Made by a program: the position numbers and the translations under genes. Below, in pieces: positions 1 through 64,000 of a stretch of DNA of 64,000 nt (the stretch's first letter is position 1; every line of letters starts with the position of its first letter). Source of the stretch: Flavipsychrobacter stenotrophus (GTDB lineage: Bacteria > Bacteroidota > Bacteroidia > Chitinophagales > Chitinophagaceae); NCBI RefSeq assembly GCF_002954265.1, contig NZ_PPSL01000003.1:558001-622000 (forward strand), read 5' to 3'. The notes beneath the pieces are model-generated. The model ran no database searches, was not told the DNA's origin, and saw nothing but the letters and a program-made list of their open reading frames with translations.

Positions 1-140
1 TCCTTATCTGTTGATCCATCGTCAACGATAATGACTTCGTATTGATACCCGTTCAGGTTTTTTGATGCAGCAACACTTTGCAGCGCATCGCCGAGGTAGC
101 ATCCGGAATTATAGCAGGGAATAATTACTGAAACATCCAT
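1..140 (-). CDS. Glycosyltransferase family 2, N-terminal fragment
   Basis: Only the first 46 codons are inside the window; the gene runs off the left edge. The ATG is the complement of 138-140. The translation opens [18 protein letters not shown] and continues to [10 protein letters not shown], which is the start of a GT-A fold family-2 glycosyltransferase: the first beta strand, then the DDGS motif that binds the nucleotide-sugar diphosphate. It probably transfers a sugar to a cell-surface glycan in the cytoplasm. The next gene upstream is another family-2 enzyme in the same orientation, 26 bases away, so this is the left end of a polysaccharide gene cluster. Confidence 0.8.
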
Positions 141-166
141 AGTCGCGGTTTTTTATTTGTAAGAGA

Positions 167-1078
167 TCAGCCTGCAACCGTCAGGCTTATTTTGGCAGTA
201 CAATATTTGTAAGTGGTAAATGTCAATATCCAGATGGCTTTCAGCTCGGATGCCGGGCTTATGGTCACTATCTTTTTCAGCCAGCCCTTACACAGCGTAA
301 GGTACTCTCTCAGGGTAAAGCGCACCAGTTTGTAGTCTATATCCCTGATCACATGAATGCCTTCAGACACGTAGGCTGATGTTTGCGACGCCGAAAAAGA
401 GACGCTGGTGTGGTGCCACCTGTAGTAATTGAGCTTTGTATGGCTGTATGCAAGATTGCAATGCTGTAACATGCGGGCATAAAATATCCAGTCTCCGCAT
501 GTTTTAAAAGTGCCCAGGCCTGCAAGCGCGTTGATTGCGTATTCTCTTTTGAGCAAACATGAGCTGACGTTGGTGATGGTATTATAAAGGCACATGTGCC
601 TCTTGACCTCATTACGGCCAAATTCAAATTCGGCATCCATGTAGCAGTTCAGGTCTTCCAGTATATTTCCAGCGGCATCTACTTTGTATGAATTGCTATA
701 GGCAATACCTACATCGGGGTACTTGTCCGTAAGCGCCAGCATGGTTTCCAGAAAGCGAGGCGAGGCATAGTCGTCACTTTCCGCTATCCATATATATTCG
801 GTTTCCGCAAGCAATATTCCTTTGGTCCATTGATGAAAGGTGCTTCCGCTGTTAGTGTCATTATATATGATGGATCTGACCTTGGCGTTGTCTCTGTATT
901 GCTCAATTATGCTCCTGCTATTGTCTGAGGAATTATCATCGAGCAATATGATCTCGAAGTTTGTGTATGTCTGGTTGAGTATGCTCTCCAAACGCAATTT
1001 AAGAAACGGCTCGTGATTGTAATTGGGTACGATCACCGTTACCTTATTCATAGTAGATATTTGATAAGATTCACTCAT
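167..1078 (-). CDS. Glycosyltransferase family 2
   Basis: 303 residues. The start of the catalytic domain reads VTVIVPNYNHEPFLKLRLES, followed by the LLDDNSSDN nucleotide-binding motif near residue 48 and WIAESDDYASPRF near residue 97, whose Asp pair fits the metal-binding DxD position. The C-terminal 60 residues are amphipathic or hydrophobic and may lie on the membrane. The enzyme should use a nucleotide sugar to extend a surface glycan; donor and acceptor cannot be read from sequence. An internal ATG at codon 10 (MNKVTVIVP) sits closer to the usual family N-terminus and is an alternative start. It lies 26 bases upstream of the partial glycosyltransferase at the window edge, probably in one operon. 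Confidence 0.85.
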   Translation of the reverse strand: MSESYQISTMNKVTVIVPNYNHEPFLKLRLESILNQTYTNFEIILLDDNSSDNSRSIIEQYRDNAKVRSIIYNDTNSGSTFHQWTKGILLAETEYIWIAESDDYASPRFLETMLALTDKYPDVGIAYSNSYKVDAAGNILEDLNCYMDAEFEFGRNEVKRHMCLYNTITNVSSCLLKREYAINALAGLGTFKTCGDWIFYARMLQHCNLAYSHTKLNYYRWHHTSVSFSASQTSAYVSEGIHVIRDIDYKLVRFTLREYLTLCKGWLKKIVTISPASELKAIWILTFTTYKYCTAKISLTVAG

Positions 1079-1499
1079 GATGCTTTAGTTGTTTTTATTT
1101 AATCGGCGCACCCTCCCCCTATTGACTTTTTATATTTTATTATTTTTTATTCTATCAATAATTAAAAGTATAATTAATGAAAGATAAATAATAACCTATA
1201 AAATAACTTAATTCGTAAAAATAAATCGTTATTATTTTATTTTGTAAGCCCAATCAACTATTCCTTGTAGTTTTTTAACTATGAAAGAGTTGGTTTACAG
1301 TTAAATGTACATAAGAAAATGACAATAGAGAATGTTTTTAGCGTTTTGCCATTATTTTCCAAAAATGTTTTTGAAAAATAGTCAGGTATAGCGAAAACAT
1401 TCAATATTGTTTAAATATTCGGAGAAAAACGTTAACAAAGTATAAGTAGGTACATAGATAATATAAAATAACAAAACTAAATAAAATGTTATAACATAG
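1079..1499. other. AT-rich intergenic region without a gene
   Basis: About 420 bases of extremely AT-rich sequence lie between the glycosyltransferase start and the terminator of the PAS sensor gene. No ORF with coding character and no clear TAnnTTTG promoter element toward the glycosyltransferase was found. It presumably contains the glycosyltransferase promoter. Confidence 0.5.
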
Positions 1500-1547
1500 A
1501 AAAATCATCGATATTTTCCGTAGGATATATAAAACGGAAATCGATGA
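1500..1547 (-). terminator. Probable intrinsic terminator of the PAS sensor gene
   Basis: Arms TCATCGAT-ATT-TTCCGT (1505-1521) and ACGGAAATCGATGA (1534-1547) pair over 14 bp with a three-base bulge. Read on the minus strand, the hairpin is followed by TTTTTC. It lies 100 bases past the stop of the PAS sensor gene. Confidence 0.6.
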
Positions 1548-1646
1548 CATAAGTAAAGAGATAAGCAGCGGAGTAAGAACTGGCTGATCGCTATAAGGAT
1601 AAAGGGTGGGGCGTAGGTTAGTTAGTAGTGAAGATGGAGGGGTGAA

Positions 1647-3902
1647 TTAATACTTTGTTTTACTGGAAATATTCCTGATGATATTATCCAGCTCGTGAGA
1701 TGTGTGTAATATATGCCTGAGCAGTTCTTGTTGCTCGGCATCTGCAGACATATCATCGAGCATATTTACCAAGCCTATAAGGTTGGCTAACGGAGCTCTG
1801 ATAACATGAGACTGTATCCATGCTATCTCTTTCATTTTAGTTTCAGATTCTTTTGCCTTAGTGATGTCGAGGCAGGCACCTATCATTTTAGATGGTTTAC
1901 CTGATTCATCGGGTATGACCCGGCCCCATGATTTGAGGTGTCTTATTTCGCCATCGGGCCGTATTATGCGTTCTTCAAACATAATATCCTCACCGGTTTC
2001 CACCACGTTGTATATGAGGTTTTTTACCCGGTCTATATCATCGGGGTGCAGCATAGACAGGTAGCCTTCAAATGTTGCCTGAAATGTTTTGTCGTCTTGC
2101 CCGTATATGGTGTACAATACATCAGACCAGGTTACTTTATTGGCTCTGATATCCCATTGCCAGTTGCCGAAGTTAGCCAGCTCCTGACCCTGAGTCACGA
2201 GCATATTCACCTCTCTTATTGTGGCTTCGTATAGCTTATTCTCAAGTATTACTTTCAGTATTGCTGCTGTGCGTTCTATAATAGCTATCTCATCTTCTTC
2301 AGGCGATTTTGCAGTGTTATAGTAAACACCCAATACCGAAAGTACATTGCCATTTACATCTGATATGGGGTATGACCAGCAAGCGCAAAGATTGTGCGGC
2401 AATATAAGGTGTTTATAGGCACTCCATTTAGGGTCGGTGGCTATATCACTAACAATTACTGTTTGTTTTAAAAAGGCGGAAGTACCACAGGTGCCTACCT
2501 CAGGCCCTATCTCAAGCCCTTCTACAGCAGCCAGGTAGGCAGCAGGTAATGAAGGCGATGACCAGTTATATAGTTTGTTGCTGACCAGCCGGAGAATAGA
2601 AAATTTCATGTCGGCAAAGAGGCCTTCAATACCACGTACGTAGGTGTTCAAAACATCTTCCAGCGTGGCTACCTGTTTTGAATTAAGCTCCAACACTTCT
2701 TTCTCAAGATGGTCGAGCTCAGCAAGTAACTTGGTCTCTGTAATGTCTACCATTATACCCCGCAATAATTTGGGCAGGCCATTTTCTGTTATTACAGAGA
2801 CGATATCTTTTATCCATACAATTTCTCCGTTGGCCTTTATCATGCGGTAGTCGAATGTATGACTGCGTGCTTTTTGTGTTTGTAGCTGACAGAAGCTAAC
2901 TGCCGATTCCCTGTCGTCTTTATGAATATGGTTTACCCAGAAATTGGGTTCGCTGAGCCACTGCGCGGGTGTATAGCCCAGTATACTGCAGGCCTGTTCG
3001 CTTACAAAAGTAAAGTTGAAAGTAGTAGCATCTGCTTCCCACACCACACCGTCCACAGCCAGCACGAGGTCCTGATAGCGATTGTGCGATTCCAGCAGTG
3101 CGGTCTCTACTTTTTTTCGTTCAGTAATGTCTTGCGCGGTGCCATATACACGGGCCGGCATACCCTCGGCCAGGTCGGCCTTGCCCGAACATTGCAGCAC
3201 CCGAATATTGCCTTTTGCTGTTATGATCTCCAGCTCTATATCAAATACCTTGTTGGTGGCAATAGCGTCTTGTACAAGGTTGGTTAGTGCTGTGCGCTGC
3301 TCATCTGTGCTGTAAAACCCCAGCGATGACGCGAAGGTGGGTTCGTAATCGGGCTCTACTTCGTGAATTTCCCTCATTACTTCAGACCACGTCATTTTAT
3401 TAGTAATGAGGTCTGCTTCCCAGCTGCCGCTTCTGGCTACGCGTTGGGTCTCATTGAGAAATTTCTGATTGCTTGATAGGGCTTCCCTTATGCTGGTCTC
3501 AGTGCGCCTTGCTACAACTATATCTGTGATGTCTATGAGGGTGACAATTATCTGCAAGAGATCTCCCTCGTCATTTAATACGGGTGTAAAAAGTACTCTG
3601 AGATATTTATCGGCCGTGCCCGATAGTTTGTTGCCCGGTACATATTTCAGCTCTTTAATTTCATGCTGCATTTTGTCATTGCAGACCTTCTTCTGGCACT
3701 CCTGCAATGCTGATTGGTGATCATTTGCCGCGCTGAAAAAGATGTTGACAAATTCCTTTCCTTTCACTTCTTTTTCAGAGAGTTCCAGTAGTTGCCCGCA
3801 GGCCGGGTTTATGGCTGATACCGTACAAACAGCACCCACACTTACCAGTAATATAGGCGTGGGCAATAATTTAAACGCTGTCTCGTACATATGATCATTC
3901 AT
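1647..3902 (-). CDS. Multi-PAS/GAF sensor protein ending in a DHp-like domain, no ATPase domain
   Basis: 751 residues, no signal peptide or membrane segment, so cytosolic. Domains in order: PAS about 8-130, PAS about 150-270 with the DITERKK boundary, PAS about 275-395 ending in DITETK, GAF about 405-560, PAS about 570-690 ending in DITKAKES. A last segment of about 60 residues contains IQSHVIRAPLANLIGLV, the H-box of a histidine kinase DHp domain with the phospho-acceptor His. The protein stops at SSKTKY before any N, G1 or G2 box, so the HATPase_c domain is absent. The stop codon is followed by a terminator, so truncation by a recent frameshift is not evident. It may act as a phosphotransfer or signalling partner for another kinase. 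The exact ligand sensed cannot be stated. Confidence 0.85.
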   Translation of the reverse strand: MNDHMYETAFKLLPTPILLVSVGAVCTVSAINPACGQLLELSEKEVKGKEFVNIFFSAANDHQSALQECQKKVCNDKMQHEIKELKYVPGNKLSGTADKYLRVLFTPVLNDEGDLLQIIVTLIDITDIVVARRTETSIREALSSNQKFLNETQRVARSGSWEADLITNKMTWSEVMREIHEVEPDYEPTFASSLGFYSTDEQRTALTNLVQDAIATNKVFDIELEIITAKGNIRVLQCSGKADLAEGMPARVYGTAQDITERKKVETALLESHNRYQDLVLAVDGVVWEADATTFNFTFVSEQACSILGYTPAQWLSEPNFWVNHIHKDDRESAVSFCQLQTQKARSHTFDYRMIKANGEIVWIKDIVSVITENGLPKLLRGIMVDITETKLLAELDHLEKEVLELNSKQVATLEDVLNTYVRGIEGLFADMKFSILRLVSNKLYNWSSPSLPAAYLAAVEGLEIGPEVGTCGTSAFLKQTVIVSDIATDPKWSAYKHLILPHNLCACWSYPISDVNGNVLSVLGVYYNTAKSPEEDEIAIIERTAAILKVILENKLYEATIREVNMLVTQGQELANFGNWQWDIRANKVTWSDVLYTIYGQDDKTFQATFEGYLSMLHPDDIDRVKNLIYNVVETGEDIMFEERIIRPDGEIRHLKSWGRVIPDESGKPSKMIGACLDITKAKESETKMKEIAWIQSHVIRAPLANLIGLVNMLDDMSADAEQQELLRHILHTSHELDNIIRNISSKTKY

Positions 3903-4120
3903 AGCGTATGCTGTTTTAGATGACGCGCTGTTTTGTCAGTATCCGGGTTGTTTTATTTACTTCAGCACTTCTTTATTGAAATCATATTAAATGTATGAAA
4001 AAATAGTTATAATTAAAAGCTAGTCGGGTGATTGTCAGTAAATTATTTAGTGAGTATAACCAATACATTTCATAATTCTAAATCTGAAGACGATAAAAAG
4101 TAGAATTATCATACTGAGGG

Positions 4121-4251
4121 TGGACTGACACTGTTTAGATATCTAATCCATGCATTGCTTAGAAGCCTCACCCCGGCCCTCTCCAAAGGAGAGGGCGGTG
4201 TTTCCCGTATAATCCGAACGGGAGATTTAGTTGTCTAAATGGACTGACACT
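4121..4251. repeat. MITE-like insertion with 12-base flanking direct repeats
   Basis: TGGACTGACACT occurs at 4121-4132 and again at 4240-4251. The 107 bases between them begin GTTTAGATATCTAA and end TTTAGTTGTCTAAA, which are near-perfect inverted termini (two mismatches over 13). They enclose a palindrome CCCTCTCC-AAA-GGAGAGGG. This is the layout of a short non-autonomous element with a target duplication. The rest of the 400-base gap between 3903 and 4301 holds AT-rich sequence upstream of the PAS gene and the terminator at 4252. Confidence 0.5.
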
Positions 4252-4281
4252 AAAAAGGTTCCGATAGCTCGGAACCTTTTT
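4252..4281 (-). terminator. Intrinsic terminator, symmetric
   Basis: A perfect hairpin AAAAAGGTTCCGA / TCGGAACCTTTTT with a TAGC loop. A/T runs at both ends make it usable on both strands; it lies 20 bases after the T9SS protein stop on the minus strand. Confidence 0.85.
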
Positions 4282-4301
4282 AGTGAGTACCCGCAGGCGG
4301 G

Positions 4302-5003
4302 TTATATTTTTACAAGTTTTTTGCCGCTGGCTTTACCCTGTTCCCGAATAAAATAAATGCCGGGAGACAAAGAAGAGATATCTAATGAAGTTGCTTGTTT
4401 AGCAATGGAGGCTGTCATGACTATAGTGCCTGTAACCGAACAGATCTCCAGTTGAGCAACATCAGCGGTTGAGCAGATATTGATAGTGTTTGTTGCAGGA
4501 TTGGGGTAAAATGTTAGGATATGGTCATTAGCTGCAACATTAGTTATACATGCTGTACCAACAGGCTTCAGGTTAATATTGAGCGTGTTCACAAATACAC
4601 AAGAATCGATAGTAAGCGGTGCAAAGTTGGTGGCATACAGTTTGAAAGTGACTGTATAGTTATCTGGAATGGTAGTGTTGACAAAATAGTTGGTATACGC
4701 TGGCGCTGTGTCACCTATATTCCATGCAGATGCGAACACCTGCCAGTTGGCATCATGCAGGCTCATGCCCGGTGGCAGGGGCGTAGTATTGATGAGCTTT
4801 ATTTGCGGATAAGCAAAGTTGGTGGTGGTATTGTTGACCATAGGGATAACTATGGCAGAATCGGGCGCACTAAGGGTTGTGGCCTGAAACTTTATACCGG
4901 CATTTACATGCGTAAGCGTCATGGTATCGCACTCCACAATTTGTGCGGAAAGCTTGCTGCTAAAGCATGCCAGGATAAGCATGGAAATACCGGTATATTT
5001 CAT
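4302..5003 (-). CDS. Secreted protein with T9SS C-terminal sorting domain
   Basis: 233 residues. An N-terminal signal peptide ends near KLSAQ-IVEC. The middle is a beta-rich domain of no recognised function. From about residue 160 the sequence FYPNPATNTINI ... SLSPGIYFIREQGKASGKKLVKI is a type A T9SS sorting domain, with its hallmark PNP motif and terminal Lys-Val-Lys-Ile strand. It should cross the inner membrane by Sec and be released or anchored at the surface by the type IX system. Only 2 bases separate it from the upstream small membrane protein, so both are probably co-transcribed. Confidence 0.8.
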   Translation of the reverse strand: MKYTGISMLILACFSSKLSAQIVECDTMTLTHVNAGIKFQATTLSAPDSAIVIPMVNNTTTNFAYPQIKLINTTPLPPGMSLHDANWQVFASAWNIGDTAPAYTNYFVNTTIPDNYTVTFKLYATNFAPLTIDSCVFVNTLNINLKPVGTACITNVAANDHILTFYPNPATNTINICSTADVAQLEICSVTGTIVMTASIAKQATSLDISSLSPGIYFIREQGKASGKKLVKI

Positions 5004-5005
5004 GA

Positions 5006-5344
5006 CTAGTTAGTTATCGGATCATCGATCTTGCCATTGATCACGTGCCAGTTCTGCACAGGCTTTGGCTTTTCAACCGGCTTGCGCATTGCGGCCTTTC
5101 TTTTTGCATCTTTATATCTCTTTACCGCAGCAAGACTATCCTGCTGGTGCTTCTGCATTTGTTCTGCCTTAAGTTGCGCAATACCTTGTGCAATGCCGGC
5201 GGTAGTACCCTGTGCCATGCCTTTTTTCATGCCTTCTTCAACACCGCTGTCGTAAGCAGTTTTCTTAATGCCCGGAAGTGCAAGGAAACCGGCTAATCCA
5301 CACAAAACAACGCCTATAATGAGGCCTATAAATATGTTTTTCAT
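5006..5344 (-). CDS. Small protein with N-terminal membrane helix and Ala/Lys/Gln-rich tail
   Basis: 112 residues of unknown function. Residues 4-25 (IFIGLIIGVVLCGLAGFLAL) form one membrane helix or an uncleaved signal anchor. A Gly/Met/Gln repeat-like stretch (EGMKKGMAQGTTAGIAQGIAQ) then leads into a charged, probably coiled-coil segment rich in Lys, Ala and Gln up to about residue 92, and the tail is KPVQNWHVINGKIDDPITN. It precedes the T9SS cargo gene by 2 bases, suggesting a shared transcript, but nothing shows a functional link. Confidence 0.65.
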   Translation of the reverse strand: MKNIFIGLIIGVVLCGLAGFLALPGIKKTAYDSGVEEGMKKGMAQGTTAGIAQGIAQLKAEQMQKHQQDSLAAVKRYKDAKRKAAMRKPVEKPKPVQNWHVINGKIDDPITN

Positions 5345-5524
5345 AATTGCGAAGTAAACTAAATAAAATCAATATTGCAAGATAGTGATCTTGTATTGCC
5401 AATATGTGGTTTCAACTACGGGTCTTAAGCAACAGGCGCGTAGTGAATGCCTTATGGACAAATATAATTCAAAATATTAATTTTTTACAGTAATTCCTGC
5501 GCTGGCGGTGAGAATAATGATCCG

Positions 5525-6565
5525 CTATATGTAATGTATGGTTGCTGCGGCAATGAGCACCAAACCTGTAACTATTAATGCGGTTGTGAGTAACTGGCTG
5601 CGGATTGGTGCATGCCTTGATATACCGGGGTAGTAGATGTAGCCAATAATAATGCCGGCGAGCAAGCCGCCGATGTGGGCGGCATTGTCTGTATTACCCT
5701 TCAGGCCCATCATAAGGTTGAAGACAACGAAGAACAGGATGCTCCTGAGCATGGTCTTTCTGAGCGTCTTTTTTATATGGTTGGTGGTGAGCATGGATAG
5801 GAATATACCATACATGCCAAATATGGCTCCAGATGCGCCCACACCCACACTGAATGGGTGTATTGCCAGGCTCATTAATCCGGCACAAACACCTGTGACA
5901 AGGTATGCTGATAAAAACCTGAATTTGCCCATCAATGGCTCAAGGAACATACCTATGTATAGCAGCGCAAAAGTGTTGCCCAGCAGGTGCATTGCCCCGC
6001 CATGCAGAAAATTATAGGTGATAAGGCGCCACCATTCGCCGGCTACTACTGCCTGCCTGAAGTTGCCGCCCCATTGATATAACGCCTGCGCTGTGGGGTG
6101 GATAGGAGACAGCCCTGCAATGACCATGGCAATAAACACCAGCACATTGGCATAGACAAGTAGTGGTGTGGTCAAGTAGCTTTTTGAAGGTACAAGCGCA
6201 CCAAACTTCTCCCGGTGCATTGGGTGCAGATTACGGTCGGCCTTATCGTAAGCCTCTATAAACTGGCTTATTACATGTTTGAAGAGTTCAATGTTCTTTA
6301 TGCTCTGCTCCTGATCGAAATAGTAGCCGTCGGCCGATTTGCTGGTTAAGGTAGCCCTCTTGCCCTGTATAAGTATGGTAATGATCTCGCCCTGTGAAAA
6401 TGCATTTGCCGGTGTCTGGCACATGATCGTATCTCCGTTGAGTGCCACTACAAACCACTGCAGATGTGCTGCCGCACGCTGTACCAATGCCAGGTAGGTA
6501 GCAGGTCCAATATGCTGCAATGATAATTCCTCTGTGTGGTACTCAGGCATCCGGGCCAGTTCCAT
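5525..6565 (-). CDS. Rhomboid family intramembrane serine protease
   Basis: 346 residues. A soluble N-terminal part of about 120 residues precedes a six- or seven-helix membrane domain. The family signatures are present: ITYNFLHGGAMHLLGNTFAL (the H-x2-x-MHL-x2-N helix), GVGASGAIFGMYG with the catalytic Ser near residue 246, and DNAAHIGGLLAG with the catalytic His near residue 297. The enzyme cleaves transmembrane helices of other proteins within the bilayer; its substrate here is unknown. The gene stands alone between the small membrane protein and a divergent acetyltransferase. The final TM segment (LLTTALIVTGLVLIAAATI) follows the core and may be the seventh helix. Confidence 0.92.
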   Translation of the reverse strand: MELARMPEYHTEELSLQHIGPATYLALVQRAAAHLQWFVVALNGDTIMCQTPANAFSQGEIITILIQGKRATLTSKSADGYYFDQEQSIKNIELFKHVISQFIEAYDKADRNLHPMHREKFGALVPSKSYLTTPLLVYANVLVFIAMVIAGLSPIHPTAQALYQWGGNFRQAVVAGEWWRLITYNFLHGGAMHLLGNTFALLYIGMFLEPLMGKFRFLSAYLVTGVCAGLMSLAIHPFSVGVGASGAIFGMYGIFLSMLTTNHIKKTLRKTMLRSILFFVVFNLMMGLKGNTDNAAHIGGLLAGIIIGYIYYPGISRHAPIRSQLLTTALIVTGLVLIAAATIHYI

Positions 6566-6738
6566 AACCGTGGTAAATTGAGACGTAAAGGTATGGGTGG
6601 ATAGGATATGGCAGTATTGATAAAAGACGACAGGTATATTACTAAACCCGATACAGTTCTAACATCTGCTTAACTTATTTTGCTGTATCATAAATTTCAA
6701 ACGTTGTTTTTTACATTTACCTACAGTTTACTAAGCCC

Positions 6739-7269
6739 ATGACCGACCAATATATTTTCACATCAGCGCGACTCGGTTTCAGAGCATGGAGACCCACAGA
6801 CATTGTGCCGATGGCTGCCATCAATGCCGATGCTGAGGTTATGGAATTCTTCCCCGATACTAAGACGCTGGCGGAGACAGAAGAGTTTATTGTAAGGATG
6901 CAGCAACAACAGGGCGATAAAGGTTATTGTTATTACGCGGTAGATGTGTTGAGTAGCGGACTATTCATAGGTTTTATCGGATTGTGTTATCAAACTTATG
7001 ACGCACCGTTTACGCCCTGCACAGATATTGGTTGGCGGCTGCACAAGCAGGTATGGGGTATGGGGTATGCAACAGAGGGTGCCGAGCGTTGCCTGGAATA
7101 TGGGCTTAACGATTTGCGACTAAAAGAGATATACGCTATAGCACCGAAGATCAATACAAGATCAGTGCAGGTAATGAATAAGATAGGTATGCAAAAGGTG
7201 GGTGAATTTCAACACCCTTTATTGGTCGGTGATGATCGGCTGAGAGATTGTGTGGTTTATAAAACTTAA
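6739..7269 (+). CDS. GNAT family N-acetyltransferase, RimJ/RimL-like
   Basis: 176 residues. The opening ARLGFRAWRPTDIVPMAAINAD is typical of the RimJ/RimL subgroup, and the acetyl-CoA loop appears as WGMGYATEGAERCLEYG near residues 111-127. The next strand, LKEIYAIAPKINTRSVQVMNKIGMQKV, carries the conserved Asn-x-x-Ser-x-x-V-x-x-K-x-G-F/M pattern. It transfers acetyl from acetyl-CoA to an amine of a protein N-terminus or small molecule; the acceptor is not predictable. It converges with the cytochrome gene that starts 8 bases past its stop on the other strand. Confidence 0.88.
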   Translation: MTDQYIFTSARLGFRAWRPTDIVPMAAINADAEVMEFFPDTKTLAETEEFIVRMQQQQGDKGYCYYAVDVLSSGLFIGFIGLCYQTYDAPFTPCTDIGWRLHKQVWGMGYATEGAERCLEYGLNDLRLKEIYAIAPKINTRSVQVMNKIGMQKVGEFQHPLLVGDDRLRDCVVYKT

Positions 7270-7276
7270 TGGAAGT

Positions 7277-7666
7277 TTATTCCTTAACTGATTTAATGGC
7301 CACAAGGTAGTCGGTTATTTTCTTGCAGGTTACAGAGTCGATAGGGGCTTTGTATTTGACCACCATTTTGGTCACTTCGGCTTCCCATACCTTACGTGGA
7401 AATGAAGGTTGCATGGTAATGTATTTGAGTGAGTGACACATGGCACAATAGGACATGAACTCAGATCGGCCCTCCCCTTCGGGGAATTTAGGATTCTCAA
7501 GTCCGATGTTCATTTCACGCACACTGCCGTTTACGGAAAATGAATGTACAGCAGCTGGTTCAGGTGCTTCCGGCGTTTGTGCCGGTTCCGCCTTTTTCTT
7601 GCAGGCAACTGCAAAAAGCGCTCCAGCTATAAGGATCAGTAATACGTGTTTTATATTTGGGCTCAC
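7277..7666 (-). CDS. c-type cytochrome lipoprotein, probable sulfite dehydrogenase subunit
   Basis: 129 residues. A lipoprotein signal peptide ends AVACKKK. One haem-binding CxxCH motif is seen in FMSYCAMCHSLKYITMQPS, and a downstream Met-rich segment could supply the distal ligand. The gene follows the molybdenum enzyme by 8 bases on the same strand, the arrangement of periplasmic sulfite dehydrogenases in which a SorB-type cytochrome takes electrons from the SorA-type subunit. The assignment as its redox partner is an inference from context and size; the CxxCH is seen directly. Confidence 0.8.
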   Translation of the reverse strand: MSPNIKHVLLILIAGALFAVACKKKAEPAQTPEAPEPAAVHSFSVNGSVREMNIGLENPKFPEGEGRSEFMSYCAMCHSLKYITMQPSFPRKVWEAEVTKMVVKYKAPIDSVTCKKITDYLVAIKSVKE

Positions 7667-7674
7667 CAGTTGTG

Positions 7675-8856
7675 TTAGTTTACGGTTACATCAATGCATT
7701 CAATAAATCCCCGGCCATAGCCACTCCTGTTCCATTGCTTTTCGGGTTGCGTATTTCCGGCTACGTCTGTAGCGCGTACTTTAAGGTGATAAGTTCCTTT
7801 TGCTGTGGGCGTCCAGTTGTAGCGCCAGCGGCGCCATGAATACTTGCCTATTTCAGCATCCAATTTGGTCTCTATCCACGTCTTACCATCATCGGTAGAT
7901 ATTTCAACTTTCTTAATAGCCGTTCCATCGGTAAATGCAAGACCTTCTACCTGACAGGGCTTATTAGCAGTTAATGGTGCATCAACTTCCGGCTCTACGA
8001 AAATGGAATGCATCATTATCTTATTGATAGGCACGGTAGCCTTAGCCAGGTTGTCGGGAGATTCGTTTATGCCGGGCTCTTTAGGTATCTGGTATGCTTT
8101 GGCCATCCAGAAACCATGGAAACTATCTACCATTACATTGATATTACTGAGTGCACCTATCCAATACGTGGCATACCATCCCGGTACTATCAGCTTGAGG
8201 GGGTAACCATTCAGCATGGGCAATGGCTGTCCGTTCATTTCATAGGCCACCAATATTTCATCCTCCATGGCATGGTTCATGCTGAGCGACTTTATAAAAG
8301 CCGGCATGGATGGCAGTGGCGGCCTGTCTAGTCCCTGGAAAGATACATCAACCGCCTTTTCATTGGCGCCTGCCATTTTCAGAATGTCTTTTAATCTCAC
8401 TCCTTTCCATTTGGCATTGCCCATGCTGCCATTGGCCCACTGCGTGCCGGGCACTCTTGGTGTAAAGGTAGACCTGGAATTGCCCGCGCATATGGCTAAT
8501 GCCACAATAGAATCGGCTGTAAACTTTGTCTTAAGGTCATTCATGGATAAGGCGAGCGGCTTTTGCACGGCACCTTCCACATAGAGCCTGAATGTATCAA
8601 TATCTATCCTGGTAACAATCTGCGACATATGCCACCGCACAAAAAAGTATTCATTGGGGGTTATATCCTGCCTGAATATTTTTAATGGTGTCTCCAATTG
8701 TGGTGGTCTGTCGGTCATCAGGTACATTTCCTTCTTTTCCGGGTAGGTCACTGTTTGCCGTGGTTCTGTGACTTTGGTTGGTGGCACATCATTGCACGAT
8801 AATAGGTGCAATGACACTATCAATGATAAGACAGAAATAAAAGACAACTTTTTCAA
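7675..8856 (-). CDS. Sulfite-oxidase-family molybdopterin oxidoreductase (lipoprotein)
   Basis: 393 residues. The signal peptide carries a lipobox (HLLSC, Cys21), so it is probably membrane-anchored. EYFFVRWHM and the pterin-pocket stretch VALAICAGNSRSTFTP (Cys123, the expected molybdenum thiolate ligand) match the sulfite oxidase catalytic domain. LNGYPLKLIVPGWYATYWIG is the second conserved block. From about residue 290 comes the Ig-like Mo-co dimerisation domain (VEGLAFTDGTAIKKVEISTDDGKTW). It likely oxidises sulfite to sulfate and passes electrons to the cytochrome encoded 8 bases downstream and perhaps to the divergent cytochrome at 8998. Other substrates are possible for this family. 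Confidence 0.87.
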   Translation of the reverse strand: MKKLSFISVLSLIVSLHLLSCNDVPPTKVTEPRQTVTYPEKKEMYLMTDRPPQLETPLKIFRQDITPNEYFFVRWHMSQIVTRIDIDTFRLYVEGAVQKPLALSMNDLKTKFTADSIVALAICAGNSRSTFTPRVPGTQWANGSMGNAKWKGVRLKDILKMAGANEKAVDVSFQGLDRPPLPSMPAFIKSLSMNHAMEDEILVAYEMNGQPLPMLNGYPLKLIVPGWYATYWIGALSNINVMVDSFHGFWMAKAYQIPKEPGINESPDNLAKATVPINKIMMHSIFVEPEVDAPLTANKPCQVEGLAFTDGTAIKKVEISTDDGKTWIETKLDAEIGKYSWRRWRYNWTPTAKGTYHLKVRATDVAGNTQPEKQWNRSGYGRGFIECIDVTVN

Positions 8857-8997
8857 TACCTATAGATTTGTTTGTGGTGGATGCTCCTGAAGCTCAAAAA
8901 TAGCACTTAACAAGAGTAATGAGTATAAATTTACTTATTTTGCCTGCAAAAGCAAATCGATCATACAAGCCGCAATGGCAGGTAAATACGAAAGAAG

Positions 8998-9426
8998 ATG
9001 AAAAAAATATTTTTTGCAGCAATGCCCGCAGTAGTTGCGCTCTTTATGGTGTCATGTGGCAGCGATTCGGGAGTGCCCGACCATCAGACAATGGCCGCAA
9101 AGCCGGCCCCGCCTACCGGAGAAGCTATTTACAAAACAACATGTGTGGCCTGTCACCAGGCTAATGGTGAAGGAATGCCCGGCACTTATCCGCCACTGGC
9201 AAAGTCTGATTACATGACCGACAAGAATGTAGTGATCAAGCAGGTATTGAAAGGCAGTTCGGGAGAGATAACTGTAAACGGCCAGAAATACAACAACACA
9301 ATGCCGCCACAGCAATTGTCGGACGATGATATGGCAGCAGTACTTACCTATGTATACAGCAATTTTGGTAACAGCGGCCCGGCTGTAACCGCTGCCGAAG
9401 TAAAAGCAGTGAGAGCAGCATTGTAG
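8998..9426 (+). CDS. c-type cytochrome lipoprotein
   Basis: 142 residues. The N-terminus ends in the lipobox FMVSCGSDS. A single CxxCH occurs in YKTTCVACHQANGEGMPGTYPPLA, and the distal Met is probably in NNTMPPQQLSDDDMAAVLTYV, the standard class I cytochrome c layout. The fold should be about 90 residues after the linker. It is divergent from the molybdenum enzyme with 141 bases between starts, so it may carry electrons from that enzyme to a terminal oxidase; this is context only. A strong terminator follows its stop. Confidence 0.88.
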   Translation: MKKIFFAAMPAVVALFMVSCGSDSGVPDHQTMAAKPAPPTGEAIYKTTCVACHQANGEGMPGTYPPLAKSDYMTDKNVVIKQVLKGSSGEITVNGQKYNNTMPPQQLSDDDMAAVLTYVYSNFGNSGPAVTAAEVKAVRAAL

Positions 9427-9443
9427 AAATAGATAATGATATT

Positions 9444-9480
9444 AACAATAAAACCGGCTACTATGGCCGGTTTTATTGTT
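9444..9480 (+). terminator. Intrinsic terminator, also usable by the convergent gene
   Basis: AACAATAAAACCGGC (9444-9458) and GCCGGTTTTATTGTT (9466-9480) form a perfect 15-bp stem with a seven-base loop. It lies 18 bases after the cytochrome stop and 30 bases from the stop of the minus-strand gene at 9510, so it can serve both. Confidence 0.9.
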
Positions 9481-9509
9481 TGGGTATATCCTCATAAACA
9501 CACACATCC

Positions 9510-10505
9510 TTATAGTAGTTTCTTGTAGGCTATACTGACGCCGAAGCCCATGGAGATGAAGGTGCCATTGGCCATGAAGCTCTTGCTGAGCATAGGGCCG
9601 GGGCGCTGGCCGAATTCGAAATTGTACTGGAAGCCCAGTGTTTTTACACCTCGTGCGCTATACCCTACACGCCATCCCAGGTGCCTGATAGATCCGCTCT
9701 TCGCCTCTATTCCCCACTTGGCTCCATTAATATCCACAACATCTGCGATAGGGACTACAGGGGCCAGCATAATGTCGGCATAGAGATCACTTACTTTAGC
9801 ATTGTTTTTTGTGCGGCCGCCCACGTTTATGAACAGGCTGGTAACCTTACGCAACCGCAGACCGCCGTATATACTTACCACATTGGTCATAGACAGCGGC
9901 TTGTAAGATTCACCCGCAGGCTGCGGATTGCTGCTACTGGTACCTACACCTTCTATAGGTACTTCCTGCCCTGTTGGTGTTTTGTAGCTATACATGCTAT
10001 GGCTGTCATCATCAAATTCAAGGGCTTTACGGTTGTAGAACACGCCACCCTCTACGCCAAACATGCGCCTCATAGTGCCCGGTACCATCATGTACCTGGT
10101 ATGAGTGTAGCCGCCACCTGAGAATGATGACAATACTACTCTCAGCGGCTTTTTCTTTTCCTTATCGGCGAGGAAAAATGCGCCACCTAGGTCCAGTACC
10201 ATTTGCTTTCTGAGGCCGCCCTCTTTGGTGGGGTAGCCGCTCACCACATGATGTGTAGCTATATCCAGGTATGAATGCCGGTATTGTACCCATGGCATCA
10301 GGTGCTTGAGTATTACTGTTTCTACCTTTACGCCATAGCTAATGCTGGCATCGAGATAAGTGTCGGCATTAAAAAGGTCTATGTATGCCGCGGTGGGCTT
10401 GTAATTATGTGGGTCGTCAGAGGTTTTTGTGTAAGACGTCATTTGCGCTGATGCGCTGACTGTTATTGCACAGAGTGCTGCTGTTATTGTTATCTTGTTC
10501 AACAT
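9510..10505 (-). CDS. Secreted protein of unknown function, possible outer-membrane beta-barrel
   Basis: 331 residues with a clear signal peptide (cleavage near SASAQ-MTSY). The rest is made of alternating polar/aromatic strands such as YGVKVETVILKHLMPWVQYRHSYL and ends in FGVSIAYKKLL; an aromatic-ended final strand is compatible with an outer-membrane barrel, but the family is not recognised. It is the second gene of a pair; 23 bases separate it from the upstream lipoprotein gene, so a joint role at the outer membrane is plausible. Confidence 0.65.
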   Translation of the reverse strand: MLNKITITAALCAITVSASAQMTSYTKTSDDPHNYKPTAAYIDLFNADTYLDASISYGVKVETVILKHLMPWVQYRHSYLDIATHHVVSGYPTKEGGLRKQMVLDLGGAFFLADKEKKKPLRVVLSSFSGGGYTHTRYMMVPGTMRRMFGVEGGVFYNRKALEFDDDSHSMYSYKTPTGQEVPIEGVGTSSSNPQPAGESYKPLSMTNVVSIYGGLRLRKVTSLFINVGGRTKNNAKVSDLYADIMLAPVVPIADVVDINGAKWGIEAKSGSIRHLGWRVGYSARGVKTLGFQYNFEFGQRPGPMLSKSFMANGTFISMGFGVSIAYKKLL

Positions 10506-10528
10506 ATGGTGTGTGTTTTATAAGATGA

Positions 10529-11542
10529 TCAATTCTTTTTCGCTTCGGTGATCTCTCCGCCTATTTTGTTGGCTATAGAAACGATCATATTGTTGTAAGC
10601 AAGTTTGTTCTCTGTTTCCAGTTTAGCTTTATCTTCTTCGGTCTTTGCTTTGGCGTCGATACGCAATCCTTTTTTAAAAGCCATTCTGTAGCCGCTATAA
10701 AACAATCCTTTTGAATAGAACATGTTATCCTTCTTGCCTTCTGCAAGTGGCAGCGGATTGGGGCCGAACATATAGGCACCTGTAGCGGCCAGGTAGTGGC
10801 GGTTGCGCTTGTCGCAGAGTTGCGTGTTCACTACAATCACCACCGCATCTACATCCAGCTGCTTGCAAAGGTCGTAGCCCAGGCATTCTATCATGTCGTT
10901 ATCAAACAAGCCTACACCGCCATTGCGTTTCACTGCTTTCTTTTTGGCATCTGCAATCGGTACATTCTTATTAAGATCGGCCAGTACAAAGCCATTGGCA
11001 GGCGCTTTGCACTCTATTGAAGTGCCCATATTGCCGGCTTTTTTCATGAATTTGGTAAGTGCGGCACCTATCTTATTGAGCTTGCTGTGCCTGACTACAA
11101 AATTGTTGTAGAAGCTTTTTTTATCCTCGCTGGTAAGAAACTCAGACGGTGTGAGCAACTGCATCCCGTTGGCAGAAAAACTCTTTTTCAGGTTTTCTAT
11201 ACTTGCATCGTAGAAGTAGGTAGCATACATTTTCGCACCCGCCTCACCTGTATTGGTAGTAGTGAAGTTCTTTCCTGTCATATTAGTACCCGTCACCTTG
11301 GTAAAGCCCGGATCTTCTGTGTAGAAAGACACCAGTGCCACCCGTTTGGGCATAGTTTTCATTTTATCAAAGTCAACGGTAAATCCTTTTCCGTTGTCTC
11401 TTATAGTCACCTCGCTCACATCATATTTAGCCTTTTTCGACAGATCCGTCTGGCTGGCATATTTTGATAATTTGGGTGCAGAGCATCCTGTAATAATAAT
11501 AGCTGTAATAGCTGCAATTCCTAAGTTCCTGTTTGTTTTCAT
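10529..11542 (-). CDS. Lipoprotein of unknown function
   Basis: 337 residues from the preferred ATG at 11542 (MKTNRNLG). A longer reading adds three codons, but GGGA sits just upstream of the chosen ATG like a ribosome binding site. The lipobox is IIITGCSAPK. The mature part is mixed alpha/beta, with CLGYDLCKQLDVDAVVIVVNTQL in the middle, and ends in a Lys/Glu-rich segment; no domain is recognised. It probably shares a transcript with the beta-rich secreted protein 23 bases downstream. Confidence 0.7.
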   Translation of the reverse strand: MKTNRNLGIAAITAIIITGCSAPKLSKYASQTDLSKKAKYDVSEVTIRDNGKGFTVDFDKMKTMPKRVALVSFYTEDPGFTKVTGTNMTGKNFTTTNTGEAGAKMYATYFYDASIENLKKSFSANGMQLLTPSEFLTSEDKKSFYNNFVVRHSKLNKIGAALTKFMKKAGNMGTSIECKAPANGFVLADLNKNVPIADAKKKAVKRNGGVGLFDNDMIECLGYDLCKQLDVDAVVIVVNTQLCDKRNRHYLAATGAYMFGPNPLPLAEGKKDNMFYSKGLFYSGYRMAFKKGLRIDAKAKTEEDKAKLETENKLAYNNMIVSIANKIGGEITEAKKN

Positions 11543-11708
11543 TTCCCACATTTTTTAGACTACCGGCTGCATCCGTTCATCGTCATGAAGGCTGCAACCG
11601 GCTATTAATTAATGCGGTAAAATTAAAATTGAGGAAGCCCACGGTATATACCGTGAATTGGGTATTTATTGGTTTTCTCACAACATAAAAAATGTACGGA
11701 GCCGTTCA

Positions 11709-11776
11709 CGCAAAGAGCGCAGAGGTAGGACGCAAAGAGCCGCAAAGGGTATTGTTCTGCGCTTGAGAACGCAAAG
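11709..11776. repeat. Degenerate CGCAAAG repeats
   Basis: CGCAAAG occurs at 11709, 11731, 11741 and 11770, with the related CGCAGAGG between. Short CGCAAAG-type arrays of this kind are scattered in intergenic regions of many Bacteroidota; no function is evident. The surrounding 290-base gap holds nothing else recognisable. Confidence 0.6.
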
Positions 11777-11832
11777 GGTTGATGCATAAAACTATCCAGA
11801 TAACAGTATAGTTGCCTGATCCGGTCAGGTAT

Positions 11833-12477
11833 CTAGACCAATCCCCGCTCCATGGCAAATTTCAGTAACCCCAGCATGGTGCTGTTCCTGGTCTTGCGGA
11901 GCATGTTTTTTCGGTGGGTCTCTACAGTCCGCTCGCTGATGAATAGTGTTGACGCTATGCGGGCGTTGCTGTATTCCTGAGCGATCAGTTTCAGTATTTC
12001 CAACTCGCGCTCTGTAAGTTTTATTTCCTGTATCTCGTTTGCTTTTTGTTCTCTTCTCAGTGCCTCGGTGCTCATTTTATCAGCTATCTCTTCGGGGAAA
12101 TAAAGCTGGCCGCTATGCACTGTTCTTATGGCTTCCAGCAATTCCTGGTCGTTGGTGTTCTTCAGCAGGTAGCCCCATACGCCGGCATTGGCCATCTCCA
12201 GTATATACTCCACGCCGTCGTGCATAGACAGGCATATTACTTTTATCTCCGGGTGCAGTTCCTTTAGTTGGGTAGTGAGTGCAATGCCGTTCATGTCGGG
12301 CATATTGATGTCTACCAGGGCTACATCAGGTTGCAGGGTGTTTAATGCTATCAATAGATCACTGCCACGTGTATACGCGCCCATTACCTCCATGTCTTTT
12401 TGTTTCTTCAGTAGTGCGCTCAGCCCGTCTAGCAATATATGATGATCATCAACCAGCACTATTCCTGTTTTCTTCAT
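11833..12477 (-). CDS. NarL/FixJ-type response regulator
   Basis: 214 residues. The receiver domain (about 3-120) has the acidic pair D10-D11, phospho-acceptor D56 in ALVDINMPDMNG and the conserved Lys near YLLKNT. A LuxR-type helix-turn-helix occupies the C-terminus: LTERELEILKLIAQEYSNARIASTLFISERTVETHRKN. Phosphorylation should drive dimer formation and DNA binding. The gene starts 7 bases after the stop of the sensor kinase at 12485 on the same strand, making this a cognate pair. Its targets are unknown. Confidence 0.93.
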   Translation of the reverse strand: MKKTGIVLVDDHHILLDGLSALLKKQKDMEVMGAYTRGSDLLIALNTLQPDVALVDINMPDMNGIALTTQLKELHPEIKVICLSMHDGVEYILEMANAGVWGYLLKNTNDQELLEAIRTVHSGQLYFPEEIADKMSTEALRREQKANEIQEIKLTERELEILKLIAQEYSNARIASTLFISERTVETHRKNMLRKTRNSTMLGLLKFAMERGLV

Positions 12478-12484
12478 AGTTATG

Positions 12485-14257
12485 TTATTTGTGAGGTAGA
12501 TCTATGGTATAAGTAGTGCCTTGGCCGGGGTGGCTGTCTATCTCCAGGTGGCCACCAACGTAATTGATCCGCGACACTATATTTTTCAGTCCTATACCGT
12601 TCCCATTCTTCATTACTTCTTCCTTATCAAATCCCTTTCCATTATCATACACCAGCAGCGTTAGTTCAGTATCATGGTTTACCACCTCTATGTTCAGGGT
12701 GGTGGCGGTGGAGTGGCGCAGCACATTGCCCACCATTTCCTGTACACTGCGGTACAGCATCAGCACCTGCATTTTTTCCAGTTGCAGGTTGTTGGTATCT
12801 ACCCATTCTGTGTATACCTCTATATTGGTTGTTTGCTTCACCCTTTGCGCCAGTTCTTCAAGCGCCTGCACCAGCGATTTATTGCGCAGCCATGGCGGCA
12901 TCATATCGTGAGATAACTGCCTTACTTCTTTTATCGATTCATCAACATAGGCTATGGCATCCTTCAGGTCGTCGGGCTGTTGTGCATCGGTAGGAACAAG
13001 CGTCTGTATCTTTCTGCGAGTGGCTGCCAGCATTTGCCCTATGCCATCGTGCAGTTCCCTTGCCAGCCTTTGTCGCTCATTTTCTTCCGCATCTACTATG
13101 GCGGTTGCTCTGGCCTTTTCATATGCCAGTAGTTCTTCCTGCAAGCGCGCTTCCTGCTTCAGTTTATTGCGGTTGTAAAAGAGGTACAGGAGCGTAATGA
13201 TGAGTGCCGATATGGCCAGCAGTGCTGCGGTAATGATCCTGGTGCGGCTCAGCTGCAGCGATTGTCTTTCGTTCTGCTCTGTAAGTAGCTTGTTCTGTTG
13301 TTCCTTCTTGCCTGTCTCATACTTTGCAGATAATTCTTCTACTGTTTTCTGCAGGTTCTCATTGTTCATCTGGTCGTGTAGTGCCAGGTGTTGTTGTGTG
13401 TATTCAAAAGCAGTCTTGTAGTCGCCCAGCTGTTGGTAGCAGTCGGCAAGCATTACGCAGGTATTGTCTTCGAGGTAGTTAAACTTTATTGCCTTACTTT
13501 TTGCGTTGGCTTCTTTAAAGTAGGGTATGGCTTCTGTAGGTTTATGCTGTTGTAGCAACAGTTCCCCAACATTATTTATACTCATCGCTTCGCCAAACTT
13601 GTCTCCAAATGCTGCCAGCAGCGCTATGCTTTCTTTCAGATAGCTTAGCGCTTTTTCAGGCTCATCGGTTGCCGCACTTACAGACGAGAGGTAATCCAGA
13701 CTATAGGCCATGCCCTGACTGTTTCTTATAGATCTGTAACAGGTGTAAGCTATGGTAAAGTAATGAGTGGCGCTATCATACACCTTCGTGTCCATAAATA
13801 TGAGCCCCTTATTATTGCAGCCTGTGGCCAGCTGGTCGAGGTCGTTAATGGCGCGTGAAAGTTCTATTGCTTTATTTATGGCACTATAAGCCTGTGGTAT
13901 TTTCTTTATTTTCAGATATAGTATGCACAGCTCATTATACACATGCACCATTCCCAGGGTATCGTGAATGTGTTCGTATTGTTTATCCGCCTCCATGTAC
14001 CAGCGCAGTGCGTCATCGCGGTTGCCACGCAGGTAACTGGCTACCCCTGCCAGAAAGGCCCCTTCTCCTATTTCTTTAGTTTGCTGCTGCTCTTTGGCAA
14101 GGGTATAGGCTCGTTCAGCAAAAGTGATGGTTTTTGCTGCATTACCCTTTTTGTAAAACCTGGCAGAATCGAGCAGTGTGCCCACGGTTTGCGCCCCTGC
14201 GGTAGAGCACATTAAAAGGCAGCACAGTAAGAGTATAAGTCTGTTGGTTGGGTACAT
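12485..14257 (-). CDS. TPR-containing sensor histidine kinase (HisKA_3 type)
   Basis: 590 residues. A signal peptide (cleavage near TAGAQ) precedes an extracytoplasmic region of about 300 residues built of TPR-like helix pairs, including LATGCNNKGLIFMDTKVYDSA. A short coiled coil follows, then one TM helix (about 340-362). The cytoplasmic part has a HisKA_3 dimerisation domain, NERQRLARELHDGIGQMLA, with phospho-acceptor H403, and a HATPase_c domain ending in NGNGIGLKNIVSRINYVGGHLEIDS (G boxes). It should phosphorylate the regulator encoded 7 bases downstream. Such TPR kinases are common in Bacteroidota; the signal is unknown. Confidence 0.93.
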   Translation of the reverse strand: MYPTNRLILLLCCLLMCSTAGAQTVGTLLDSARFYKKGNAAKTITFAERAYTLAKEQQQTKEIGEGAFLAGVASYLRGNRDDALRWYMEADKQYEHIHDTLGMVHVYNELCILYLKIKKIPQAYSAINKAIELSRAINDLDQLATGCNNKGLIFMDTKVYDSATHYFTIAYTCYRSIRNSQGMAYSLDYLSSVSAATDEPEKALSYLKESIALLAAFGDKFGEAMSINNVGELLLQQHKPTEAIPYFKEANAKSKAIKFNYLEDNTCVMLADCYQQLGDYKTAFEYTQQHLALHDQMNNENLQKTVEELSAKYETGKKEQQNKLLTEQNERQSLQLSRTRIITAALLAISALIITLLYLFYNRNKLKQEARLQEELLAYEKARATAIVDAEENERQRLARELHDGIGQMLAATRRKIQTLVPTDAQQPDDLKDAIAYVDESIKEVRQLSHDMMPPWLRNKSLVQALEELAQRVKQTTNIEVYTEWVDTNNLQLEKMQVLMLYRSVQEMVGNVLRHSTATTLNIEVVNHDTELTLLVYDNGKGFDKEEVMKNGNGIGLKNIVSRINYVGGHLEIDSHPGQGTTYTIDLPHK

Positions 14258-14357
14258 TGTAGCTGCTACAGGGCTATAGTTTCATGGCCTGTATTGAGTA
14301 TTTTGGTTGCTTTAGTAAATATAGCACAATTTGTTTCGTTGGGTTTGTCGAATAAAT

Positions 14358-15098
14358 TTAGGTGGTATCTGCTTTTTTCAACATCAGGTGATGATAGAGC
14401 CTGCTTAGTTTTATGCGGTATACATCATAGAATAGTGCGAACACCAATATGCCCGCAGGTATATAAAACGTATGGTAGCTGATCTGCTTGAAAATATAGC
14501 CACCCGCTATAGCGCCCGAAAGAAAGAACAGAATGATAACTACCTTAAGTATAATGCGTTGCTGTAAGATATTGCGGGGCACGTCGCCCTTGTGTGCCAG
14601 TGCGGAGAGGTCTATGCCCAGATCGGTAAAGAGGCCGGTAAGATGTGTGGTACGTACTGCTGCCCCCGATATCACCGATACAAAAGCGTTTTGCAGGCCC
14701 ATAGCAAAGAGCAGTATACCTGCAAAAAACTCTGTTTGTGCCACGCTGTGGTTGTAATTATGTGCCGTGGCGCCAACCAGCACCAGGATAGCAATTTCAA
14801 CCACCACCGGCACCATATAAGAATTGTGTTTGCGGGCCGATGCCCACCTGATGTAATAGCCCGAACAAAATGCGCCTGACAGGAACAGTAGCATCCAGAG
14901 CCCCACCATTCTTGCTGACCGCAGATTGCCTTCGGCAAGTTGCTCTGCAAATAGCGCTGCATGGCCCGTAACATTAGTGGTCAATACTTTAAATGCCAGC
15001 AGTCCGCTCACATTTACAAACCCAGCCGTAAGGCAAAGCATTGCCGCCAGCCTTATATTCTGTTTGTGGTTTCGCCTCCTCCCTGAGTGCCGTAACAT
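14358..15098 (-). CDS. YoaK/DUF1275 family membrane protein
   Basis: 246 residues with about six membrane helices. The N-terminal family signature is visible as LAAMLCLTAGFVNVSGLLAFKVLTTNVTGHAAL, and the middle block is LQNAFVSVISGAAVRTTHLTGLFTDLGIDL, both characteristic of YoaK (DUF1275). The family has no settled biochemical function; a transport role has been proposed. A possible 33-codon ORF ends 27 bases upstream of its start. Confidence 0.88.
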   Translation of the reverse strand: MLRHSGRRRNHKQNIRLAAMLCLTAGFVNVSGLLAFKVLTTNVTGHAALFAEQLAEGNLRSARMVGLWMLLFLSGAFCSGYYIRWASARKHNSYMVPVVVEIAILVLVGATAHNYNHSVAQTEFFAGILLFAMGLQNAFVSVISGAAVRTTHLTGLFTDLGIDLSALAHKGDVPRNILQQRIILKVVIILFFLSGAIAGGYIFKQISYHTFYIPAGILVFALFYDVYRIKLSRLYHHLMLKKADTT

Positions 15099-15125
15099 GC
15101 TACAAGGTACGGTTTTTTGGTGGGG

Positions 15126-15227
15126 TTATGTGGCCGGGTCTATCGCCAGCAACTGCTCACCATCCGCAATAGTCTCTTTAAGTTCGCCATTACTTGCCCG
15201 GTAGTCGCTCTTGCCTGCGACGGCCAT
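15126..15227 (-). CDS. Possible small protein, 33 residues
   Basis: ATG at the complement of 15225-15227, stop TAA at 15126-15128. The translation starts MAVAGKSDYRASNGELKET and ends LLAIDPAT, with ordinary amino-acid composition. It lies on the same strand just before the YoaK gene. It is too short to judge from composition alone, and no family is recognised. Confidence 0.3.
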   Translation of the reverse strand: MAVAGKSDYRASNGELKETIADGEQLLAIDPAT

Positions 15228-15351
15228 ATTATATGATGGACCGCCATACGTTTGAACATAATATTATACAAACTCACTTAAAACCAAAACAATCAAATAG
15301 GTGTTGCGGCAATAGATAAATATTTGGCATACAAATAGTAGTAGTTCAACA

Positions 15352-15385
15352 TTTCTTTTTTTATATTTACTATCTAATATATTTG
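15352..15385 (+). promoter_or_regulatory. Probable promoter of the PAS histidine kinase
   Basis: TATATTTG at 15378-15385 matches the Bacteroidota -7 element TAnnTTTG; a weak -33 region (TTTC at 15352) lies 22 bases upstream. A start near 15391 would exclude the TTG codon at 15383 as initiator and favours ATG at 15446 or 15455. Confidence 0.5.
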
Positions 15386-15445
15386 TCTGCAATTTTCACC
15401 CCATTCGCATCCATATACTATGAAAAAGCAGCATGCGAACTTTAT

Positions 15446-17713
15446 ATGTTTAAAATGCTTACAGACCATAAAAAAGGCGTTGTTGAACCGTTGATCTTTT
15501 CGGTGGCTGTGTTTATACTCACATCCTTGCTGGTACAGTACCTGGTGTACCAGCAATACCTTATTGCCCGTGAGAATGAACAAGAACAACTGCAACAGGA
15601 ATTAAACCGTGTAAAAGATGGGTTCAGGGGTATATTGAATTCAAATATCACAGTTGCAAATGCATTGGCTACCATACACAAAAGCTTTGGCAGCAACTAC
15701 AATTTCGACACAACTGCAAAACAATTACTGGAAACCAACAAATATATTGACGCTCTGCAGTTGACAGATGGGGGCGTAATTACGCATGTGTACCCGCTCA
15801 GGGGCCACGAAGGAACCATTGGGTTTAATACACTTGGAGACAGCACGAGGAGAAAAGAAGCCGAGCATGCAATAAAACGCAGAGACATCTACTTTGCCGG
15901 CCCCCGCAAACTGAAAGAAGGCGGTATCGGCATTTTAGGGAAAGTACCCATGTTCTCTGGTGGGAAGTTGCTCGGCTTCAGTACTGTATTAACCAAGTTA
16001 CCAACTATTGTTACAGCGCTCAAATTATATGACAGCAGCAAACTGATTTATTCTTACAAACTTGCTAAAAATAATGCTGCAGATTCCAGCGATTATTACT
16101 TCACAAAAATGCTGCCAGGCAGCAAAAACATTGCTGCATCCACTCAAGTAAATGAGGGCGACTGGACATTGACCGTGTCCTACAGTTCTGTTGCTCATAC
16201 CAACAACTTTCCTCTTACCCAAGCGCTTATTGGCTTCCTTCTCGCACTATTTGCAGGAGCGTTCATGTATCGGAGGATAAGGCAACCATATTATCTGAAA
16301 GAGATAATAGACGCAAAGACAAAGGAGTTGTCAGCCAGGGAAAAATATTACCGTACTATCACCGAAGCCAACTACGATGCAACGGTTCTGTTGGATGGAA
16401 CTGGCAAAGTTCTCTACCAGACACCATCAGTAGAAAAGATATTAGGTTATTCGTTTGCAGAAATGCAATTGTTAGATGGCATTGAACTTATACACCCAGA
16501 TGACAGGGAGCGGGATAGTCAGGCCTTTATTGATTTGTTGGGAGAGTCGCGCAGAATTGTGCACCTTACACATAGGATCAGGAAGAAAGATGGCAACTAC
16601 ATATGGATAGAGAGCACCTACAGAAATTTACTGCTTGATGAAAATATTCGTGGCATTGTGCTCAACTACCACGACATAACGGACAAAGTCATTGCCCAAC
16701 ATCAGCTTGCAGAAAGGGTTAAAGAACTATCCACAATCTATTATGCTAATGAGATACTAAAAGACGAACATCAAAGCGCCGGCGAGGTATTCACGAAAAT
16801 TGTGGAGTTATTGCCTCCAGGCTGGCAATACCCCGAAATATGCGGAGCAAGAATAGTATTTGACGGGCAAGAATATTGCACTCAAAATTACAGGACTTCT
16901 GTTACTGTTCAGGCTGAACATTTTAGACTGATCGACGGGCGGCAGGGCGTGATCGAAGTGATATACACAGAAGAGAAGCCGCATGAATATGAAGGGCCGT
17001 TCCTGAAAGAGGAGCGTGACCTGATTAGGACCCTGGCGGAAACCATAGTAGTTTATTTTAATAAAGCGTCTCAGCAACGGGAGCGTACAAAATCTGAAGC
17101 TAATTTCAGAAGCTCATTCGAGCATGCGGCGATAGGTGTAGCGCTTGTTTCTACAGGTGGAAAATTTGTGAAAGTAAACCAAGCCCTTTGTAGTATGCTG
17201 GGGTATAGCGAAGATGAATTGCTGGCCCTCACATTTGCGGAGATCACACACCCGGAAGACGTTGGTCCCGATGTAGAAAATGTCAAACTGATATTGGATG
17301 GGATAAAGGATTTTTACAGGATAGAAAAGAGATACATCCACAAAAATGGCTCCATCATCTGGATCAATCTTAATGCAGCTATTATCAGGGATAGCGAACA
17401 TAAGCCATTGTATTTTGTATCTCAGATTGAAAATATTACAGAGCGGAAAGAGTCGCAATCTAAATTCCAGGATCTTGTTGAAAAATCACTTGTAGGAGTT
17501 TACATCGTCCAGCAGGGTAGGTTTGTATATGTAAATCCATGGATCATGGAGGAATCTGGCTACTCAGAAAAAGAGTTGACCTCTATTTCTTTTGACAGGT
17601 ATTTGCACCCGGATGATGTAGCTCTGGTATCGAAGAACATTAGGGCCAGACTTAGTGGCGAAGTGAATGATACAAGGTATGAAGTGAGGGTGTTCAAAAA
17701 AACGGTGAGTTGA
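15446..17713 (+). CDS. Membrane PAS histidine kinase, N-terminal part (frameshifted at A7)
   Basis: 755 codons from ATG 15446 (ATG 15455 is also possible). A TM helix (VEPLIFSVAVFILTSLLVQYLVY) precedes an extracytoplasmic sensor of about 230 residues resembling a Cache-type domain (QLLETNKYIDALQLTDGGVI), a second TM helix (ALIGFLLALFAGAFMY), then PAS domains ending in DITDKVIA and NITERKES, a divergent GAF-like stretch between them, and a last PAS cut at EVRVFKKTVS. The reading frame is lost at A7 (17696-17702). Inserting one A continues the PAS as FKKNGELMWMEMF into the next ORF, which carries the kinase core. Either the gene is a recent pseudogene, expression uses slippage, or the assembly lost a base. 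Confidence 0.85.
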   Translation: MFKMLTDHKKGVVEPLIFSVAVFILTSLLVQYLVYQQYLIARENEQEQLQQELNRVKDGFRGILNSNITVANALATIHKSFGSNYNFDTTAKQLLETNKYIDALQLTDGGVITHVYPLRGHEGTIGFNTLGDSTRRKEAEHAIKRRDIYFAGPRKLKEGGIGILGKVPMFSGGKLLGFSTVLTKLPTIVTALKLYDSSKLIYSYKLAKNNAADSSDYYFTKMLPGSKNIAASTQVNEGDWTLTVSYSSVAHTNNFPLTQALIGFLLALFAGAFMYRRIRQPYYLKEIIDAKTKELSAREKYYRTITEANYDATVLLDGTGKVLYQTPSVEKILGYSFAEMQLLDGIELIHPDDRERDSQAFIDLLGESRRIVHLTHRIRKKDGNYIWIESTYRNLLLDENIRGIVLNYHDITDKVIAQHQLAERVKELSTIYYANEILKDEHQSAGEVFTKIVELLPPGWQYPEICGARIVFDGQEYCTQNYRTSVTVQAEHFRLIDGRQGVIEVIYTEEKPHEYEGPFLKEERDLIRTLAETIVVYFNKASQQRERTKSEANFRSSFEHAAIGVALVSTGGKFVKVNQALCSMLGYSEDELLALTFAEITHPEDVGPDVENVKLILDGIKDFYRIEKRYIHKNGSIIWINLNAAIIRDSEHKPLYFVSQIENITERKESQSKFQDLVEKSLVGVYIVQQGRFVYVNPWIMEESGYSEKELTSISFDRYLHPDDVALVSKNIRARLSGEVNDTRYEVRVFKKTVS

Positions 17714-18900
17714 TGTGGATGGAAATGTTTGGGTCTGTGACAACCTATAATGGTGCCCCTGCCATCATTGGTACGATGGTAAACATTACCGAGCAAAAGG
17801 AAATGTACGATGATCTTGCAAGATCGGAAGCAAACCTGAAGTCAATTTTTAATAATACCCAGGCTTCGTTTCTGCTTGTTGATCAAAATATTAATATTCT
17901 GGCTTGTAATGAGTATTTCCGTATCGAGTATGCTTATCAGACAGGCATCGATCTCCGGATAGGTTTAAACATGCTTGATCTGCTATTACCGGAGAGGTTA
18001 GAGCCGATTAAAAAAATATTTGAAAGCGTAAAAGCGAACGGTATAGCAGTAGACTACGAAACGACATATACCAACAGGCAACTGCCCAAACATGTTTCTG
18101 CTACAATATCTCCTGTGTTAAATAACGGGGCAATTATTGGATTTTGCTATGTTGGGTTCGATATTACCAACAGGAAAAACCTGGAGATAGAAAAACAAAA
18201 AATGGTTGCTGATCTTTTCAACAGGAACAGGGATCTCCAGGAATTTGCCCAGATAGTTTCTCATAATCTAAGGGCGCCGCTGGCTACACTGCTTGGTCTT
18301 AATAATATGCTTAAGGACAGTGAGAGCGAAGAAGAAAAGGACTTTGTTCTGGAGAACATTGCGATAACTTCAGAGAAAATAGATGTTGTTGTAAGAGAGC
18401 TGAATAATATCCTGGATGTAAAACAAGATTCTTTAGAAACAAGCACAGCGGTTGATCTTAATGAACTTTGGAAGGAAATTCACCACAAATTCGAAGACCT
18501 GATCGCGAAGAGCCACGCTGAAATTACAATTGATTTTACCACTATCAGTAACGTGTTTACACTGCGGTCTTACCTCTTTAATATTCTGTATAGCCTTGTT
18601 TCAAATAGTTTAAAATACAAGGATAAAGAGAGGCCGCTGAAAATAAGGATATGGACAGAGCAACTGCCGGGAAAGACATTGCTCATTATTCAGGATAATG
18701 GTACAGGCATTGATATGAATAGGCATAAGGATCAGCTTTTTCTGCTTAATAAGCGCTTTCATAATACCTCTGATGGAAAAGGCATGGGGCTCTATATTGC
18801 AAAAGCACAGGTAGATATACTACAGGGAACAATAGAAATGGATAGTGAACCGGGCGCGGGCACTACAGTTAGGGTGATACTGCCGAGTGAGTACCATTGA
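17710..18900 (+). CDS. PAS histidine kinase, C-terminal part with DHp and ATPase domains
   Basis: About 396 codons; the nominal start is TTG at 17710, but this is the continuation of the gene beginning at 15446 in the -1 frame, so it probably has no start of its own. It opens with the second half of a PAS domain (LMWMEMFGSVTTYNGAPAIIGTMVNITEQKE) and has one further PAS (about 45-150). The DHp helix is FAQIVSHNLRAPLATLLGL with the phospho-acceptor His. HATPase_c follows with the N box NILYSLVSNSLKYKD, DNGTGIDMN and GKGMGLYIAKAQVDILQGTI. All catalytic boxes are intact, which argues the break is recent, tolerated or artefactual. Confidence 0.85.
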   Translation: MMWMEMFGSVTTYNGAPAIIGTMVNITEQKEMYDDLARSEANLKSIFNNTQASFLLVDQNINILACNEYFRIEYAYQTGIDLRIGLNMLDLLLPERLEPIKKIFESVKANGIAVDYETTYTNRQLPKHVSATISPVLNNGAIIGFCYVGFDITNRKNLEIEKQKMVADLFNRNRDLQEFAQIVSHNLRAPLATLLGLNNMLKDSESEEEKDFVLENIAITSEKIDVVVRELNNILDVKQDSLETSTAVDLNELWKEIHHKFEDLIAKSHAEITIDFTTISNVFTLRSYLFNILYSLVSNSLKYKDKERPLKIRIWTEQLPGKTLLIIQDNGTGIDMNRHKDQLFLLNKRFHNTSDGKGMGLYIAKAQVDILQGTIEMDSEPGAGTTVRVILPSEYH

Positions 18901-18931
18901 TAAACATCGTGGAAATATGCATTATCAAAAT

Positions 18932-18987
18932 GCCAAATTTTCTCGTTGAAGAACCATCATGTAAATTTCTTCCCTTGCCTGGCACGC
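18932..18987. repeat. Direct repeat copy A flanking the gliding-type secreted protein gene
   Basis: 56 bases beginning GCCAAATTTTCTCGTTGAAG match 20187-20242 (beginning GCCGAATTATCTCATTGAAA) in the same orientation with about seven mismatches. The two copies bracket the single gene at 19013-19975. Confidence 0.6.
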
Positions 18988-19012
18988 CTTTCATTTGTCA
19001 CCAGCCATCTCA

Positions 19013-19975
19013 TCACCTTATCAATGTCACATTTCCCTTTAGTGAGGTTGTTTTGCCATGTTCGGTTATTTGAGCCGTGTATACATACACGCCTTGTGCT
19101 GCAGGTACATTTTTATACATGCCATTCCATCCTGCCGACGAATAGTTTGTCCAGAACACTCGCTCTCCCCAGCGGTTGAATACACTTAGGGAAAAATCAT
19201 CGTAGACGGTTAGCGGATCTCCGGCAAGGCAAAACAGATCGTTGTGTCCATCTCCATTTGGTGTAAACGCATTGGGGAAAGGGTAGGCGATTGTGTCTTT
19301 GATTTCCACTGCAGAATCCTGCACGCCTATCATGCCTATGTAGTAATAGCTATCGCCGGTGTTGCCACCTACAACACTTTTAGTAAGGTTAGCATCATTT
19401 TTAAAACAGCCTATTACCAGATTGGTATATGCAGAATCCGCCACAAATGTTCCTGTAAGGGTCACCCAATTGGTTTTATCCGTTATCACGCCATAACTCG
19501 AATAATCTATCTGCGGAGTGACCGCTAAAGGCCCCGACAGCAGCGGCTCATTTACGGCATAAGTACTGAAAAAGATACCGAGCCCGTTTGTAGCATACTT
19601 GCTGTAATCTGCAAGCGACACTTTTATGGACATTGTATAGGTTTTACCCTTTGTAAGCGCATCGATAGTTGTGCCTATATATTCTCTGTATTCATACATG
19701 TCTACGTATGTGAACAGCCCCATGTACGCATTATTCCATGAACTTTGAGTTCCGAAAAGATTGTTGGGTACACCCACAGTTGTGCCTGTGGCGCAGGCAT
19801 TAAAGTAGTCGGAGGTGCCCTGTGTTACCTGCCGCCAACCGGCGCAAGCATCGGCCTGACTATAGCTGTAAGGGCAGTAAACATAATGTATAAAACCTGG
19901 TGTGGATATTTGTGCGTTGCTTTTAAAAGATACCAACAGCAATAGTAGTGGGAAGATGACAAATGAGTATTTCAT
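19013..19975 (-). CDS. Secreted protein with gliding-motility type (CHU_C) C-terminal domain
   Basis: 320 residues. A signal peptide ends near SNAQ-ISTPG. Residues about 25-230 form a beta-sandwich-like region (CAGWRQVTQGTSDYFNACAT ... GTFVADSAYTNLVIGCFKND) of unknown binding function. From about residue 232, FPNAFTPNGDGHNDLFCLAG ... FNRWGERVFWTNYSSAGWNGMYKN ... GVYVYTAQITEHGKTTSLKGNVTLIR is the type B T9SS/gliding C-terminal domain. The product should be exported by the type IX system and attached to the surface. It is flanked by a direct repeat and by repeat-rich spacers. Confidence 0.88.
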   Translation of the reverse strand: MKYSFVIFPLLLLLVSFKSNAQISTPGFIHYVYCPYSYSQADACAGWRQVTQGTSDYFNACATGTTVGVPNNLFGTQSSWNNAYMGLFTYVDMYEYREYIGTTIDALTKGKTYTMSIKVSLADYSKYATNGLGIFFSTYAVNEPLLSGPLAVTPQIDYSSYGVITDKTNWVTLTGTFVADSAYTNLVIGCFKNDANLTKSVVGGNTGDSYYYIGMIGVQDSAVEIKDTIAYPFPNAFTPNGDGHNDLFCLAGDPLTVYDDFSLSVFNRWGERVFWTNYSSAGWNGMYKNVPAAQGVYVYTAQITEHGKTTSLKGNVTLIR

Positions 19976-20186
19976 AGATTACGAAACTTTAGGGCTATAG
20001 ATTTTTGGTCAATAGGGATGTACAATGAAGCCAAAGATATAAAAAATGTAATGTTTATTGATCTTTTAATGAGTGCCTTGATTTTCTGTTACTATACAAA
20101 TCCCGCCCTCTTAAAAAATTATGAATATTGGTTTCATTTTGCACTGCGTAATTGCTTTAACAAGATCATTGCCAAATCGTCAAATT

Positions 20187-20242
20187 GCCGAATTATCTCA
20201 TTGAAAAACCATCATGTAAATTTCTTTCCTTGGCTGGCGCGG
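20187..20242. repeat. Direct repeat copy B
   Basis: Second copy of the 56-base repeat at 18932-18987, same orientation. Upstream (20173-20200) are degenerate AAATTG/CCGAATT units also seen near 20712-20740. Confidence 0.6.
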
Positions 20243-20399
20243 GTTTTACAAAAATATTTGGAAACGGACCTTTCGGTACCTTATCTTGCTTAAAACGAGG
20301 GAAAAATCGCTTGATCACTATATGAAAATTACTAAACTCAATTCACCGGGTATCATGTCTATCCTTAAATCCTAAAAATCATGGTTCAGACAAAAAAAA

Positions 20400-20548
20400 G
20401 TGGCAACATGTGGCAGAAAGTGGCAGGAAGTGGCAAAATGTAGTAGTTTATTAGAATCGGCCGAACCCTTACTCACAAAGCCATACACGGAAATTGGTGA
20501 GAAAAAACTGCCACTTTTGTGAAAAACTGCCATTTTTTAAGAGGTGGC
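20400..20548. repeat. Ten-base phased GTGGCA array with inverted copies
   Basis: Four units GTGGCANNNN start at 20400, 20410, 20420 and 20430, one helical turn apart. Two inverted units (CTGCCAC at 20509, CTGCCAT at 20527) and one more direct unit (GTGGCA at 20543) follow. The arrangement could fold as a hairpin or bind a protein on one face of the helix. Confidence 0.5.
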
Positions 20549-20632
20549 AAAAACCTTACCCAACACGGTCTTTGCTTCGCGAAGGGCTCGCAAAGACGGT
20601 TTGGGTGGGTCTTAAAGAGAGCCGGCCCGTGC

Positions 20633-20668
20633 GAATGTCGTGGTTCGGCGAGGCTCACTATGACATTC
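20633..20668. repeat. Palindromic interspersed repeat (GTCGTGG type)
   Basis: Arms GAATGTC and GACATTC enclose TGGTTCGGCGAGGCTCAC. A close relative lies at 30322-30358 inside an ORF. It is related in pattern to GTCATGGTGAGC-type interspersed repeats of other bacteria. Confidence 0.6.
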
Positions 20669-20737
20669 GGTAGCAGCCGGATGACTGCCTCACCGGAACA
20701 TTCTGTATGTACATTGTCGAATTGCCGAATTGTAAAA

Positions 20738-20772
20738 TTGCCCCATTTATTCAATAATAATTTGTACATTTG
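20738..20772 (+). promoter_or_regulatory. Promoter of the rimP-nusA-infB operon
   Basis: TACATTTG at 20765-20772 is a perfect TAnnTTTG -7 element. A TTG at 20738-20740 could be the -33 element, although the 24-base spacing is long. A transcript start near 20779 places the hairpin at 20788 in the leader. Confidence 0.55.
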
Positions 20773-20787
20773 CACAAATTAGAAAGA

Positions 20788-20818
20788 GAGGGGACAAATA
20801 ATTGTCCCCTCGTTTTTT
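20788..20818 (+). promoter_or_regulatory. Attenuator-like hairpin with T6 tract in the rimP leader
   Basis: GAGGGGACAA (20788-20797) and TTGTCCCCTC (20802-20811) form a perfect 10-bp stem with an ATAA loop, then G and six T. It has the form of an intrinsic terminator but sits between the promoter and the rimP ATG (20823). No plus-strand gene ends upstream for 1.9 kb, so it is more likely a leader attenuator than the terminator of another gene. Confidence 0.7.
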
Positions 20819-20822
20819 AGGT

Positions 20823-21278
20823 ATGAGTGAGCTGATTCAAAAAGTATATGCTCTTATAGAGCCCATGATCGATGGTACTGATATGTTTATTGTAGACATA
20901 AAAGTGAAGCCGGTCAATAATATTAAGGTGTTCATGGATGCCGATAGTGGCTTCTCCATAGAGCGCAGTGTATCTATACACCGCAGGTTGTATCATATAT
21001 TAGAAGAAGATGGCTCGTTCCCCAATGGCGATTTTTCTCTCGAAGTATCGAGCCCCGGTATAGATGAGCCACTGGCCCAGTTGAGGCAGTATACTAAAAA
21101 TATAGGCCGCAAGATCACTATTACAGATAAGGAAGATAAGGATACAACGGGTATGCTTACAGAGGTTTCTGAAACAGAAGTGACGCTTGAAGTGAAAAAA
21201 CTGAAAGAAAAAATAGCAACACCGGTAGTGATACCTTTTAAAAATATAAAGAAAGCAGTAGTACAAATTATTTTTTAA
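20823..21278 (+). CDS. rimP: Ribosome maturation factor RimP
   Basis: 151 residues from ATG 20823; a longer reading from TTG 20802 would begin inside the leader hairpin and is rejected. The N-terminal domain contains MFIVDIKVKPVNNIKVFMDAD and SIERSVSIHRRLYHILEED; the hallmark FSLEVSSPGIDEPLAQLRQY is present, followed by the C-terminal SH3-like barrel (GRKITITDKEDKDTTGMLTEV). RimP assists late 30S subunit assembly in the cytoplasm. The order rimP-nusA-infB is the classical conserved operon; nusA begins 46 bases downstream. Confidence 0.95.
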   Translation: MSELIQKVYALIEPMIDGTDMFIVDIKVKPVNNIKVFMDADSGFSIERSVSIHRRLYHILEEDGSFPNGDFSLEVSSPGIDEPLAQLRQYTKNIGRKITITDKEDKDTTGMLTEVSETEVTLEVKKLKEKIATPVVIPFKNIKKAVVQIIF

Positions 21279-21324
21279 CAAGCCTTTGCCCGCTTGAAAT
21301 AAGGGCAGAGAAAAACCAGAGTAT

Positions 21325-22572
21325 ATGCCAAGTATCAATCTTATTGATTCCTTCCAGGAGTTTAAAGACGCGGAAAATATTGACAGGCCTACCCTCATGA
21401 AGGTACTTGAAGATGTTTTTAAGACGCTGCTTCGTAAAAAGTACGGCAGTGATGATAACTTCGATGTGATAGTGAATGACCAGACGGGTGACCTTGAAAT
21501 ATTTCGCAGGCGCGAGGTAGTAGAGGACGATATGGTGGAAGACGAGAATGCACAGATACCATATACTGAAGCTATTAAAATTGAAGCCGATTATAACGTA
21601 GGTGAAGAAGTGTATGAGGAAGTAGATGTGGCACACTTTGGCCGCCGTGCTATCCTGGCTGCAAAGCAAACACTGGCTGCCCGTATTGGCGACCTGAAGA
21701 AAAACAACCTGATGAAGAAGTATGCCGACCGTGTTGGCGACATCATCACCGGCGAAGTTTACCAGATATGGAAAAAAGAAATGTTGCTGCTTGATGACGA
21801 AGGTAATGAGCTGATCATGCCTAAGACAGAGCAGATACCTACAGATTTCTTTAAGAAAGGCGAAACTGTTCGCTCGGTAGTAAAGAAAGTAGAAATGAGG
21901 AACAATACACCTGTTATTATCCTTAGCCGCACCCATGCTTCATTCCTTGAGAAATTGCTGGAAATAGAAGTTCCGGAAATACTCGATGGTCTGATCACGG
22001 TTAAGAAGATAGTACGTGAGCCCGGTGAGCGCGCCAAGGTAGCTGTAGAAAGCTATGACGATCGTATCGATCCGGTAGGTGCCTGCGTAGGTATGAAGGG
22101 TAGCCGTATCCACGGTATCGTTCGTGAGCTGCGTAATGAAAATATAGATATTATCAATTATACCAACAATGTTACCCTGTTGCTGCAGCGCTCTTTAACG
22201 CCTGCACGTATCAACAACATTAAGCTGGATAACGAAAAAATGTCTGCTGATGTATACCTCGATAGCGACCAGGTATCTCTGGCTATCGGTAAGAAGGGTG
22301 TTAACATTAAGCTGGCACAAGAACTGACCGGGTATTCTATAGATGTATTCCGTGATGCTAAGGAAGAAGTTGATTTCGACATTGACCTGGCAGAATTTGC
22401 GGATGAAATAGAACCATGGATCATTGAAGAACTGAAGAAGATAGGTTGCGATACAGCACTGAGCGTGTTGGATCTTTCTAACGAAGAGCTGGTACGCCGT
22501 ACCGATCTTGAAGAGGAAACAGTTAAGGAACTGCGCAATATACTGGAAGCAGAATTTAAGAACGAAGACTAA
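21325..22572 (+). CDS. nusA: Transcription termination/antitermination factor NusA
   Basis: 415 residues. The order is the N-terminal RNA-polymerase-binding domain (about 1-130), an S1 domain (about 135-200, GDIITGEVYQIWKKEMLL), then KH1 and KH2 with VGACVGMKGSRIHGIVREL near residue 250 and AIGKKGVNIKLAQELTG near 320. A short acidic C-terminal extension follows (LIEELKKIGCDTALSVLDLSNEELV, helix-hairpin-like). NusA binds RNA polymerase and nascent RNA and modulates pausing and termination. It is the second gene of the operon and could itself act on the upstream leader hairpin. Confidence 0.96.
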   Translation: MPSINLIDSFQEFKDAENIDRPTLMKVLEDVFKTLLRKKYGSDDNFDVIVNDQTGDLEIFRRREVVEDDMVEDENAQIPYTEAIKIEADYNVGEEVYEEVDVAHFGRRAILAAKQTLAARIGDLKKNNLMKKYADRVGDIITGEVYQIWKKEMLLLDDEGNELIMPKTEQIPTDFFKKGETVRSVVKKVEMRNNTPVIILSRTHASFLEKLLEIEVPEILDGLITVKKIVREPGERAKVAVESYDDRIDPVGACVGMKGSRIHGIVRELRNENIDIINYTNNVTLLLQRSLTPARINNIKLDNEKMSADVYLDSDQVSLAIGKKGVNIKLAQELTGYSIDVFRDAKEEVDFDIDLAEFADEIEPWIIEELKKIGCDTALSVLDLSNEELVRRTDLEEETVKELRNILEAEFKNED

Positions 22573-22716
22573 GCGCGTATGGTGGCATTTGTAAGCTGAA
22601 AAGTACCTGTGTGTCTTTGAATTTGAGTAAAATGATGTGTTTTGCCCATAAATGGGAAAATATATGTTAAGTTTTTACGCATTGCGTAAATAAAGTGATG
22701 CAGCCGGTCGTGCCCC

Positions 22717-22749
22717 TTCGTCATTTTAGCATAAAATGGCGTAGGTTTG
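22717..22749 (+). promoter_or_regulatory. Possible internal promoter for infB
   Basis: TAGGTTTG at 22742-22749 fits TAnnTTTG, and TTCG at 22717-22720 lies 21 bases upstream as a -33 candidate. It falls in the unusually long 242-base nusA-infB spacer. The spacer also holds a palindrome TTTACGC-ATT-GCGTAAA at 22674-22690. Confidence 0.4.
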
Positions 22750-22765
22750 TATCATCAGGGTGCGG

Positions 22766-22783
22766 GCCGGGTGAAAACCCGGC
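22766..22783 (+). promoter_or_regulatory. GNRA-tetraloop hairpin in the infB leader
   Basis: GCCGGGT / ACCCGGC, a perfect 7-bp stem closed by a GAAA loop, begins 17 bases after the -7 element and 31 bases before the infB ATG. No T-run follows, so it is not a terminator; a leader RNA structure is likely. Confidence 0.5.
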
Positions 22784-22814
22784 GAAAAAGTATTTTGACA
22801 AGGAAATAGTAATA

Positions 22815-25800
22815 ATGACAACAACAACAACAAAGACACCCAGGTTACTGGAAGCTGCTAAGGAATTTAACATTGGTAAGGAAACACTTGTAGAGTTCCT
22901 TAGTGATAAAGGATTCCAGATGAGTAGCAATCCAGGTGCCAAGCTCACCGAGCAAATGTATGGCGCCCTGCAGGTAGAATTTGCACTAGACAAAGACGCC
23001 AAACGCAGGAGCGACCAGATTGCATTGCCTAAGGGTTCGTTGTATGATAACGGTAAGAAGAAGGAAGCTGAGCCGGTAATAGCGAAGAAGGAAGAGCCGG
23101 TAGCCCCTGTAAAGGAAGCGCCGAAGCCTGTTGCTGCACCTGCAAAGGAAGTAGAAAAGTCTAAAGCCGCAGAAGTAAAGGCAGAAGCACCGAAAGCAGA
23201 GGTAAAACCTGTAGAAGTAGCTAAACCGGTAGTAGTGGCCGAAGCGCCTAAGGAGAAAGCAGCGGAGCCTGTAAAGGCAGCCCCTGTGGTAGCCGAAGCG
23301 CCGAAAGAAAAAGCGCCTGAAGCTGTAGCACCGCCTGCAAAGAGCGAACCTGAAGTTGAAGAACCTCAGCACGTAGACATTAAAGCACCTAAGATAGGCG
23401 GCCCAAATATTCTTGGTAAGATCAATCTCGATGAGATGAACCTTGCTTCCCGCCCTAAAAAGGGTGCGGTGAAGAAAGCAGCTCCCGAAGCAGCACCTAA
23501 GAAGGCCGAAAAAGCAACAGCTCCGAAGAAAGAGCCTGTAGCAGAAACTCCGGCAGAGCCAACAGCAGCTGTCGCAGCGCCTGCGCAGGAAGTTGCAGCG
23601 CCTAAAAAAGCAGAACCAAAACCACAACCGGTAGCAGAAGTTACTCCAGCTCCGCCACAGGCCGCTCCTGAAGCGCCTGCAGCCGCAGCTGATGACGATG
23701 ATGCTAATAAGCCGGAACATATTGAGATGAGGGCCCCAAGACTGGAAGGCCCTAAGATCATTGGTAAAATAGAATTGCCTGTTTCTCAGCCGGGTGGCGG
23801 AAACGTAAGGCCTAGTGAAAGAGAAAAGCGCAAGCGCAAACGCATACCTGTTGAAAAACGTCCTGAATCGTACAAACCGGGTCAGCCGGGTACAGGTACC
23901 CCAGGCCAGCGCCCTCCGGGCACCGGTACTCCGGGTGTTGGCGGACAAGGCAGTAGGAATGGTGGTGGCGTTGGTCGCCCTACAGGTGGTGGCGGTGTAG
24001 GCCGTCCTATCAATGGTCCTAACGGCACCGGTGGTGGCGGCAGGCCAGGTGGTGGTGGCGTAGGTCGCCCATCAGGTAATGGCCAGGGTGGTCGCCAGGG
24101 TGGCGGTCCGTACAGGCCGGGTGGCGGTGGCCAGGGTGGTCCTCGCAGGCCATATGGCGAACCGGTTTCTCAGCAACAGCAGGAAATTGACGCGAAAGCG
24201 ATACAAGATAAAATACGCGAAACACAGGCTAAGCTTACAGGCTCTACCCGTAGCAAAAACCTTAAGGCCAAATACCGCCGTAACAAGCGAGATGAAATGG
24301 CTGAAAAGCGTGCAGCGGCAGAAAACTCTGATGGTATCAACATCATACAGGTTACTGAGTTCATCTCGGTAAGTGAGTTGGCTAGTTTGCTAAACGTGAG
24401 CTTTGCCGATATCATCGGCAAGTGTATGAGCCTGGGTATCATGGTGTCTATCAATCAGCGCCTTGATGCGGAAGTAATTGAACTGGTAGCAAGTGAGTTT
24501 AGCTATGAAGTGGAATTCATCAACCTGGAACAAGGTGTAGATGAAGAAGATGAAGAAGTAGATTCGGAAGATGATCTTAAGCCTCGTGCACCAATTGTAG
24601 CTATCATGGGTCACGTCGATCACGGTAAGACCTCATTGCTCGATTATATACGTAGTGCCAACGTAGTAGCAGGTGAAGCCGGTGGTATCACTCAGCACAT
24701 TGGTGCCTACCAGGTGTTATCACCTGCAGGTAAGAAGATCACATTCCTCGATACTCCGGGTCACGAAGCGTTTACCGCAATGCGTGCACGTGGTGCCAAG
24801 GTAGCCGATGTAGGTGTGATCGTTATTGCAGCTGATGATGCGATAATGCCACAAACAAAAGAAGCAATATCACACGCACAGGCTGCAAACCTGCCAATGA
24901 TATTTGCTATCAATAAGATAGATAGAGAAGGTGCTGATCCAGAAAAGATCAAGCAACAGCTGGCTACAATGAACATCCTGGTTGAAGACTGGGGTGGTAA
25001 ATTCCAAAGCCAGGAAATATCTGCCAAGAAGGGTCTGAATATTGACCTGTTATTGGAAAAGATAGGTCTGGAAGCAGAATTGCTGGAGTTGAAAGCTAAC
25101 CCTGATCGTATGGCTACCGGTTCTGTAATTGAAGCATCGCTCGATAAGGGCCGTGGTTTCCAATCTACGATATTGGTACAGAATGGTACACTTAGTCAGG
25201 GAGACATGGTAGTATGCGGACAATACTATGGTAAGATCAAGGCGATGTTCAACGAACGTGGCCAGCGTGTTACCGAAGCAGGTCCATCTACACCGGTTCA
25301 GATACTCGGTTTGAATGGTGCACCTCAGGCAGGTGAGAAGTTCAGGGTATTTGCTGATGAGAATGAAGCTAAGGAAACGGCCAACCACCGCTCGCAGATC
25401 ATGCGTGAGCAAGGTATCCGCGCCCGCAAGCACATCACACTCGATGAAATTGGTCGTCGTCTGGCATTGGGTAGCTTTAAGGAACTGGGTATCATCATCA
25501 AGGGTGACTTCGATGGTTCTGTGGAAGCGCTTAGTGACTCATTGCAGAAACTGGCTACACCAGAAGTAGCGGTGAATATAGTACACAAGGGTGTTGGTCA
25601 GATCACCGAGTCAGATGTATTGCTGGCAACGGCTTCTGATGCTATCATCCTCGGCTTCCAGGTGCGTCCATCCCTACAGGCTGCCAAGCTTGCAGAGCAG
25701 GAGAACATCGAGATCCGTACTTACTCCATCATCTACGATGCTATCGAAGAGATCAAGAGCGCCATGGAAGGCTTGCTTGAGCCTAAGGTAGAGAAGAAGA

Positions 25801-26090
25801 CTACAAGTAACGTAGAAGTACGTGAAGTATTCAAGATAGGTGGTATCGGAACTATCGCAGGTTGTTATGTACTGGATGGTAAGATCGCCCGTAATTCTAA
25901 GATCAACCTCGTAAGAGATGGTATTGTGGTATTCACAGGTGAGCTGTCTTCACTGAAACGCTTCAAGGATGACGTGAAGGAAGTAGCTACCGGTTATGAG
26001 TGCGGTATAATGGTCAAGAACTACTCCGATATCCGTACAGCAGATATTATAGAAAGCTTTGAAGAGGTAGAAGTAAAACGTACCTTATAA
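22815..26090 (+). CDS. infB: Translation initiation factor IF-2
   Basis: 1091 residues from ATG 22815 ([18 protein letters not shown], the conserved IF2 N-terminal helical start). A longer reading from 22695 runs through the leader hairpin and is rejected. Residues about 75-330 are Ala/Pro/Glu/Lys-rich and about 370-460 are Gly/Pro/Arg-rich, both disordered. The second N-terminal domain follows ([18 protein letters not shown]-like). The GTPase domain has GHVDHGKT near residue 598, DTPGH near 645 and NKID near 700, followed by domains II-IV ending EVEVKRTL. It places fMet-tRNA on the 30S subunit. The long disordered part is typical of Bacteroidota. Confidence 0.97.
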
Positions 26091-26112
26091 TCAATAAAGT
26101 ATTAAATGTAAA

Positions 26113-26147
26113 AATCCCGGCAGTTACAAAACTGCCGGGATTCTTTA
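26113..26147 (+). terminator. Intrinsic terminator of the rimP-nusA-infB operon
   Basis: AATCCCGGCAGT (26113-26124) and ACTGCCGGGATT (26131-26142) form a perfect 12-bp stem followed by a T-rich tail, 22 bases past the infB stop. Confidence 0.88.
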
Positions 26148-26396
26148 TTATAGAGGGTTGTGTACTTCCTGCCGCCCTTCAATTATCAGATATAATGCCA
26201 GTTCCCCCGCTCCTCTATCCACTATTCTATGATGTATTTTATAACACCCACCATCACTATACTTCCCTTTAAGACAGGCAATGACTTCTTCAGCTCTCGC
26301 ATTGGTGTTGATATCAATAATGTACAGCACACAGGCATTATACCGTAATGCCGGCCGGCCTCCTATCTGCAGATAGTGATAGTGACAAATGCCCAT
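26148..26396 (-). CDS. Hypothetical small protein
   Basis: 82 residues of unknown function. The middle reads like a plausible small fold (ALRYNACVLYIIDINTNARAEEVIACLKGKY, then GAGELALYLIIEGRQEVHNP), but the Cys/His-rich N-terminus is odd. It overlaps the T-rich tail of the infB terminator, which is unusual for a real gene's 3' end. It is listed because nothing else occupies 26143-26579; an overlapping minus-strand ORF at 26338-26547 looks like noise. Confidence 0.35.
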   Translation of the reverse strand: MGICHYHYLQIGGRPALRYNACVLYIIDINTNARAEEVIACLKGKYSDGGCYKIHHRIVDRGAGELALYLIIEGRQEVHNPL

Positions 26397-26579
26397 AATA
26401 ATAAGTTCTTAAAAGGAATGCTCTGCACGGCCCCGGCGATATACTACACCTCCGCCGGTGCGATAGACAGTAGTATAAATGCTTACCTGAGCATAATGGT
26501 TGTGTAGTAGTAAAAACTATTTGCCTTAGCAAGGAACTCATCTTCAACCACTATGTGCTTATAGCCTAACGTAAAGCGC

Positions 26580-27818
26580 CTAACGATTAAAGGGGTATTC
26601 ATTGATCCAGTGAAAGCCACGGTTGGTAAGCAGAAACGATTTGTCGTCTATCCTTTTTATGACAGCGTATAAGGTAGCACCGTGGTAGCTGCCAGTCATT
26701 GTATAAGTGTTACTGTCGGTCTTATTGTAAGACATGTTTATAGTAAACTGCTTGTCACTGGTCATCTCCAATGTATGGTGCACGGTATCGGCTTTAAACT
26801 TGTACCACGCGGTACTATCATTCATTTTTCTTACTGAGGCATAATCATCGCCAATTATAATGCGCCGCCACCTTACGCTATCTGTGACGACTGCCGCCAG
26901 TGTATCATTATTACAAATGAAGGTCTGCACATCATATGCGCCGGCCATGGGTGTTTTATCCGTCTCACCGTTACCGATCATATCTATGTTGTCGTAGATA
27001 GATAATGCCAGAAATGCCGTGATAAAAATTGCCTTTACAGCCTTGTGGGCAATGTTCCATTTCCTGGTCCGGAATATTGAAACCGATGCTGCGGGTGCTA
27101 CAGGCTTGTTGAAGATGAAGAAGTTGAGAAAGCGGCCGCCATCGGCGGCTATGATGAACAGAGACATGAGCAAGAGGCTGGTAGAAAAGAGCTTTACCGG
27201 CACATCGTAGCAAAAATTGATCATAACGATATTGGTAACAACTGTAGTAGCTATACATGCCCCGAAAAGCCTTGTTCGCCTGAAAAGCAGCAACAGTCCA
27301 CCTATACCCTCAAAGAAACCCATAAAGTAGTTATACGCGTCTGAGTAGCCAAGGAAGGTCCATGCAAGACCCATAGGCGATGAAGACCCATAGGGCTGCA
27401 GGAGCCTGCTAACACCGGGCGCAGGAAACTGCGACTTGAATATCTTGGCAAAGCCGTACTCCATGAGTGCAAAAGCAAGATAGTAGCGGACAATAACCAA
27501 TACCCAATAGTACCCCCTGTTATAGCTTTTGCGTTTGCCGTCGGCTATGCTCCATACTATACATGATGCAAAGGAAAGAACGATAATAAAAAACTCCTCT
27601 ACATAATTGTACGTGGTGTCGCCGCTGCCATTGGGTTTTGCTTCTATTTTATAAGGAATGTGCAGCACAACTCTACCCGTCCAATACACGAGTGAGTCAA
27701 AGAGATTGCCAAGCATCGTCCATGGGAATATATTGGCCAGGAAGAATACCGCAAAGAAACGAAAGAGGATTTTCTCAGTGCGCGTCCAACTGTGGCGTAA
27801 AATGCTTGTGTTATCCAT
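26580..27818 (-). CDS. DoxX-like membrane protein with C-terminal extracytoplasmic domain
   Basis: 412 residues. Around six or seven TM helices span residues about 18-260; a helix block GYYWVLVIVRYYLAFALMEYGFAKIF followed by FLGYSDAYNYFMGFFEGIGGLLLLFRRTRLFGA is the pattern of DoxX-type redox membrane proteins. The last TM helix (AVKAIFITAFLALSIYDNI) leads to a beta-rich domain of about 110 residues (YDVQTFICNNDTLAAVVTD ... WHRFFLLTNRGFHWI-like end). Catalytic function is unknown. It is the last gene of the ECF sigma operon, 26 bases after its neighbour. Confidence 0.7.
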   Translation of the reverse strand: MDNTSILRHSWTRTEKILFRFFAVFFLANIFPWTMLGNLFDSLVYWTGRVVLHIPYKIEAKPNGSGDTTYNYVEEFFIIVLSFASCIVWSIADGKRKSYNRGYYWVLVIVRYYLAFALMEYGFAKIFKSQFPAPGVSRLLQPYGSSSPMGLAWTFLGYSDAYNYFMGFFEGIGGLLLLFRRTRLFGACIATTVVTNIVMINFCYDVPVKLFSTSLLLMSLFIIAADGGRFLNFFIFNKPVAPAASVSIFRTRKWNIAHKAVKAIFITAFLALSIYDNIDMIGNGETDKTPMAGAYDVQTFICNNDTLAAVVTDSVRWRRIIIGDDYASVRKMNDSTAWYKFKADTVHHTLEMTSDKQFTINMSYNKTDSNTYTMTGSYHGATLYAVIKRIDDKSFLLTNRGFHWINEYPFNR

Positions 27819-27844
27819 AGGTAGTACATTTAGGCATTACCAAA

Positions 27845-29080
27845 TTAGAAAATTTTCAGTGTAAAGCCCGGGAATATTTGTTTGAAGTTATCGGTGGCTA
27901 TGAGTTCGGGGGAAAGTGTAACACCGTGAGCCAGCTGCAGATCCAAAAATACTTTCATTGTGGTATTCTTAAAATAGTTACCCTTAGATAGTACCAGATA
28001 GCCCACTCCAAATGTTGTCCTCCTGATCTTCAGTCCCATTAAGTCATTGTCCATTTCCTCGCCCCAGTGCAGATTTACAAAGGCATTAGTGTTGGTAATA
28101 TAATCACCGTTGCTGTTTTTGTCGAAGAAGAAAATGGGTTGGAAATACAGGCCCAGGACATTATGGTTTTTGGACGAACGGTATTTTTTATAGCCAAGCA
28201 GTAATTGCAGGCCAAGGTCGGCGGAAGGTGCGAGGGTATTGCGTATGAGGCCAATGCCCATGTTGAAGTCGGCAGTAAGGTAATCATAGCCGTTATGTTC
28301 CATATCGAGTTCATCCTTTATAACACCATTGTATTGCTTATACTGCACTATTGCCGGACGTGTGATTTTTTTAGCTGTCTCGGAAAGATAGGGGCGATAC
28401 ACTGATGACACAACACCAACATGCCCTCTCTTACCACTTGCCAAAGGTCGTTTCGCTTCTTCCAGGGTGTCTACGATGCGCTTCATTTCTACTTTGTCAG
28501 CAATTATCTGGTCTACATCGGTGTAGTTATTCAGTGTAAATGTGAGCTGTATGCTGTACGGAAATATATTCAGCAATTCTTTGCCGGGGCCTTTCACTTT
28601 TATAAACATAGCTTCTTTCAGTGGCATCTCATTTTCAATAACGATATGCACGGTGTCCTGCTCAATTTTAAGCCTTGATACATCGTTATTCACCTTTACA
28701 AACGATTGCCCCTCGGCCGGGTATTTATTGAACCGTATTTTACGGGTGTTGTTCTTAAGGTTGTATACATAGTCTATGCGTACATTCCTCATATTATTAC
28801 CTTCCAGCGAATCCTTGTAAAAAGCAATGTCTTTCCTGAAGTTCATAAGTATGGAGTCCATGTTTTTCAATAGTGCATAGTCTTCTATCCTGAACAGTTC
28901 CAGCACCATTTTTTTATCCTTGAGCATTACCACATCCTTTATGTGGATATAGCATGGTATGCAAGGGTTGAATGTAGACTCCGTTCTGGACGGCAAGGTG
29001 TGCAAGTCTGTGGTTTGGGCAAAGAGAGTGCCGTGCAGGCTTATAAGTATAAGCGCTGTAGATAAGATCAGTTTGTTCAT
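27845..29080 (-). CDS. Secreted paralogue with C-terminal barrel-like domain, unknown family
   Basis: 411 residues with a signal peptide (TLFAQ-TTDL). Residues about 45-205 are clearly related to the product of the upstream gene: MVLELFRIEDYALLKNMDSI, AFYKDSLEGNNMRNVRIDY and IRFNKYPAEG have direct counterparts there. The C-terminal half (about 240-411) consists of amphipathic strands ending GFTLKIF, compatible with an outer-membrane barrel. No known domain is recognised. Only 3 bases separate it from the paralogue, so the two arose by tandem duplication or by fusion of a barrel to one copy. Confidence 0.7.
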   Translation of the reverse strand: MNKLILSTALILISLHGTLFAQTTDLHTLPSRTESTFNPCIPCYIHIKDVVMLKDKKMVLELFRIEDYALLKNMDSILMNFRKDIAFYKDSLEGNNMRNVRIDYVYNLKNNTRKIRFNKYPAEGQSFVKVNNDVSRLKIEQDTVHIVIENEMPLKEAMFIKVKGPGKELLNIFPYSIQLTFTLNNYTDVDQIIADKVEMKRIVDTLEEAKRPLASGKRGHVGVVSSVYRPYLSETAKKITRPAIVQYKQYNGVIKDELDMEHNGYDYLTADFNMGIGLIRNTLAPSADLGLQLLLGYKKYRSSKNHNVLGLYFQPIFFFDKNSNGDYITNTNAFVNLHWGEEMDNDLMGLKIRRTTFGVGYLVLSKGNYFKNTTMKVFLDLQLAHGVTLSPELIATDNFKQIFPGFTLKIF

Positions 29081-29083
29081 TGG

Positions 29084-29860
29084 TTATTGTTTTTGAGTGT
29101 GACTGGTGTCTGTTTTTGTAGCGGGATGTTCGAGGTATTTCTTCATGAATTTGCTTTCCCATTTGCTAACAACGGGTGGCGTGTCTTCGCGCTTTACGGT
29201 CATTGTTTTGTAGGCTGTGTAAGGCATGTATTCTACTTCCGTATGGTGCTGGCTAAGGTGGGGGCTGTATATTTCGGGTAGTGTTGCTTTGGCCAATGTG
29301 TCGATCGTATGCTTCAACATACCCTTATCTTGCAGCAGCGTATAAAGGTTGTTATAGTTGTTCATGAGAAAGGTAACCTGAACGGGATAGTCGTATAGAT
29401 ACATTTTGCTGCTATGGTCGTGTAGTGGTTTGCGAAAGATGATGCGGAAGGTGTCGCGGGCTATTTTCATACGCGCCATCTTGCCATTTTGTTTTACATA
29501 AATATCGCCATCGGGGTTATACTTTTTAAAACGCATTATGGTGTTGTCGCTTCCCAGTTTTATGTCGTAATCTATTCTTACATTCTGTAACTCTGTAAAT
29601 GAATCTTTGTAGAATGCCGCATCAGCAAGGGCTTCACGGAGAATGGAATCGATGTCGCTGAGCATGGTATAGTCAGTAATGTCCGTCATTTCGATCACCA
29701 TCTTTTCATGGTCGTGAAGATAAATGGTATGTGTATGGTAGATGGATGCTTCCGGGATCCGGAAGGTGGTTTCTCTATGCGCATTGATGTAATCGGCAAA
29801 AGTCTGCGCGTAGGTAGTAGAGATGCCTAACAGGGCAATCAACAACAATAGTTTTCTCAT
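29084..29860 (-). CDS. Secreted protein, paralogue of the adjacent gene without the barrel
   Basis: 258 residues with a signal peptide (TTYAQ-TFAD). Its core MVIEMTDITDYTMLSDIDSI ... AAFYKDSFTELQNVRIDYDI ... MRFKKYNPDGDIYVKQNGKMARMKI matches the first half of the neighbour at 27845. The C-terminal 60 residues are different and polar, ending in TDTSHTQKQ. Function is unknown. It lies 10 bases after the anti-sigma-like gene, so it belongs to the sigma operon and is a likely effector or target of that envelope response. Confidence 0.7.
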   Translation of the reverse strand: MRKLLLLIALLGISTTYAQTFADYINAHRETTFRIPEASIYHTHTIYLHDHEKMVIEMTDITDYTMLSDIDSILREALADAAFYKDSFTELQNVRIDYDIKLGSDNTIMRFKKYNPDGDIYVKQNGKMARMKIARDTFRIIFRKPLHDHSSKMYLYDYPVQVTFLMNNYNNLYTLLQDKGMLKHTIDTLAKATLPEIYSPHLSQHHTEVEYMPYTAYKTMTVKREDTPPVVSKWESKFMKKYLEHPATKTDTSHTQKQ

Positions 29861-29870
29861 TAGTCTGGTT

Positions 29871-30638
29871 TTAGTTGGACAGGTTAATTTTAAATAAGGT
29901 ACGTGGCTGGTCGTTAGGTTGGCGGTCTGCAGGGCGGCGGAAGAGCGGGAAATGAACGGCTGTATTGTTTTGCATCTCCCGGAGATAATCGTCCTGGTTT
30001 ATGGGTTTCATGAGGTTGTTGATGTGTATCACTTTCATCTTAAACATAACGTGCGGATGCGGAATGTCTTTGTCTGCAAATTCATAAACGGGTGCCTGCT
30101 CTTTGCCAAGTTCATTGATGTGTACCACCTTCATAACAGGCCCGGGAGTGGGTGCGGGAGTCGGTACAAAATCGGTTGTTGGTTGTGGTATCTGTACGAG
30201 TGGGTCCGGCGATATGGGTTGGGGTGCCGATGATTTTATATGATGGGGTTTTACAGGGGCTGAGGCGATTGAGGTTTGGGAGTGGAAGCTGTCAGTTATA
30301 GATCTATGGTCCTGCCCGATGCTGATGTCGTGGTTCGAGGGGCTCACCATGACATCAGAACGGTTACTGTCGCGGTTTGGGAGCGTCGCTATAACATCAG
30401 GTGAGGTATTGTTTTGTTTTGGTTGCAGGTACATGATAGCTATGGTGATAATAGCCAATGCCAGTGCAGCAGCTACTGCAAGTCGAAATACAGGGAATGG
30501 CTTGCGAGTGGGTTTTGCATCCAGCCGGGCCTGTAGTTTATCCCATGCGTCTTCGTGGCCAAACACTATACCTGCCTGCAGTGTGGTGAGTGACTCTATC
30601 TTTTGTTTTACCTGTTCTTCTGTGGTGTTACTGTTCAT
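29871..30638 (-). CDS. Anti-sigma-factor-like membrane protein
   Basis: 255 residues. A cytoplasmic N-terminus of about 45 residues (TEEQVKQKIESLTTLQAGIVFGHEDAWDKLQARLDAKP) precedes one TM helix (about 50-70, FRLAVAAALALAIITIAIMYL), then a Pro/Asp/His-rich periplasmic part. It overlaps the ECF sigma gene by 11 bases, the usual arrangement of a sigma factor and its membrane-bound anti-sigma factor. It lacks a recognisable FecR domain. Two tandem copies of an interspersed palindromic DNA repeat lie inside the coding sequence and encode PDVIATLPNRDSN and SDVMVSPSNHDIS just after the membrane helix. Confidence 0.65.
   Translation of the reverse strand: MNSNTTEEQVKQKIESLTTLQAGIVFGHEDAWDKLQARLDAKPTRKPFPVFRLAVAAALALAIITIAIMYLQPKQNNTSPDVIATLPNRDSNRSDVMVSPSNHDISIGQDHRSITDSFHSQTSIASAPVKPHHIKSSAPQPISPDPLVQIPQPTTDFVPTPAPTPGPVMKVVHINELGKEQAPVYEFADKDIPHPHVMFKMKVIHINNLMKPINQDDYLREMQNNTAVHFPLFRRPADRQPNDQPRTLFKINLSN
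30322..30400. repeat. Two tandem GTCGTGG-type repeats inside the anti-sigma-like gene
   Basis: CTGATGTCGTGG ... CCATGACATCAG (30322-30358) is a close copy of 20633-20668. A second, degenerate copy at 30367-30400 keeps 23 of 32 positions. Both are translated in frame on the minus strand as related 13-residue peptides. Confidence 0.6.
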
Positions 30639-31170
30639 AGTAGCATCCGTTTTGTTTGATCAGCTGCTGCAATATCGCCCGCCCCTTGTTTAACTGTGAT
30701 TTTGATGTGCCCTCTGTAATGCCCAGCATAGTGGCGATCTCTTTATGTCCGTAACCCTCTATAGCAAAGAGGTTGAAGACAGTGCGGTAACCATCGGGCA
30801 GGGCAGTGACCATCTTTAAAATCTCGCCTGCATTTATGTTGTTTAGCGAGCCTCCATCTACCGGTATTTCTCCTGCATATTCCTCTTCTACCAGCCGTAG
30901 CGCGCCTTTCTTACGCAAGAACATCAGGCATTCGTTGACCATGATCTTTTTAAGCCATGCCACCAGGCTACCCTTGCCCGAGTATACAAACCGATCTATA
31001 GAGCGGAAGAAGCTAAAGAAGCCATTGAGCATGAGTTCTTCGGCATCGGGGAGGTTTTTTACGTACCGCACACATACCATGAGCATACCATCGGAGTAGG
31101 CATCGTACAGGAACTTTTGTGAGATCCTGTCTTGTTTTTTACATCCTTGTATGGCCTTTTCTTCGGTCAT
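30628..31170 (-). CDS. ECF-type RNA polymerase sigma factor
   Basis: 180 residues. Region 2 is seen in QKFLYDAYSDGMLMVCVRYVKNLPDAEELMLNGFFSFFRSIDRF (about 18-62), region 2.4-like SLVAWLKKIMVNECLMFLRKK, and region 4 in LPDGYRTVFNLFAIEGYGHKEIATMLGITEGTSKSQLNKGRAIL. It directs RNA polymerase to a small regulon; first gene of a five-gene minus-strand operon with its anti-sigma partner. Start at 31170 gives the normal ECF length. Confidence 0.9.
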   Translation of the reverse strand: MTEEKAIQGCKKQDRISQKFLYDAYSDGMLMVCVRYVKNLPDAEELMLNGFFSFFRSIDRFVYSGKGSLVAWLKKIMVNECLMFLRKKGALRLVEEEYAGEIPVDGGSLNNINAGEILKMVTALPDGYRTVFNLFAIEGYGHKEIATMLGITEGTSKSQLNKGRAILQQLIKQNGCYYEQ

Positions 31171-31270
31171 GTAAAGTGGTGTGTTGGTGTGGTTGTGTAT
31201 AGTAAGATATGCAGAAGGGAGGGAAAAGGTTGCCCGGACAACTAAAAATTGTTGTAAAGAGTTGATTTAG

Positions 31271-31301
31271 TTGGTGTGTTTTGTAAATGTTCCTATATTT
31301 G
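31271..31301 (+). promoter_or_regulatory. Promoter of tRNA-Leu
   Basis: TTG at 31271-31273 and TATATTTG at 31294-31301 (perfect TAnnTTTG) are 20 bases apart. Transcription would begin near 31308, 35 bases before the tRNA. Confidence 0.65.
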
Positions 31302-31342
31302 CACTCCCTGAAACACAAAGTCAAGGTAACAATATCATAACT

Positions 31343-31426
31343 GCCCAGGTGGCGAAATTGGTAGACGCACTGTGTTCAGGTCGCAGCGTCGGTAACGATG
31401 TGCTGGTTCGAATCCAGTCCTGGGCA
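31343..31426 (+). tRNA. tRNA-Leu (anticodon CAG)
   Basis: An 84-base gene with acceptor arms GCCCAGG / CCTGGGC. The D arm holds GGCGAAATTGGTAGACGC, the anticodon stem CTGTG/CGCAG has loop TTCAGGT (anticodon CAG at 31377-31379), and the T loop is GGTTCGAATCC after a long variable arm, as expected for leucine. The 3' CCA is not encoded. Its 3' end is the integration site of the island to the right. Confidence 0.96.
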
Positions 31427-31429
31427 CAA
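31415..31429. repeat. attL: 15-base core at the tRNA 3' end
   Basis: CAGTCCTGGGCACAA spans the last 12 bases of tRNA-Leu and is repeated exactly at 43971-43985. Confidence 0.85.
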
Positions 31430-31441
31430 CACTAAATCTTT

Positions 31442-31476
31442 AAACCCCTGTAAACAAAGCGTTTCAGGGGTTTTTT
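31442..31476 (+). terminator. Element-borne terminator for tRNA-Leu
   Basis: AAACCCCTG (31442-31450) and CAGGGGTTT (31465-31473) pair, with inner AAAC/GTTT, followed by a T6 run. It sits just inside the island and replaces the host terminator now stranded at 43984. Confidence 0.85.
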
Positions 31477-31484
31477 GTTTGAAC

Positions 31485-31616
31485 GTGTACCTGAATTGTA
31501 CCCAATCTCCTTTTTTATACTCCTTTTTACCTGTTTCTACTTTAGTAGATTTCGATTAAAATTTATCTTCAAAGAACTGTTTATAAGGCTTACTACAAAC
31601 TTACAACGTGTACCCA
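31485..31616. repeat. Left candidate integrase arm sites (GTACC repeats)
   Basis: GTACC at 31487 and 31498, 11 bases apart, and GTACCC at 31610. The same paired motif occurs at the right end. The remaining part of the 31430-31890 end region is AT-rich with no gene. Confidence 0.5.
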
Positions 31617-31890
31617 GATTTTACATGACATAGTATCAAATATTTTGATTATTTGGCTTTGCGTGATTTTCCACATTGGCAATTATGCTGGAATATGCAC
31701 GATTGAGTGTGCATTTATGGGCTATCGTGTAATCAATGGCAGTAGTTTGCAAAAGTAAACCTACTTGTAAGTTCCAGTAGGATGTTTGCAACCATATATA
31801 GCAGGAGTTTTAGCCTCATTAAGAATAGCTTTTGTGTTGTTGCTGGTATAGTTGTCGCTTAAACACTTTAAGTCGTTATTTGACCTTAAT

Positions 31891-32376
31891 TTACAGGCTA
31901 TTGCAAATAGTCTTCCCATTAAATTCAAGTAGCATTCTATTTTGTTCAAGGTATGTAAAAATATCCCACTCATTTTTAAACCTACCTTTTTGTTTATAAA
32001 CCCAGTCTTCAAATATCTGATCCATAAGTAAGTGCTTTTCAGCTATGTTGCAAACTTGCCTTATACCATTGGGCAAATCATCATACAGCATACTTCCATT
32101 GTATTCATTTAAAATATCAACGTGTAGCATTGGGAAATGAAGACTATACCAGTTTTCGTATTTGGGTTGATAGGACGGTTGTAATTCAGTTGTCAATTGC
32201 ATTATGCGTCCGTAACGTGTATCTATTGTACGGCAACGCTTATAATCATCGTATCTGTCGGTATTCCCCGAAGCCATGTTATGCAATATCCAACCTCCTT
32301 TTACCAAATCTTCACTTGCGTTTAAATGTTGGTAGAATTTATAGCGTATATCATTATTGCTTTTGTGCTGATTCAT
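31891..32376 (-). CDS. Hypothetical protein
   Basis: 161 residues, no signal peptide or TM segment. Notable for many Tyr, Asn and Trp residues (KYENWYSLHFPMLHVDILNEYNG, QIFEDWVYKQKGRFKNEWDIFTYLEQNRMLLEFNGK). No family recognised. It overlaps the upstream lipoprotein gene by 23 bases and is the last gene of the four-gene minus operon of the island. Confidence 0.6.
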   Translation of the reverse strand: MNQHKSNNDIRYKFYQHLNASEDLVKGGWILHNMASGNTDRYDDYKRCRTIDTRYGRIMQLTTELQPSYQPKYENWYSLHFPMLHVDILNEYNGSMLYDDLPNGIRQVCNIAEKHLLMDQIFEDWVYKQKGRFKNEWDIFTYLEQNRMLLEFNGKTICNSL

Positions 32377-32806
32377 CTTTTATGATTTTAGCACTATCTG
32401 CCTGCTTAATTAGTAGGTCTAAGTTTTCTGCTGTAAAAGGTACTGGTAGATTATTCCATGTTGGCGGCTTGGTTATGTATTCACCATTTTTTAAATCAAC
32501 TGAGTATACAGCCCAGCCCTTTCCTTCAAATTTTTTTATTTTCAAATATAGGATGCCCTCAGTTTCACCTCGTTTAACTGCGTGGCTTGATGTGTCTTTT
32601 AAATTGACCGACACTTCTACTTCATTGTTATTGTTTTCTGGAATATTATAGTTTACGGCATAAAACGAATTATTGCCCGCTGCAACATTTTTGAGTTCAC
32701 AAAATGTAACGAATTTCTCTGCTAATATCTTGATATCACCCGCATCATTTTTGCATGACGCTAATAATAGAGCACAGAATATCGCTGCTTGTTTAATGGA
32801 TTTCAT
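32354..32806 (-). CDS. Lipoprotein of unknown function
   Basis: 150 residues. The signal peptide ends in the lipobox CALLLASCKND. The mature domain is beta-rich (NNEVEVSVNLKDTSSHAVKRGETEGILYLKIKKFEGKGWAVYSVDLKNGEY) and could be a small Cu-free immunoglobulin-like or cystatin-like fold, but no family is recognised. Ends in a charged helix. It overlaps the next gene and follows the TM protein by 43 bases. Confidence 0.65.
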   Translation of the reverse strand: MKSIKQAAIFCALLLASCKNDAGDIKILAEKFVTFCELKNVAAGNNSFYAVNYNIPENNNNEVEVSVNLKDTSSHAVKRGETEGILYLKIKKFEGKGWAVYSVDLKNGEYITKPPTWNNLPVPFTAENLDLLIKQADSAKIIKDESAQKQ

Positions 32807-32849
32807 TGTGGTTTATTTAAACTTGATTTAAGTAAAAGATTTGCTATAA

Positions 32850-33575
32850 TTAATCACCTATTACACCGCCAAACCGCCACTGGAAATTTTCATATTCAAA
32901 ATACAAATCACCATATTCACCTTTACCAGTAACCCTTCCAACATGCCCCTTTTGCCATTCCTCATTTTTCATTTTGCCATTCAATGTTTTCTTGAAGTCC
33001 TGTAAGGTTGTGTCGTTAACAAATACGAGATTATTAAGCCATTCTTTAATTGTTTCCCCACCGCCACCATCAGAGAAATTTGGTGATGTTAAGCTGCTTA
33101 TTTTGGCTATGTTTTTTGAATTTACCGCATCCTTAAAGTCTACAAGGAAGGAGTTCCATTGTCCATCTGCATTATCGCTATTATCGACTGTTTTGGTGGA
33201 ATTTAAAGAGGGTGCTGGTATAATGGTATAATTAGCGGTATCAGCTGTTTGAACCTTTGCGTTAGCAGAACCTTTTATCATATAATATGCACCACCAGCT
33301 ATCAGGAAAATAACCCCCACAGCAATAATGATTGTAGGTATTCTTTTTACTGGCACTTCTTTATTTTTAATATTAGAGTCCCCAATAGGCTGTGCAGTTA
33401 AAAAAATTTGCTTGTCGCCATCCCTTACTTTGTACTTATCGAATACGCTCCTTATCAGTTCTACTTCATTTCCTTTGTATTTTAATATTAAGTCTGGTAT
33501 TGTGGTTAATCTTTCAGGGCTGTACTTCTCATAAACAGCACGTAATACCTGTTCTGCCTGTTTAGAGGTCATCAT
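32850..33575 (-). CDS. Single-span membrane protein of unknown function
   Basis: 241 residues. The N-terminal 75 residues (KQAEQVLRAVYEKYSPERLTTIPDLILKYKGNEVELIRSVFDKY) are cytosolic and helical. One TM helix (IPTIIIAVGVIFLIAGGAYYMI, about 79-100) is followed by a Ser/Thr/Asn-rich linker and a C-terminal domain (about 135-241) facing outward. The C-terminal part resembles a small NTF2- or DUF4878-like fold in general pattern only. It overlaps the small membrane gene upstream by 14 bases, so translation may be coupled. Confidence 0.6.
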   Translation of the reverse strand: MMTSKQAEQVLRAVYEKYSPERLTTIPDLILKYKGNEVELIRSVFDKYKVRDGDKQIFLTAQPIGDSNIKNKEVPVKRIPTIIIAVGVIFLIAGGAYYMIKGSANAKVQTADTANYTIIPAPSLNSTKTVDNSDNADGQWNSFLVDFKDAVNSKNIAKISSLTSPNFSDGGGGETIKEWLNNLVFVNDTTLQDFKKTLNGKMKNEEWQKGHVGRVTGKGEYGDLYFEYENFQWRFGGVIGD

Positions 33576-33789
33576 AATTTATGTTTTTTTGTTGTAAGAG
33601 AGAAAGTATTTGCTTCTTAAATTTTTCGTTTGCGATATCTTTTGAAAATGCTGTAAGGATAAGACCACACAACGGAGAGAGCAGTAATGATGCGAATAGC
33701 GCACCCAAAAACCCAATTTCTCTTTTAGTACCAGCAACACCAATTACTACGCTTACAACAAGCCATAGGGGGATGATTATTAATTCCAT
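33562..33789 (-). CDS. Small two-helix membrane protein
   Basis: 75 residues from ATG at 33789 (MELIIIPLWLVVSVVIGVAG). Two TM helices (about 2-19 and 27-47) flank a KREIG loop; the tail FKKQILSLLQQKNINYDDL is cytosolic. A longer reading from TTG at 33846 starts within the palindromic operator and is rejected. First gene of the four-gene minus operon divergent from the XRE regulator. Confidence 0.6.
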   Translation of the reverse strand: MELIIIPLWLVVSVVIGVAGTKREIGFLGALFASLLLSPLCGLILTAFSKDIANEKFKKQILSLLQQKNINYDDL

Positions 33790-33826
33790 ATCCTGATTTA
33801 TGTTTAAAATCTTACACAATATAAAA

Positions 33827-33845
33827 TGCTTAGCATTGCTAAGCA
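33827..33845. promoter_or_regulatory. Palindromic operator in the divergent promoter region
   Basis: TGCTTAGC-ATT-GCTAAGCA, a perfect dyad with 8-base arms and a 3-base centre. It lies 38 bases upstream of the membrane operon ATG (33789) and 35 bases upstream of the XRE regulator ATG (33880), the expected place for autoregulation. Confidence 0.65.
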
Positions 33846-33879
33846 AGATAAATTTTAGTATTCGCTTCTTTGCTATGAA

Positions 33880-34140
33880 ATGGGTAAGGCGAAGAAATCA
33901 TTTTTTGAAATTGCAGTAGCTGACAAAGTTGCTGAAATTCGCCGTGCAAAGGGTCTTTCTCAAAGCGACCTCGCAACCATTCTTGATGTTACACGTGGGT
34001 TTATCGGTCAAGTCGAAACTCCGAGTAGTAGGAGTGCATATAGCGTAGATCATCTAAATCGCCTTGCATACGACTTAGGGTGTTCAGTTCATGACTTATT
34101 ACCTGCTGATCCAATTGTTGAAAGTAGCTGGGATAAATAG
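33880..34140 (+). CDS. XRE-family helix-turn-helix regulator
   Basis: 86 residues. The Cro/cI-like domain is VAEIRRAKGLSQSDLATILDVTRGFIGQVETPSSRSAYSVDHLNRLAYDLGCSVHDLL (about 15-72); the recognition helix is TRGFIGQVE. Short, so it is a DNA-binding protein without effector domain. It faces the four-gene membrane operon across the perfect dyad at 33827 and precedes the large nuclease-like gene by 74 bases. Probable repressor of the divergent operon, of itself and perhaps of the module to its right. Confidence 0.9.
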   Translation: MGKAKKSFFEIAVADKVAEIRRAKGLSQSDLATILDVTRGFIGQVETPSSRSAYSVDHLNRLAYDLGCSVHDLLPADPIVESSWDK

Positions 34141-34214
34141 CTGCATAGGTACGTTTGAGTTTAATTGTGGTTGCAATAAATATTCTATCTTGTAGGTATT
34201 AACCTATAATAACG

Positions 34215-36740
34215 ATGCTCCCCGACGAACTACAACAACAAATTCGATTTAATATTGCGCAACTTTCAGCCAAAAACGGTCAAGCAGATTTCGAAAAAAT
34301 CTGTTTATACTTTTCCAGAAAACGAATACATACTAACATTTTACCTGCAACTGGTCCTGTTCAAGCAGGTGGAGACCAAGGCAGGGATTTTGAAACATTT
34401 CATTCCTACGTATCAATTTTACCAATTGCAAACTCTTTGTTCATTGGCAATTTTTCGGTTTACCCAGTGGCGTTTGCATGTTCTTTAGAAAAAGACCCTG
34501 CAAGGAAAAAGGGTAAAATATATCAAGATGTTCAATCAATTCTAAAATCTGGAAGTAAGGTTGAGCGCATATATTTTTTTAGCGGGGAAGACATTCCGGT
34601 AGCTAAGCGGCACAAGTCCGAAAATGAAGTTAAGAGTGTCTTTGGTGTTGAATTACAAATTATAGATGCTCAAACACTTTCACAGCACCTTGCAGATGGG
34701 GATTTGTTTTGGATAGCAATACAATATTTGAAAATGCCTTCTGAAGCATACCCAGTTGTTTCAGAAGATTGGTATGCAGAATTATTGAAAGAATATAAAG
34801 AAGGTAGTAACAGGATAGATACTATCGGGGAATTTTGTGAGATTAAGGGAGCGGTAAGACACATTTATAAAAACAACGACCTAAAAAAAGATTTACTGTT
34901 TTGGTTGCCTAAACTCGATATTTTTATAAATACGCATGACACAAATAGGTTTTTAATCAGAAAAGCTATTTATGAAAAATTTGTTGCATCATTAATTGGC
35001 TTAGATAATGTTTCTGGACAAGAAACAAATATCGAAAATTACTTTTCGGATTTTGAAGAATGTGATTCTATTGCGGAATTAACCGATGCGCAATTGTTAT
35101 TGTCATTTTGCACCGTTTCTTGTCTGAAGAACAGACATAATGTATCTATAGAATATTTTAAATCTATTGCGAATAAATTTGAAAAGCTATTACTCACCAA
35201 AATAAACACTACACAAAATATTGATATAAAAGTTGCATTAATAGATATTCATGCAAATCTTATATTCCATGATGTACTCTCTGATGCTAACACTCGTGTG
35301 CAGATGTTTGCAAACAGGATGAATAGCGTTATTAAGTTATTACCACGTACGCACTTTTACGGAATTAGTGCGCTTGCAAACAGAATAAATGAATTTATAG
35401 AGATACTACTCCGTAATAAAATTGACGCATCTGAATTAGAGAAAATAGCTGGCAAAATTGATACACTATTAGCCAAGCAAGGTGGACGAAATATTGTTGC
35501 TGATAAGCTCAAAACCAGAGCTATAACTTATTTGAATAATAATGAGCTTTTTAAGGCAATTGATTGTTTGCATGAATTGAAAATTAAATGGTTTAACGAG
35601 GAGTCAATTCAAGAAAGTATACAAGCATGTTTACTTTTGGCTAAGGCTTATCAGAAATTGAATCTTTTCTACGCCTCAAAGTACTATGCGTTAATTGCGT
35701 CGTATTTATCTATGAAGGACAATATGATAGAGTGCTATACTTACTTTTTAGAGGGATTATCTCTGGCTTGTGAGAATGAGTATAAGACAGGTTCTTGGTT
35801 AAATTATATTAATCTTTTGGATGGACTTATTGCCACACATTATGCTATGACAAAGGACTTTACTGTATATAATCATGACGATGTGCATAAAATAATCTAC
35901 TACCCTGCGATAATTAAAAATGTTTCAATAGCACTTTTCCCTAACATTCTGCCACTGCTTGATAAGAGATACAGTAACTGGGAAGACATAAAAAATGAAA
36001 TAGATGAGTTGAGTGTAAAGATGCCTAAAATAAAAAGAGAAGACATTTTGGACACTGCAAGTAAGCAGCTATATGGTAATATATTTAACGACCTCGGAGA
36101 GATAAGAACAATTGGGTTTAATGCTTTAGGTTCGAATTGGCAGTTTCATTTTAATAACGATTATGAAACTAATAGTGTTGCGGAGGAGTTCATTTCTAAA
36201 TTTCAAATTCTGATAGTTGATATAAAGGATTTGGGGATATGCCTACTTTCCACAAATGTGAGGATAAACATATCATTATCTACAGCTGCTAAACCATCGT
36301 ATAAAAATTCGGGAAATGACGATGAAATTACTTGGGATATTATGCTACCTCCCTATAACGGTGATACGAAAAAGGAATTAGAACACCATCAATTTGAAAG
36401 TTTAGTTGTTGCTCAAGCTATAATATACGATGTTTCATTACTGCCTGGAGAGCAATATATAAGATTGATAGGAGAGAGACTAAAGGGAGAAAATGGAATA
36501 ATTAATAAACTAATATTTGGCAGGCACTATGCAGACTTGTACCATAATTTTGTTTCTAAGACAGAATTTAATTCGCAGAACAGAACTACTCTTAGGAATG
36601 ACATATACAAGGATGGTTTCTCAATACGTTCTAATGATAAACTACCTTGGGATAATTCAATTGCGCCTAATTACAACAAAAAAAAATCCCTGAAAAACAT
36701 CGAAACACGTATTACTGTTTTTAAAAAAATTTGTCTATAA
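34215..36740 (+). CDS. Large protein with nuclease-like N-terminus, frameshifted at A7 near its 3' end
   Basis: 841 residues before a stop at 36738. The N-terminal block FEKICLYFSRKRIHTNILPATGPVQAGGDQGRDFETFHSYV resembles the Mrr/PD-(D/E)xK-like N-termini of restriction-type proteins: the GGDQGRDFET stretch would supply the Asp, and later Glu/Lys residues (SLEKDPARKKGKIYQDV) complete a possible site. The middle (about 250-560) is helical, TPR-like (CLHELKIKWFNEESIQ, LLLAKAYQKLNLFYASKYYALIAS). The C-terminus runs on in the -1 frame at A7 (36723-36729) into the next ORF, ITVFKKNLSITLPLLNKSS, giving a full-length protein of about 979 residues. Candidate nuclease effector of a defence system, together with the helicase downstream. 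Confidence 0.7.
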   Translation: MLPDELQQQIRFNIAQLSAKNGQADFEKICLYFSRKRIHTNILPATGPVQAGGDQGRDFETFHSYVSILPIANSLFIGNFSVYPVAFACSLEKDPARKKGKIYQDVQSILKSGSKVERIYFFSGEDIPVAKRHKSENEVKSVFGVELQIIDAQTLSQHLADGDLFWIAIQYLKMPSEAYPVVSEDWYAELLKEYKEGSNRIDTIGEFCEIKGAVRHIYKNNDLKKDLLFWLPKLDIFINTHDTNRFLIRKAIYEKFVASLIGLDNVSGQETNIENYFSDFEECDSIAELTDAQLLLSFCTVSCLKNRHNVSIEYFKSIANKFEKLLLTKINTTQNIDIKVALIDIHANLIFHDVLSDANTRVQMFANRMNSVIKLLPRTHFYGISALANRINEFIEILLRNKIDASELEKIAGKIDTLLAKQGGRNIVADKLKTRAITYLNNNELFKAIDCLHELKIKWFNEESIQESIQACLLLAKAYQKLNLFYASKYYALIASYLSMKDNMIECYTYFLEGLSLACENEYKTGSWLNYINLLDGLIATHYAMTKDFTVYNHDDVHKIIYYPAIIKNVSIALFPNILPLLDKRYSNWEDIKNEIDELSVKMPKIKREDILDTASKQLYGNIFNDLGEIRTIGFNALGSNWQFHFNNDYETNSVAEEFISKFQILIVDIKDLGICLLSTNVRINISLSTAAKPSYKNSGNDDEITWDIMLPPYNGDTKKELEHHQFESLVVAQAIIYDVSLLPGEQYIRLIGERLKGENGIINKLIFGRHYADLYHNFVSKTEFNSQNRTTLRNDIYKDGFSIRSNDKLPWDNSIAPNYNKKKSLKNIETRITVFKKICL

Positions 36741-37144
36741 CACTCCCTTTATTAAACAAGTCTTCAACGTTTATTCATACTGTAAACACCATTAGGCAAG
36801 AAGGGTGGCTGGACTGGCATATTTTACATGCTATTACAATGGTAGTTATAAACCATAAACTACAATCCTATTATTCTCGATGTAGCTCTATCGACGAAGT
36901 AAAAGACATAGCGGATGAAAAATTTAAAGAAGATGAAAAGAATTGGTACGAACTTATACCTGAAGAAATATTGAATGAGGAACGCTTACTTCAGGAATTG
37001 AATATAATGATGCCGATTACTTTTTTGCCTGCATTTGGTCTAACATACAAATCTGAAATACCCAACGGCAAAGCCATTTTACAACTGATAAAAGAAAAAT
37101 ATAACTTCTTTGAAGATGGTAAAGACATTCTTATCTTCTCTTAA
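36731..37144 (+). CDS. Frameshifted C-terminal part of the nuclease-like protein
   Basis: 137 codons from a nominal TTG at 36731, but more likely the continuation of the preceding ORF. In the -1 frame the A7 tract gives FKKNLSITLPLLNKSSTF, and then IRQEGWLDWHILHAITMVVINHKL, a compact helical end. The last part ends DGKDILIFS. No separate start codon fits: the upstream -1 frame contains a TAA 7 bases before the A7. The helicase gene starts 65 bases after its stop. Confidence 0.6.
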   Translation: MSITLPLLNKSSTFIHTVNTIRQEGWLDWHILHAITMVVINHKLQSYYSRCSSIDEVKDIADEKFKEDEKNWYELIPEEILNEERLLQELNIMMPITFLPAFGLTYKSEIPNGKAILQLIKEKYNFFEDGKDILIFS

Positions 37145-37186
37145 ATTAATATAGGTTAAATATTTGGCATCAATATTGCATTCCGC

Positions 37187-37207
37187 TATGTAACACACTA
37201 TTACATA
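37187..37207. promoter_or_regulatory. Dyad just upstream of the helicase ATG
   Basis: TATGTAA-CACACTA-TTACATA, 7-base arms with a 7-base spacer, ends 2 bases before the ATG at 37210. Possible operator or translational control element. Confidence 0.35.
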
Positions 37208-37209
37208 CT

Positions 37210-38664
37210 ATGGGCAATGAATTGAGACCTTACCAAGTGCAAGGAATTAATAGAATATTTGATTCTTGGAGAAATAATAATAGAAGCGTTTTATTCCAAA
37301 TGCCCACTGGAACGGGCAAAACGGTATTGTTCTCAGAAATTGTAAAACGTGGTTATGAACAAAATCGAAAAGTTCTGATAGTTGTCCATAGGATTGAACT
37401 TGTGGAGCAAATTGGTTCCAAATTACAAGAAATGAATGTAAAGGTTGGCTACATAATTTCGGGTAAGCCTGCCGATCCTTCATGCATTGTGCAAGTAGCC
37501 AGTGTGCAAACACTACTTAATAGAGAATACCCTGAAGCTAACCTTATTGTTATAGACGAATGCCACCATGCAAAAGCAGAAAGCTATACTAAGCTATGGG
37601 CTATTTATCCTGACGCAAAATTTTTAGGCGTAACTGCAACGCCTGTTCGTCTTAGTGGGGAAGGGTTTGATGATTGCTTTGATGATTTAATTGTTTCTAT
37701 GTCAGTGCAAGAATTTATCAAGCAAGGGTATCTGGTTCCTGTTTCTCATTTTGTTGGGGGAAGCCCTGATTTGGCAGGAGTGAAAGAACGACAAGGAGAT
37801 TATGTTACAAAAGTGCTCTCCCAAGTAATGATGGATAATTCTGTAATGACTAACCTAATTGATAGTTATCTGCAGAAAGCAAATGGAAAATCTACAATAG
37901 TTTTTGCTGTTGATGTTGAGCATAGTAAAGAAATTGTGGAACGATATAAGGCGGCTGGTGTTGTTGCTGTCCACATTGATGCGAAGACTCCAACAGAAGA
38001 GAGAAAGAAAATATTATTGGATTTTAAAGAGAAGAAAATACAAGTCATCAGTAATGTTGAAATTATTACCGAAGGTTTCGACTTTCCAGAATGTGAAGCA
38101 ATTCAGTTAGCACGTCCTACCAAATCACTATCCTTATATCTTCAAATGGTTGGGCGAGTTATGCGTACGGCAAAAAATAAAACGCAAGGACTTGTTTTGG
38201 ATAATGCAAGCTTATGGCTTGAACATGGACTTACCAATATTGAAAGACAATGGTCACTAAAAGGAAGGGCAAAAAACAAAAAAAGTAATGATGAAAATAG
38301 AGAGATTGGAATTGATAATGACGGCATAATTAGAATAATTTCAAGGAATAGGCCGATGGAGGTGCAAGGATTAGAACTTTATTCGCTTACTGAAGAATTT
38401 GAACGCTTATTGGATTTTGAAGCCCACTTGATAACTGCGATAGAAAAAAAGCACAAGTTAGTTTCTGCATATTTGAGATACATGACTAATTTAGAGAAGA
38501 AGGGAGTGATTATTACGGAAGAAGAATTCACCTATATACAAAAAAGACTTGACAGGCATAACACATCTAAGGAAGTTGAGGATGCGTACAAATATCACCC
38601 ATCATATTGGCACTGGCGTAAAAAAGAATTAGCTGAAAGGAATCTAATTATTTTTAGAAAGTGA
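37210..38664 (+). CDS. RadD-like DEAD/DECH superfamily 2 helicase
   Basis: 484 residues. Motif Ia region starts LRPYQVQGINRIFDSW; Walker A is MPTGTGKT (about 31-38), motif II is VIDECHHAKAESY (DECH), motif III is GVTATPVRLSGEG, and motif VI is QMVGRVMRTA near residue 310. Two RecA lobes with a C-terminal extension of about 150 residues; the overall layout resembles RadD. It should use ATP to translocate on or unwind nucleic acid. Its pairing with a nuclease-like protein in an island is the usual configuration of restriction or phage-defence modules; the substrate is not known. Confidence 0.9.
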   Translation: MGNELRPYQVQGINRIFDSWRNNNRSVLFQMPTGTGKTVLFSEIVKRGYEQNRKVLIVVHRIELVEQIGSKLQEMNVKVGYIISGKPADPSCIVQVASVQTLLNREYPEANLIVIDECHHAKAESYTKLWAIYPDAKFLGVTATPVRLSGEGFDDCFDDLIVSMSVQEFIKQGYLVPVSHFVGGSPDLAGVKERQGDYVTKVLSQVMMDNSVMTNLIDSYLQKANGKSTIVFAVDVEHSKEIVERYKAAGVVAVHIDAKTPTEERKKILLDFKEKKIQVISNVEIITEGFDFPECEAIQLARPTKSLSLYLQMVGRVMRTAKNKTQGLVLDNASLWLEHGLTNIERQWSLKGRAKNKKSNDENREIGIDNDGIIRIISRNRPMEVQGLELYSLTEEFERLLDFEAHLITAIEKKHKLVSAYLRYMTNLEKKGVIITEEEFTYIQKRLDRHNTSKEVEDAYKYHPSYWHWRKKELAERNLIIFRK

Positions 38665-38674
38665 TATTTACATT

Positions 38675-38682
38675 TATTTTTG
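38675..38682 (+). promoter_or_regulatory. Possible -7 element of the 64-residue gene
   Basis: TATTTTTG fits TAnnTTTG and is 15 bases before the ATG at 38697. The -33 region is weak. Confidence 0.3.
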
Positions 38683-38696
38683 CTCTGTAGACTATA

Positions 38697-38891
38697 ATGA
38701 CACAAAACGATATCACACGGAAAACAGAAGAGCAAATATTGATTGATACAAATACAGATGATGCAATTATAGCAGAGTTACTTGAAGAAGACGCTGACCC
38801 AACGACCAAATTGCCTTATAGCAAAGCATTTATTAAAAAACACAAATTAGCAAAGGCTATTCATAATGTGACAGGCAAGCTTCTTTATTAG
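38697..38891 (+). CDS. Small acidic/Lys-rich protein
   Basis: 64 residues, MTQNDITRKTEEQILIDTN, then AIIAELLEEDADPTTKLPYSKAFIKKHKLAKAIHNVTGKLLY. An acidic N-terminal half and a basic C-terminal half; no TM segment. Unknown family. It lies 32 bases after the helicase stop on the same strand and may be an accessory or inhibitor of the module, but only context supports this. Confidence 0.55.
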   Translation: MTQNDITRKTEEQILIDTNTDDAIIAELLEEDADPTTKLPYSKAFIKKHKLAKAIHNVTGKLLY

Positions 38892-38894
38892 GCA

Positions 38895-39374
38895 TTAATA
38901 AAATAGCTGTTCAGAGCCTTTAATAATTGCTGTCGCAATGCTGTCCTGTAAATAATCTATCGGGCTGTATGATAGCCCAAAAGCGACGTGCATAACACTT
39001 TGGGAAGCTACCACGCAACCCCTACCTTCTCCAAGCCTTTGTACAAGTTCTTTTTTACAAGATTTTGTAAATTCATTTGCATATAGTGTTCTGGGTAGTG
39101 ATAAATCGCATATTAATCCATCAACTTCTACCCATGCATGTCCAGCCCACAATTGGAGTATATTATCTCGCACTTCTGAAATGCTAAAGTCCTGTTGGAA
39201 AATTATTTGTTCTTTATAAGAGAGGTTGCCAGTTACAAGTTTAGCATCGACATTATGTTCATTTTTTAGTTTTGCATACAATGTAGCCGACATAGGTAAA
39301 CATAAAAATGGTTTACTGGGAACAGTCAATAGAACCGCTTGCACGGCATTTATTAGTACTTCCTTTGTAATCAT
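38895..39374 (-). CDS. Transglutaminase-like cysteine domain protein, putative
   Basis: 159 residues. FLCLPMSATLYAKLKNEHNVDAKLV, then AGHAWVEVDGLICDLSL fits the Cys ... His-Ala-Trp-Val-Glu ... Asp pattern of transglutaminase-fold enzymes such as those of the PF13471 type: Cys (residue 24), His of GHAWVE and Asp of ICDLS would form the triad. A protease, cyclase or amidase function is possible. There is no signal peptide. It converges with the 64-residue gene (3 bases apart) and lies 8 bases after the zinc-ribbon gene. Confidence 0.5.
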   Translation of the reverse strand: MITKEVLINAVQAVLLTVPSKPFLCLPMSATLYAKLKNEHNVDAKLVTGNLSYKEQIIFQQDFSISEVRDNILQLWAGHAWVEVDGLICDLSLPRTLYANEFTKSCKKELVQRLGEGRGCVVASQSVMHVAFGLSYSPIDYLQDSIATAIIKGSEQLFY

Positions 39375-39382
39375 TTTAGCGA

Positions 39383-39622
39383 TTATTTTTTAGGCAAATT
39401 TTGCTCGGTTAGTGCTTTGCCACATTTTGGACAAGTAATATTCATTTTCACAAATACTTCATTCCACCCTAAATTTTGAGTTGTTGAAAATGATTCTCCT
39501 TTTAAATCTTGTAGTGAATATTGTTCCCAATTCGACGAATAGGGCTGGTCATTTTCTTTAATGGATATTTCACCAATATGGCCGCATTCACAAACGACTT
39601 TATAGTTTATTCTGGTTGACAT
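39383..39622 (-). CDS. Small zinc-ribbon protein
   Basis: 79 residues with two Cys pairs, VVCECGH near residue 9 and ITCPKCGK near 66, spaced as in a zinc ribbon. The loop between is polar and Trp/Tyr-rich (YSSNWEQYSLQDLKGES). Unknown role, perhaps nucleic-acid binding. It sits 8 bases upstream of the transglutaminase-like gene on the same strand. Confidence 0.6.
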   Translation of the reverse strand: MSTRINYKVVCECGHIGEISIKENDQPYSSNWEQYSLQDLKGESFSTTQNLGWNEVFVKMNITCPKCGKALTEQNLPKK

Positions 39623-39652
39623 AACATTTTTTTTGGGAGTTTCTAAAATATA

Positions 39653-39958
39653 TCATTTAGCATACGCTTTGCCTGGGATAGCTACATACTTTCCTTGTTC
39701 AAAACCTACTGCAAAACATCTTTCCAATGTCGCACCGTGTTTTTTTACTGCTGCGTCTAAATCTATTTTAGCTTGCTCAGGTGTAGTATCTATTTTCACA
39801 AGTGACGTGTTAGGTAAGTAATGAACCGCATTAGTACTGTCCCCACTTTTTGTAAAGTGATCAAGATAGCCATTCGCTTTCATAGTTTCTTTCACTTGAG
39901 TTTGCTTAGCTTCCTTATGTATATTTTCAACTATGTCGTAAGTGATTAGTGTATTCAT
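39653..39958 (-). CDS. Small ferredoxin-like protein, possibly SinR/Cas2-related
   Basis: 101 residues from ATG 39958 (MNTLITYDIV); a longer reading starts upstream at 39991. Predicted layout: strand TLITYDI, helix QTQVKETMKANGYLDHF, strand VHYLPNTSLVKI, helix TPEQAKIDLDAAVKKHGATLERCF, strand AVGF. This beta-alpha-beta-beta-alpha-beta order and the small size recall Cas2/VapD/SinR-type proteins. No CRISPR repeats or other cas genes are near, so it is not a CRISPR component. Function unknown. Confidence 0.5.
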   Translation of the reverse strand: MNTLITYDIVENIHKEAKQTQVKETMKANGYLDHFTKSGDSTNAVHYLPNTSLVKIDTTPEQAKIDLDAAVKKHGATLERCFAVGFEQGKYVAIPGKAYAK

Positions 39959-40536
39959 GACTCTCTGTCTTTTATTAATAGACAATAACAAATTGCAATA
40001 TTAATGCCGAGTGATCAATTGGACTTTTTGACTAATTACATATGTCCATTTTGGCAGTTTATTAACAAATCGCTTATGAAGTTGGAATTTATATGACAAA
40101 ATGCCTTAAATTTTCGGGTTGAGATATTTTCATTGTACCGTTGAATTTTTACCAGTCGTATTAGAGAATTTAAGGCTCATAATCGACCTTCTAATATTAT
40201 TTTGGCAGTAGTATAGGGATGGAGAGTGCTAACGTCGTTAAGTAGGCTTAATTCGGGCAAAGAAAAAGCAGGTAAAAATTCCAACGTAGCTATCGGAGTG
40301 CAATTGACTACGGCTAATGGTTTTCTCACCTGCTATTGCTATAAAGAGTTAAAACTTGAAAGAGGTTTGTAGTTCTCTTATTCGCTCGCTATATAACAGA
40401 ACAAAGATAGCAAATCCAAGGGTCTTAACAGAGATTCAATTCCTATTATTTATTAACCATGGTGCAGAAATATATTTTTGATTTTTCGATGTTGCCACGT
40501 ATTTTTCGCGCCACTTTTTACTATAATTAAATATGC
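39959..40536. other. Noncoding segment of the island with nested inverted repeats
   Basis: About 580 bases without a supported ORF. AGCAGGT (40267-40273) pairs with ACCTGCT (40328-40334), and CGTAG (40285) pairs with CTACG (40308) inside it, so a nested stem-loop RNA or DNA structure is possible. It is flanked by the 18-bp inverted repeat. Confidence 0.4.
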
Positions 40537-40609
40537 AGCTTGCAGTCTTGCAGTAGGGGCGTTTCCCTTTACAGTAAAGGATTCCAGACTAACTGCAAGA
40601 CTGCAAGCT
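40537..40609. repeat. Perfect 18-bp inverted repeat with nested hairpin
   Basis: Arms AGCTTGCAGTCTTGCAGT (40537-40554) and its exact complement (40592-40609) enclose a 37-base loop that itself contains CCTTTA-CAG-TAAAGG. It is 18 bases beyond the DUF3987 stop. Could be an origin or a transcription/plasmid-like control site. Confidence 0.75.
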
Positions 40610-40627
40610 ATTAATTAGCATAAGAGG

Positions 40628-42211
40628 TCACTGTTGTTCATAGCATCGTTCATACTGCCCTTTTTCGACGCATTTGATTAAATCGCATTTCAGATAGTAG
40701 TAAACAGTTCTTTCTGATAACCCCAGCAATCTTCCAACTTTTAGCGCATCCCGAGTTGTAAATATAGCTGGCAGCTTATTGTGAAATTTTTCAAACCTTG
40801 GGTCGTAATGCTTAATAGATACTTTCTTCGGCACTAATCCCATAATCCTGTTTGCTCTATTTCTAAAATATTCAGTAATGCTTATGGCATCAATGACGTG
40901 TTGTTTTGTTACAATGATTTGCATATCATCTTTCATGAGTATTTTAACATGCTTATATGCATAGTCAAGCATTGCCACTATTATAATAAAACGTAGTAGA
41001 TACAACTCCAGTTTGTTGTATATCCCTATCATTTGCTGGTCGTTCAAGCTATTGCAGTAGTCTGAATTTTCATTCTGCCACCGTATTAGTTCCTGAAAGG
41101 CATCTTTTGTAAAATTCAATATATGGGGGTTAATTTCGCCGTCTTTGTTATACCGAGAAGGTACGTTTATGATGTTCTTTATAATTGCATGATACTGTTC
41201 TTCAAGTTTGTCATTTGGCATCAAGCCATTCCATTTTCGCTGGGGTACGGTATCCGTGGTTGCGAATAGCAACCGATCCAAATAGCCATTATTGTCGTTT
41301 AAATTTGAGATGAATTTTATTAACACGTCTGTTTGAATAGTTCCCGCATTGTTTAAAAATGGTTGTAGAATCCAAGGACTCGATTTCTTCTTTCTGTCTA
41401 CTTTTATTGGTTTCCCGCTCCACATTGTAAGGTGGGTTTGCATGTCATCTCCAGCTCCACCACGGTATTTATTCATTGAATTTAAAAATGATAAATATTC
41501 ATCTGCATAAAGGGTCAGACCAGCTTTATTCTCGACAAGGACGTCTTTTATAGCTTCCATCGTAGCGTCGTTTATCATACACCTTTTGCAGGTAGGTTCA
41601 ATCAAATTTTCGTTCCCTTCATGCTTTAGTTTTTTATATTCCGTATAAGCTATTTTGTATTCTCGTTCGTATGCCAGCTCCTGTGCAAATAATGGAGATA
41701 AAGCTCTTTCCAGTGGACCCGATTTATTGATGCTCGAACGCCCAACAATTAGCATGCTCAATATGGCAGTAGATTTGAGTTTGCCTTTAAATAAAATCTG
41801 GAAATTGTTACGAATAGCTCCGGCAACAGCCGATAATATGCCTGCTGCATAATATTCCTTTGGAAAGTTTAAGGTGTTGCTTACGTCATTGATGTGTCTC
41901 CTAATAGGATCAGGAAATACCTCTATGGGAAAAGGATTGCTGTACTGATTTAAATGGTCCTCTAATTGTAAATTTTTGCTATTACGCCGTGATTCTTTGT
42001 ACGCTTCTAACTGATTCTCGGGAATCAATTCTTCATCGAAGATTATTTGGTTTGCCTCTACATTTTCCAGTATGTCTGGGTTTGCTGGATAGTCATCTTC
42101 TTCAAAAGGCAGGTAAGGTTTCTCTTTTAGTGCTTCCCTTAATCGAAGGGCTTTGGCAATGTTTTTTTCTTCCATTCTCTCTGCATCAGTTTTATAAGTT
42201 GCTTGTATCAT
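40628..42211 (-). CDS. DUF3987 domain protein
   Basis: 527 residues. After about 80 residues of disordered start, the DUF3987 core includes FPKEYYAAGILSAVAGAIRNNFQILF, LIVGRSSINKSGPLERAL (nucleotide-binding loop position) and TLYADEYLSFLNSMNKYRGG (Walker B-like Asp-Glu). A C-terminal helix-turn-helix-like end reads LGLSERTVYYYLKCDLIKC. These proteins, of unproven function but possibly replication helicase/primase-related, are frequent in Bacteroidota integrative elements. Overlaps the excisionase-like gene by 4 bases (ATGA), so translation is coupled. The inverted repeat lies downstream of its stop. Confidence 0.85.
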   Translation of the reverse strand: MIQATYKTDAERMEEKNIAKALRLREALKEKPYLPFEEDDYPANPDILENVEANQIIFDEELIPENQLEAYKESRRNSKNLQLEDHLNQYSNPFPIEVFPDPIRRHINDVSNTLNFPKEYYAAGILSAVAGAIRNNFQILFKGKLKSTAILSMLIVGRSSINKSGPLERALSPLFAQELAYEREYKIAYTEYKKLKHEGNENLIEPTCKRCMINDATMEAIKDVLVENKAGLTLYADEYLSFLNSMNKYRGGAGDDMQTHLTMWSGKPIKVDRKKKSSPWILQPFLNNAGTIQTDVLIKFISNLNDNNGYLDRLLFATTDTVPQRKWNGLMPNDKLEEQYHAIIKNIINVPSRYNKDGEINPHILNFTKDAFQELIRWQNENSDYCNSLNDQQMIGIYNKLELYLLRFIIIVAMLDYAYKHVKILMKDDMQIIVTKQHVIDAISITEYFRNRANRIMGLVPKKVSIKHYDPRFEKFHNKLPAIFTTRDALKVGRLLGLSERTVYYYLKCDLIKCVEKGQYERCYEQQ

Positions 42212-42492
42212 TTTTTCTTGTTTTTAGGGAGGTTAACAAAATTTGATGCTTTCATCGACTCTTCAATCTGCGCCCACGTCAGTTGAGTGCGGCTGAACAT
42301 CCACTCATCAATTTCAGATTTCTCAAAACGCAGCTTGCTGCCAATAGCAGATCGGTGTACAGGGATTTTTTTGTAATGCACCAGCTTGTATAAATACTTT
42401 ACTGTAAGGTTTGTGTAAACAGACACTTCCTTTATCGACATGGGGACGAGCTCCCTATTTTGGTCGATTTTTTCGCGAATTTTTTCAGTCAT
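42208..42492 (-). CDS. Excisionase-like helix-turn-helix protein
   Basis: 94 residues. The middle, SIKEVSVYTNLTVKYLYKLVHYKKIPVHRSAIGSKLRFEKSEIDEWMF, is a winged-helix MerR/Xis-type DNA-binding domain of the kind used as excisionase or island regulator. It overlaps the DUF3987 start by 4 bases and lies 236 bases from the integrase stop. Expected to bind near the attachment sites and bias excision or control replication. Confidence 0.8.
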   Translation of the reverse strand: MTEKIREKIDQNRELVPMSIKEVSVYTNLTVKYLYKLVHYKKIPVHRSAIGSKLRFEKSEIDEWMFSRTQLTWAQIEESMKASNFVNLPKNKKK

Positions 42493-42668
42493 TTTATATT
42501 GTTTACCTACACAATAACGCTTTGCCCCTCAAAAATTTTGAGCATTAATTTTCATTTGATATGTTCAAATGTTGTATTCCTAATCGATTGATTTCACCTG
42601 CCAGTGTTTATACTTTTTAACTTGACTATTTTTATTGTTCAATTTGATTATTTTTTCACATTAATAAA

Positions 42669-42707
42669 AAGTGAGTAAAGCACCTATTTTTAGTACTTTA
42701 CTCACTT
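42669..42707 (-). terminator. Integrase terminator
   Basis: AAGTGAGTAAAG (42669-42680) and CTTTACTCACTT (42696-42707) pair perfectly over 12 bp; read on the minus strand it is followed by TTTTTATTAA. Confidence 0.85.
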
Positions 42708-42728
42708 CCAGATTTTTAAAATCTTGCC

Positions 42729-43772
42729 TTACAAAAGCGGAATTTTGGAGATAGCACTTTTTAAATTGAAATCTGCACGCTTGGTGTAGTTGCGCAAATG
42801 TTTTGTCGATGTTTGCCCCAAGACTTTAGATATAGCAGTGTCATTCACACCGAGAGCAATGAGTAGGCAAGCCATCGTATGCCTGCCGCAGTGCCATGTT
42901 ATTTTCTTATCAATACCAGCCTTTAATACCCATCCCTTCAGTACTTTGTTGCATCCATTAAGTGTGGTTGGCAAATCAAAAATTAGTTGTTGTGGATCAC
43001 GAGCTATGCCCATAAAGAACAATGCATTATCATGGAGATCAAACTCAACCTTAAATTTTGTCTTCGCTTGTACCATAGTTAGCTTTCCATCGCTAATGTG
43101 CTGCCACTGTAGCCGAGATACATCACAATAACGCAGCCCCGTAAAGCAACAAAACAGAAACGCTCGCTTCACACCATCATTGCTACACTCGAAATCTGTT
43201 AGCAATCTTAACTCGTCCATTGTGAGAACATTTTTGGTTATTCCTTCCAGCCGTTTTATTTTAATGTCTGCCGCTGGGTTGGTATCGAACAGCCTATCTT
43301 TTGTTGCATAATGTAATACTCTACTTAGTAGCTTGAAATAGTTGTGTGGCGTTTCGCCTGTAAGATGATTTTCTAAAAAGCTTTTAAATTTTTCTAAAAA
43401 ACTTTCGTCAATGGATGTAATGGGCAACTGCTCTTTTTTATGGAAGGCTTTTAATTTTTTCAGAACTGATACCGCACGACGCTCGCGTGTTGGATACGTT
43501 ATAAAGTGCTCTTCGAAATATTTGAAAAAATCAGTTTTTTGCCTGTTGGCAGGAAGTGGAATATAGCCTTGCAGTAATTTTGCTTCTAACTTATTGCGAC
43601 GTATTTCAAACCGCATTAGAGTGTCTTTATTTAGTTGCTTAGTTGCGTCATCTGTTGCATAGTAAAGATGTAAGTCTGTCGATTCTACATAACGAACACC
43701 GTTTACTCGATAATCAAAACAAAGAGCAATGCCCTTTTTCCCTTTTCTTTCTTTCTTAATTACGTGGATCAT
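42729..43772 (-). CDS. Tyrosine recombinase / integrase
   Basis: 347 residues. An N-terminal arm-binding part (MIHVIKKERKGKKGIALCFDYRVNG), a core-binding SAM-like domain (about 105-190, FLEKFKSFLENHLTGE) and the catalytic domain: Arg in CFTGLRYCDVSRLQW, His-x-x-Arg in WHCGRHTMACLL, and the nucleophilic Tyr in TKHLRNYTKRAD. Related to phage-type integrases used by Bacteroidota elements. It should recombine the 15-base core at the tRNA-Leu end. Located 199 bases from the right att copy, reading away from it. Confidence 0.93.
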   Translation of the reverse strand: MIHVIKKERKGKKGIALCFDYRVNGVRYVESTDLHLYYATDDATKQLNKDTLMRFEIRRNKLEAKLLQGYIPLPANRQKTDFFKYFEEHFITYPTRERRAVSVLKKLKAFHKKEQLPITSIDESFLEKFKSFLENHLTGETPHNYFKLLSRVLHYATKDRLFDTNPAADIKIKRLEGITKNVLTMDELRLLTDFECSNDGVKRAFLFCCFTGLRYCDVSRLQWQHISDGKLTMVQAKTKFKVEFDLHDNALFFMGIARDPQQLIFDLPTTLNGCNKVLKGWVLKAGIDKKITWHCGRHTMACLLIALGVNDTAISKVLGQTSTKHLRNYTKRADFNLKSAISKIPLL

Positions 43773-43842
43773 TAGCTATTATTTTTTAGTTAGCAATCCC
43801 TATAAATAACGCTTTGACTATAAAAGATTCTAATCGTAATAT

Positions 43843-43862
43843 GTGTACCCATTTTGTACCCA
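43843..43862. repeat. Right candidate integrase arm sites
   Basis: GTACCC at 43845-43850 and 43856-43861, 11 bases apart, same orientation and spacing as the pair at 31487/31498. Confidence 0.5.
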
Positions 43863-43970
43863 CTTTGGAGTAGAATAAGGTAAAATGGGGTAAAAGAAAA
43901 GAAAAATAATTTTGACCTTTTTGTATATGCTGTTAGAGATTTACGGTTAGTTAGTATTCCCCGAAAGTTG

Positions 43971-43985
43971 CAGTCCTGGGCACAA
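43971..43985. repeat. attR: 15-base core
   Basis: CAGTCCTGGGCACAA, identical to the tRNA 3' end copy at 31415. Confidence 0.85.
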
Positions 43986-44040
43986 AGGTCAGAGTGAGTG
44001 TGTGAGCGAGAGCGAACCCCCTCACTTTGACCTTTTCTTT
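43984..44040 (+). terminator. Original host terminator of tRNA-Leu, displaced by the island
   Basis: AAAGGTCAGAGTGAG (43984-43998) and CTCACTTTGACCTTT (44021-44035) pair over 15 bp with one G-U wobble, then TTCTTT. It begins at the right att core, where the tRNA end would have been before integration. Confidence 0.75.
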
Positions 44041-44102
44041 ATTACTCAAACCCGCACTCACACTACTTCATCACTATCGATCTAATAATTTCTCTCTTTG
44101 CC

Positions 44103-44453
44103 ATGTTTGATTTTGAAAATCTAGAAGTTTACAAAAAGGCCAAAGCGTTTAATGCGGCCGTAAATAGGTCAGTCCTCAGAATTGAAACTTTAGATGGAGT
44201 AACGAAGAATCAGTTACGACGAGCCTCATTAAGTATAGTACTGAATATTGCAGAGGGTACCAGCCGCTTTAGCAAACCCGACAGAAGGAACTTCTGCGTA
44301 ATAGCAAGAGGGTCAGTGTTCGAATGTGTTGCCGTATTTGATATTCTTAAAGACAATGGACAATTATCACCAGAAGAATTTACTACTTTGTACGCTACTG
44401 CTGAAGAAATGTCTAAAATGCTATTTGCAATGATTAGAAATCTGGAAAACTAG
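44103..44453 (+). CDS. Four-helix-bundle protein (S23/IVP family)
   Basis: 116 residues. FENLEVYKKAKAFNAAVNRSVLRI ... NQLRRASLSIVLNIAEGTSRFSKPDRRNFCVIARGSVFECVAVFDI is the signature of the four-helix-bundle family once called 23S rRNA intervening sequence protein. The family has no settled function. It lies next to the right att site but its composition matches the host. Confidence 0.88.
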   Translation: MFDFENLEVYKKAKAFNAAVNRSVLRIETLDGVTKNQLRRASLSIVLNIAEGTSRFSKPDRRNFCVIARGSVFECVAVFDILKDNGQLSPEEFTTLYATAEEMSKMLFAMIRNLEN

Positions 44454-44521
44454 CGTAGAACTGAGTTAAAAGCAAGTTAGAGATAGAAACACATAACTTC
44501 ATAGTATAAAATAGTAACAAC

Positions 44522-44998
44522 ATGCAAGGCACATTAAAAACAAACAAAGGGGATATAGTAATTGAGTTCTTTGCAGAACTAACTCCTAATACGGTTGAGA
44601 ACTTTGTAAAATTGGCAAAGTCGGGTTTTTATGATGGGGTTAAATTCCATCGCATAATAAGGAGTTTTATGATACAGGGTGGAGACCCACTGACGAAAGA
44701 AGATGCCAAGAAGCACATGTGGGGTACAGGCGGTCCAGGTTACAAGTTTGACGATGAAATAGGTCCGGAAAACAGTAATGAAATTGGTACGATATCAATG
44801 GCCAATTCAGGACGCAACACTAACGGCAGTCAGTTTTTCATTAATACTGCCAACAACCGTTTCCTTGACCCTAAGCATACTGTATTTGGCAGGGTTGTAA
44901 AGGGTATGGAAGTAGTAGATACTATTAGCTCAGTGCCAACAACGAGCAGCGATCAGCCAATAGAGTCGGTTGTTATTGAATCGGTTGTGTTTGAGTAA
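44522..44998 (+). CDS. Cyclophilin-type peptidyl-prolyl isomerase
   Basis: 158 residues, single-domain cytoplasmic cyclophilin. The family landmarks are ELTPNTVENFVKLA, FHRIIRSFMIQGGDP with the catalytic Arg, GTISMANSGRNTNGSQFFI (FFI variant of the QFFI site) and LDPKHTVFGRVVKGMEVVD. It isomerises Xaa-Pro bonds. No signal peptide. Followed by a strong terminator. Confidence 0.94.
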   Translation: MQGTLKTNKGDIVIEFFAELTPNTVENFVKLAKSGFYDGVKFHRIIRSFMIQGGDPLTKEDAKKHMWGTGGPGYKFDDEIGPENSNEIGTISMANSGRNTNGSQFFINTANNRFLDPKHTVFGRVVKGMEVVDTISSVPTTSSDQPIESVVIESVVFE

Positions 44999-45026
44999 TA
45001 AGTAATCAAAGGTGATATTTTTATAG

Positions 45027-45057
45027 AGCGAAGCAACGGTGGTTGCTTCGCTTTTTT
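45027..45057 (+). terminator. Cyclophilin gene terminator
   Basis: AGCGAAGCAAC / GTTGCTTCGCT with a GGTG loop, then T6. The T-run is the first part of the interspersed repeat at 45052. Confidence 0.9.
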
Positions 45058-45115
45058 GTCGCAAGCGGGACGCTTGCATGGTGTAGGACGAAGCGGGACG
45101 CTTCGACCAGTGAAG
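45052..45115. repeat. Double-hairpin interspersed repeat, copy 1
   Basis: A 64-base unit with two hairpins of identical loop: GCAAGC-GGGAC-GCTTGC, then CGAAGC-GGGAC-GCTTCG after an ATGGTGTAGGA spacer. An identical copy is at 46513-46576. Confidence 0.85.
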
Positions 45116-45135
45116 GAATAATAAAATTGAGAGCA

Positions 45136-45164
45136 GAGCAATCGTGAGGTTGCTCCGTTTTTTT
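45136..45164 (+). terminator. Second terminator-like hairpin after the repeat
   Basis: GAGCAA (45136) / TTGCTC (45150) followed by CG and a T7 run. The rest of the 45116-45292 gap holds nothing else recognised. Confidence 0.6.
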
Positions 45165-45292
45165 GTTTGGTAGTTGGTTAAAAGTGAGTAGCTATTATAG
45201 TGACACCGGCATTTGTTAAATATTCACTTAAACTACAATTTGCGCGCACTGCCAGGCAAATTAATAATTAGTTTTAGTCATAATCTACACAC

Positions 45293-46477
45293 ATGGCTAA
45301 GACTATATCTGAAAACAAGAAGAAGAAATCACCTGCAAGAGAATGGATAAACGCTGCAGTGTTTGCGGTTGTAGTGGCATCTCTTATCCGTACTTTTTCG
45401 TGTGAGGCATACACGATACCATCGGGTTCGATGGAGGGGTCATTGCTGATCCATGATTACCTGTTTGTAAGTAAGATGGCCTATGGACCGCGTATACCCA
45501 TGACCCCGCTGGCTGTGCCACTGGTACATAACACGATGCCATTGACAGGTGGTAAATCTTATACCGAGGCAGTACAATGGAAGTATCACCGCATACCGGG
45601 TTATAGCCAGGTAGAACGTAATGATATTGTTGTCTTTAATGGACCATCAGGGGATAGCGCCATGGCTGAACAGCCTGATATGGATTATTACCAGGCTTGC
45701 CGAGCGTATGGGGCTGAGGCAATAAGGAATAAATACACTGTGGTTTCCCGACCTGTGGATAAGAAGGAAAATCTGATAAAACGATGTGTGGCGCTGCCTG
45801 GTGATGTACTGGAAATTAAGAATACTGTGGTATATCTAAACGGTATTGCCACCAAACTCTTACCACATTCAAAACTCAACTACATTGTAAAGAGTACCAA
45901 TGGTGCAGCACCTGCAATAGATGATGACCTTGAACTGGTGCAGCAATTGGGTAATGGCATGTATGCGTACAATCTGCAAAATGAGCAGGTGGCCATGGTT
46001 AAGAAAGCCCCGCACGTAGCTTCTGTGAACCTATATCTTAAAGATGCCGCCGGTGTAGCACCTTCTGAGCCGGGAGAGTGGGTGTTTCCGCTGGATACAA
46101 CCAATTATAAATGGAACAGGGATAACTACGGTCCGCTCACTATTCCCAAGGCCGGCAGCACTGTTGCGCTGACGAAGCAAAACATAGCGTTATACAGCAG
46201 GCTCATTACCAAATATGAAGGCAATACGCTGGAGGTAAAAGACGGCAAGTTTATTATCAATGGCGTTGCATCGACAACGTATACCTTTAAGATGGATTAC
46301 TACTGGATGATGGGCGATAACCGGGACAATTCTCTTGATTCGCGTTATTGGGGTTTTGTTCCTGAAGACCATATTGTAGGGAAGGCATGGTTTGTGTGGT
46401 TCAGCTATGGCGATAATGCGCTTAAGGATATACGCTGGAGTCGATTGTTCAGAGGGATGCATGCACTGGAACGATAA
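45293..46477 (+). CDS. lepB: Signal peptidase I
   Basis: 394 residues. A TM helix (about 19-36) precedes the catalytic YTIPSGSMEG with Ser46, then the Lys163 general base in LIKRCVALPGD, and the C-terminal box MMGDNRDNSLDSRYWGFVPEDHIVGKAW. The large insertion between is typical of Bacteroidota enzymes. It removes Sec/Tat signal peptides at the outer face of the inner membrane, including those of the secreted proteins in this window. Confidence 0.96.
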   Translation: MAKTISENKKKKSPAREWINAAVFAVVVASLIRTFSCEAYTIPSGSMEGSLLIHDYLFVSKMAYGPRIPMTPLAVPLVHNTMPLTGGKSYTEAVQWKYHRIPGYSQVERNDIVVFNGPSGDSAMAEQPDMDYYQACRAYGAEAIRNKYTVVSRPVDKKENLIKRCVALPGDVLEIKNTVVYLNGIATKLLPHSKLNYIVKSTNGAAPAIDDDLELVQQLGNGMYAYNLQNEQVAMVKKAPHVASVNLYLKDAAGVAPSEPGEWVFPLDTTNYKWNRDNYGPLTIPKAGSTVALTKQNIALYSRLITKYEGNTLEVKDGKFIINGVASTTYTFKMDYYWMMGDNRDNSLDSRYWGFVPEDHIVGKAWFVWFSYGDNALKDIRWSRLFRGMHALER

Positions 46478-46489
46478 TGAAGTTTGGAG

Positions 46490-46518
46490 CGGAGCAACGG
46501 GTGTTGCTCCGTTTTTTT
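46490..46518 (+). terminator. lepB terminator
   Basis: CGGAGCAAC (46490) / GTTGCTCCG (46503) with a GGGT loop and a T7 tract that opens the second repeat copy. Confidence 0.9.
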
Positions 46519-46576
46519 GTCGCAAGCGGGACGCTTGCATGGTGTAGGACGAAGCGGGACGCTTCGACCAGTGAAG
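46513..46576. repeat. Double-hairpin interspersed repeat, copy 2
   Basis: Exact copy of 45052-45115, again starting in the T-tract of a terminator. Confidence 0.85.
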
Positions 46577-46616
46577 AGAAAAGAGAATACTGTATATTTA
46601 AGTCTACATGATTTTT

Positions 46617-47192
46617 ATGGCAACGTATGAATATGTTTATATAGAGGATGTTGATGTGCAGGAGATCATTTCCTTTATGGAAGGGTTTTACTGTTTTGGT
46701 AGGAGAGAGGTGATTGCAGAGCCCAATGAAATGCAGTATTATGAAGCGGGTAACAGACTTTTCCTGTTTCGGCAATTGACAGAGCCGAGGTGGGTAGAGG
46801 TGTCTATTGACATGGATGAACTCTATGAACTGGATGAGATATACAGACGTATATCGGAGCGATTTAGTACGCGTGTATTGTTCTTGTATAAGCAGACAAC
46901 AAGCGCAGATGCCAGAGTGGCGTTATTTGAAAATGGAACATTGCTTCGGTCTATACATCAGGTGTACATGCCACATCTTGGGGATCTCAGGATAGTACAA
47001 AACTTTGGTAACAGAATGAAATTTGAGGAGGAACTAAACCTTGAGTTCCCCACAGAATACAGGTACGCCACAACTGATACTATAAGCAGAACTGATATCA
47101 ACTCAATTATGCAAGTTTTTGGTGTTGGGCCATATAAGACAGATGCTGCCTGTGAGTATATTCACGTAGAGGTAATTAAATCAAGAAACTAA
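46617..47192 (+). CDS. Hypothetical protein
   Basis: 191 residues from MATYEYVYIED at 46617; a start three codons upstream (46608) is also possible. No signal peptide or TM segment. The first half is rich in Glu/Tyr/Phe (IISFMEGFYCFGRREVIAE); later NFGNRMKFEEELNLEFPTEYRYA. No family is recognised. Coding character looks genuine and the gene fills the space between lepB and the methyltransferase. Confidence 0.6.
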   Translation: MATYEYVYIEDVDVQEIISFMEGFYCFGRREVIAEPNEMQYYEAGNRLFLFRQLTEPRWVEVSIDMDELYELDEIYRRISERFSTRVLFLYKQTTSADARVALFENGTLLRSIHQVYMPHLGDLRIVQNFGNRMKFEEELNLEFPTEYRYATTDTISRTDINSIMQVFGVGPYKTDAACEYIHVEVIKSRN

Positions 47193-47290
47193 GGTCAGGT
47201 TGCTGTCAAATATAGTACAGCTATAATTGGGCGCGAACCTACGGCTTGCTGGTTAATGGGCCGGCTGACGTGCTATAAACCTTTTGCACC

Positions 47291-47345
47291 TAACGGCGCA
47301 ATGATATTGACTTAACGGTGCAATGAAATGTAACCGATAACTTTG
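47291..47345 (+). promoter_or_regulatory. Methyltransferase promoter with 17-base direct repeats
   Basis: TAACGGCGCAATGATAT (47291) and TAACGGTGCAATGAAAT (47313) are 22 bases apart; TAACTTTG at 47338-47345 fits the -7 element. Candidate operator overlapping the -33 region. Confidence 0.5.
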
Positions 47346-47378
47346 TGGTATTGATCTTACTAAATAACGACTATTAAT

Positions 47379-47993
47379 ATGAGTATTAATAAATGGGACG
47401 AACGGTATAAGGAGGAGCAGTTTGCTTATGGGAAGGAGCCTAACCTGTTCTTTAAGGAATGGCTTGGAAAGTATACTCCGGGTGCAATATTGATGCCTGC
47501 GGAGGGTGAAGGCAGGAATGGTGTGTATGCAGCAGAGCAGGGATGGCAGGTAACTGCTTTTGACCAGAGTGTGGAAGGGCAAGCGAAGGCATTGTTGCTT
47601 GCTGAGGAAAGAGGGGTGTCTATTGAGTATGTAGTAGGTGACCTTGAGGTGCTTGACTTTGACAAGGAGCGCTTTGATGCCATTGGTCTTATTTATGCGC
47701 ATGTGGATGGGGATAAAAAGGTCGCGTTCCATATAAAGCTGGACACTTGCCTGAGACCGGGAGGGGTTGTAATTTTTGAAGCGTTCAGTAAGAGCCATGT
47801 GCAGTATAATAGTGCAGACCCTAAGGTGGGTGGACCGAAAGATGTGGAAATGTTGTACTCAATTGATGATATCACCACAGGGTTTGGTAACTATGAAGTA
47901 CTGTTGCTGGAAGAAAGTGAAGTGGTGCTCAATGAGGGTGTTTATCATAATGGGAAAGGCGCTGTAGTAAGGTTTGTAGGGAGGAAGAAGTGA
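47379..47993 (+). CDS. Class I SAM-dependent methyltransferase, TehB-like
   Basis: 204 residues. KWDERYKEEQFAYGKEPNLFFKEWL is the usual family N-terminus; the SAM-binding motif is ILMPAEGEGRNGVYAAEQGWQVTAFDQS, with acidic VVGDLEVLDF and IGLIYAHVD, then CLRPGGVVIFEAF. Likely methylates a small molecule or oxyanion such as tellurite or a thiopurine; substrate not determined. Confidence 0.85.
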   Translation: MSINKWDERYKEEQFAYGKEPNLFFKEWLGKYTPGAILMPAEGEGRNGVYAAEQGWQVTAFDQSVEGQAKALLLAEERGVSIEYVVGDLEVLDFDKERFDAIGLIYAHVDGDKKVAFHIKLDTCLRPGGVVIFEAFSKSHVQYNSADPKVGGPKDVEMLYSIDDITTGFGNYEVLLLEESEVVLNEGVYHNGKGAVVRFVGRKK

Positions 47994-48072
47994 TCTGGTT
48001 GTTGGGATGAGCACACGGGTGTGTTCTTTGTTTTTAGCCATTGTGTGGTTACTTTTAGAAAAATAATTCTGT

Positions 48073-48603
48073 ATGAAGAAAACGATATTAGGATTGCTGT
48101 TTGCCATGAGCACGCAGATAGTTATAGCGCAGGATGCAATACCTGAGTTTAAGAATAAGGTGATGTTGCACAAGGGCAATGCCGTGGAAAATCTTGATAA
48201 TACTACACTGACGCGTGGTATGAAAGGTAAGCCTGGCAGGGGCACTGTGTTTATGAAAGCGGATGGGACAAACGCTGCAGTAACTTTTGATCCGAAGAGT
48301 GGCAATGATTTTATTGTGAAGATAGAGCCGGGAGTAGACCCTGAAAGTATTGTTACGCTATACATTTTTGATGTAGATAAGAAGAGCAGAAATATTATAA
48401 CCGGTGAAGTGGGCATGTCGGGATCGAAGGATATAACGATACCAACTGTGAAGCTGAATTTTAAGAAGATACAAGATGGCGTGTACAGTATAACTCCTAT
48501 AAAGCCGCTGACAGCAGGTGAGTATTTCTTTACTGTGAGTCAGCCGGTAAACATCTCTCTTGCATTTGATGTGAAGGGATTTGCGTTTTCGGTTGCGGAG
48601 TAG
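48073..48603 (+). CDS. Secreted protein of unknown function
   Basis: 176 residues. A signal peptide ends near VIAQ-DAIP. The rest is beta-rich (GRGTVFMKADGTNAAVTFDPKSGNDFIVKIEPGVDPESIVTLYIFDVD ... FKKIQDGVYSITPIKPLTAGEYFFTVSQ). No family recognised; similar domains often lie in the periplasm. A strong terminator follows. Confidence 0.65.
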   Translation: MKKTILGLLFAMSTQIVIAQDAIPEFKNKVMLHKGNAVENLDNTTLTRGMKGKPGRGTVFMKADGTNAAVTFDPKSGNDFIVKIEPGVDPESIVTLYIFDVDKKSRNIITGEVGMSGSKDITIPTVKLNFKKIQDGVYSITPIKPLTAGEYFFTVSQPVNISLAFDVKGFAFSVAE

Positions 48604-48625
48604 TGGTAAGAGATCATAGATACTG

Positions 48626-48660
48626 AAGAGCGAAGGACTTGATGTCCTTCGCTCTTTTCT
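48626..48660 (+). terminator. Intrinsic terminator
   Basis: AAGAGCGAAGGAC / GTCCTTCGCTCTT, a perfect 13-bp stem with a TTGAT loop and a T-rich tail, 22 bases past the stop. Confidence 0.9.
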
Positions 48661-48702
48661 TTTGTAGGTTTCCTTAATGAAATCTTAAAGCATAAATAAA
48701 AT

Positions 48703-48750
48703 TTTGCAATTACGATAGTTGTCGTACATTTGAGTACGATTAGTGTCGTA
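48703..48750 (+). promoter_or_regulatory. Autoregulated promoter of the BlaI-like gene with two operators
   Basis: TTTG (48703) and TACATTTG (48725) are 18 bases apart and match the Bacteroidota -33/-7 elements. Operators TACGATAGTTGTCGTA (48711-48726) and TACGATTAGTGTCGTA (48735-48750) are TACGA-N6-TCGTA dyads 24 bases apart, one over the spacer and one over the start region. Confidence 0.85.
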
Positions 48751-48759
48751 GATGAAAAT

Positions 48760-49137
48760 ATGGAGCAGATAATAAAGCCAACGGAAGCGGAAATGGAGAT
48801 ACTGAATATACTGTGGGCAGATGGGCCGGCAACAGTAAGGGAGGTGCATGAAAAGCTGGCACAGACAAAGGATGCGGGCTATACTACCACGCTGAAGCAG
48901 ATGCAGGTAATGCTGGAGAAGAAGTTGGTAAACAGAGATGCATCGAGCAAGACGCACGTATATAATGCGCTTGTGAATAAGGAGCAGACCCAGGGTCAGT
49001 TTTTGCAAAGGATGATAGATACGGTGTTTAACGGATCGGCTATGAACATGGTGATGCAGGCGCTGGGTAATAAGAAAACGAGCAAGGCAGAAGTGGAGTT
49101 GATAAAGGCCTATTTGAAAGAGAAGACAAAAGAGTAG
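48760..49137 (+). CDS. BlaI/MecI/CopY-family transcriptional repressor
   Basis: 125 residues from ATG 48760. A TTG start 10 codons upstream (48730) lies in the promoter and is rejected. The winged helix is PTEAEMEILNILWADGPATVREVHEKLAQTKDAGYTTTLKQMQVML, with DNA-contact and dimer regions. It is expected to bind the two TACGA dyads upstream and be inactivated by the M56-family protein encoded 176 bases downstream. Confidence 0.93.
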   Translation: MEQIIKPTEAEMEILNILWADGPATVREVHEKLAQTKDAGYTTTLKQMQVMLEKKLVNRDASSKTHVYNALVNKEQTQGQFLQRMIDTVFNGSAMNMVMQALGNKKTSKAEVELIKAYLKEKTKE

Positions 49138-49312
49138 CAGACTTAAGTTAAAACTAAAAAGGTAAAACTAAAAAGTGTGAGCTAATAGTAAGAGTAGAGC
49201 TCTTGCAGGGTTGGCTTCTTTATAAAAATAACCATCCCCAGATAAGGGCTGAGGGCGTGTAAAGCAATAGAAGAGGGGATTTTAAACAGGTTTAATTTAT
49301 TCATTCTTAAAA

Positions 49313-50806
49313 ATGTCACCAATGGCTATCTGGATTCAATCATTATCGTGGGCGCTGATATATGCGCTGGGACAGGGTTTGGTGGTGTTTGCCACGTTGT
49401 GGATGGTGCTTAAGGTGATGCCGACACTTGCGGCGAATATCAAGTATCATTTATCGCTGTCGGCACTGACCATTTTGCTGGGCTGGTTTGCAAGCACGTG
49501 GTGGCAGCAATATCATTCATTAGCTATACTGCGTGAGCAATTGATAGTCTCCGGAGGATTTGGTGCAGGAACGATACAACAGCAGCTGACTGCTATTCAA
49601 AATGTTGACCATTATAGTAATAGCAGCGCTATGCTATTGTCGGTAAAAAGAATGCTGCCGTGGCTTTCGGTGTTTTACTTTACAGGCCTGGCGTTAATGC
49701 TGGTGCGACTTTCGGCCGGAGTAGTACAGATCTTCTCTTTGCGGAACAACGGCCTGATAAAGCCGGATGCGCTATATAACGACATACTTAGCTCGTTAAA
49801 GAGCCGGATACACTTTGATGGTGCTGTACAGTTATTTGTATCGGCAAAGGCCCAGGTGCCAATGGTGGTGGGTTTCTTTAAGCCGATGATACTGATGCCA
49901 GCAGCAGCAATGGCGCAACTTACAACAGACCAGCTTGAGACTATACTATTGCATGAGTTGGCTCATATAAAGCGTTATGATTACCTGGTAAACATCCTGC
50001 AAACGGTTGTTGAGACCATACTTTTTTTCAATCCCTTTGTCTGGATGATATCGGCCATTATCCGCCGGGAAAGGGAGCATTGCTGTGATGACCTGGTGCT
50101 GGACCACACAAGGGAGTCGCTATCTTATGCTACTGCACTAGCTGCACTGGCAATACACCCGGGAAGTGCAACAGCCCTAGCGGTAGCTGCAACGGGAGAG
50201 CCAAACCATTTGTATAACCGAATTAAACGCATTGTTGAAATGAAAAAGAATCCATTTAGCTACAGCAGAATGGTTGCGGCCATTCTTATTATTGTATCCA
50301 TTACCTGTTCTATAGTATGGATATCGCCCTCTATTGCCGGCCCGAAAAAGCCAAAGGCTAACAAAGTAGTTGCCAAATCGGCTACTCCTGAAAAACCGCT
50401 AAAGGCAGTGGTGCCTGTTGCGCCAGTAGCACCCATTGCGCCGGTAAAGGCTGTGCCTGCGGTTGTGCCGGCGTCAACTCCTGCCGATGCACCAGATGCG
50501 GATGAGTCGGAAACCGCGGTGCTGGTGCGACGCCTTACTAATGCCGGACTTGTAAACGAAGTAAAGGGCTTTGTGCTAGAGAAGATACAAGACAAGCTAT
50601 ACATCGATGAAAAGCTGATCGCAGATAACATAGCCGTGAAGTATCTGAACGGGATAAAGCAGGAGACTATAAAGGTGCAGGTGCATTCGTTTACAGAGCG
50701 CCAGAGAATGCACCCTGATGCGAACCTTTTACAGTTGATACTGCCAATGACCTTTAACGCGGGTTGTGTAGACAACAGCTCATCTAAGAAGAAGAAGGGT
50801 TGTTAG
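49313..50806 (+). CDS. BlaR1/MecR1-like M56 membrane metalloprotease
   Basis: 497 residues, nominal ATG 49313 (ATG 49322 also possible). Four TM helices, then the gluzincin motif LLHELAHIKRYDYL near residue 214 and EREHCCDDLVL as third ligand region, as in the MecR1/BlaR1 M56 family. The C-terminal 150 residues are Ala/Pro/Val-rich with no penicillin-binding domain, ending NSSSKKKKGC. It probably cleaves or inactivates the BlaI-like repressor upon an envelope signal. No beta-lactam sensor is visible, so the signal differs from classical BlaR1. Confidence 0.88.
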   Translation: MSPMAIWIQSLSWALIYALGQGLVVFATLWMVLKVMPTLAANIKYHLSLSALTILLGWFASTWWQQYHSLAILREQLIVSGGFGAGTIQQQLTAIQNVDHYSNSSAMLLSVKRMLPWLSVFYFTGLALMLVRLSAGVVQIFSLRNNGLIKPDALYNDILSSLKSRIHFDGAVQLFVSAKAQVPMVVGFFKPMILMPAAAMAQLTTDQLETILLHELAHIKRYDYLVNILQTVVETILFFNPFVWMISAIIRREREHCCDDLVLDHTRESLSYATALAALAIHPGSATALAVAATGEPNHLYNRIKRIVEMKKNPFSYSRMVAAILIIVSITCSIVWISPSIAGPKKPKANKVVAKSATPEKPLKAVVPVAPVAPIAPVKAVPAVVPASTPADAPDADESETAVLVRRLTNAGLVNEVKGFVLEKIQDKLYIDEKLIADNIAVKYLNGIKQETIKVQVHSFTERQRMHPDANLLQLILPMTFNAGCVDNSSSKKKKGC

Positions 50807-50842
50807 TACTTTAGTATTTATCAATAGTTTCATGTTGCACAT

Positions 50843-50878
50843 GTTGTTATAGACGTAAAGTGCTGCGTCTATAACAAC
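50843..50878. repeat. Perfect 13-bp hairpin without T-run
   Basis: GTTGTTATAGACG and its complement CGTCTATAACAAC with a 10-base loop, 37 bases after the M56 gene stop. No flanking T-tract, so it is not a canonical intrinsic terminator. Confidence 0.5.
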
Positions 50879-50997
50879 GGGCAGTGCCAGCGTATTCCAA
50901 TGCATGCAACTAAGCATGAACCATTCAACAAGCTTTGGATGCATTAACAGTAATGTTGTCCGAATGCTATTCGATCAAACTTCAAATTATCAATGGG

Positions 50998-51474
50998 ATG
51001 AAACTATCGCAAATAGCAGTGGTTGCTATGGTGACGTTTATATTTGCCGCTTGTGCAGCAAGTAAGAAGAAACATAAAATAGCACCACCGGCGCCGCCAG
51101 TAGCACCTGCAGTGACAAGTGTGCCTGCAAAGCCTATACCAGACAAATCGCCTGACGCGCCGGCCAGTAGTCCTGCCAGCCCGTTCCTGTTTTCAAAACC
51201 CGCAGATGGTATCTATGCGCCGGGTAATGATGAACTGGCAGCTATAGAGCCTCAATACAAAGGATTAAAGCTGGAAAAACTAAAGGAAGGATATGTGCTC
51301 TATGCGCAGGGTGCTTGTACCAACTGCCATAATGCGAAACCGATCTATCCTATACCAACCAGCGAATGGGGAGGGATAATAGATGATATGAGTGAGAAGG
51401 CAATGTTGACAAGTGCACAGAAGGATGCTGTTTATAAGTATGTGCTGTCTATTAAGGCTACTCAGCCTAAATAA
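50998..51474 (+). CDS. c-type cytochrome lipoprotein
   Basis: 158 residues from ATG 50998; an upstream reading from TTG 50935 lacks a signal peptide start. The lipobox is TFIFAACAAS. A Pro/Ala-rich linker follows, then one CxxCH in AQGACTNCHNAKPIYPIPTSEWGGI with Met ligands in IDDMSEKAMLT. Possibly an electron carrier; neighbours do not indicate the partner. Confidence 0.8.
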   Translation: MKLSQIAVVAMVTFIFAACAASKKKHKIAPPAPPVAPAVTSVPAKPIPDKSPDAPASSPASPFLFSKPADGIYAPGNDELAAIEPQYKGLKLEKLKEGYVLYAQGACTNCHNAKPIYPIPTSEWGGIIDDMSEKAMLTSAQKDAVYKYVLSIKATQPK

Positions 51475-51583
51475 GGAAGTGAAGAGTTTCCAATTTGGAA
51501 AAGGATAGTCGACAAATTAGGGCGAAACCAAGACCTTAAAAGTAAAAGGTGGGTCATGTCAGGTCATTTTGGAATGTTACATT

Positions 51584-52720
51584 ATGAGAAGAGTTTATTA
51601 TGTCCTGTTTTTATTGTTTCTTATGTCTTCGTGCAAAGGCCAGGTCAAAACATCTGTTCAATTGCAGAATGGGGGTAAGCCAAAGCTGGAGAGGACGCAA
51701 GGTACAGGTAAATACGCGCCTGTTGGGTGCGGTCTGGAGGATAAGGCGGGAAACCTCTGGTTTGGCACAAACGGAGAGGGGGTCTATAGGTATAATCCGA
51801 GTTCAGAGACCTTTATTAATTTTACTGAAAAGGACGGACTGACCAGTAGTAAAGTATGGGGGCTTGCAGAAGATAAAAACGGGAATATCTGGTTGTGTAC
51901 CGAAGGTGGTGTGTGCAGGTATGACGGAAAGGTGTTCACAGGTATTAATGTCGCAGCTACCGATGGCTTGAGTTTCATTCCCGGATCTGGACATGGGGCT
52001 GGAACCGCAGTGACAACTGTCTGGCGTATTTTCAAAGACGGAAAGGGAGATCTTTGGTTTGGTACGTCTGGCGATGGTGTCTATAGGTATAACGGCAGCT
52101 CTTTTACCCATTTTCTACACAACGATGGGGTTGTAAACAATGCAGGTATCCGTCTCAATGCTGTTACCTCGATGCTACAGGACAGAGCAGGTAATATGTG
52201 GTTTAGCACATGGTTTGAAGGTTTGTGCCGATATGACGGGAAATCGATAACCAGTTTTAAACCTAATGGCGAGGTGTGGTTTGCTTCCCTTCTGGAAGAT
52301 AAACACGGCAACATATGGGCTGGTAGAAGGAGCCATGGCGTGTGTAGGTACGATCCTTCAGCGCCGGTGGTAAAAGGTGGAGAAATGTTTACGAATGTTT
52401 TGCAGAAAGGAATATTTGATTCATGTTGCGTTAATGGCATTGCAGAGGATAAAGTAGGGAACATTTGGTTTGCAACAGAGGCTGAGGATATGACAAAAAG
52501 GGAATCTACAGGTGGAGTCTGGCGTTATGACCCGTCAGTTGAAGCTGGTTCAGTATCGGCGGCGTTTAAGAATTATACAACTGATGACGGGCTGACTAAT
52601 AATGCTGTGTTCAGCGTTACGGTAGATAGATGGGGTAAGCTTTGGTTTGGGACAAGAGGTATGGGCCTGTGTAGTTATGATCCATCAGCAACAAAGCGAT
52701 TTGTGGACTACACTGAGTAG
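51584..52720 (+). CDS. Two-component-propeller (Reg_prop) lipoprotein
   Basis: 378 residues from ATG 51584; an upstream TTG at 51569 adds five codons. Lipobox MSSCKGQ. Seven or so repeats of the type LEDKAGNLWFGTNGEGVYRYN, AEDKNGNIWLCTEGGVCRYDGK, and LGTRGMGLCSYD form a beta-propeller like the sensor part of hybrid two-component proteins, but here no TM or kinase follows. A ligand-binding role at the membrane is likely. Confidence 0.85.
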   Translation: MRRVYYVLFLLFLMSSCKGQVKTSVQLQNGGKPKLERTQGTGKYAPVGCGLEDKAGNLWFGTNGEGVYRYNPSSETFINFTEKDGLTSSKVWGLAEDKNGNIWLCTEGGVCRYDGKVFTGINVAATDGLSFIPGSGHGAGTAVTTVWRIFKDGKGDLWFGTSGDGVYRYNGSSFTHFLHNDGVVNNAGIRLNAVTSMLQDRAGNMWFSTWFEGLCRYDGKSITSFKPNGEVWFASLLEDKHGNIWAGRRSHGVCRYDPSAPVVKGGEMFTNVLQKGIFDSCCVNGIAEDKVGNIWFATEAEDMTKRESTGGVWRYDPSVEAGSVSAAFKNYTTDDGLTNNAVFSVTVDRWGKLWFGTRGMGLCSYDPSATKRFVDYTE

Positions 52721-52736
52721 TAGTATGCGGGCTGCC

Positions 52737-53597
52737 TTAATGGCCCAGCTTCTTTTGGTATTCGCTATATAGATCAGCCACTTCTTCGTCATACTCCTTA
52801 CGATCCATAAATATCTTCGGGTTATAGTCATCGCCTTCTTTGCGCTTTTCGTGGAGGTCGAACTGGCTGGCGTGGGCACATAGCCAGAGGTCAAACTGCT
52901 GCTCTTTAAGGGACTTGAGTGTATAAGAAAAGTCTGCAGCTACATTAGGATAAGAGGGCATGCCTACGGTGGTGCTATCAAGAATGGTGGGCATATTGGC
53001 TATGAGTACCTTGTATGAGCGCTTGTTATCTCTGACAACAAATGAGTAGCTGGATGCGCCCTTTGTGTGCCCGGGATGATGCAGGAAGGTGATATTCATA
53101 CCACCCAGGGTGATGAGTTCTTGGTCTTTGAGCCTGCGATCTACATGAACGGGCTTGAACATGCTTCCTACTCCTTTGCCACCAAACAGGTAATCTGAGT
53201 TGCCGCCATCTTCCATTACAGGTGCATCTGCGTCGTCTATCATTACTTTGGCTTTCGTGAGTTTCTGAATGTTGGCCATACCACCTACGTGATCGAAGTG
53301 CGCTTGTGAGGAGAGTAGTATTTTAATGTCGGAGAATTTGAACCCCAACTCTTCTACGTGTTGGCGAATAGCGGGTACTGTGCTTTCTAGTGCGCAGTTG
53401 ATAAGCATGTGGCCTTTGGGCGTAGTGATGAGGTAGCAAGCCAGATCATAAGTGCCAACGTAGTATAGATTACCCGCTATGCGAAATGGTTTGTAGGGTT
53501 TGGACCATTCGGGCTTTTGTGCGAACGAGGTGACGCTTAATGAGATGGTAATTACGAGTATAGAAAGTGCTCGAAGTGTTTGTTTAAAAGTGTTCAT
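52737..53597 (-). CDS. Subclass B3 metallo-beta-lactamase, GOB-like zinc site
   Basis: 286 residues from ATG 53597; the longer reading begins with TTG. Signal peptide to TSFAQ. The active-site motif is SSQAHFDHVGG (Q98, H100, D102, H103), with HHPGHTKG (H177) and LCAHASQFDLHEK (H242). The first position is Gln where most B3 enzymes have His, as in GOB-type enzymes. It likely hydrolyses beta-lactams, potentially carbapenems, in the periplasm. The fold also allows other hydrolase activities, so resistance is not proven. Confidence 0.88.
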   Translation of the reverse strand: MNTFKQTLRALSILVITISLSVTSFAQKPEWSKPYKPFRIAGNLYYVGTYDLACYLITTPKGHMLINCALESTVPAIRQHVEELGFKFSDIKILLSSQAHFDHVGGMANIQKLTKAKVMIDDADAPVMEDGGNSDYLFGGKGVGSMFKPVHVDRRLKDQELITLGGMNITFLHHPGHTKGASSYSFVVRDNKRSYKVLIANMPTILDSTTVGMPSYPNVAADFSYTLKSLKEQQFDLWLCAHASQFDLHEKRKEGDDYNPKIFMDRKEYDEEVADLYSEYQKKLGH

Positions 53598-53644
53598 GTA
53601 CAATAGAAATGTGGATGACTAAATTAGTTTTTTTGAAGCAGTGG

Positions 53645-54952
53645 TCAAATCTTATTGAAGCGAGCTGTATACCTACCATTGCCCTGTACTAAATAGATGC
53701 CCGGCGCAAGTGTATTAATATTCAATTTTGCCTGGTATTCTTTTGTTGAAGTGCAATGGTATGATGCCACTATTTGCCCCGATATATCAGTAATAATAGC
53801 GTCATTTATTTTTTCGTTTGCCGTGATCGTAATCTGATCGATGGCCGGATTGGGAAATATGGTTAGTATGTTGTTGCCGCCTAAGTTTTTATCGACCGAA
53901 GTTGTGGTAAGGGCTATTTTGCGGATGCGATTGTTGTACATGTCAACGACATAGAGGTCGCCATTGTAAGGGATAACCTGGTTGATGTAGTTGAATTCTG
54001 CCAGCAGGGCGGGTCCATTATCTCCGCTGTAGGCCATTGCGCCTGTACCTGCGGTGCGGGTAATGATTCCTGCAGTGTCAACCTTTCTGATAATGTTTGT
54101 GCCGGTAGATGTGATGTATACATTGCCTGCATCATCGCAGGCTGCTCCGATACAGGTGCCAACGGTACCTGTGAGTGCCGGGCCGCCGTCGCCACCACTG
54201 CCACCGCCACCTGTGCCCGCAAACGCATTGATGATCCCAGCGGTATCAACCTTGCGTACTCGCCTTGCCCCATTGCCAGGAATCAGTAATTCTCCTTTTG
54301 CATTGTGTGAGATGAAGCAAGGAGTGTTTAAATTGGCCGCGCTTGCCGGGCCGCCATCTCCTGCGGACCCGCTGACACCTACACCGACTACTGTTGAAAT
54401 AATACCTGTAACATCTATTTTTCTAATGCGGTGATTGTAGCTGTCGGAAAAGTAAAGTGCTCCGCTTGTGTCAACAAAACCGAGGTAGGGTGTGTGTAGC
54501 GTTGCAGCGGTAGCGGGGATGCCATCGCTGTTAAAGCCGAGGGTTGCATTGCCGGCTATGGTGGTGATGATACCTGCACTGCTGATCTTTCGTATTCGGG
54601 ATAACTCGGCTATATAGATATTGCCAAGTGTGTCTGTAGTGACGCTGGTTGGTATTATGGATGCAGCTGTGGCGGGTCCGTTGTCGCCACTAAATCCAGA
54701 GGTGCCGTTGCCTGCAATAGTAGTGATGATGCCGGTGGTAGTAACTATGCGTAGCCGGTAATTATCGGCATCGGCTATGTACATATTGCCGACCTTGTCG
54801 AATGCTATAGATGTTGGCCTGCTGAGTTGAGCACCTGTAGCTGCGTTGTTATCGCCACTGAATCCGCCAGTGCCTGTGCCAACGACAGTAGTGACTATCT
54901 GAGCAGAGAGGTAGAAAGGGAATAATAGTAACGAGAATAAAAGTGTTTTCAT
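53645..54952 (-). CDS. NHL-repeat secreted protein with T9SS sorting domain
   Basis: 435 residues. Signal peptide to LSAQ. About six NHL-type blades, such as GTGGFSGDNNAATGAQLSRP, GDGGPASAANLNTP and GDNGPALLAEFNY, form a propeller (about 25-345). The C-terminus has FPNPAIDQITITANEKINDAIITDISGQIVASYHC ... LNINTLAPGIYLVQGNGRYTARFNKI, a type A T9SS sorting domain. It should be a surface or secreted binding or carbohydrate-linked protein. Confidence 0.9.
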   Translation of the reverse strand: MKTLLFSLLLFPFYLSAQIVTTVVGTGTGGFSGDNNAATGAQLSRPTSIAFDKVGNMYIADADNYRLRIVTTTGIITTIAGNGTSGFSGDNGPATAASIIPTSVTTDTLGNIYIAELSRIRKISSAGIITTIAGNATLGFNSDGIPATAATLHTPYLGFVDTSGALYFSDSYNHRIRKIDVTGIISTVVGVGVSGSAGDGGPASAANLNTPCFISHNAKGELLIPGNGARRVRKVDTAGIINAFAGTGGGGSGGDGGPALTGTVGTCIGAACDDAGNVYITSTGTNIIRKVDTAGIITRTAGTGAMAYSGDNGPALLAEFNYINQVIPYNGDLYVVDMYNNRIRKIALTTTSVDKNLGGNNILTIFPNPAIDQITITANEKINDAIITDISGQIVASYHCTSTKEYQAKLNINTLAPGIYLVQGNGRYTARFNKI

Positions 54953-55056
54953 TGGAGGTGTAATATGAAATAAAGTTACCGATCTTTATTCTTAGTGATT
55001 TGCGTACTGTTGTAATTTTTTGCAGTTGCAGAATTTTAATAAGAACATTATTCGGT

Positions 55057-56112
55057 ATGAAAAGATGGATGTTGTGCTGCTTGTTGTTATTGTCGCTTAC
55101 GGCGGCATCTGCGAGGGTTGCAGAGTGGTGGCACATAGATACTAAAACCAATGCTTCTTTTCGTGGGTTATCGGTTGTAGATGACAGTGTAGCGTGGGTA
55201 AGTGGCAGTAAGGGTTGGGTGGGCAAGACTGTGAATGGTGGCAAACACTGGACATGGCAACAGGTGAAGGGATATGGGCAATGCGATTTCAGGAGTTTGT
55301 ATGCATTTAATGGCAAGGAAGCAGTGATAGCACATGCGGGATCTCCGGCATATGTATTACGAACAGAAGATGGGGGTGCAACATGGAAGAAGGTCTATGA
55401 AAATGATGATACAGCTGCTTTTATTGATGGTATTGACTTTGCAACGCGGGAGATAGGTATGATCTATGGCGACCCCATAAACGGGCGTATGCTGTTGCTG
55501 AATACAGTTGATGGTGGAAGGACATGGACAGAGCTGCCATTGAAGCAAAGACCTCTGATGAGCACAGGAGAAGCATCATTTGCGGCAAGTGGTACATGCA
55601 TAAAATATCTGGACAAGAAGCGGGTGGTGATAGCAACGGGAGGAACGGTGTCGAGGTTGCTCATTTCAAAGAATAATGGAGGTAAGTGGACGAGTGTGTC
55701 TACGCCTATATTGCAGGGGGAGAGTAGTACAGGTGTCTTTTCTTTTTTGGCTATTAGCCCAAGAAGATGGCTTATTGTGGGAGGTAACTATAAGCGAGAT
55801 ACGCTGAGTGAAGCCAATTGCTTTTATACCCGCAACCGAGGTAGAACGTGGTATGCACCCGTTGTAACAACTCGCGGCTACAGAGAATGTGTTATAGAGG
55901 CTCCGGATGCAATCAAACCTATGGCTGATGGAACGCTACTTGCGGTAGGACCGTCGGGTCAGGATATTTCTTATGACAATGGGGTCAGTTGGTCGACATT
56001 CTCCAATCAAGAGCAATTTCATGTTATTAAAAAGGCTAGACACGGTAAGCTGATCATTATGGCAGGTGGACAGGGAAAGGTGGCGATACTGCGCCATGTG
56101 CGTCTTTATTAG
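55057..56112 (+). CDS. Secreted Ycf48/BNR-like beta-propeller protein
   Basis: 351 residues from ATG 55057; an upstream TTG at 55000 is rejected because the signal peptide starts at MKRWMLCC. Cleavage near TAASA-RVAEWW. Repeats of the type GKTVNGGKHWTWQQVK, LRTEDGGATWKKVYEN and VDGGRTWTEL are the Asp-box motif of BNR/Ycf48 propellers. It probably binds a surface ligand. Divergent from the NHL protein. Confidence 0.8.
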   Translation: MKRWMLCCLLLLSLTAASARVAEWWHIDTKTNASFRGLSVVDDSVAWVSGSKGWVGKTVNGGKHWTWQQVKGYGQCDFRSLYAFNGKEAVIAHAGSPAYVLRTEDGGATWKKVYENDDTAAFIDGIDFATREIGMIYGDPINGRMLLLNTVDGGRTWTELPLKQRPLMSTGEASFAASGTCIKYLDKKRVVIATGGTVSRLLISKNNGGKWTSVSTPILQGESSTGVFSFLAISPRRWLIVGGNYKRDTLSEANCFYTRNRGRTWYAPVVTTRGYRECVIEAPDAIKPMADGTLLAVGPSGQDISYDNGVSWSTFSNQEQFHVIKKARHGKLIIMAGGQGKVAILRHVRLY

Positions 56113-56133
56113 TCAGGGCTTTCCGCGAGAGGA

Positions 56134-56652
56134 TCAAATGAGTTTCTTTTCTCCCAGAGGAAAGCCGTTGTCTGCAGCGTATTTTTTCTGTATCAATAAC
56201 AAATTACTTATCGCTGTTTCTTCCTCTTTTATCAGGTCATCTATGCCATCTGCTATCGCGTTCATGTCGTCAGTGCCGCTTTCTTTTGTTAATTTCTCAT
56301 AGCGGCTGAAACCTTTTTCTACCTGCATCAATTGAATTTTGAGTAGCGTTAGTTCTCCCTTTTTGAAGTCTTCTCCGCCAATGCCCAGCGGCTCCATTTG
56401 TTCCACTTCGGTTATTTCCTGTCTTAGGTAATTTTCCATGAGCTCTCTCGGGCCCGTAAGTGTGGTATAGTTGCCTGACACTTTACATAGTTCAAAGCTA
56501 TCAGCCCATACCTGCACATTTGCTCGTGCTGTCTGGTTGATCCTGATCAATGAATCGTTGAATAGGCGTGCCTCATGTGCCTTTGTAAATTTGCATGAAT
56601 ACATGCAAACTGCTAGTGCAATAAAGAGTAATGATCGGGAAAAACAATTCAT
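56134..56652 (-). CDS. Lipoprotein of unknown function
   Basis: 172 residues. Lipobox CMYSCKFTK. The mature part is helical with Glu/Lys-rich segments (ELMENYLRQEITEVEQMEPL ... LTLLKIQLMQVEKGFSRYEKL ... ADGIDDLIKEEETAISNLLLIQKKYA), compatible with a helical bundle in the periplasm. It converges with the Ycf48-like gene and shares orientation with the desaturase gene, 11 bases downstream of that gene's stop. Confidence 0.65.
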   Translation of the reverse strand: MNCFSRSLLFIALAVCMYSCKFTKAHEARLFNDSLIRINQTARANVQVWADSFELCKVSGNYTTLTGPRELMENYLRQEITEVEQMEPLGIGGEDFKKGELTLLKIQLMQVEKGFSRYEKLTKESGTDDMNAIADGIDDLIKEEETAISNLLLIQKKYAADNGFPLGEKKLI

Positions 56653-56663
56653 AGACTGTAAAG

Positions 56664-57437
56664 TTAGTGATGGTGATGATCATCTTCTTCAGGTTCGGGT
56701 AGTTCTCTTGCTGCAAGGGGCAACAAGGCAGTAGGTACCGAAGGATAGGCGTGATGCAGGTGATGAAATGCAAATGACGAAATTATGGGTGTCCATACCC
56801 TAGCTAGTTTTGCACCGGCAAGGCGAGCGGGGTTGCGTGTAGCCATTCTGTGCGGAATGTACGAGGCCCATAGCGGCATAAGGGAGCTTAATACGAACGC
56901 TATGGCCCAATAGACCAACCCTGTTATAGACCCGGTGAAATAATACAACGCAATAAAGGCCAGCAATATGAAAACGGTAATGATGGTCTCGGTGAGTTGT
57001 ATCCGTTTTGTTTTAGGTGCTATGCGTAAGGAGGCCAATCGTAATGATAAAATGTGGTAGGGGCCATTCAAAAATACCTGCTTTAATGTCCACATGGCGG
57101 GTGCGCCTTCAGGGTCATCTTCGCTAAGGCATTGCCCATGGTGGCGAAGATGTGTGATCTTGAGAGAATGCCCGCTTTTAAGCAGGAGCAATGCACTAAG
57201 CGTAAGTAGCCTTTCATTGGCTTGTTTGGAAAGGCCTAGGGCATTGTGTATGGTGTCGTGCATCTGCACAAAACCAGCCAGTATGGTAAAAGTTGCCGCC
57301 GGTATAGCCAGCCACCATATATGCAATTGGGCAAAGACAATATAGCTACCCAGCAATACCCATGGACGCAACACCTCCGTTATTTGACGGAAGGGCGTAA
57401 GCAGCAGGTCTTTTGCTTTTTTGATGTGGGTGGACAT
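56664..57437 (-). CDS. Fatty acid desaturase / hydroxylase family protein with His tail
   Basis: 257 residues with several TM helices. Histidine boxes are HDTIHNALG, HLRHHGQC and SFAFHHLHHAYP, the tripartite di-iron motif of the membrane desaturase/hydroxylase family. The C-terminus ends PEPEEDDHHHH, a natural acidic-His tail; it is not a cloning tag, as the upstream sequence is chromosomal. The substrate (fatty acid, carotenoid or sterol) cannot be told. Confidence 0.82.
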   Translation of the reverse strand: MSTHIKKAKDLLLTPFRQITEVLRPWVLLGSYIVFAQLHIWWLAIPAATFTILAGFVQMHDTIHNALGLSKQANERLLTLSALLLLKSGHSLKITHLRHHGQCLSEDDPEGAPAMWTLKQVFLNGPYHILSLRLASLRIAPKTKRIQLTETIITVFILLAFIALYYFTGSITGLVYWAIAFVLSSLMPLWASYIPHRMATRNPARLAGAKLARVWTPIISSFAFHHLHHAYPSVPTALLPLAARELPEPEEDDHHHH

Positions 57438-57533
57438 TGATTAAAGATCGGCATTTATTCCTATAAATCTTGATGTAACGACCAGGAGTGAGAGGTAGAC
57501 GTTGAAATACTATATCGGTTTAATTTAATGAAA

Positions 57534-57541
57534 TATATTTG
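57534..57541 (+). promoter_or_regulatory. -7 element of the membrane glycosyltransferase-like gene
   Basis: TATATTTG fits TAnnTTTG, 28 bases before the ATG at 57570. The -33 region is weak. Confidence 0.5.
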
Positions 57542-57569
57542 CGGAGCGCCATTGGGCGTATCATAAAGT

Positions 57570-59297
57570 ATGGCTACTCTGAAAAGTATATTTAGCGGAA
57601 TAAAGACGACCGGGCTGATATACTTGAGCGCAGTAGTAATGCTTGTGCTTTATCTTCTGCATTTACTGCAATATATTTTCTCGGGAAGGGATAGGCTCAC
57701 ACAACAGTATTTCCCCTCAGAGACCTGTTTTTATAAATCGGGCGAGTTTACAACCAGGTACTTTACCGCGCATGTAAAGATGCAAGGGAATCAGCTTGCC
57801 GGAATTGGGGCCGGACTGTGCATAGCACTGATCGGCCATTGCTTGTATAGATACAAACAGGTGAAAGGGGCTGTGGCTGTAAGTGACGGGAAGAGGGAAC
57901 CGATAAACCGGATGAGTTATTTGCCTCTGGTGTTGTTGGGTATACCGGCGTACTTCTGGTATAGAGGGCAGGTGCAGCTGGGGCCAAGCGGCGATGAGAT
58001 CTTTTCGGCAGTGTATTGCGCGGAGACCTCATTGTTCAGAACGTGGGCCTACTACATGATGCCCAACAATCACATTTTCTTTAACCTGGTCAATAATCTG
58101 TTGGCTAAGGTTACTTTTTGCGATGCCGTACATACAGGAAGGGCTATATCATTTGTAGCGTACCTAAGTATGTTGATTGCTGCTTTCAGGTGGTTGAATA
58201 AGCTTGTGAAAAATTGGGTAGTTGCCGCCATAGCTTGTTTGCCACTTATGTTTCAGTTTACTACGTTCATATTGGCGCAGCAGAACAGGGGGTATGAATT
58301 GCAGTTGCTGTTTGGCTGGTTATCCTATGTGTCGATGTTGAGTTATTTGTTTGATAAACGCGGGCGCGAACTGCGGTTGTTTACTATTTCATCGGTACTA
58401 GGTTTTGCGTGTATTCCTACCTATAGCTATTTCTTCGGTGCGCAGTTGCTCTTTTGTTTGTGTGTTATGGTTTATGAGCGGAAGGCTGATCTGGCACTGG
58501 TTCTGCATGCAGCATTAATAGGTTGCGGGGTATTCCTGTTCTACCTGCCATCGCTATGTTTTTCAGGACTGGATGCGCTGATCAATAATGAATACGTGAA
58601 AGCAGGAACGGGAGATTATGTTGATTTTATTCCGGGCTTTTATACCGCACTAAAGACAAATGGCAATACACTTTTTTCGAATCTTATAGAGCGCGACCAT
58701 TGGGTGAATATGGTATTGTTCCTGACGCCGGTGTTGTTATTATTTGCGAAGAAGAGAGAACGCAGACTGGTGGGGATATTTTACATACTCCTTTGGATAG
58801 TGTGGGGTATCTTCTGTTTTAAAATGCAACGCTTACCTTATTACCGGAATATGGTATTGCATTACAGCATTACTGTAGCAACCATAGTTTATACCTTTTA
58901 CCTGCTGGTCGCCAAAGTGTTTTCATTTGTAAAACCACAAGTAATAAAATACAGTCTCATAAGATTGGCTTTTGTAGTGCCTGTGCTCATTGTCAGCTAT
59001 CAGCAATACCAGTGGTGTTACAGGCAAGATAATTATGCTGAAGAGCAGCAGATAAATGCGCAGATAAATGCGGAGATCGGCAGTTGGGATAAGGGAGTTG
59101 TTGTAGGCTGCTCGCCATATAGTTTTTGCTATTTTTATTTTTCACGCAAGGGGGGACATGTTACGCACTATTGCCTTTCGGGTAATGAAGCCGTCTATAT
59201 AAACCTGGTGCAAGAGCCTCTGCCGGCCAATATACTGGCTAATTATAGCTTCTTGAAAAAGCTACCTGATGGATATGAACTATATAAGCGGAAGTGA
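57570..59297 (+). CDS. Polytopic membrane protein, glycosyltransferase-39-like architecture
   Basis: 575 residues with about ten TM helices. The periplasmic loop after the first helices contains GPSGDEIFSAVYCAETSLFRTWAYYMMPNNHIFFNLVNNLLAKV, in which Asp-Glu near the membrane recalls the catalytic carboxylates of GT-C enzymes such as ArnT/PMT. The C-terminal 80 residues after the last helix form a soluble domain (CSPYSFCYFYFSRKGGHVTHYC). It may move a lipid-linked sugar; the family assignment is tentative. Confidence 0.65.
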   Translation: MATLKSIFSGIKTTGLIYLSAVVMLVLYLLHLLQYIFSGRDRLTQQYFPSETCFYKSGEFTTRYFTAHVKMQGNQLAGIGAGLCIALIGHCLYRYKQVKGAVAVSDGKREPINRMSYLPLVLLGIPAYFWYRGQVQLGPSGDEIFSAVYCAETSLFRTWAYYMMPNNHIFFNLVNNLLAKVTFCDAVHTGRAISFVAYLSMLIAAFRWLNKLVKNWVVAAIACLPLMFQFTTFILAQQNRGYELQLLFGWLSYVSMLSYLFDKRGRELRLFTISSVLGFACIPTYSYFFGAQLLFCLCVMVYERKADLALVLHAALIGCGVFLFYLPSLCFSGLDALINNEYVKAGTGDYVDFIPGFYTALKTNGNTLFSNLIERDHWVNMVLFLTPVLLLFAKKRERRLVGIFYILLWIVWGIFCFKMQRLPYYRNMVLHYSITVATIVYTFYLLVAKVFSFVKPQVIKYSLIRLAFVVPVLIVSYQQYQWCYRQDNYAEEQQINAQINAEIGSWDKGVVVGCSPYSFCYFYFSRKGGHVTHYCLSGNEAVYINLVQEPLPANILANYSFLKKLPDGYELYKRK

Positions 59298-59321
59298 TCA
59301 ATACCTGCTTAGAAAATTTGC

Positions 59322-59897
59322 TCAGTAGTTGTTGTAGGCCCTGCGGTTTAGCTTGAAGAACTTTATTCTTACTTCGTCGTTTTGTCCGAAGATGTGGCCT
59401 GAGTTTATACCCTGGTTCATACAGATAGCGCCACCTTCTTCGTATTTGTTATAGTCTGCCTGATTTACTTCATAGAGCTTTTCGGGGTTGTTTTGCAGAC
59501 GAAAGAAGTACTGCCCGGTAACCGGGAAATACTCTTTACTAATGATGGTTAGCGGCACTTCGAACTTCATACCACATGATGCATCCTGCTTATAGGCATC
59601 TATCATATAATTGCTGATAAATGCACATGCAGAGACCGTGATGCCCAGTGCCAGCAGGATATTGATAAACAGATTTACCGGTAGTGAGCTGAAAACCAGA
59701 GTACCTGTGCCATCCCAAAATGCGTAGGTGGCAAAACTCAGGATATTAGTGACAATGGAGGTGATGACAAAGCTATAAGCGAAACACCTGAAAGCCCCCG
59801 AGTAAAACAGATCATCATGCCTGAGTTTATAGATCTTCATCAGCCATTCAGATTCGTCGGGCGTGAGCGGTACTTTCTTATATTCAGGCTTCGGCAT
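59322..59897 (-). CDS. Two- or three-span membrane protein, unknown
   Basis: 191 residues. Helices near 42-65 and 75-104 (VITSIVTNILSFATYAF, FINILLALGITVSACAFISNYMI) lie in the first half; the second half (SCGMKFEVPLTIISKEYFPVTGQYFFRLQNNPEKLYEVNQADYNKYEEGG) is soluble. No family recognised. Convergent with the upstream glycosyltransferase-like gene, 25 bases between stops. Confidence 0.6.
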   Translation of the reverse strand: MPKPEYKKVPLTPDESEWLMKIYKLRHDDLFYSGAFRCFAYSFVITSIVTNILSFATYAFWDGTGTLVFSSLPVNLFINILLALGITVSACAFISNYMIDAYKQDASCGMKFEVPLTIISKEYFPVTGQYFFRLQNNPEKLYEVNQADYNKYEEGGAICMNQGINSGHIFGQNDEVRIKFFKLNRRAYNNY

Positions 59898-60094
59898 AAA
59901 TTGTTTATAATGATTGGGTTATGTAAAGATACGATATTGTTATAACGTTTTATTTTACACCGAACGATGTGGGGCTGATGGAATATGGGCTTAAATTGCC
60001 CTTAATTTGTCGGGTTTATACCAGTTACTATTTATATTGCCGAGCGATATTTGCAGAAGATAAAAATTATTCAAAAACATAAAAAATAAGAACA

Positions 60095-60493
60095 ATGGAA
60101 AAAGGAATAATGATAACCGTAGAAGCGACTATTAATGCACCTGTGGCAAAGGTTTGGGAGTACTGGACAGCTCCGGAGCATATCACGCAATGGTGTGCAG
60201 CATCGGATGATTGGCACGCGCCGAAAGCAACTAATGATGTGCGTGTAGGAGGTGATTTCTCAACGACTATGGCTGCAAAGGATGGTAGCTTTAGTTTCGA
60301 CTTTGGAGGTACTTACACTGAAGTGAAGAACAATGAAGTGATAGGCTATACAATGGGAGATGGCAGGGTAGCGAGGATACTATTTAAGGACAATGGTAAC
60401 ACAACCGATATCGTTGAGACTTTTGAAGCCGAAACGCAGAATCCGGTGGAAATGCAGCAGGGTGGCTGGCAGGCGATCCTTAATAACTTTTAG
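60095..60493 (+). CDS. SRPBCC/AHSA1-type START-like protein
   Basis: 132 residues. ITVEATINAPVAKVWEYWTAPEHITQWCAASDDWHAPKATNDVRVGGDFS and WQAILNNF are the beginning and end of the Bet v1/AHSA1 helix-grip fold. It binds a hydrophobic ligand or client protein. No membrane segment. Confidence 0.88.
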   Translation: MEKGIMITVEATINAPVAKVWEYWTAPEHITQWCAASDDWHAPKATNDVRVGGDFSTTMAAKDGSFSFDFGGTYTEVKNNEVIGYTMGDGRVARILFKDNGNTTDIVETFEAETQNPVEMQQGGWQAILNNF

Positions 60494-60661
60494 AAATACG
60501 TTGAAGGGAATTAGTAGATAGTACATAGTAGATAGTTCAGAAGTGGACAAGGATTATGATAGGGTTCATTCTTTGCAGGATGGACCTTATCTTTTTTGCA
60601 GTATTTGTGTTTTTATATACTAGTTTTTATGTTTTGGCGTTATTGCAAAAACGGAACCTCA

Positions 60662-60967
60662 ATGACAAGTGCAATATCTACTACGGAACAAATAAGAGGA
60701 GTGTTGATACAGTTTGTCAGCATATTATTGTCTTGCTTTCTTTTGTTTTATATCGATTCAGATACTGAGCAAGTATTTGATCTGTTTGAGTTCGGTAACC
60801 TGTTGGCGTTGGCCATTTATTTTCTACCCACTTTTATGATCAGCATGGTACTTTTCGCATTCCTGGCTAAAAGGTATGGTGTACGTAATGGGTTGATAAG
60901 GTTTCTTGTTATAGGTATTCCATTGAGCTTTACACTTATCATTACTATGTTCCTATGCATGAAATGA
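60662..60967 (+). CDS. Small membrane protein, three helices
   Basis: 101 residues from ATG 60662 (MTSAISTTEQIRGVLIQF); longer readings start upstream but have TM noise. Three TM segments (LIQFVSILLSCFLLFYI, GNLLALAIYFLPTFMISMVLFAFL, LIRFLVIGIPLSFTLIITMFL). No family recognised. Confidence 0.55.
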   Translation: MTSAISTTEQIRGVLIQFVSILLSCFLLFYIDSDTEQVFDLFEFGNLLALAIYFLPTFMISMVLFAFLAKRYGVRNGLIRFLVIGIPLSFTLIITMFLCMK

Positions 60968-61074
60968 TATAGATAGTGTGCCTGAAGTATTTTTTCTTGA
61001 AATGTCCTGTTTACATGACCCCAATTGTTATGGTTGTATAGTTTCTATTATCAAACAATTAAATTGCGAACAAG

Positions 61075-61428
61075 ATGGAAAAGTTTATTTTGATCTTCAG
61101 GCATGAAGACGGCAGTAAGATCGCATCTCCCGAGCAGATGCAAGTATGGATGAAGCAGACCATGGACTGGATAGGCGGCATTGCAGCCCAAAACAAATTT
61201 GTTGAAGGTAATGGTCTTCCTTTTCACAATGCCCGGGTGGTAGGACACAAGGGTGTGGTTACTAATGGTCCGTTTGGTGATATAAAGGAGACCATAGGTG
61301 GTTTTATTATTGTGAAAGCTGAATCTGTAGATGAGGCGGTAGCATTTGCCAAAGGATGCCCTGTGTTGCAGGGAGAGGGTAATACGGTAGAAGTGAGGAG
61401 GGTAGCGGCCGATGATGGTGTACATTAA
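61075..61428 (+). CDS. YCII-related (DGPF) protein, ECF42 partner
   Basis: 117 residues. MEKFILIFRHEDGSKIASPEQMQVWMKQTMDWIGGIAAQNKF ... VVTNGPFGDIKETIGGFIIVKAESVDEAVAFAKGCPVLQGEGNTVEVRRV shows the YCII/DGPF fold (here NGPFGD). Its neighbour, an ECF42-type sigma factor, starts 46 bases after its stop; the genomic pairing of DGPF proteins with ECF42 factors is a known association. A terminator lies between. Confidence 0.9.
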   Translation: MEKFILIFRHEDGSKIASPEQMQVWMKQTMDWIGGIAAQNKFVEGNGLPFHNARVVGHKGVVTNGPFGDIKETIGGFIIVKAESVDEAVAFAKGCPVLQGEGNTVEVRRVAADDGVH

Positions 61429-61442
61429 TAGAAAACGAACTT

Positions 61443-61468
61443 AGCCCCGCAAACCAGCGGGGGCTTTT
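61443..61468 (+). terminator. Terminator between YCII and the sigma factor
   Basis: GCCCCGC / GCGGGG(G)C stem with a 6-base loop and TTTT. The sigma ATG (61474) begins 6 bases past the T-run, so readthrough must occur if the two share a transcript. Confidence 0.7.
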
Positions 61469-61473
61469 AAATT

Positions 61474-62745
61474 ATGCAGCAGGATCTGATACCACATTTG
61501 TTCAGAACGGAGTACAGCAAAATAGTGGCTGTGCTGAGCAGGTTATTGGGTCTACAGCACTTAGATGTGGCGGAGGATATTGCTGCCGATACGTTTCTTG
61601 CAGCAATGGAGATATGGCCCTACAAGGGTGTGCCTACAAACCCCGAAGCGTGGGTATATGTAGTAGCCAAAAATAAGGTGAGGAACCACCTGGCAAGAAG
61701 CGCCATATTCATGAAGAAAGTGGCAGGCGGACTTGCCCGTGATGCCAGTCAAATAGAATATCCGGAGATAGATCTGAGTGAGCAGAATATTTCGGATAGT
61801 CAGTTGCAAATGTTGTTTGCGGTGTGTCATCCTGCTCTGTCTGTAGAAGCGCAGTTAGGGCTGGCACTAAAGGTGCTTTGCGGATTTGGGATAGAGGAAA
61901 TTGCCAATGCACTGCTAAGTAATAAGGATACTATTCAGAAGCGCCTATACAGGGCTAAAAAGGCGCTTAGGGAAGTAGGTCTAAAAATGGAGTTGCCAAA
62001 CGCCTCTGCTATTAATGAACGATTGGACAGTGTGTTGACAACATTGTACTTGTTGTTTAACGAGGGGTATTACTCAGAAAGTGATGATAATGTACTGCGA
62101 GAAGACCTTTGCCGTGAGGCAATAAGATTGACCGGCCTGCTGATAGAAAATGAAGCCACCAGGCAGCCGGAGGTACTTGCATTAATGGCATTGATGCACT
62201 TTCATTCTTCGAGATTCGCGGCAAGGAAGAATGAGCGGGGGGAGATGATATTGTACGACGACCAGGATGAGCAGCTGTGGGATAGGGAGATGATTACAAA
62301 GGGTGTTTACTATTTACACGCAGCTTCTCAGGGAGAACGGTTGTCAAAATATCACCTGGAGGCAAGCATAGCTTACTGGCATACACAAAAGGCTGATACC
62401 AAAGAAAAGTGGGATAACATATTGCAGCTGTTCAATAAACTACTGCGACTGCAATATTCCCCTGCAGCTGCACTTAACCGAACCTACGCTCTGTATAAAG
62501 TGCATGGCCGGGCAAAGGCGATTGAGGAAGCCGAAAAAATGAGCCTGAGTGATAATCACTATTATCATATACTGTTGGGCTCACTCTATTCCGGGGTCGA
62601 TAACAGCTGTGCACTAACCCATTTAGATGTGGCGTATGAACTGGCCAAATCAGCGGCAGAGAAAGCGATGATCCTTAAGAAATGTGCAAAATTGAGAAAG
62701 TGGATGTTACGGCATGGTTTTTATTACATGTATAATAAACCATAA
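61474..62745 (+). CDS. ECF42-type sigma factor with C-terminal TPR-like extension
   Basis: 423 residues. Region 2: LFRTEYSKIVAVLSRLLGLQHLDVAEDIAADTFLAAMEIWPYKGVPTNPEAWVYVVAKNKVRNHLA. Region 4: LQMLFAVCHPALSVEAQLGLALKVLCGFGIEEIANALLSNKDTIQKRLYRAKKALR. From about residue 185 a TPR-rich domain (LYLLFNEGYYSESDDNVLREDLCREAIRLTGLL ... YHILLGSLYSGVDNSCALTHLDVAYELA) replaces an anti-sigma partner, characteristic of ECF42. Adjacent YCII gene agrees. Confidence 0.92.
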   Translation: MQQDLIPHLFRTEYSKIVAVLSRLLGLQHLDVAEDIAADTFLAAMEIWPYKGVPTNPEAWVYVVAKNKVRNHLARSAIFMKKVAGGLARDASQIEYPEIDLSEQNISDSQLQMLFAVCHPALSVEAQLGLALKVLCGFGIEEIANALLSNKDTIQKRLYRAKKALREVGLKMELPNASAINERLDSVLTTLYLLFNEGYYSESDDNVLREDLCREAIRLTGLLIENEATRQPEVLALMALMHFHSSRFAARKNERGEMILYDDQDEQLWDREMITKGVYYLHAASQGERLSKYHLEASIAYWHTQKADTKEKWDNILQLFNKLLRLQYSPAAALNRTYALYKVHGRAKAIEEAEKMSLSDNHYYHILLGSLYSGVDNSCALTHLDVAYELAKSAAEKAMILKKCAKLRKWMLRHGFYYMYNKP

Positions 62746-62755
62746 AAACAGACAC

Positions 62756-63274
62756 ATGCGATCATTTAAATTTCTCTCCGTTCTTATACTTGCAGCAACA
62801 TTATTGTTTGGTGCATCATGCCACAGCTCTAAAAAGAGCAAGAGCAAAATGTCTTATTCCTGGAAGCTGTACAAGGCTTTACAGCACAAAATGAGTGATG
62901 CCCAGGTGGTGAAGATAGGTGATACAGTATTGGTAATTTATCCCGAGCTGGCTATGTTTGGTGTAGGTAAAGATGAGATAAAAATGGAGGCACAACCCGC
63001 ATTTGCTGAGTTTGCTGCCATCCTCAAAGATTATAGCAGGGTGCACCTGATCATTAATGGTTATACCGATAATGTAGGTGGTCCGGAGGCTAATCTTTCT
63101 TTGTCTAAAAGACGCGCTGAAAACACGAAGAGGCTAATGGTGAGCAATGGCGTGAAAGAAGATCGTATCATGACCAATGGTAAGGGCGAGACCTACTTTA
63201 TAGCTGATAACAAAACCGCAGAAGGCCGCCAGGCTAATAGAAGGGTGGAGTTTGTGCTGTACGAAAGCAAATAA
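62756..63274 (+). CDS. OmpA-family lipoprotein
   Basis: 172 residues from ATG 62756. A longer reading starts in the sigma gene. Lipobox LLFGASCHSS. The C-terminal OmpA-like peptidoglycan-binding domain runs from about residue 60: EAQPAFAEFAAILKDYSRVHLIINGYTDNVGGPEANLSLSKRRAENTKRLMVSNGVKEDRI ... RQANRRVEFVL. It links the outer membrane to peptidoglycan. The gene starts 11 bases after the sigma stop and may be co-transcribed. Confidence 0.92.
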   Translation: MRSFKFLSVLILAATLLFGASCHSSKKSKSKMSYSWKLYKALQHKMSDAQVVKIGDTVLVIYPELAMFGVGKDEIKMEAQPAFAEFAAILKDYSRVHLIINGYTDNVGGPEANLSLSKRRAENTKRLMVSNGVKEDRIMTNGKGETYFIADNKTAEGRQANRRVEFVLYESK

Positions 63275-63298
63275 GCAATGCAATTGATAAATAAAGAA

Positions 63299-63342
63299 AA
63301 CCGTGAGTTGTCGTTTTTTGCGATGGCTCACGGGTTTTTTTT
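63299..63342 (+). terminator. Intrinsic terminator of the OmpA-like gene
   Basis: CCGTGAG / CTCACGG with inner TCG/CGA pairing, followed by a long T-run (TTTTTTTT). Confidence 0.88.
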
Positions 63343-63412
63343 AGGCTTCACCTCGTTTCGTCCGGCGTGAGAGAATATGTTGTTACGTATTCAAAGAGAA
63401 CCGGTCCGATGT

Positions 63413-63435
63413 GCTGTCGGTCAGAGACCGACAGC
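63413..63435. repeat. Perfect 10-bp hairpin beyond the prfH 3' end
   Basis: GCTGTCGGTC-AGA-GACCGACAGC, 30 bases past the prfH stop on the minus strand. It lacks a T-run, so either an interspersed palindrome or a weak terminator. Confidence 0.5.
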
Positions 63436-63465
63436 TGGCATTTGGACACGTCAGTACTGACATTG

Positions 63466-64000
63466 CTACAATGGTTGTTGAATGACTTTAACCGGATTGC
63501 CTCTTTCCAGTATGTTGTGCTCCTGCCATTGTGTTTGTTGGAGCGCAGTGAGTTGAGTGGTTTGCCACGCCAGTACTTTAGCTTCCAGCCGTTCTAGACA
63601 CAGCTTTTTGTTTTGTAGCTGAGAGCGACTATCGCTTGCCAATACCTGTATGCCAGATGGTATGTGTGTGCCGCGCACAGCGGTCTCTACCTTGTTTACA
63701 TTTTGTCCGCCCGGCCCTGATGAGCGGCAGGTGTCCAGCCGTACATCATTAATGTTCCATTTCAACTGCTGCATGGGGTCAAATATTTCCACCCCTGCAA
63801 ACCAGTTTTTTCGCTTGTGCATCTTACGGTAAGGGCTTTGTGCTATCCACTGCACAGTGCCTTGCCATTCTTTGGTGAAGGCAGAGAGCGTGTTGCCCTC
63901 TGCCTGTATCACTGCCGATTGTAAAGTGCCCGCCAGCTCGCCTTTTGTGTTGGATAACACGGTAAAGGTTATACCATATTGTTTGGCTTGTTTCAGCATC
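63466..64000 (-). CDS. prfH: Peptide chain release factor H, partial (5' end outside the window)
   Basis: About 178 residues visible; the start lies beyond the right edge, as full PrfH is about 205 residues. Motifs: HKRKNWFAGVEIFDP (the PrfH-specific WF-GVE block), CRSSGPGGQNVNKVETAVRGTHIPSGIQV with the GGQ peptidyl-hydrolysis loop, and SRSQLQNKKLCLERLEAKV. PrfH acts on ribosomes whose 16S rRNA decoding centre has been cut and works with an RtcB-type ligase; the next gene upstream is therefore probably rtcB. Confidence 0.93.
   Translation of the reverse strand, partial: MLKQAKQYGITFTVLSNTKGELAGTLQSAVIQAEGNTLSAFTKEWQGTVQWIAQSPYRKMHKRKNWFAGVEIFDPMQQLKWNINDVRLDTCRSSGPGGQNVNKVETAVRGTHIPSGIQVLASDSRSQLQNKKLCLERLEAKVLAWQTTQLTALQQTQWQEHNILERGNPVKVIQQPL

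Follow-up and report, generated by a model that had tools for sequence, protein, structure and literature searches.

Gene content of the locus and its integrative element

Four ORFs lie on the forward strand of the window (the whole 64,000-nucleotide stretch of DNA that was analysed), in the order XRE-type helix-turn-helix (HTH) protein, large protein, DECH helicase and 64-residue protein, with intergenic gaps of 74, 65 and 32 nt (Table 1). The collinear arrangement reported in the initial annotation is correct. All four genes reside within a 12,556-bp integrative element inserted in tRNA-Leu(CAG). The element encodes an integrase and is bounded by a 15-bp direct repeat, CAGTCCTGGGCACAA, and the corresponding empty site was found in a congener. 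The tRNA gene, the repeat and the empty site fix the ends of what had previously been described as a mobile island. The G+C content, calculated in 2-kb steps, is 33-37% across the element and about 42-52% in each 10-kb flank. No relaxase or capsid family was found among the element ORFs scanned against Pfam and PHROGs. The DUF3987 protein of the element was matched in 2 of 149 genomes of the order at E <= 1e-60, the source genome included.

Table 1 Features of the integrative element, with positions in the window.
Feature	Position	Strand	Evidence and remarks
attL, left end of element	31415..31429	+	3' end of tRNA-Leu(CAG) gene 31343-31427 (ARAGORN, Rfam); direct repeat; empty site
XRE/Cro-type HTH protein, 86 aa	33880..34140	+	Pfam HTH_3; possible regulator of next gene, 74-nt gap
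Large protein, first piece, 841 aa	34215..36740	+	Predicted Mrr-like nuclease domain, TPR-like solenoid, alpha/beta region
Large protein, last piece, 137 aa, other frame	36731..37144	+	Matches residues 841-975 of single-ORF relative L002
SF2 DECH helicase, 484 aa	37210..38664	+	Phage DNA helicase family phrog_16; probably outside the nuclease system
64-aa ORF	38697..38891	+	Without known relatives
DUF3987 replication-type protein	40628..42211	-	PF13148 E 1e-45; phrog_2373 E 2.6e-37
HTH_17 excisionase-like protein	42208..42492	-	Pfam E 1e-9; phrog_66 E 3.4e-6
Tyrosine integrase of element	42729..43772	-	phrog_1 E 7e-31
attR, right end of element	43971..43985	+	Second copy of CAGTCCTGGGCACAA

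The large gene is split between two frames

The interval 34215-37144 had been treated as one protein-coding unit. It consists of two ORFs in different frames, which overlap by 10 nt, and the break falls within A-rich sequence close to 36.72-36.74 kb. The one-ORF reading was rejected on these grounds. The relative from Mucilaginibacter pineti (L002) is a single 976-aa ORF that spans both pieces. Because 8 of the 9 subfamily I relatives fetched (L002, L004-L010; subfamilies are defined below) have a single ORF, of about 965-1031 aa, the window copy, as read from its sequence, carries a frame break.

This raises the question of whether the gene still works in this genome. We regard it as a serious possibility, if somewhat short of an even chance, that the copy is a dead remnant, in which the break removes the last ~137 residues, the locus is decaying and nothing functions. 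Such decay would agree with the presence of two ORFs where L002 has one, and with other damaged copies, namely L003 (split or stopped), L020 (in pieces), a split or stopped copy in E. coli NWU_3, and the G484 copy, which has an internal stop. Set against this, the upstream 841 codons stay open and are 42% identical to L002, and the A-rich tract at the break offers assembly error, slippage or translational coupling across the ORF overlap as alternatives. Loss of the window copy would in any case be compatible with the explanation of the family as defence proteins that we propose below.

A predicted Mrr-like nuclease domain at the N-terminus

The large protein is laid out as a putative nuclease domain (residues ~1-175), a TPR-like solenoid (~205-605) and an alpha/beta region. 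The motif GGDQGRDFET, on which the initial annotation had based its nuclease assignment, is present at residues 52-61 of the ORF starting at 34215. In the AF2 model of the N-domain the order of elements is that of the PD-(D/E)XK core, with the GGD-motif loop modelled at pLDDT < 50. Most of the best-scoring Foldseek matches are to enzymes of the restriction-endonuclease-like kind, but none of them reached E 1e-3 (best E at least 0.011; query TM-scores 0.17-0.43 in the top 50).

Thirteen residues are invariant in 13 of 13 aligned N-domain sequences (F26, E27, T46, G47, P48, G52, G53, D54, D58, E60, K101, D105 and D151), and F26, E27, D54 and D58 among them make up an FE helix and a GxD strand of the Mrr_cat type. 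A second set of 10 sequences has F26, D54 and D58 throughout, E27 in 9 of 10 (Q once), and Q in place of E60 in three. The (D/E/Q)-x-K of the third strand is missing. It is replaced by S/T-x-x-K/R in subfamily I and by S-x-K/R/Q in subfamily III, with a variable lysine (R in L006; Q or R in L030, L032 and L033), and K101 and D105 are invariant instead. Comparison of the N-domain with Mrr_cat by hhalign gave a higher score than any of 40 column shuffles (14.2 vs 6.2 in global mode; 19.5 vs 16.2 in local mode), at an hhalign probability of only 2%. Pfam gave no PF04471 (Mrr_cat) match for the window protein or L002 and no PF14130 (Cap4 nuclease) match for the window protein, and a search of the N-domain profile against PDB chain sequences returned two chance-level matches (E 0.17 and 0.47). 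Residues 1 to ~175 are predicted, and are likely, to adopt an Mrr-like PD-(D/E)XK fold. The objection that the protein has no nuclease fold is not borne out, given the element order in the model, the Foldseek matches, weak as they are, and the Cap4 domain found in the same position in a sister subfamily.

Different predicted nuclease domains occur on one conserved C-region

The helical-pair solenoid is predicted in the model of L002, whose mean pLDDT is 58.7, rising to about 70-88 over most of residues 271-530. Foldseek matched it to the LGN/Pins TPR (E 1.1e-5), which supports the earlier description of a TPR protein, while no Pfam TPR family matched the window protein or L002. Neither protein has a central STAND NTPase, as judged by the absence of any Pfam NTPase family.

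Relatives of the large protein fall into three subfamilies. Subfamily I combines the GGDxGxD domain with a C-region of the window type; a sister subfamily (L011-L013) carries the same C-region behind an N-terminal Cap4-type nuclease; and in subfamily III the C-region behind the GGD domain has diverged, its members being found on plasmids, in proviruses and in 26 of 5,426 E. coli genomes. In L012 the Cap4 nuclease model PF14130 is matched over its cut-off (E 4.9e-8) on a C-region homologous to that of the window protein; L013 matches below threshold, and L011 is unmatched but homologous to L012 over its whole length. The window protein and L011 are themselves homologous over residues 186-839 (E 6e-57). 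In a C-region tree of 14 rows, the four Cap4-type rows fall into a single starred group next to the window protein and L002. This exchange of nucleases on one C-region is the best evidence that the protein combines an effector with a sensor.

Matches to the window protein were found by tblastn in 21 of 72,556 plasmid records, 9 of them covering 80% or more of the query, with 21-29% identity among the 20 matches listed. The same search found no relative in the phage collection, nor did scans of viral contigs that used the window protein and A2 as queries. For the subfamily III protein of L032 there were matches in 1 phage record and 16 plasmid records. Close to home the family is rare, being present in 1 of 394 genomes of the taxonomic family, the source genome itself, and in 4 of 395 genomes of the phylum, the source included and one only at E 6.6e-4. 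Some relatives are carried on proviruses or prophage remnants, the latter exemplified by WP_039268304 of E. coli.

Annotation or Pfam places defence-type genes beside several relatives, including Shedu (L006), DarT with a macro protein (L009), a SIR2-like protein (L030), AbiE (L011, and L002 by ORF reading) and CBASS genes (L011, L020); L008 is flanked by ABC-3C and reverse transcriptase genes. This tally has no background control, and several relative loci show no such neighbours. A Ser/Thr kinase homologue adjoins L004, L005, L028 and, weakly, L016 (4 of 33 loci), an association that falls short of a rule.

No model in Pfam, PADLOC, NCBIfam or PHROGs identifies the large protein as a nuclease or a defence protein. 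In PADLOC-DB 2.0.0 the window pieces had no match at E <= 1, L005, L006 and five of the six subfamily III proteins had none at E <= 0.5, and L018 (subfamily III) matched a TPR model only (E 0.05). The term 'undescribed' is apt to the extent that Pfam, PADLOC 2023, PHROGs and NCBIfam were scanned. A literature search by terms and accession gave no description of this family in the available portions of open-licence PMC papers; an E. coli relative might still be among the recently validated defence systems.

The neighbouring genes are probably separate

The XRE ORF matches Pfam HTH_3 (E 4e-5; 24 bits vs a cut-off of 23) and a PADLOC R-M control protein (E 3.8e-9). The helicase contains ResIII (E 5.5e-31) and Helicase_C (E 5.4e-19) and falls in the phage DNA helicase family phrog_16 (E 4.7e-99); at E <= 1e-5 the helicase has matches in 2,933 of 50,697 phage records. 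The 64-aa ORF gave no match in Pfam, PADLOC, PHROGs or further relative searches.

Nuclease-helicase pairs are common in defence, and the shared strand and short gaps would permit co-transcription, so that a single multi-gene system of regulator, nuclease-TPR protein, helicase and small protein, as initially suggested, has some appeal. We nevertheless consider it very unlikely. At tblastn E <= 1e-3, neither the helicase nor the 64-aa protein has a relative at any of 33 relative loci, some of which are near-identical or have short flanks, and the XRE protein has one weak match, about 4 kb away (L010, E 7e-4). One other close helicase match was found among 294 genomes of the family, at a locus without the nuclease gene. 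The four-gene module was rejected on the 0/33 co-occurrence of the helicase, which is probably a separate, phage-type cargo or replication gene unrelated to the nuclease.

Proposed function

We think it somewhat probable that the product of the large gene is, or was before the break, a self-contained modular nuclease-sensor defence protein carried as cargo of the integrative element. This reading draws directly on the homology and architecture of the protein, on the swapping of nuclease domains in front of a conserved C-region, and on the finding of the family in an integrative element, in plasmids and in proviruses. The N-terminal ~175 residues would form the Mrr-like PD-(D/E)XK nuclease, and the remaining ~800 residues, the solenoid and the C-terminal alpha/beta region, would act as sensor and switch. 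The solenoid may keep the nuclease inactive until an infection cue binds it or the C-region, upon which the nuclease would be released or would multimerise and cut DNA, so that either the invading phage is stopped or the infected cell is killed. The XRE protein plausibly holds expression low, and the helicase and 64-aa protein would be separate element genes, for replication or as cargo, and not subunits.

More tentatively, at slightly less than even likelihood, the relatives may together constitute a phage-defence family without a name, whose members act alone and join one conserved sensor region of TPR type to exchangeable nucleases, either divergent Mrr-like (GGDxGxD) or Cap4-type. Such a family would extend from Bacteroidota and from plasmids of actinobacteria and alphaproteobacteria to prophages of E. 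coli, with some lineages under a neighbouring Ser/Thr kinase.

The large protein could instead serve the element itself, through stability or exclusion of competing plasmids, satellites or helper phages, with broad anti-phage defence being incidental. Mobile DNA (plasmids, proviruses, prophage remnants, an integrative element) is where most relatives were seen, and the present element has a DUF3987 protein and a phage-type helicase, with no relaxase or capsid family among its scanned ORFs. The collections searched most deeply, however, consist of plasmids or viral contigs only, which biases the location of relatives; the G484 copy lies on a chromosome contig, and L002 is on an unplaced 6-kb contig. 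Several kinds of defence-type neighbours surround some relatives, and such elements often carry defence anyway, so that the two readings overlap. We judge the element-serving role unlikely.

Should the modular defence protein be correct, the exchange of nucleases on a conserved region of ~650-800 aa amounts to a natural experiment, in which the shared part should sense and the exchanged part should kill. Because some relatives lie in prophage remnants of E. coli, the family is accessible to an ordinary K-12 plaque assay, with no need to work in the source bacterium. Correction of the tempting four-gene module also means that the helicase neighbour is no assumed partner for cloning.

Comparison with known systems

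The helicase matches RadD at E 6.6e-51, but at 173 bits vs a cut-off of 720 and over residues 4-334 only, and is best seen as of phage or plasmid type. Avs proteins combine an N-terminal restriction-type nuclease with a TPR-like sensor. The N-domain weakly matches Avs4 (PDB 8dgf; Foldseek E 0.43), whereas the large protein differs from Avs in its lack of a STAND NTPase family. E. coli defence systems that consist of one or a few genes and contain PD-(D/E)XK domains have been reported (Vassallo 2022, PMC9519451; DefensePredictor 2026, PMC13092281); the latter gives such domains for 13 of 31 further validated systems and defines TPR in the legend of Fig. 4. The present protein differs in having a TPR-like solenoid as its C-region.

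Likeness to Mrr_cat (PF04471) extends through the FE helix, the GD..G.D strand, a strand followed by Lys, a helix, a strand, a helix and the final strand, and the global hhalign alignment keeps the elements in matching register. The window domain departs from Mrr_cat in its altered Q/E-x-K site, in the additional invariant TGP and D151, and in its fusion to a TPR-like solenoid. Unlike the Cap4 (PF14130) and LmuA (Lamassu) nucleases, the window protein has a GGDxGxD domain, and hhalign between this and the Cap4-type N-domains, represented by 3 rows only, gives nothing. Pfam found no SAVED domain in L011-L013, and their annotated neighbours include no SMC-type partner. In this sister subfamily, nonetheless, a Cap4-type domain occupies the same place on the same C-region.

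Domain architecture and subfamilies of the large protein

The large protein matched nothing above noise in Pfam, PADLOC, NCBIfam or PHROGs. By tblastn it matched 21 of 72,556 plasmid records, 9 of which cover 80% or more of the query at a single place, and 18 of the 21 were fetched for reading of the locus. A single scan of genome contigs gave one relative, L002 from Mucilaginibacter pineti (L-numbers denote loci of relatives), and a subfamily profile found 12 loci in viral contigs. Compared all together by blastp, the relatives form three subfamilies. Subfamily I (the window protein, L002 and L003-L010) combines an N-domain of about 175 residues bearing a GGDxGxD motif, the GGD N-domain, with a C-region comprising the remainder. 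Subfamily II has the same C-region and a different N-domain: window residues 186-839 match L011 (E 6e-57), L013 (6e-44) and L012 (1e-35) by blastp. That N-domain matches the Pfam Cap4 nuclease in L012 (E 4.9e-8, over the cut-off) and, below threshold, in L013 (2.2e-5); the L011 N-domain is unmatched by this family, and L011 is homologous to L012 along its entire length (blastp E 5e-148). Subfamily III (L014-L020, L028-L039 and L044) pairs the GGD N-domain with a diverged C-region.

In a C-region tree of 14 rows, with long end branches, five rows of odd letter make-up and midpoint rooting only, the four Cap4-type rows group together (100/99), next to the window protein plus L002 (97/96), and a single nuclease exchange therefore suffices. 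The Cap4 typing of L043 rests on a resemblance of its N-terminus to L012 and L013, judged by eye.

Predicted nuclease domain and solenoid

Across the 13 N-domains of alignment A3, F26, E27, T46, G47, P48, G52, G53, D54, D58, E60, K101, D105 and D151 are invariant, and the ten-row alignment A6 keeps them all but two: E27 is replaced by Q in L029, and E60 by Q in L030, L032 and L033. The lysine after the third strand varies (L006 has R; L030, L032 and L033 have Q or R), which disfavours a textbook (D/E)-x-K site. An AF2 model from A6 (mean pLDDT 75.6) shows helices 3-15 and 23-37, strands 61-63 and 85-90, helix 101-111, strand 118-123, helix 129-143 and strand 146-150, and the L002 model an additional short strand at 42-44. 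Since residues 46-60 and 63-82 fall below pLDDT 50, the active site is poorly placed.

The best Foldseek matches to the N-domain were EcoT38I (E 0.011), BspD6I, Mus81, FokI and Hef, with other folds intermixed from rank 3 and Avs4 at E 0.43; no match was as good as E 1e-3, and the best 50 listed had query TM-scores of 0.17-0.43. Aligned by hhalign with Mrr_cat (13 domains found by searching 60 family genomes), the N-domain scored 14.2 globally against a maximum of 6.2 over 40 column shuffles, and 19.5 locally against a shuffle maximum of 16.2. The global alignment puts FE, GxD and K in register, but the probability that hhalign itself assigns to the Mrr_cat match is 2%. The N-domain is thus likely, though not proven, to be a divergent Mrr-like domain.

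Pfam detects no TPR in the large protein. The full-length L002 model is poor overall (pLDDT 58.7); helix pairs visible over about 205-605 match the LGN/Pins TPR domain (Foldseek E 1.1e-5, TMq 0.22).

Gene layout and frame break

The initial annotation had taken 34215-37144 as one protein; the stretch instead holds two ORFs in different frames, overlapping by 10 nt within an A-rich tract. The best relative, L002, is one uninterrupted 976-aa ORF, to which the two pieces align at 42% and 34% identity. In eight of the nine subfamily I relatives that were fetched (L002 and L004-L010) the gene is a single ORF, of 965-1031 aa in those with an annotated or listed CDS; relative to such intact copies the window gene is therefore frame-broken. 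L003 is split too, at a different place. The break in the window may stem from decay, assembly error, slippage or coupling.

Split, stopped or fragmentary copies besides that of the window occur at L003, L020, L043 (genome G484) and L077; the intact protein might be costly, or the copies might simply be decaying.

Coordinates of features in the window and at loci of relatives
Feature	Coordinates	Strand	Basis or remark
tRNA-Leu(CAG)	31343-31427		tRNA search
CAGTCCTGGGCACAA, left copy	31415-31429		direct repeat, overlapped by tRNA-Leu(CAG)
CAGTCCTGGGCACAA, right copy	43971-43985		direct repeat, adjoining tyrosine integrase gene
Four small unnamed ORFs (161, 150, 241, 94 aa)	31891-33846	-	divergent from XRE gene
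HTH protein 86 aa; 841-aa ORF; overlapping 137-aa ORF; helicase 484 aa; 64-aa ORF	33880-38891	+	ORF reading
159-aa protein	38895-39374	-	
Hairpin-forming dispersed repeat, ~60 nt	45040-45130		immediately outside element
Ser/Thr kinase homologue	L004:6440-7837		adjoins nuclease-TPR gene
Ser/Thr kinase homologue	L005:6713-7870		adjoins nuclease-TPR gene
Ser/Thr kinase homologue	L028:11368-12807	-	adjoins nuclease-TPR gene

The integrative element

In the congener G166, a single copy of the CAGTCCTGGGCACAA repeat joins the left flank, tRNA-Leu included, to the right flank. Genome G775 has the same tRNA-Leu, then ~0.7 kb of other DNA, then sequence of the same right flank, and in the congener G262 (G262:C41, L052) ~2.4 kb of other DNA separates tRNA-Leu from the first right-flank similarity; the site there may be open to other insertions. 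From the repeat pair and these arrangements, the element spans 31430-43985 (12,556 bp). Its G+C is 33-37%, whereas the 10 kb on either side have about 42-52%. Further products of the element are a DUF3987 protein of replication type and an HTH_17 protein resembling excisionases. Relaxase, capsid and terminase families had no confident match among the scanned element ORFs (the 94-aa ORF, 33562-33846, left out).

The family scan gave no convincing match for the 161-, 150- and 241-aa ORFs, the last having a likely membrane helix, judged by eye. The 159-aa protein weakly resembles transglutaminases (PF13471, E 0.0064), has a lasso_biosyn_B2 match under the cut-off (E 6.3e-4) and one plasmid relative, from Vibrio (34% identity); it is a possible cysteine-protease or transglutaminase cargo. 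The hairpin repeat is REP-like in appearance, with 37 matches in its own genome including itself and many in congeners; 1 of 200 shuffles had an equal or better fold.

Neighbouring genes of the relatives

Fifteen element proteins were compared by tblastn (E <= 1e-3) with 33 relative loci (L002-L020, L028-L039, L043 and L044; 13 in subfamilies I and II), which are not all independent (near copies L032-L034, L036 and L038; short flanks L002, L031, L032 and L037). Besides the large protein itself, the only match was to the XRE protein at L010 (E 7e-4); it lies within a HipA-type pair some 4 kb away from the large gene. The helicase matches phrog_16 (E 4.7e-99) and, at E <= 1e-5, has matches in 2,933 of 50,697 phage records and 579 of 72,556 plasmids. 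At E <= 1e-60 it occurs in one genome besides the window's own among 294 family genomes, and the other element proteins are absent from the 19.5 kb around that match.

The context survey covered annotation at 18 plasmid loci and the ORFs of L002, L042-L044 and five provirus loci. A gene of known defence type lies nearby in 7 loci, a raw count without background control: Shedu at L006 (PF14082, E 2.5e-28), DarT and macro at L009, AbiE and CBASS genes by annotation at L011, AbiE by our own reading of ORFs at L002, a CBASS-type SAVED protein at L020, ABC-3C genes and a reverse transcriptase at L008, and a SIR2-like protein at provirus L030. Nothing obvious of this type was seen at L003, L015 or L017, and L004 is almost unannotated. 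The L004, L005 and L028 kinases, from subfamilies I and III, are mutually homologous and alignable across most of the 480-aa L028 protein; the L016 gene adjoins a weaker homologue. Genes for terminase gpA and of primase type are present in provirus L028, and an integrase gene adjoins the relative at L032. A subfamily III gene is present in 26 of 5,426 complete E. coli genomes (at least 80% covered in 23); of three copies viewed, two have prophage-remnant genes around them, and the third, which is broken into two parts, is flanked by integrase genes.

Proposed function

The large protein would act as a stand-alone, autoinhibited nuclease-sensor protein, in which the C-region would sense and the N-domain would kill; we favour this division because it predicts what is seen, an exchange of effectors on a conserved region. 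The trigger, the target and any protection are inferred. The XRE gene may restrain expression, judging from its position in the window alone.

Open-licence PMC papers searched for two sets of accession numbers, six and three, gave no hit; some family member may already have been tested in published work. E. coli systems that carry PD-(D/E)XK domains and have been validated are described in PMC9519451 and PMC13092281; TPR is defined in the Fig. 4 legend of the latter. We call the large protein a variant of nuclease-plus-sensor defence proteins, an established kind.
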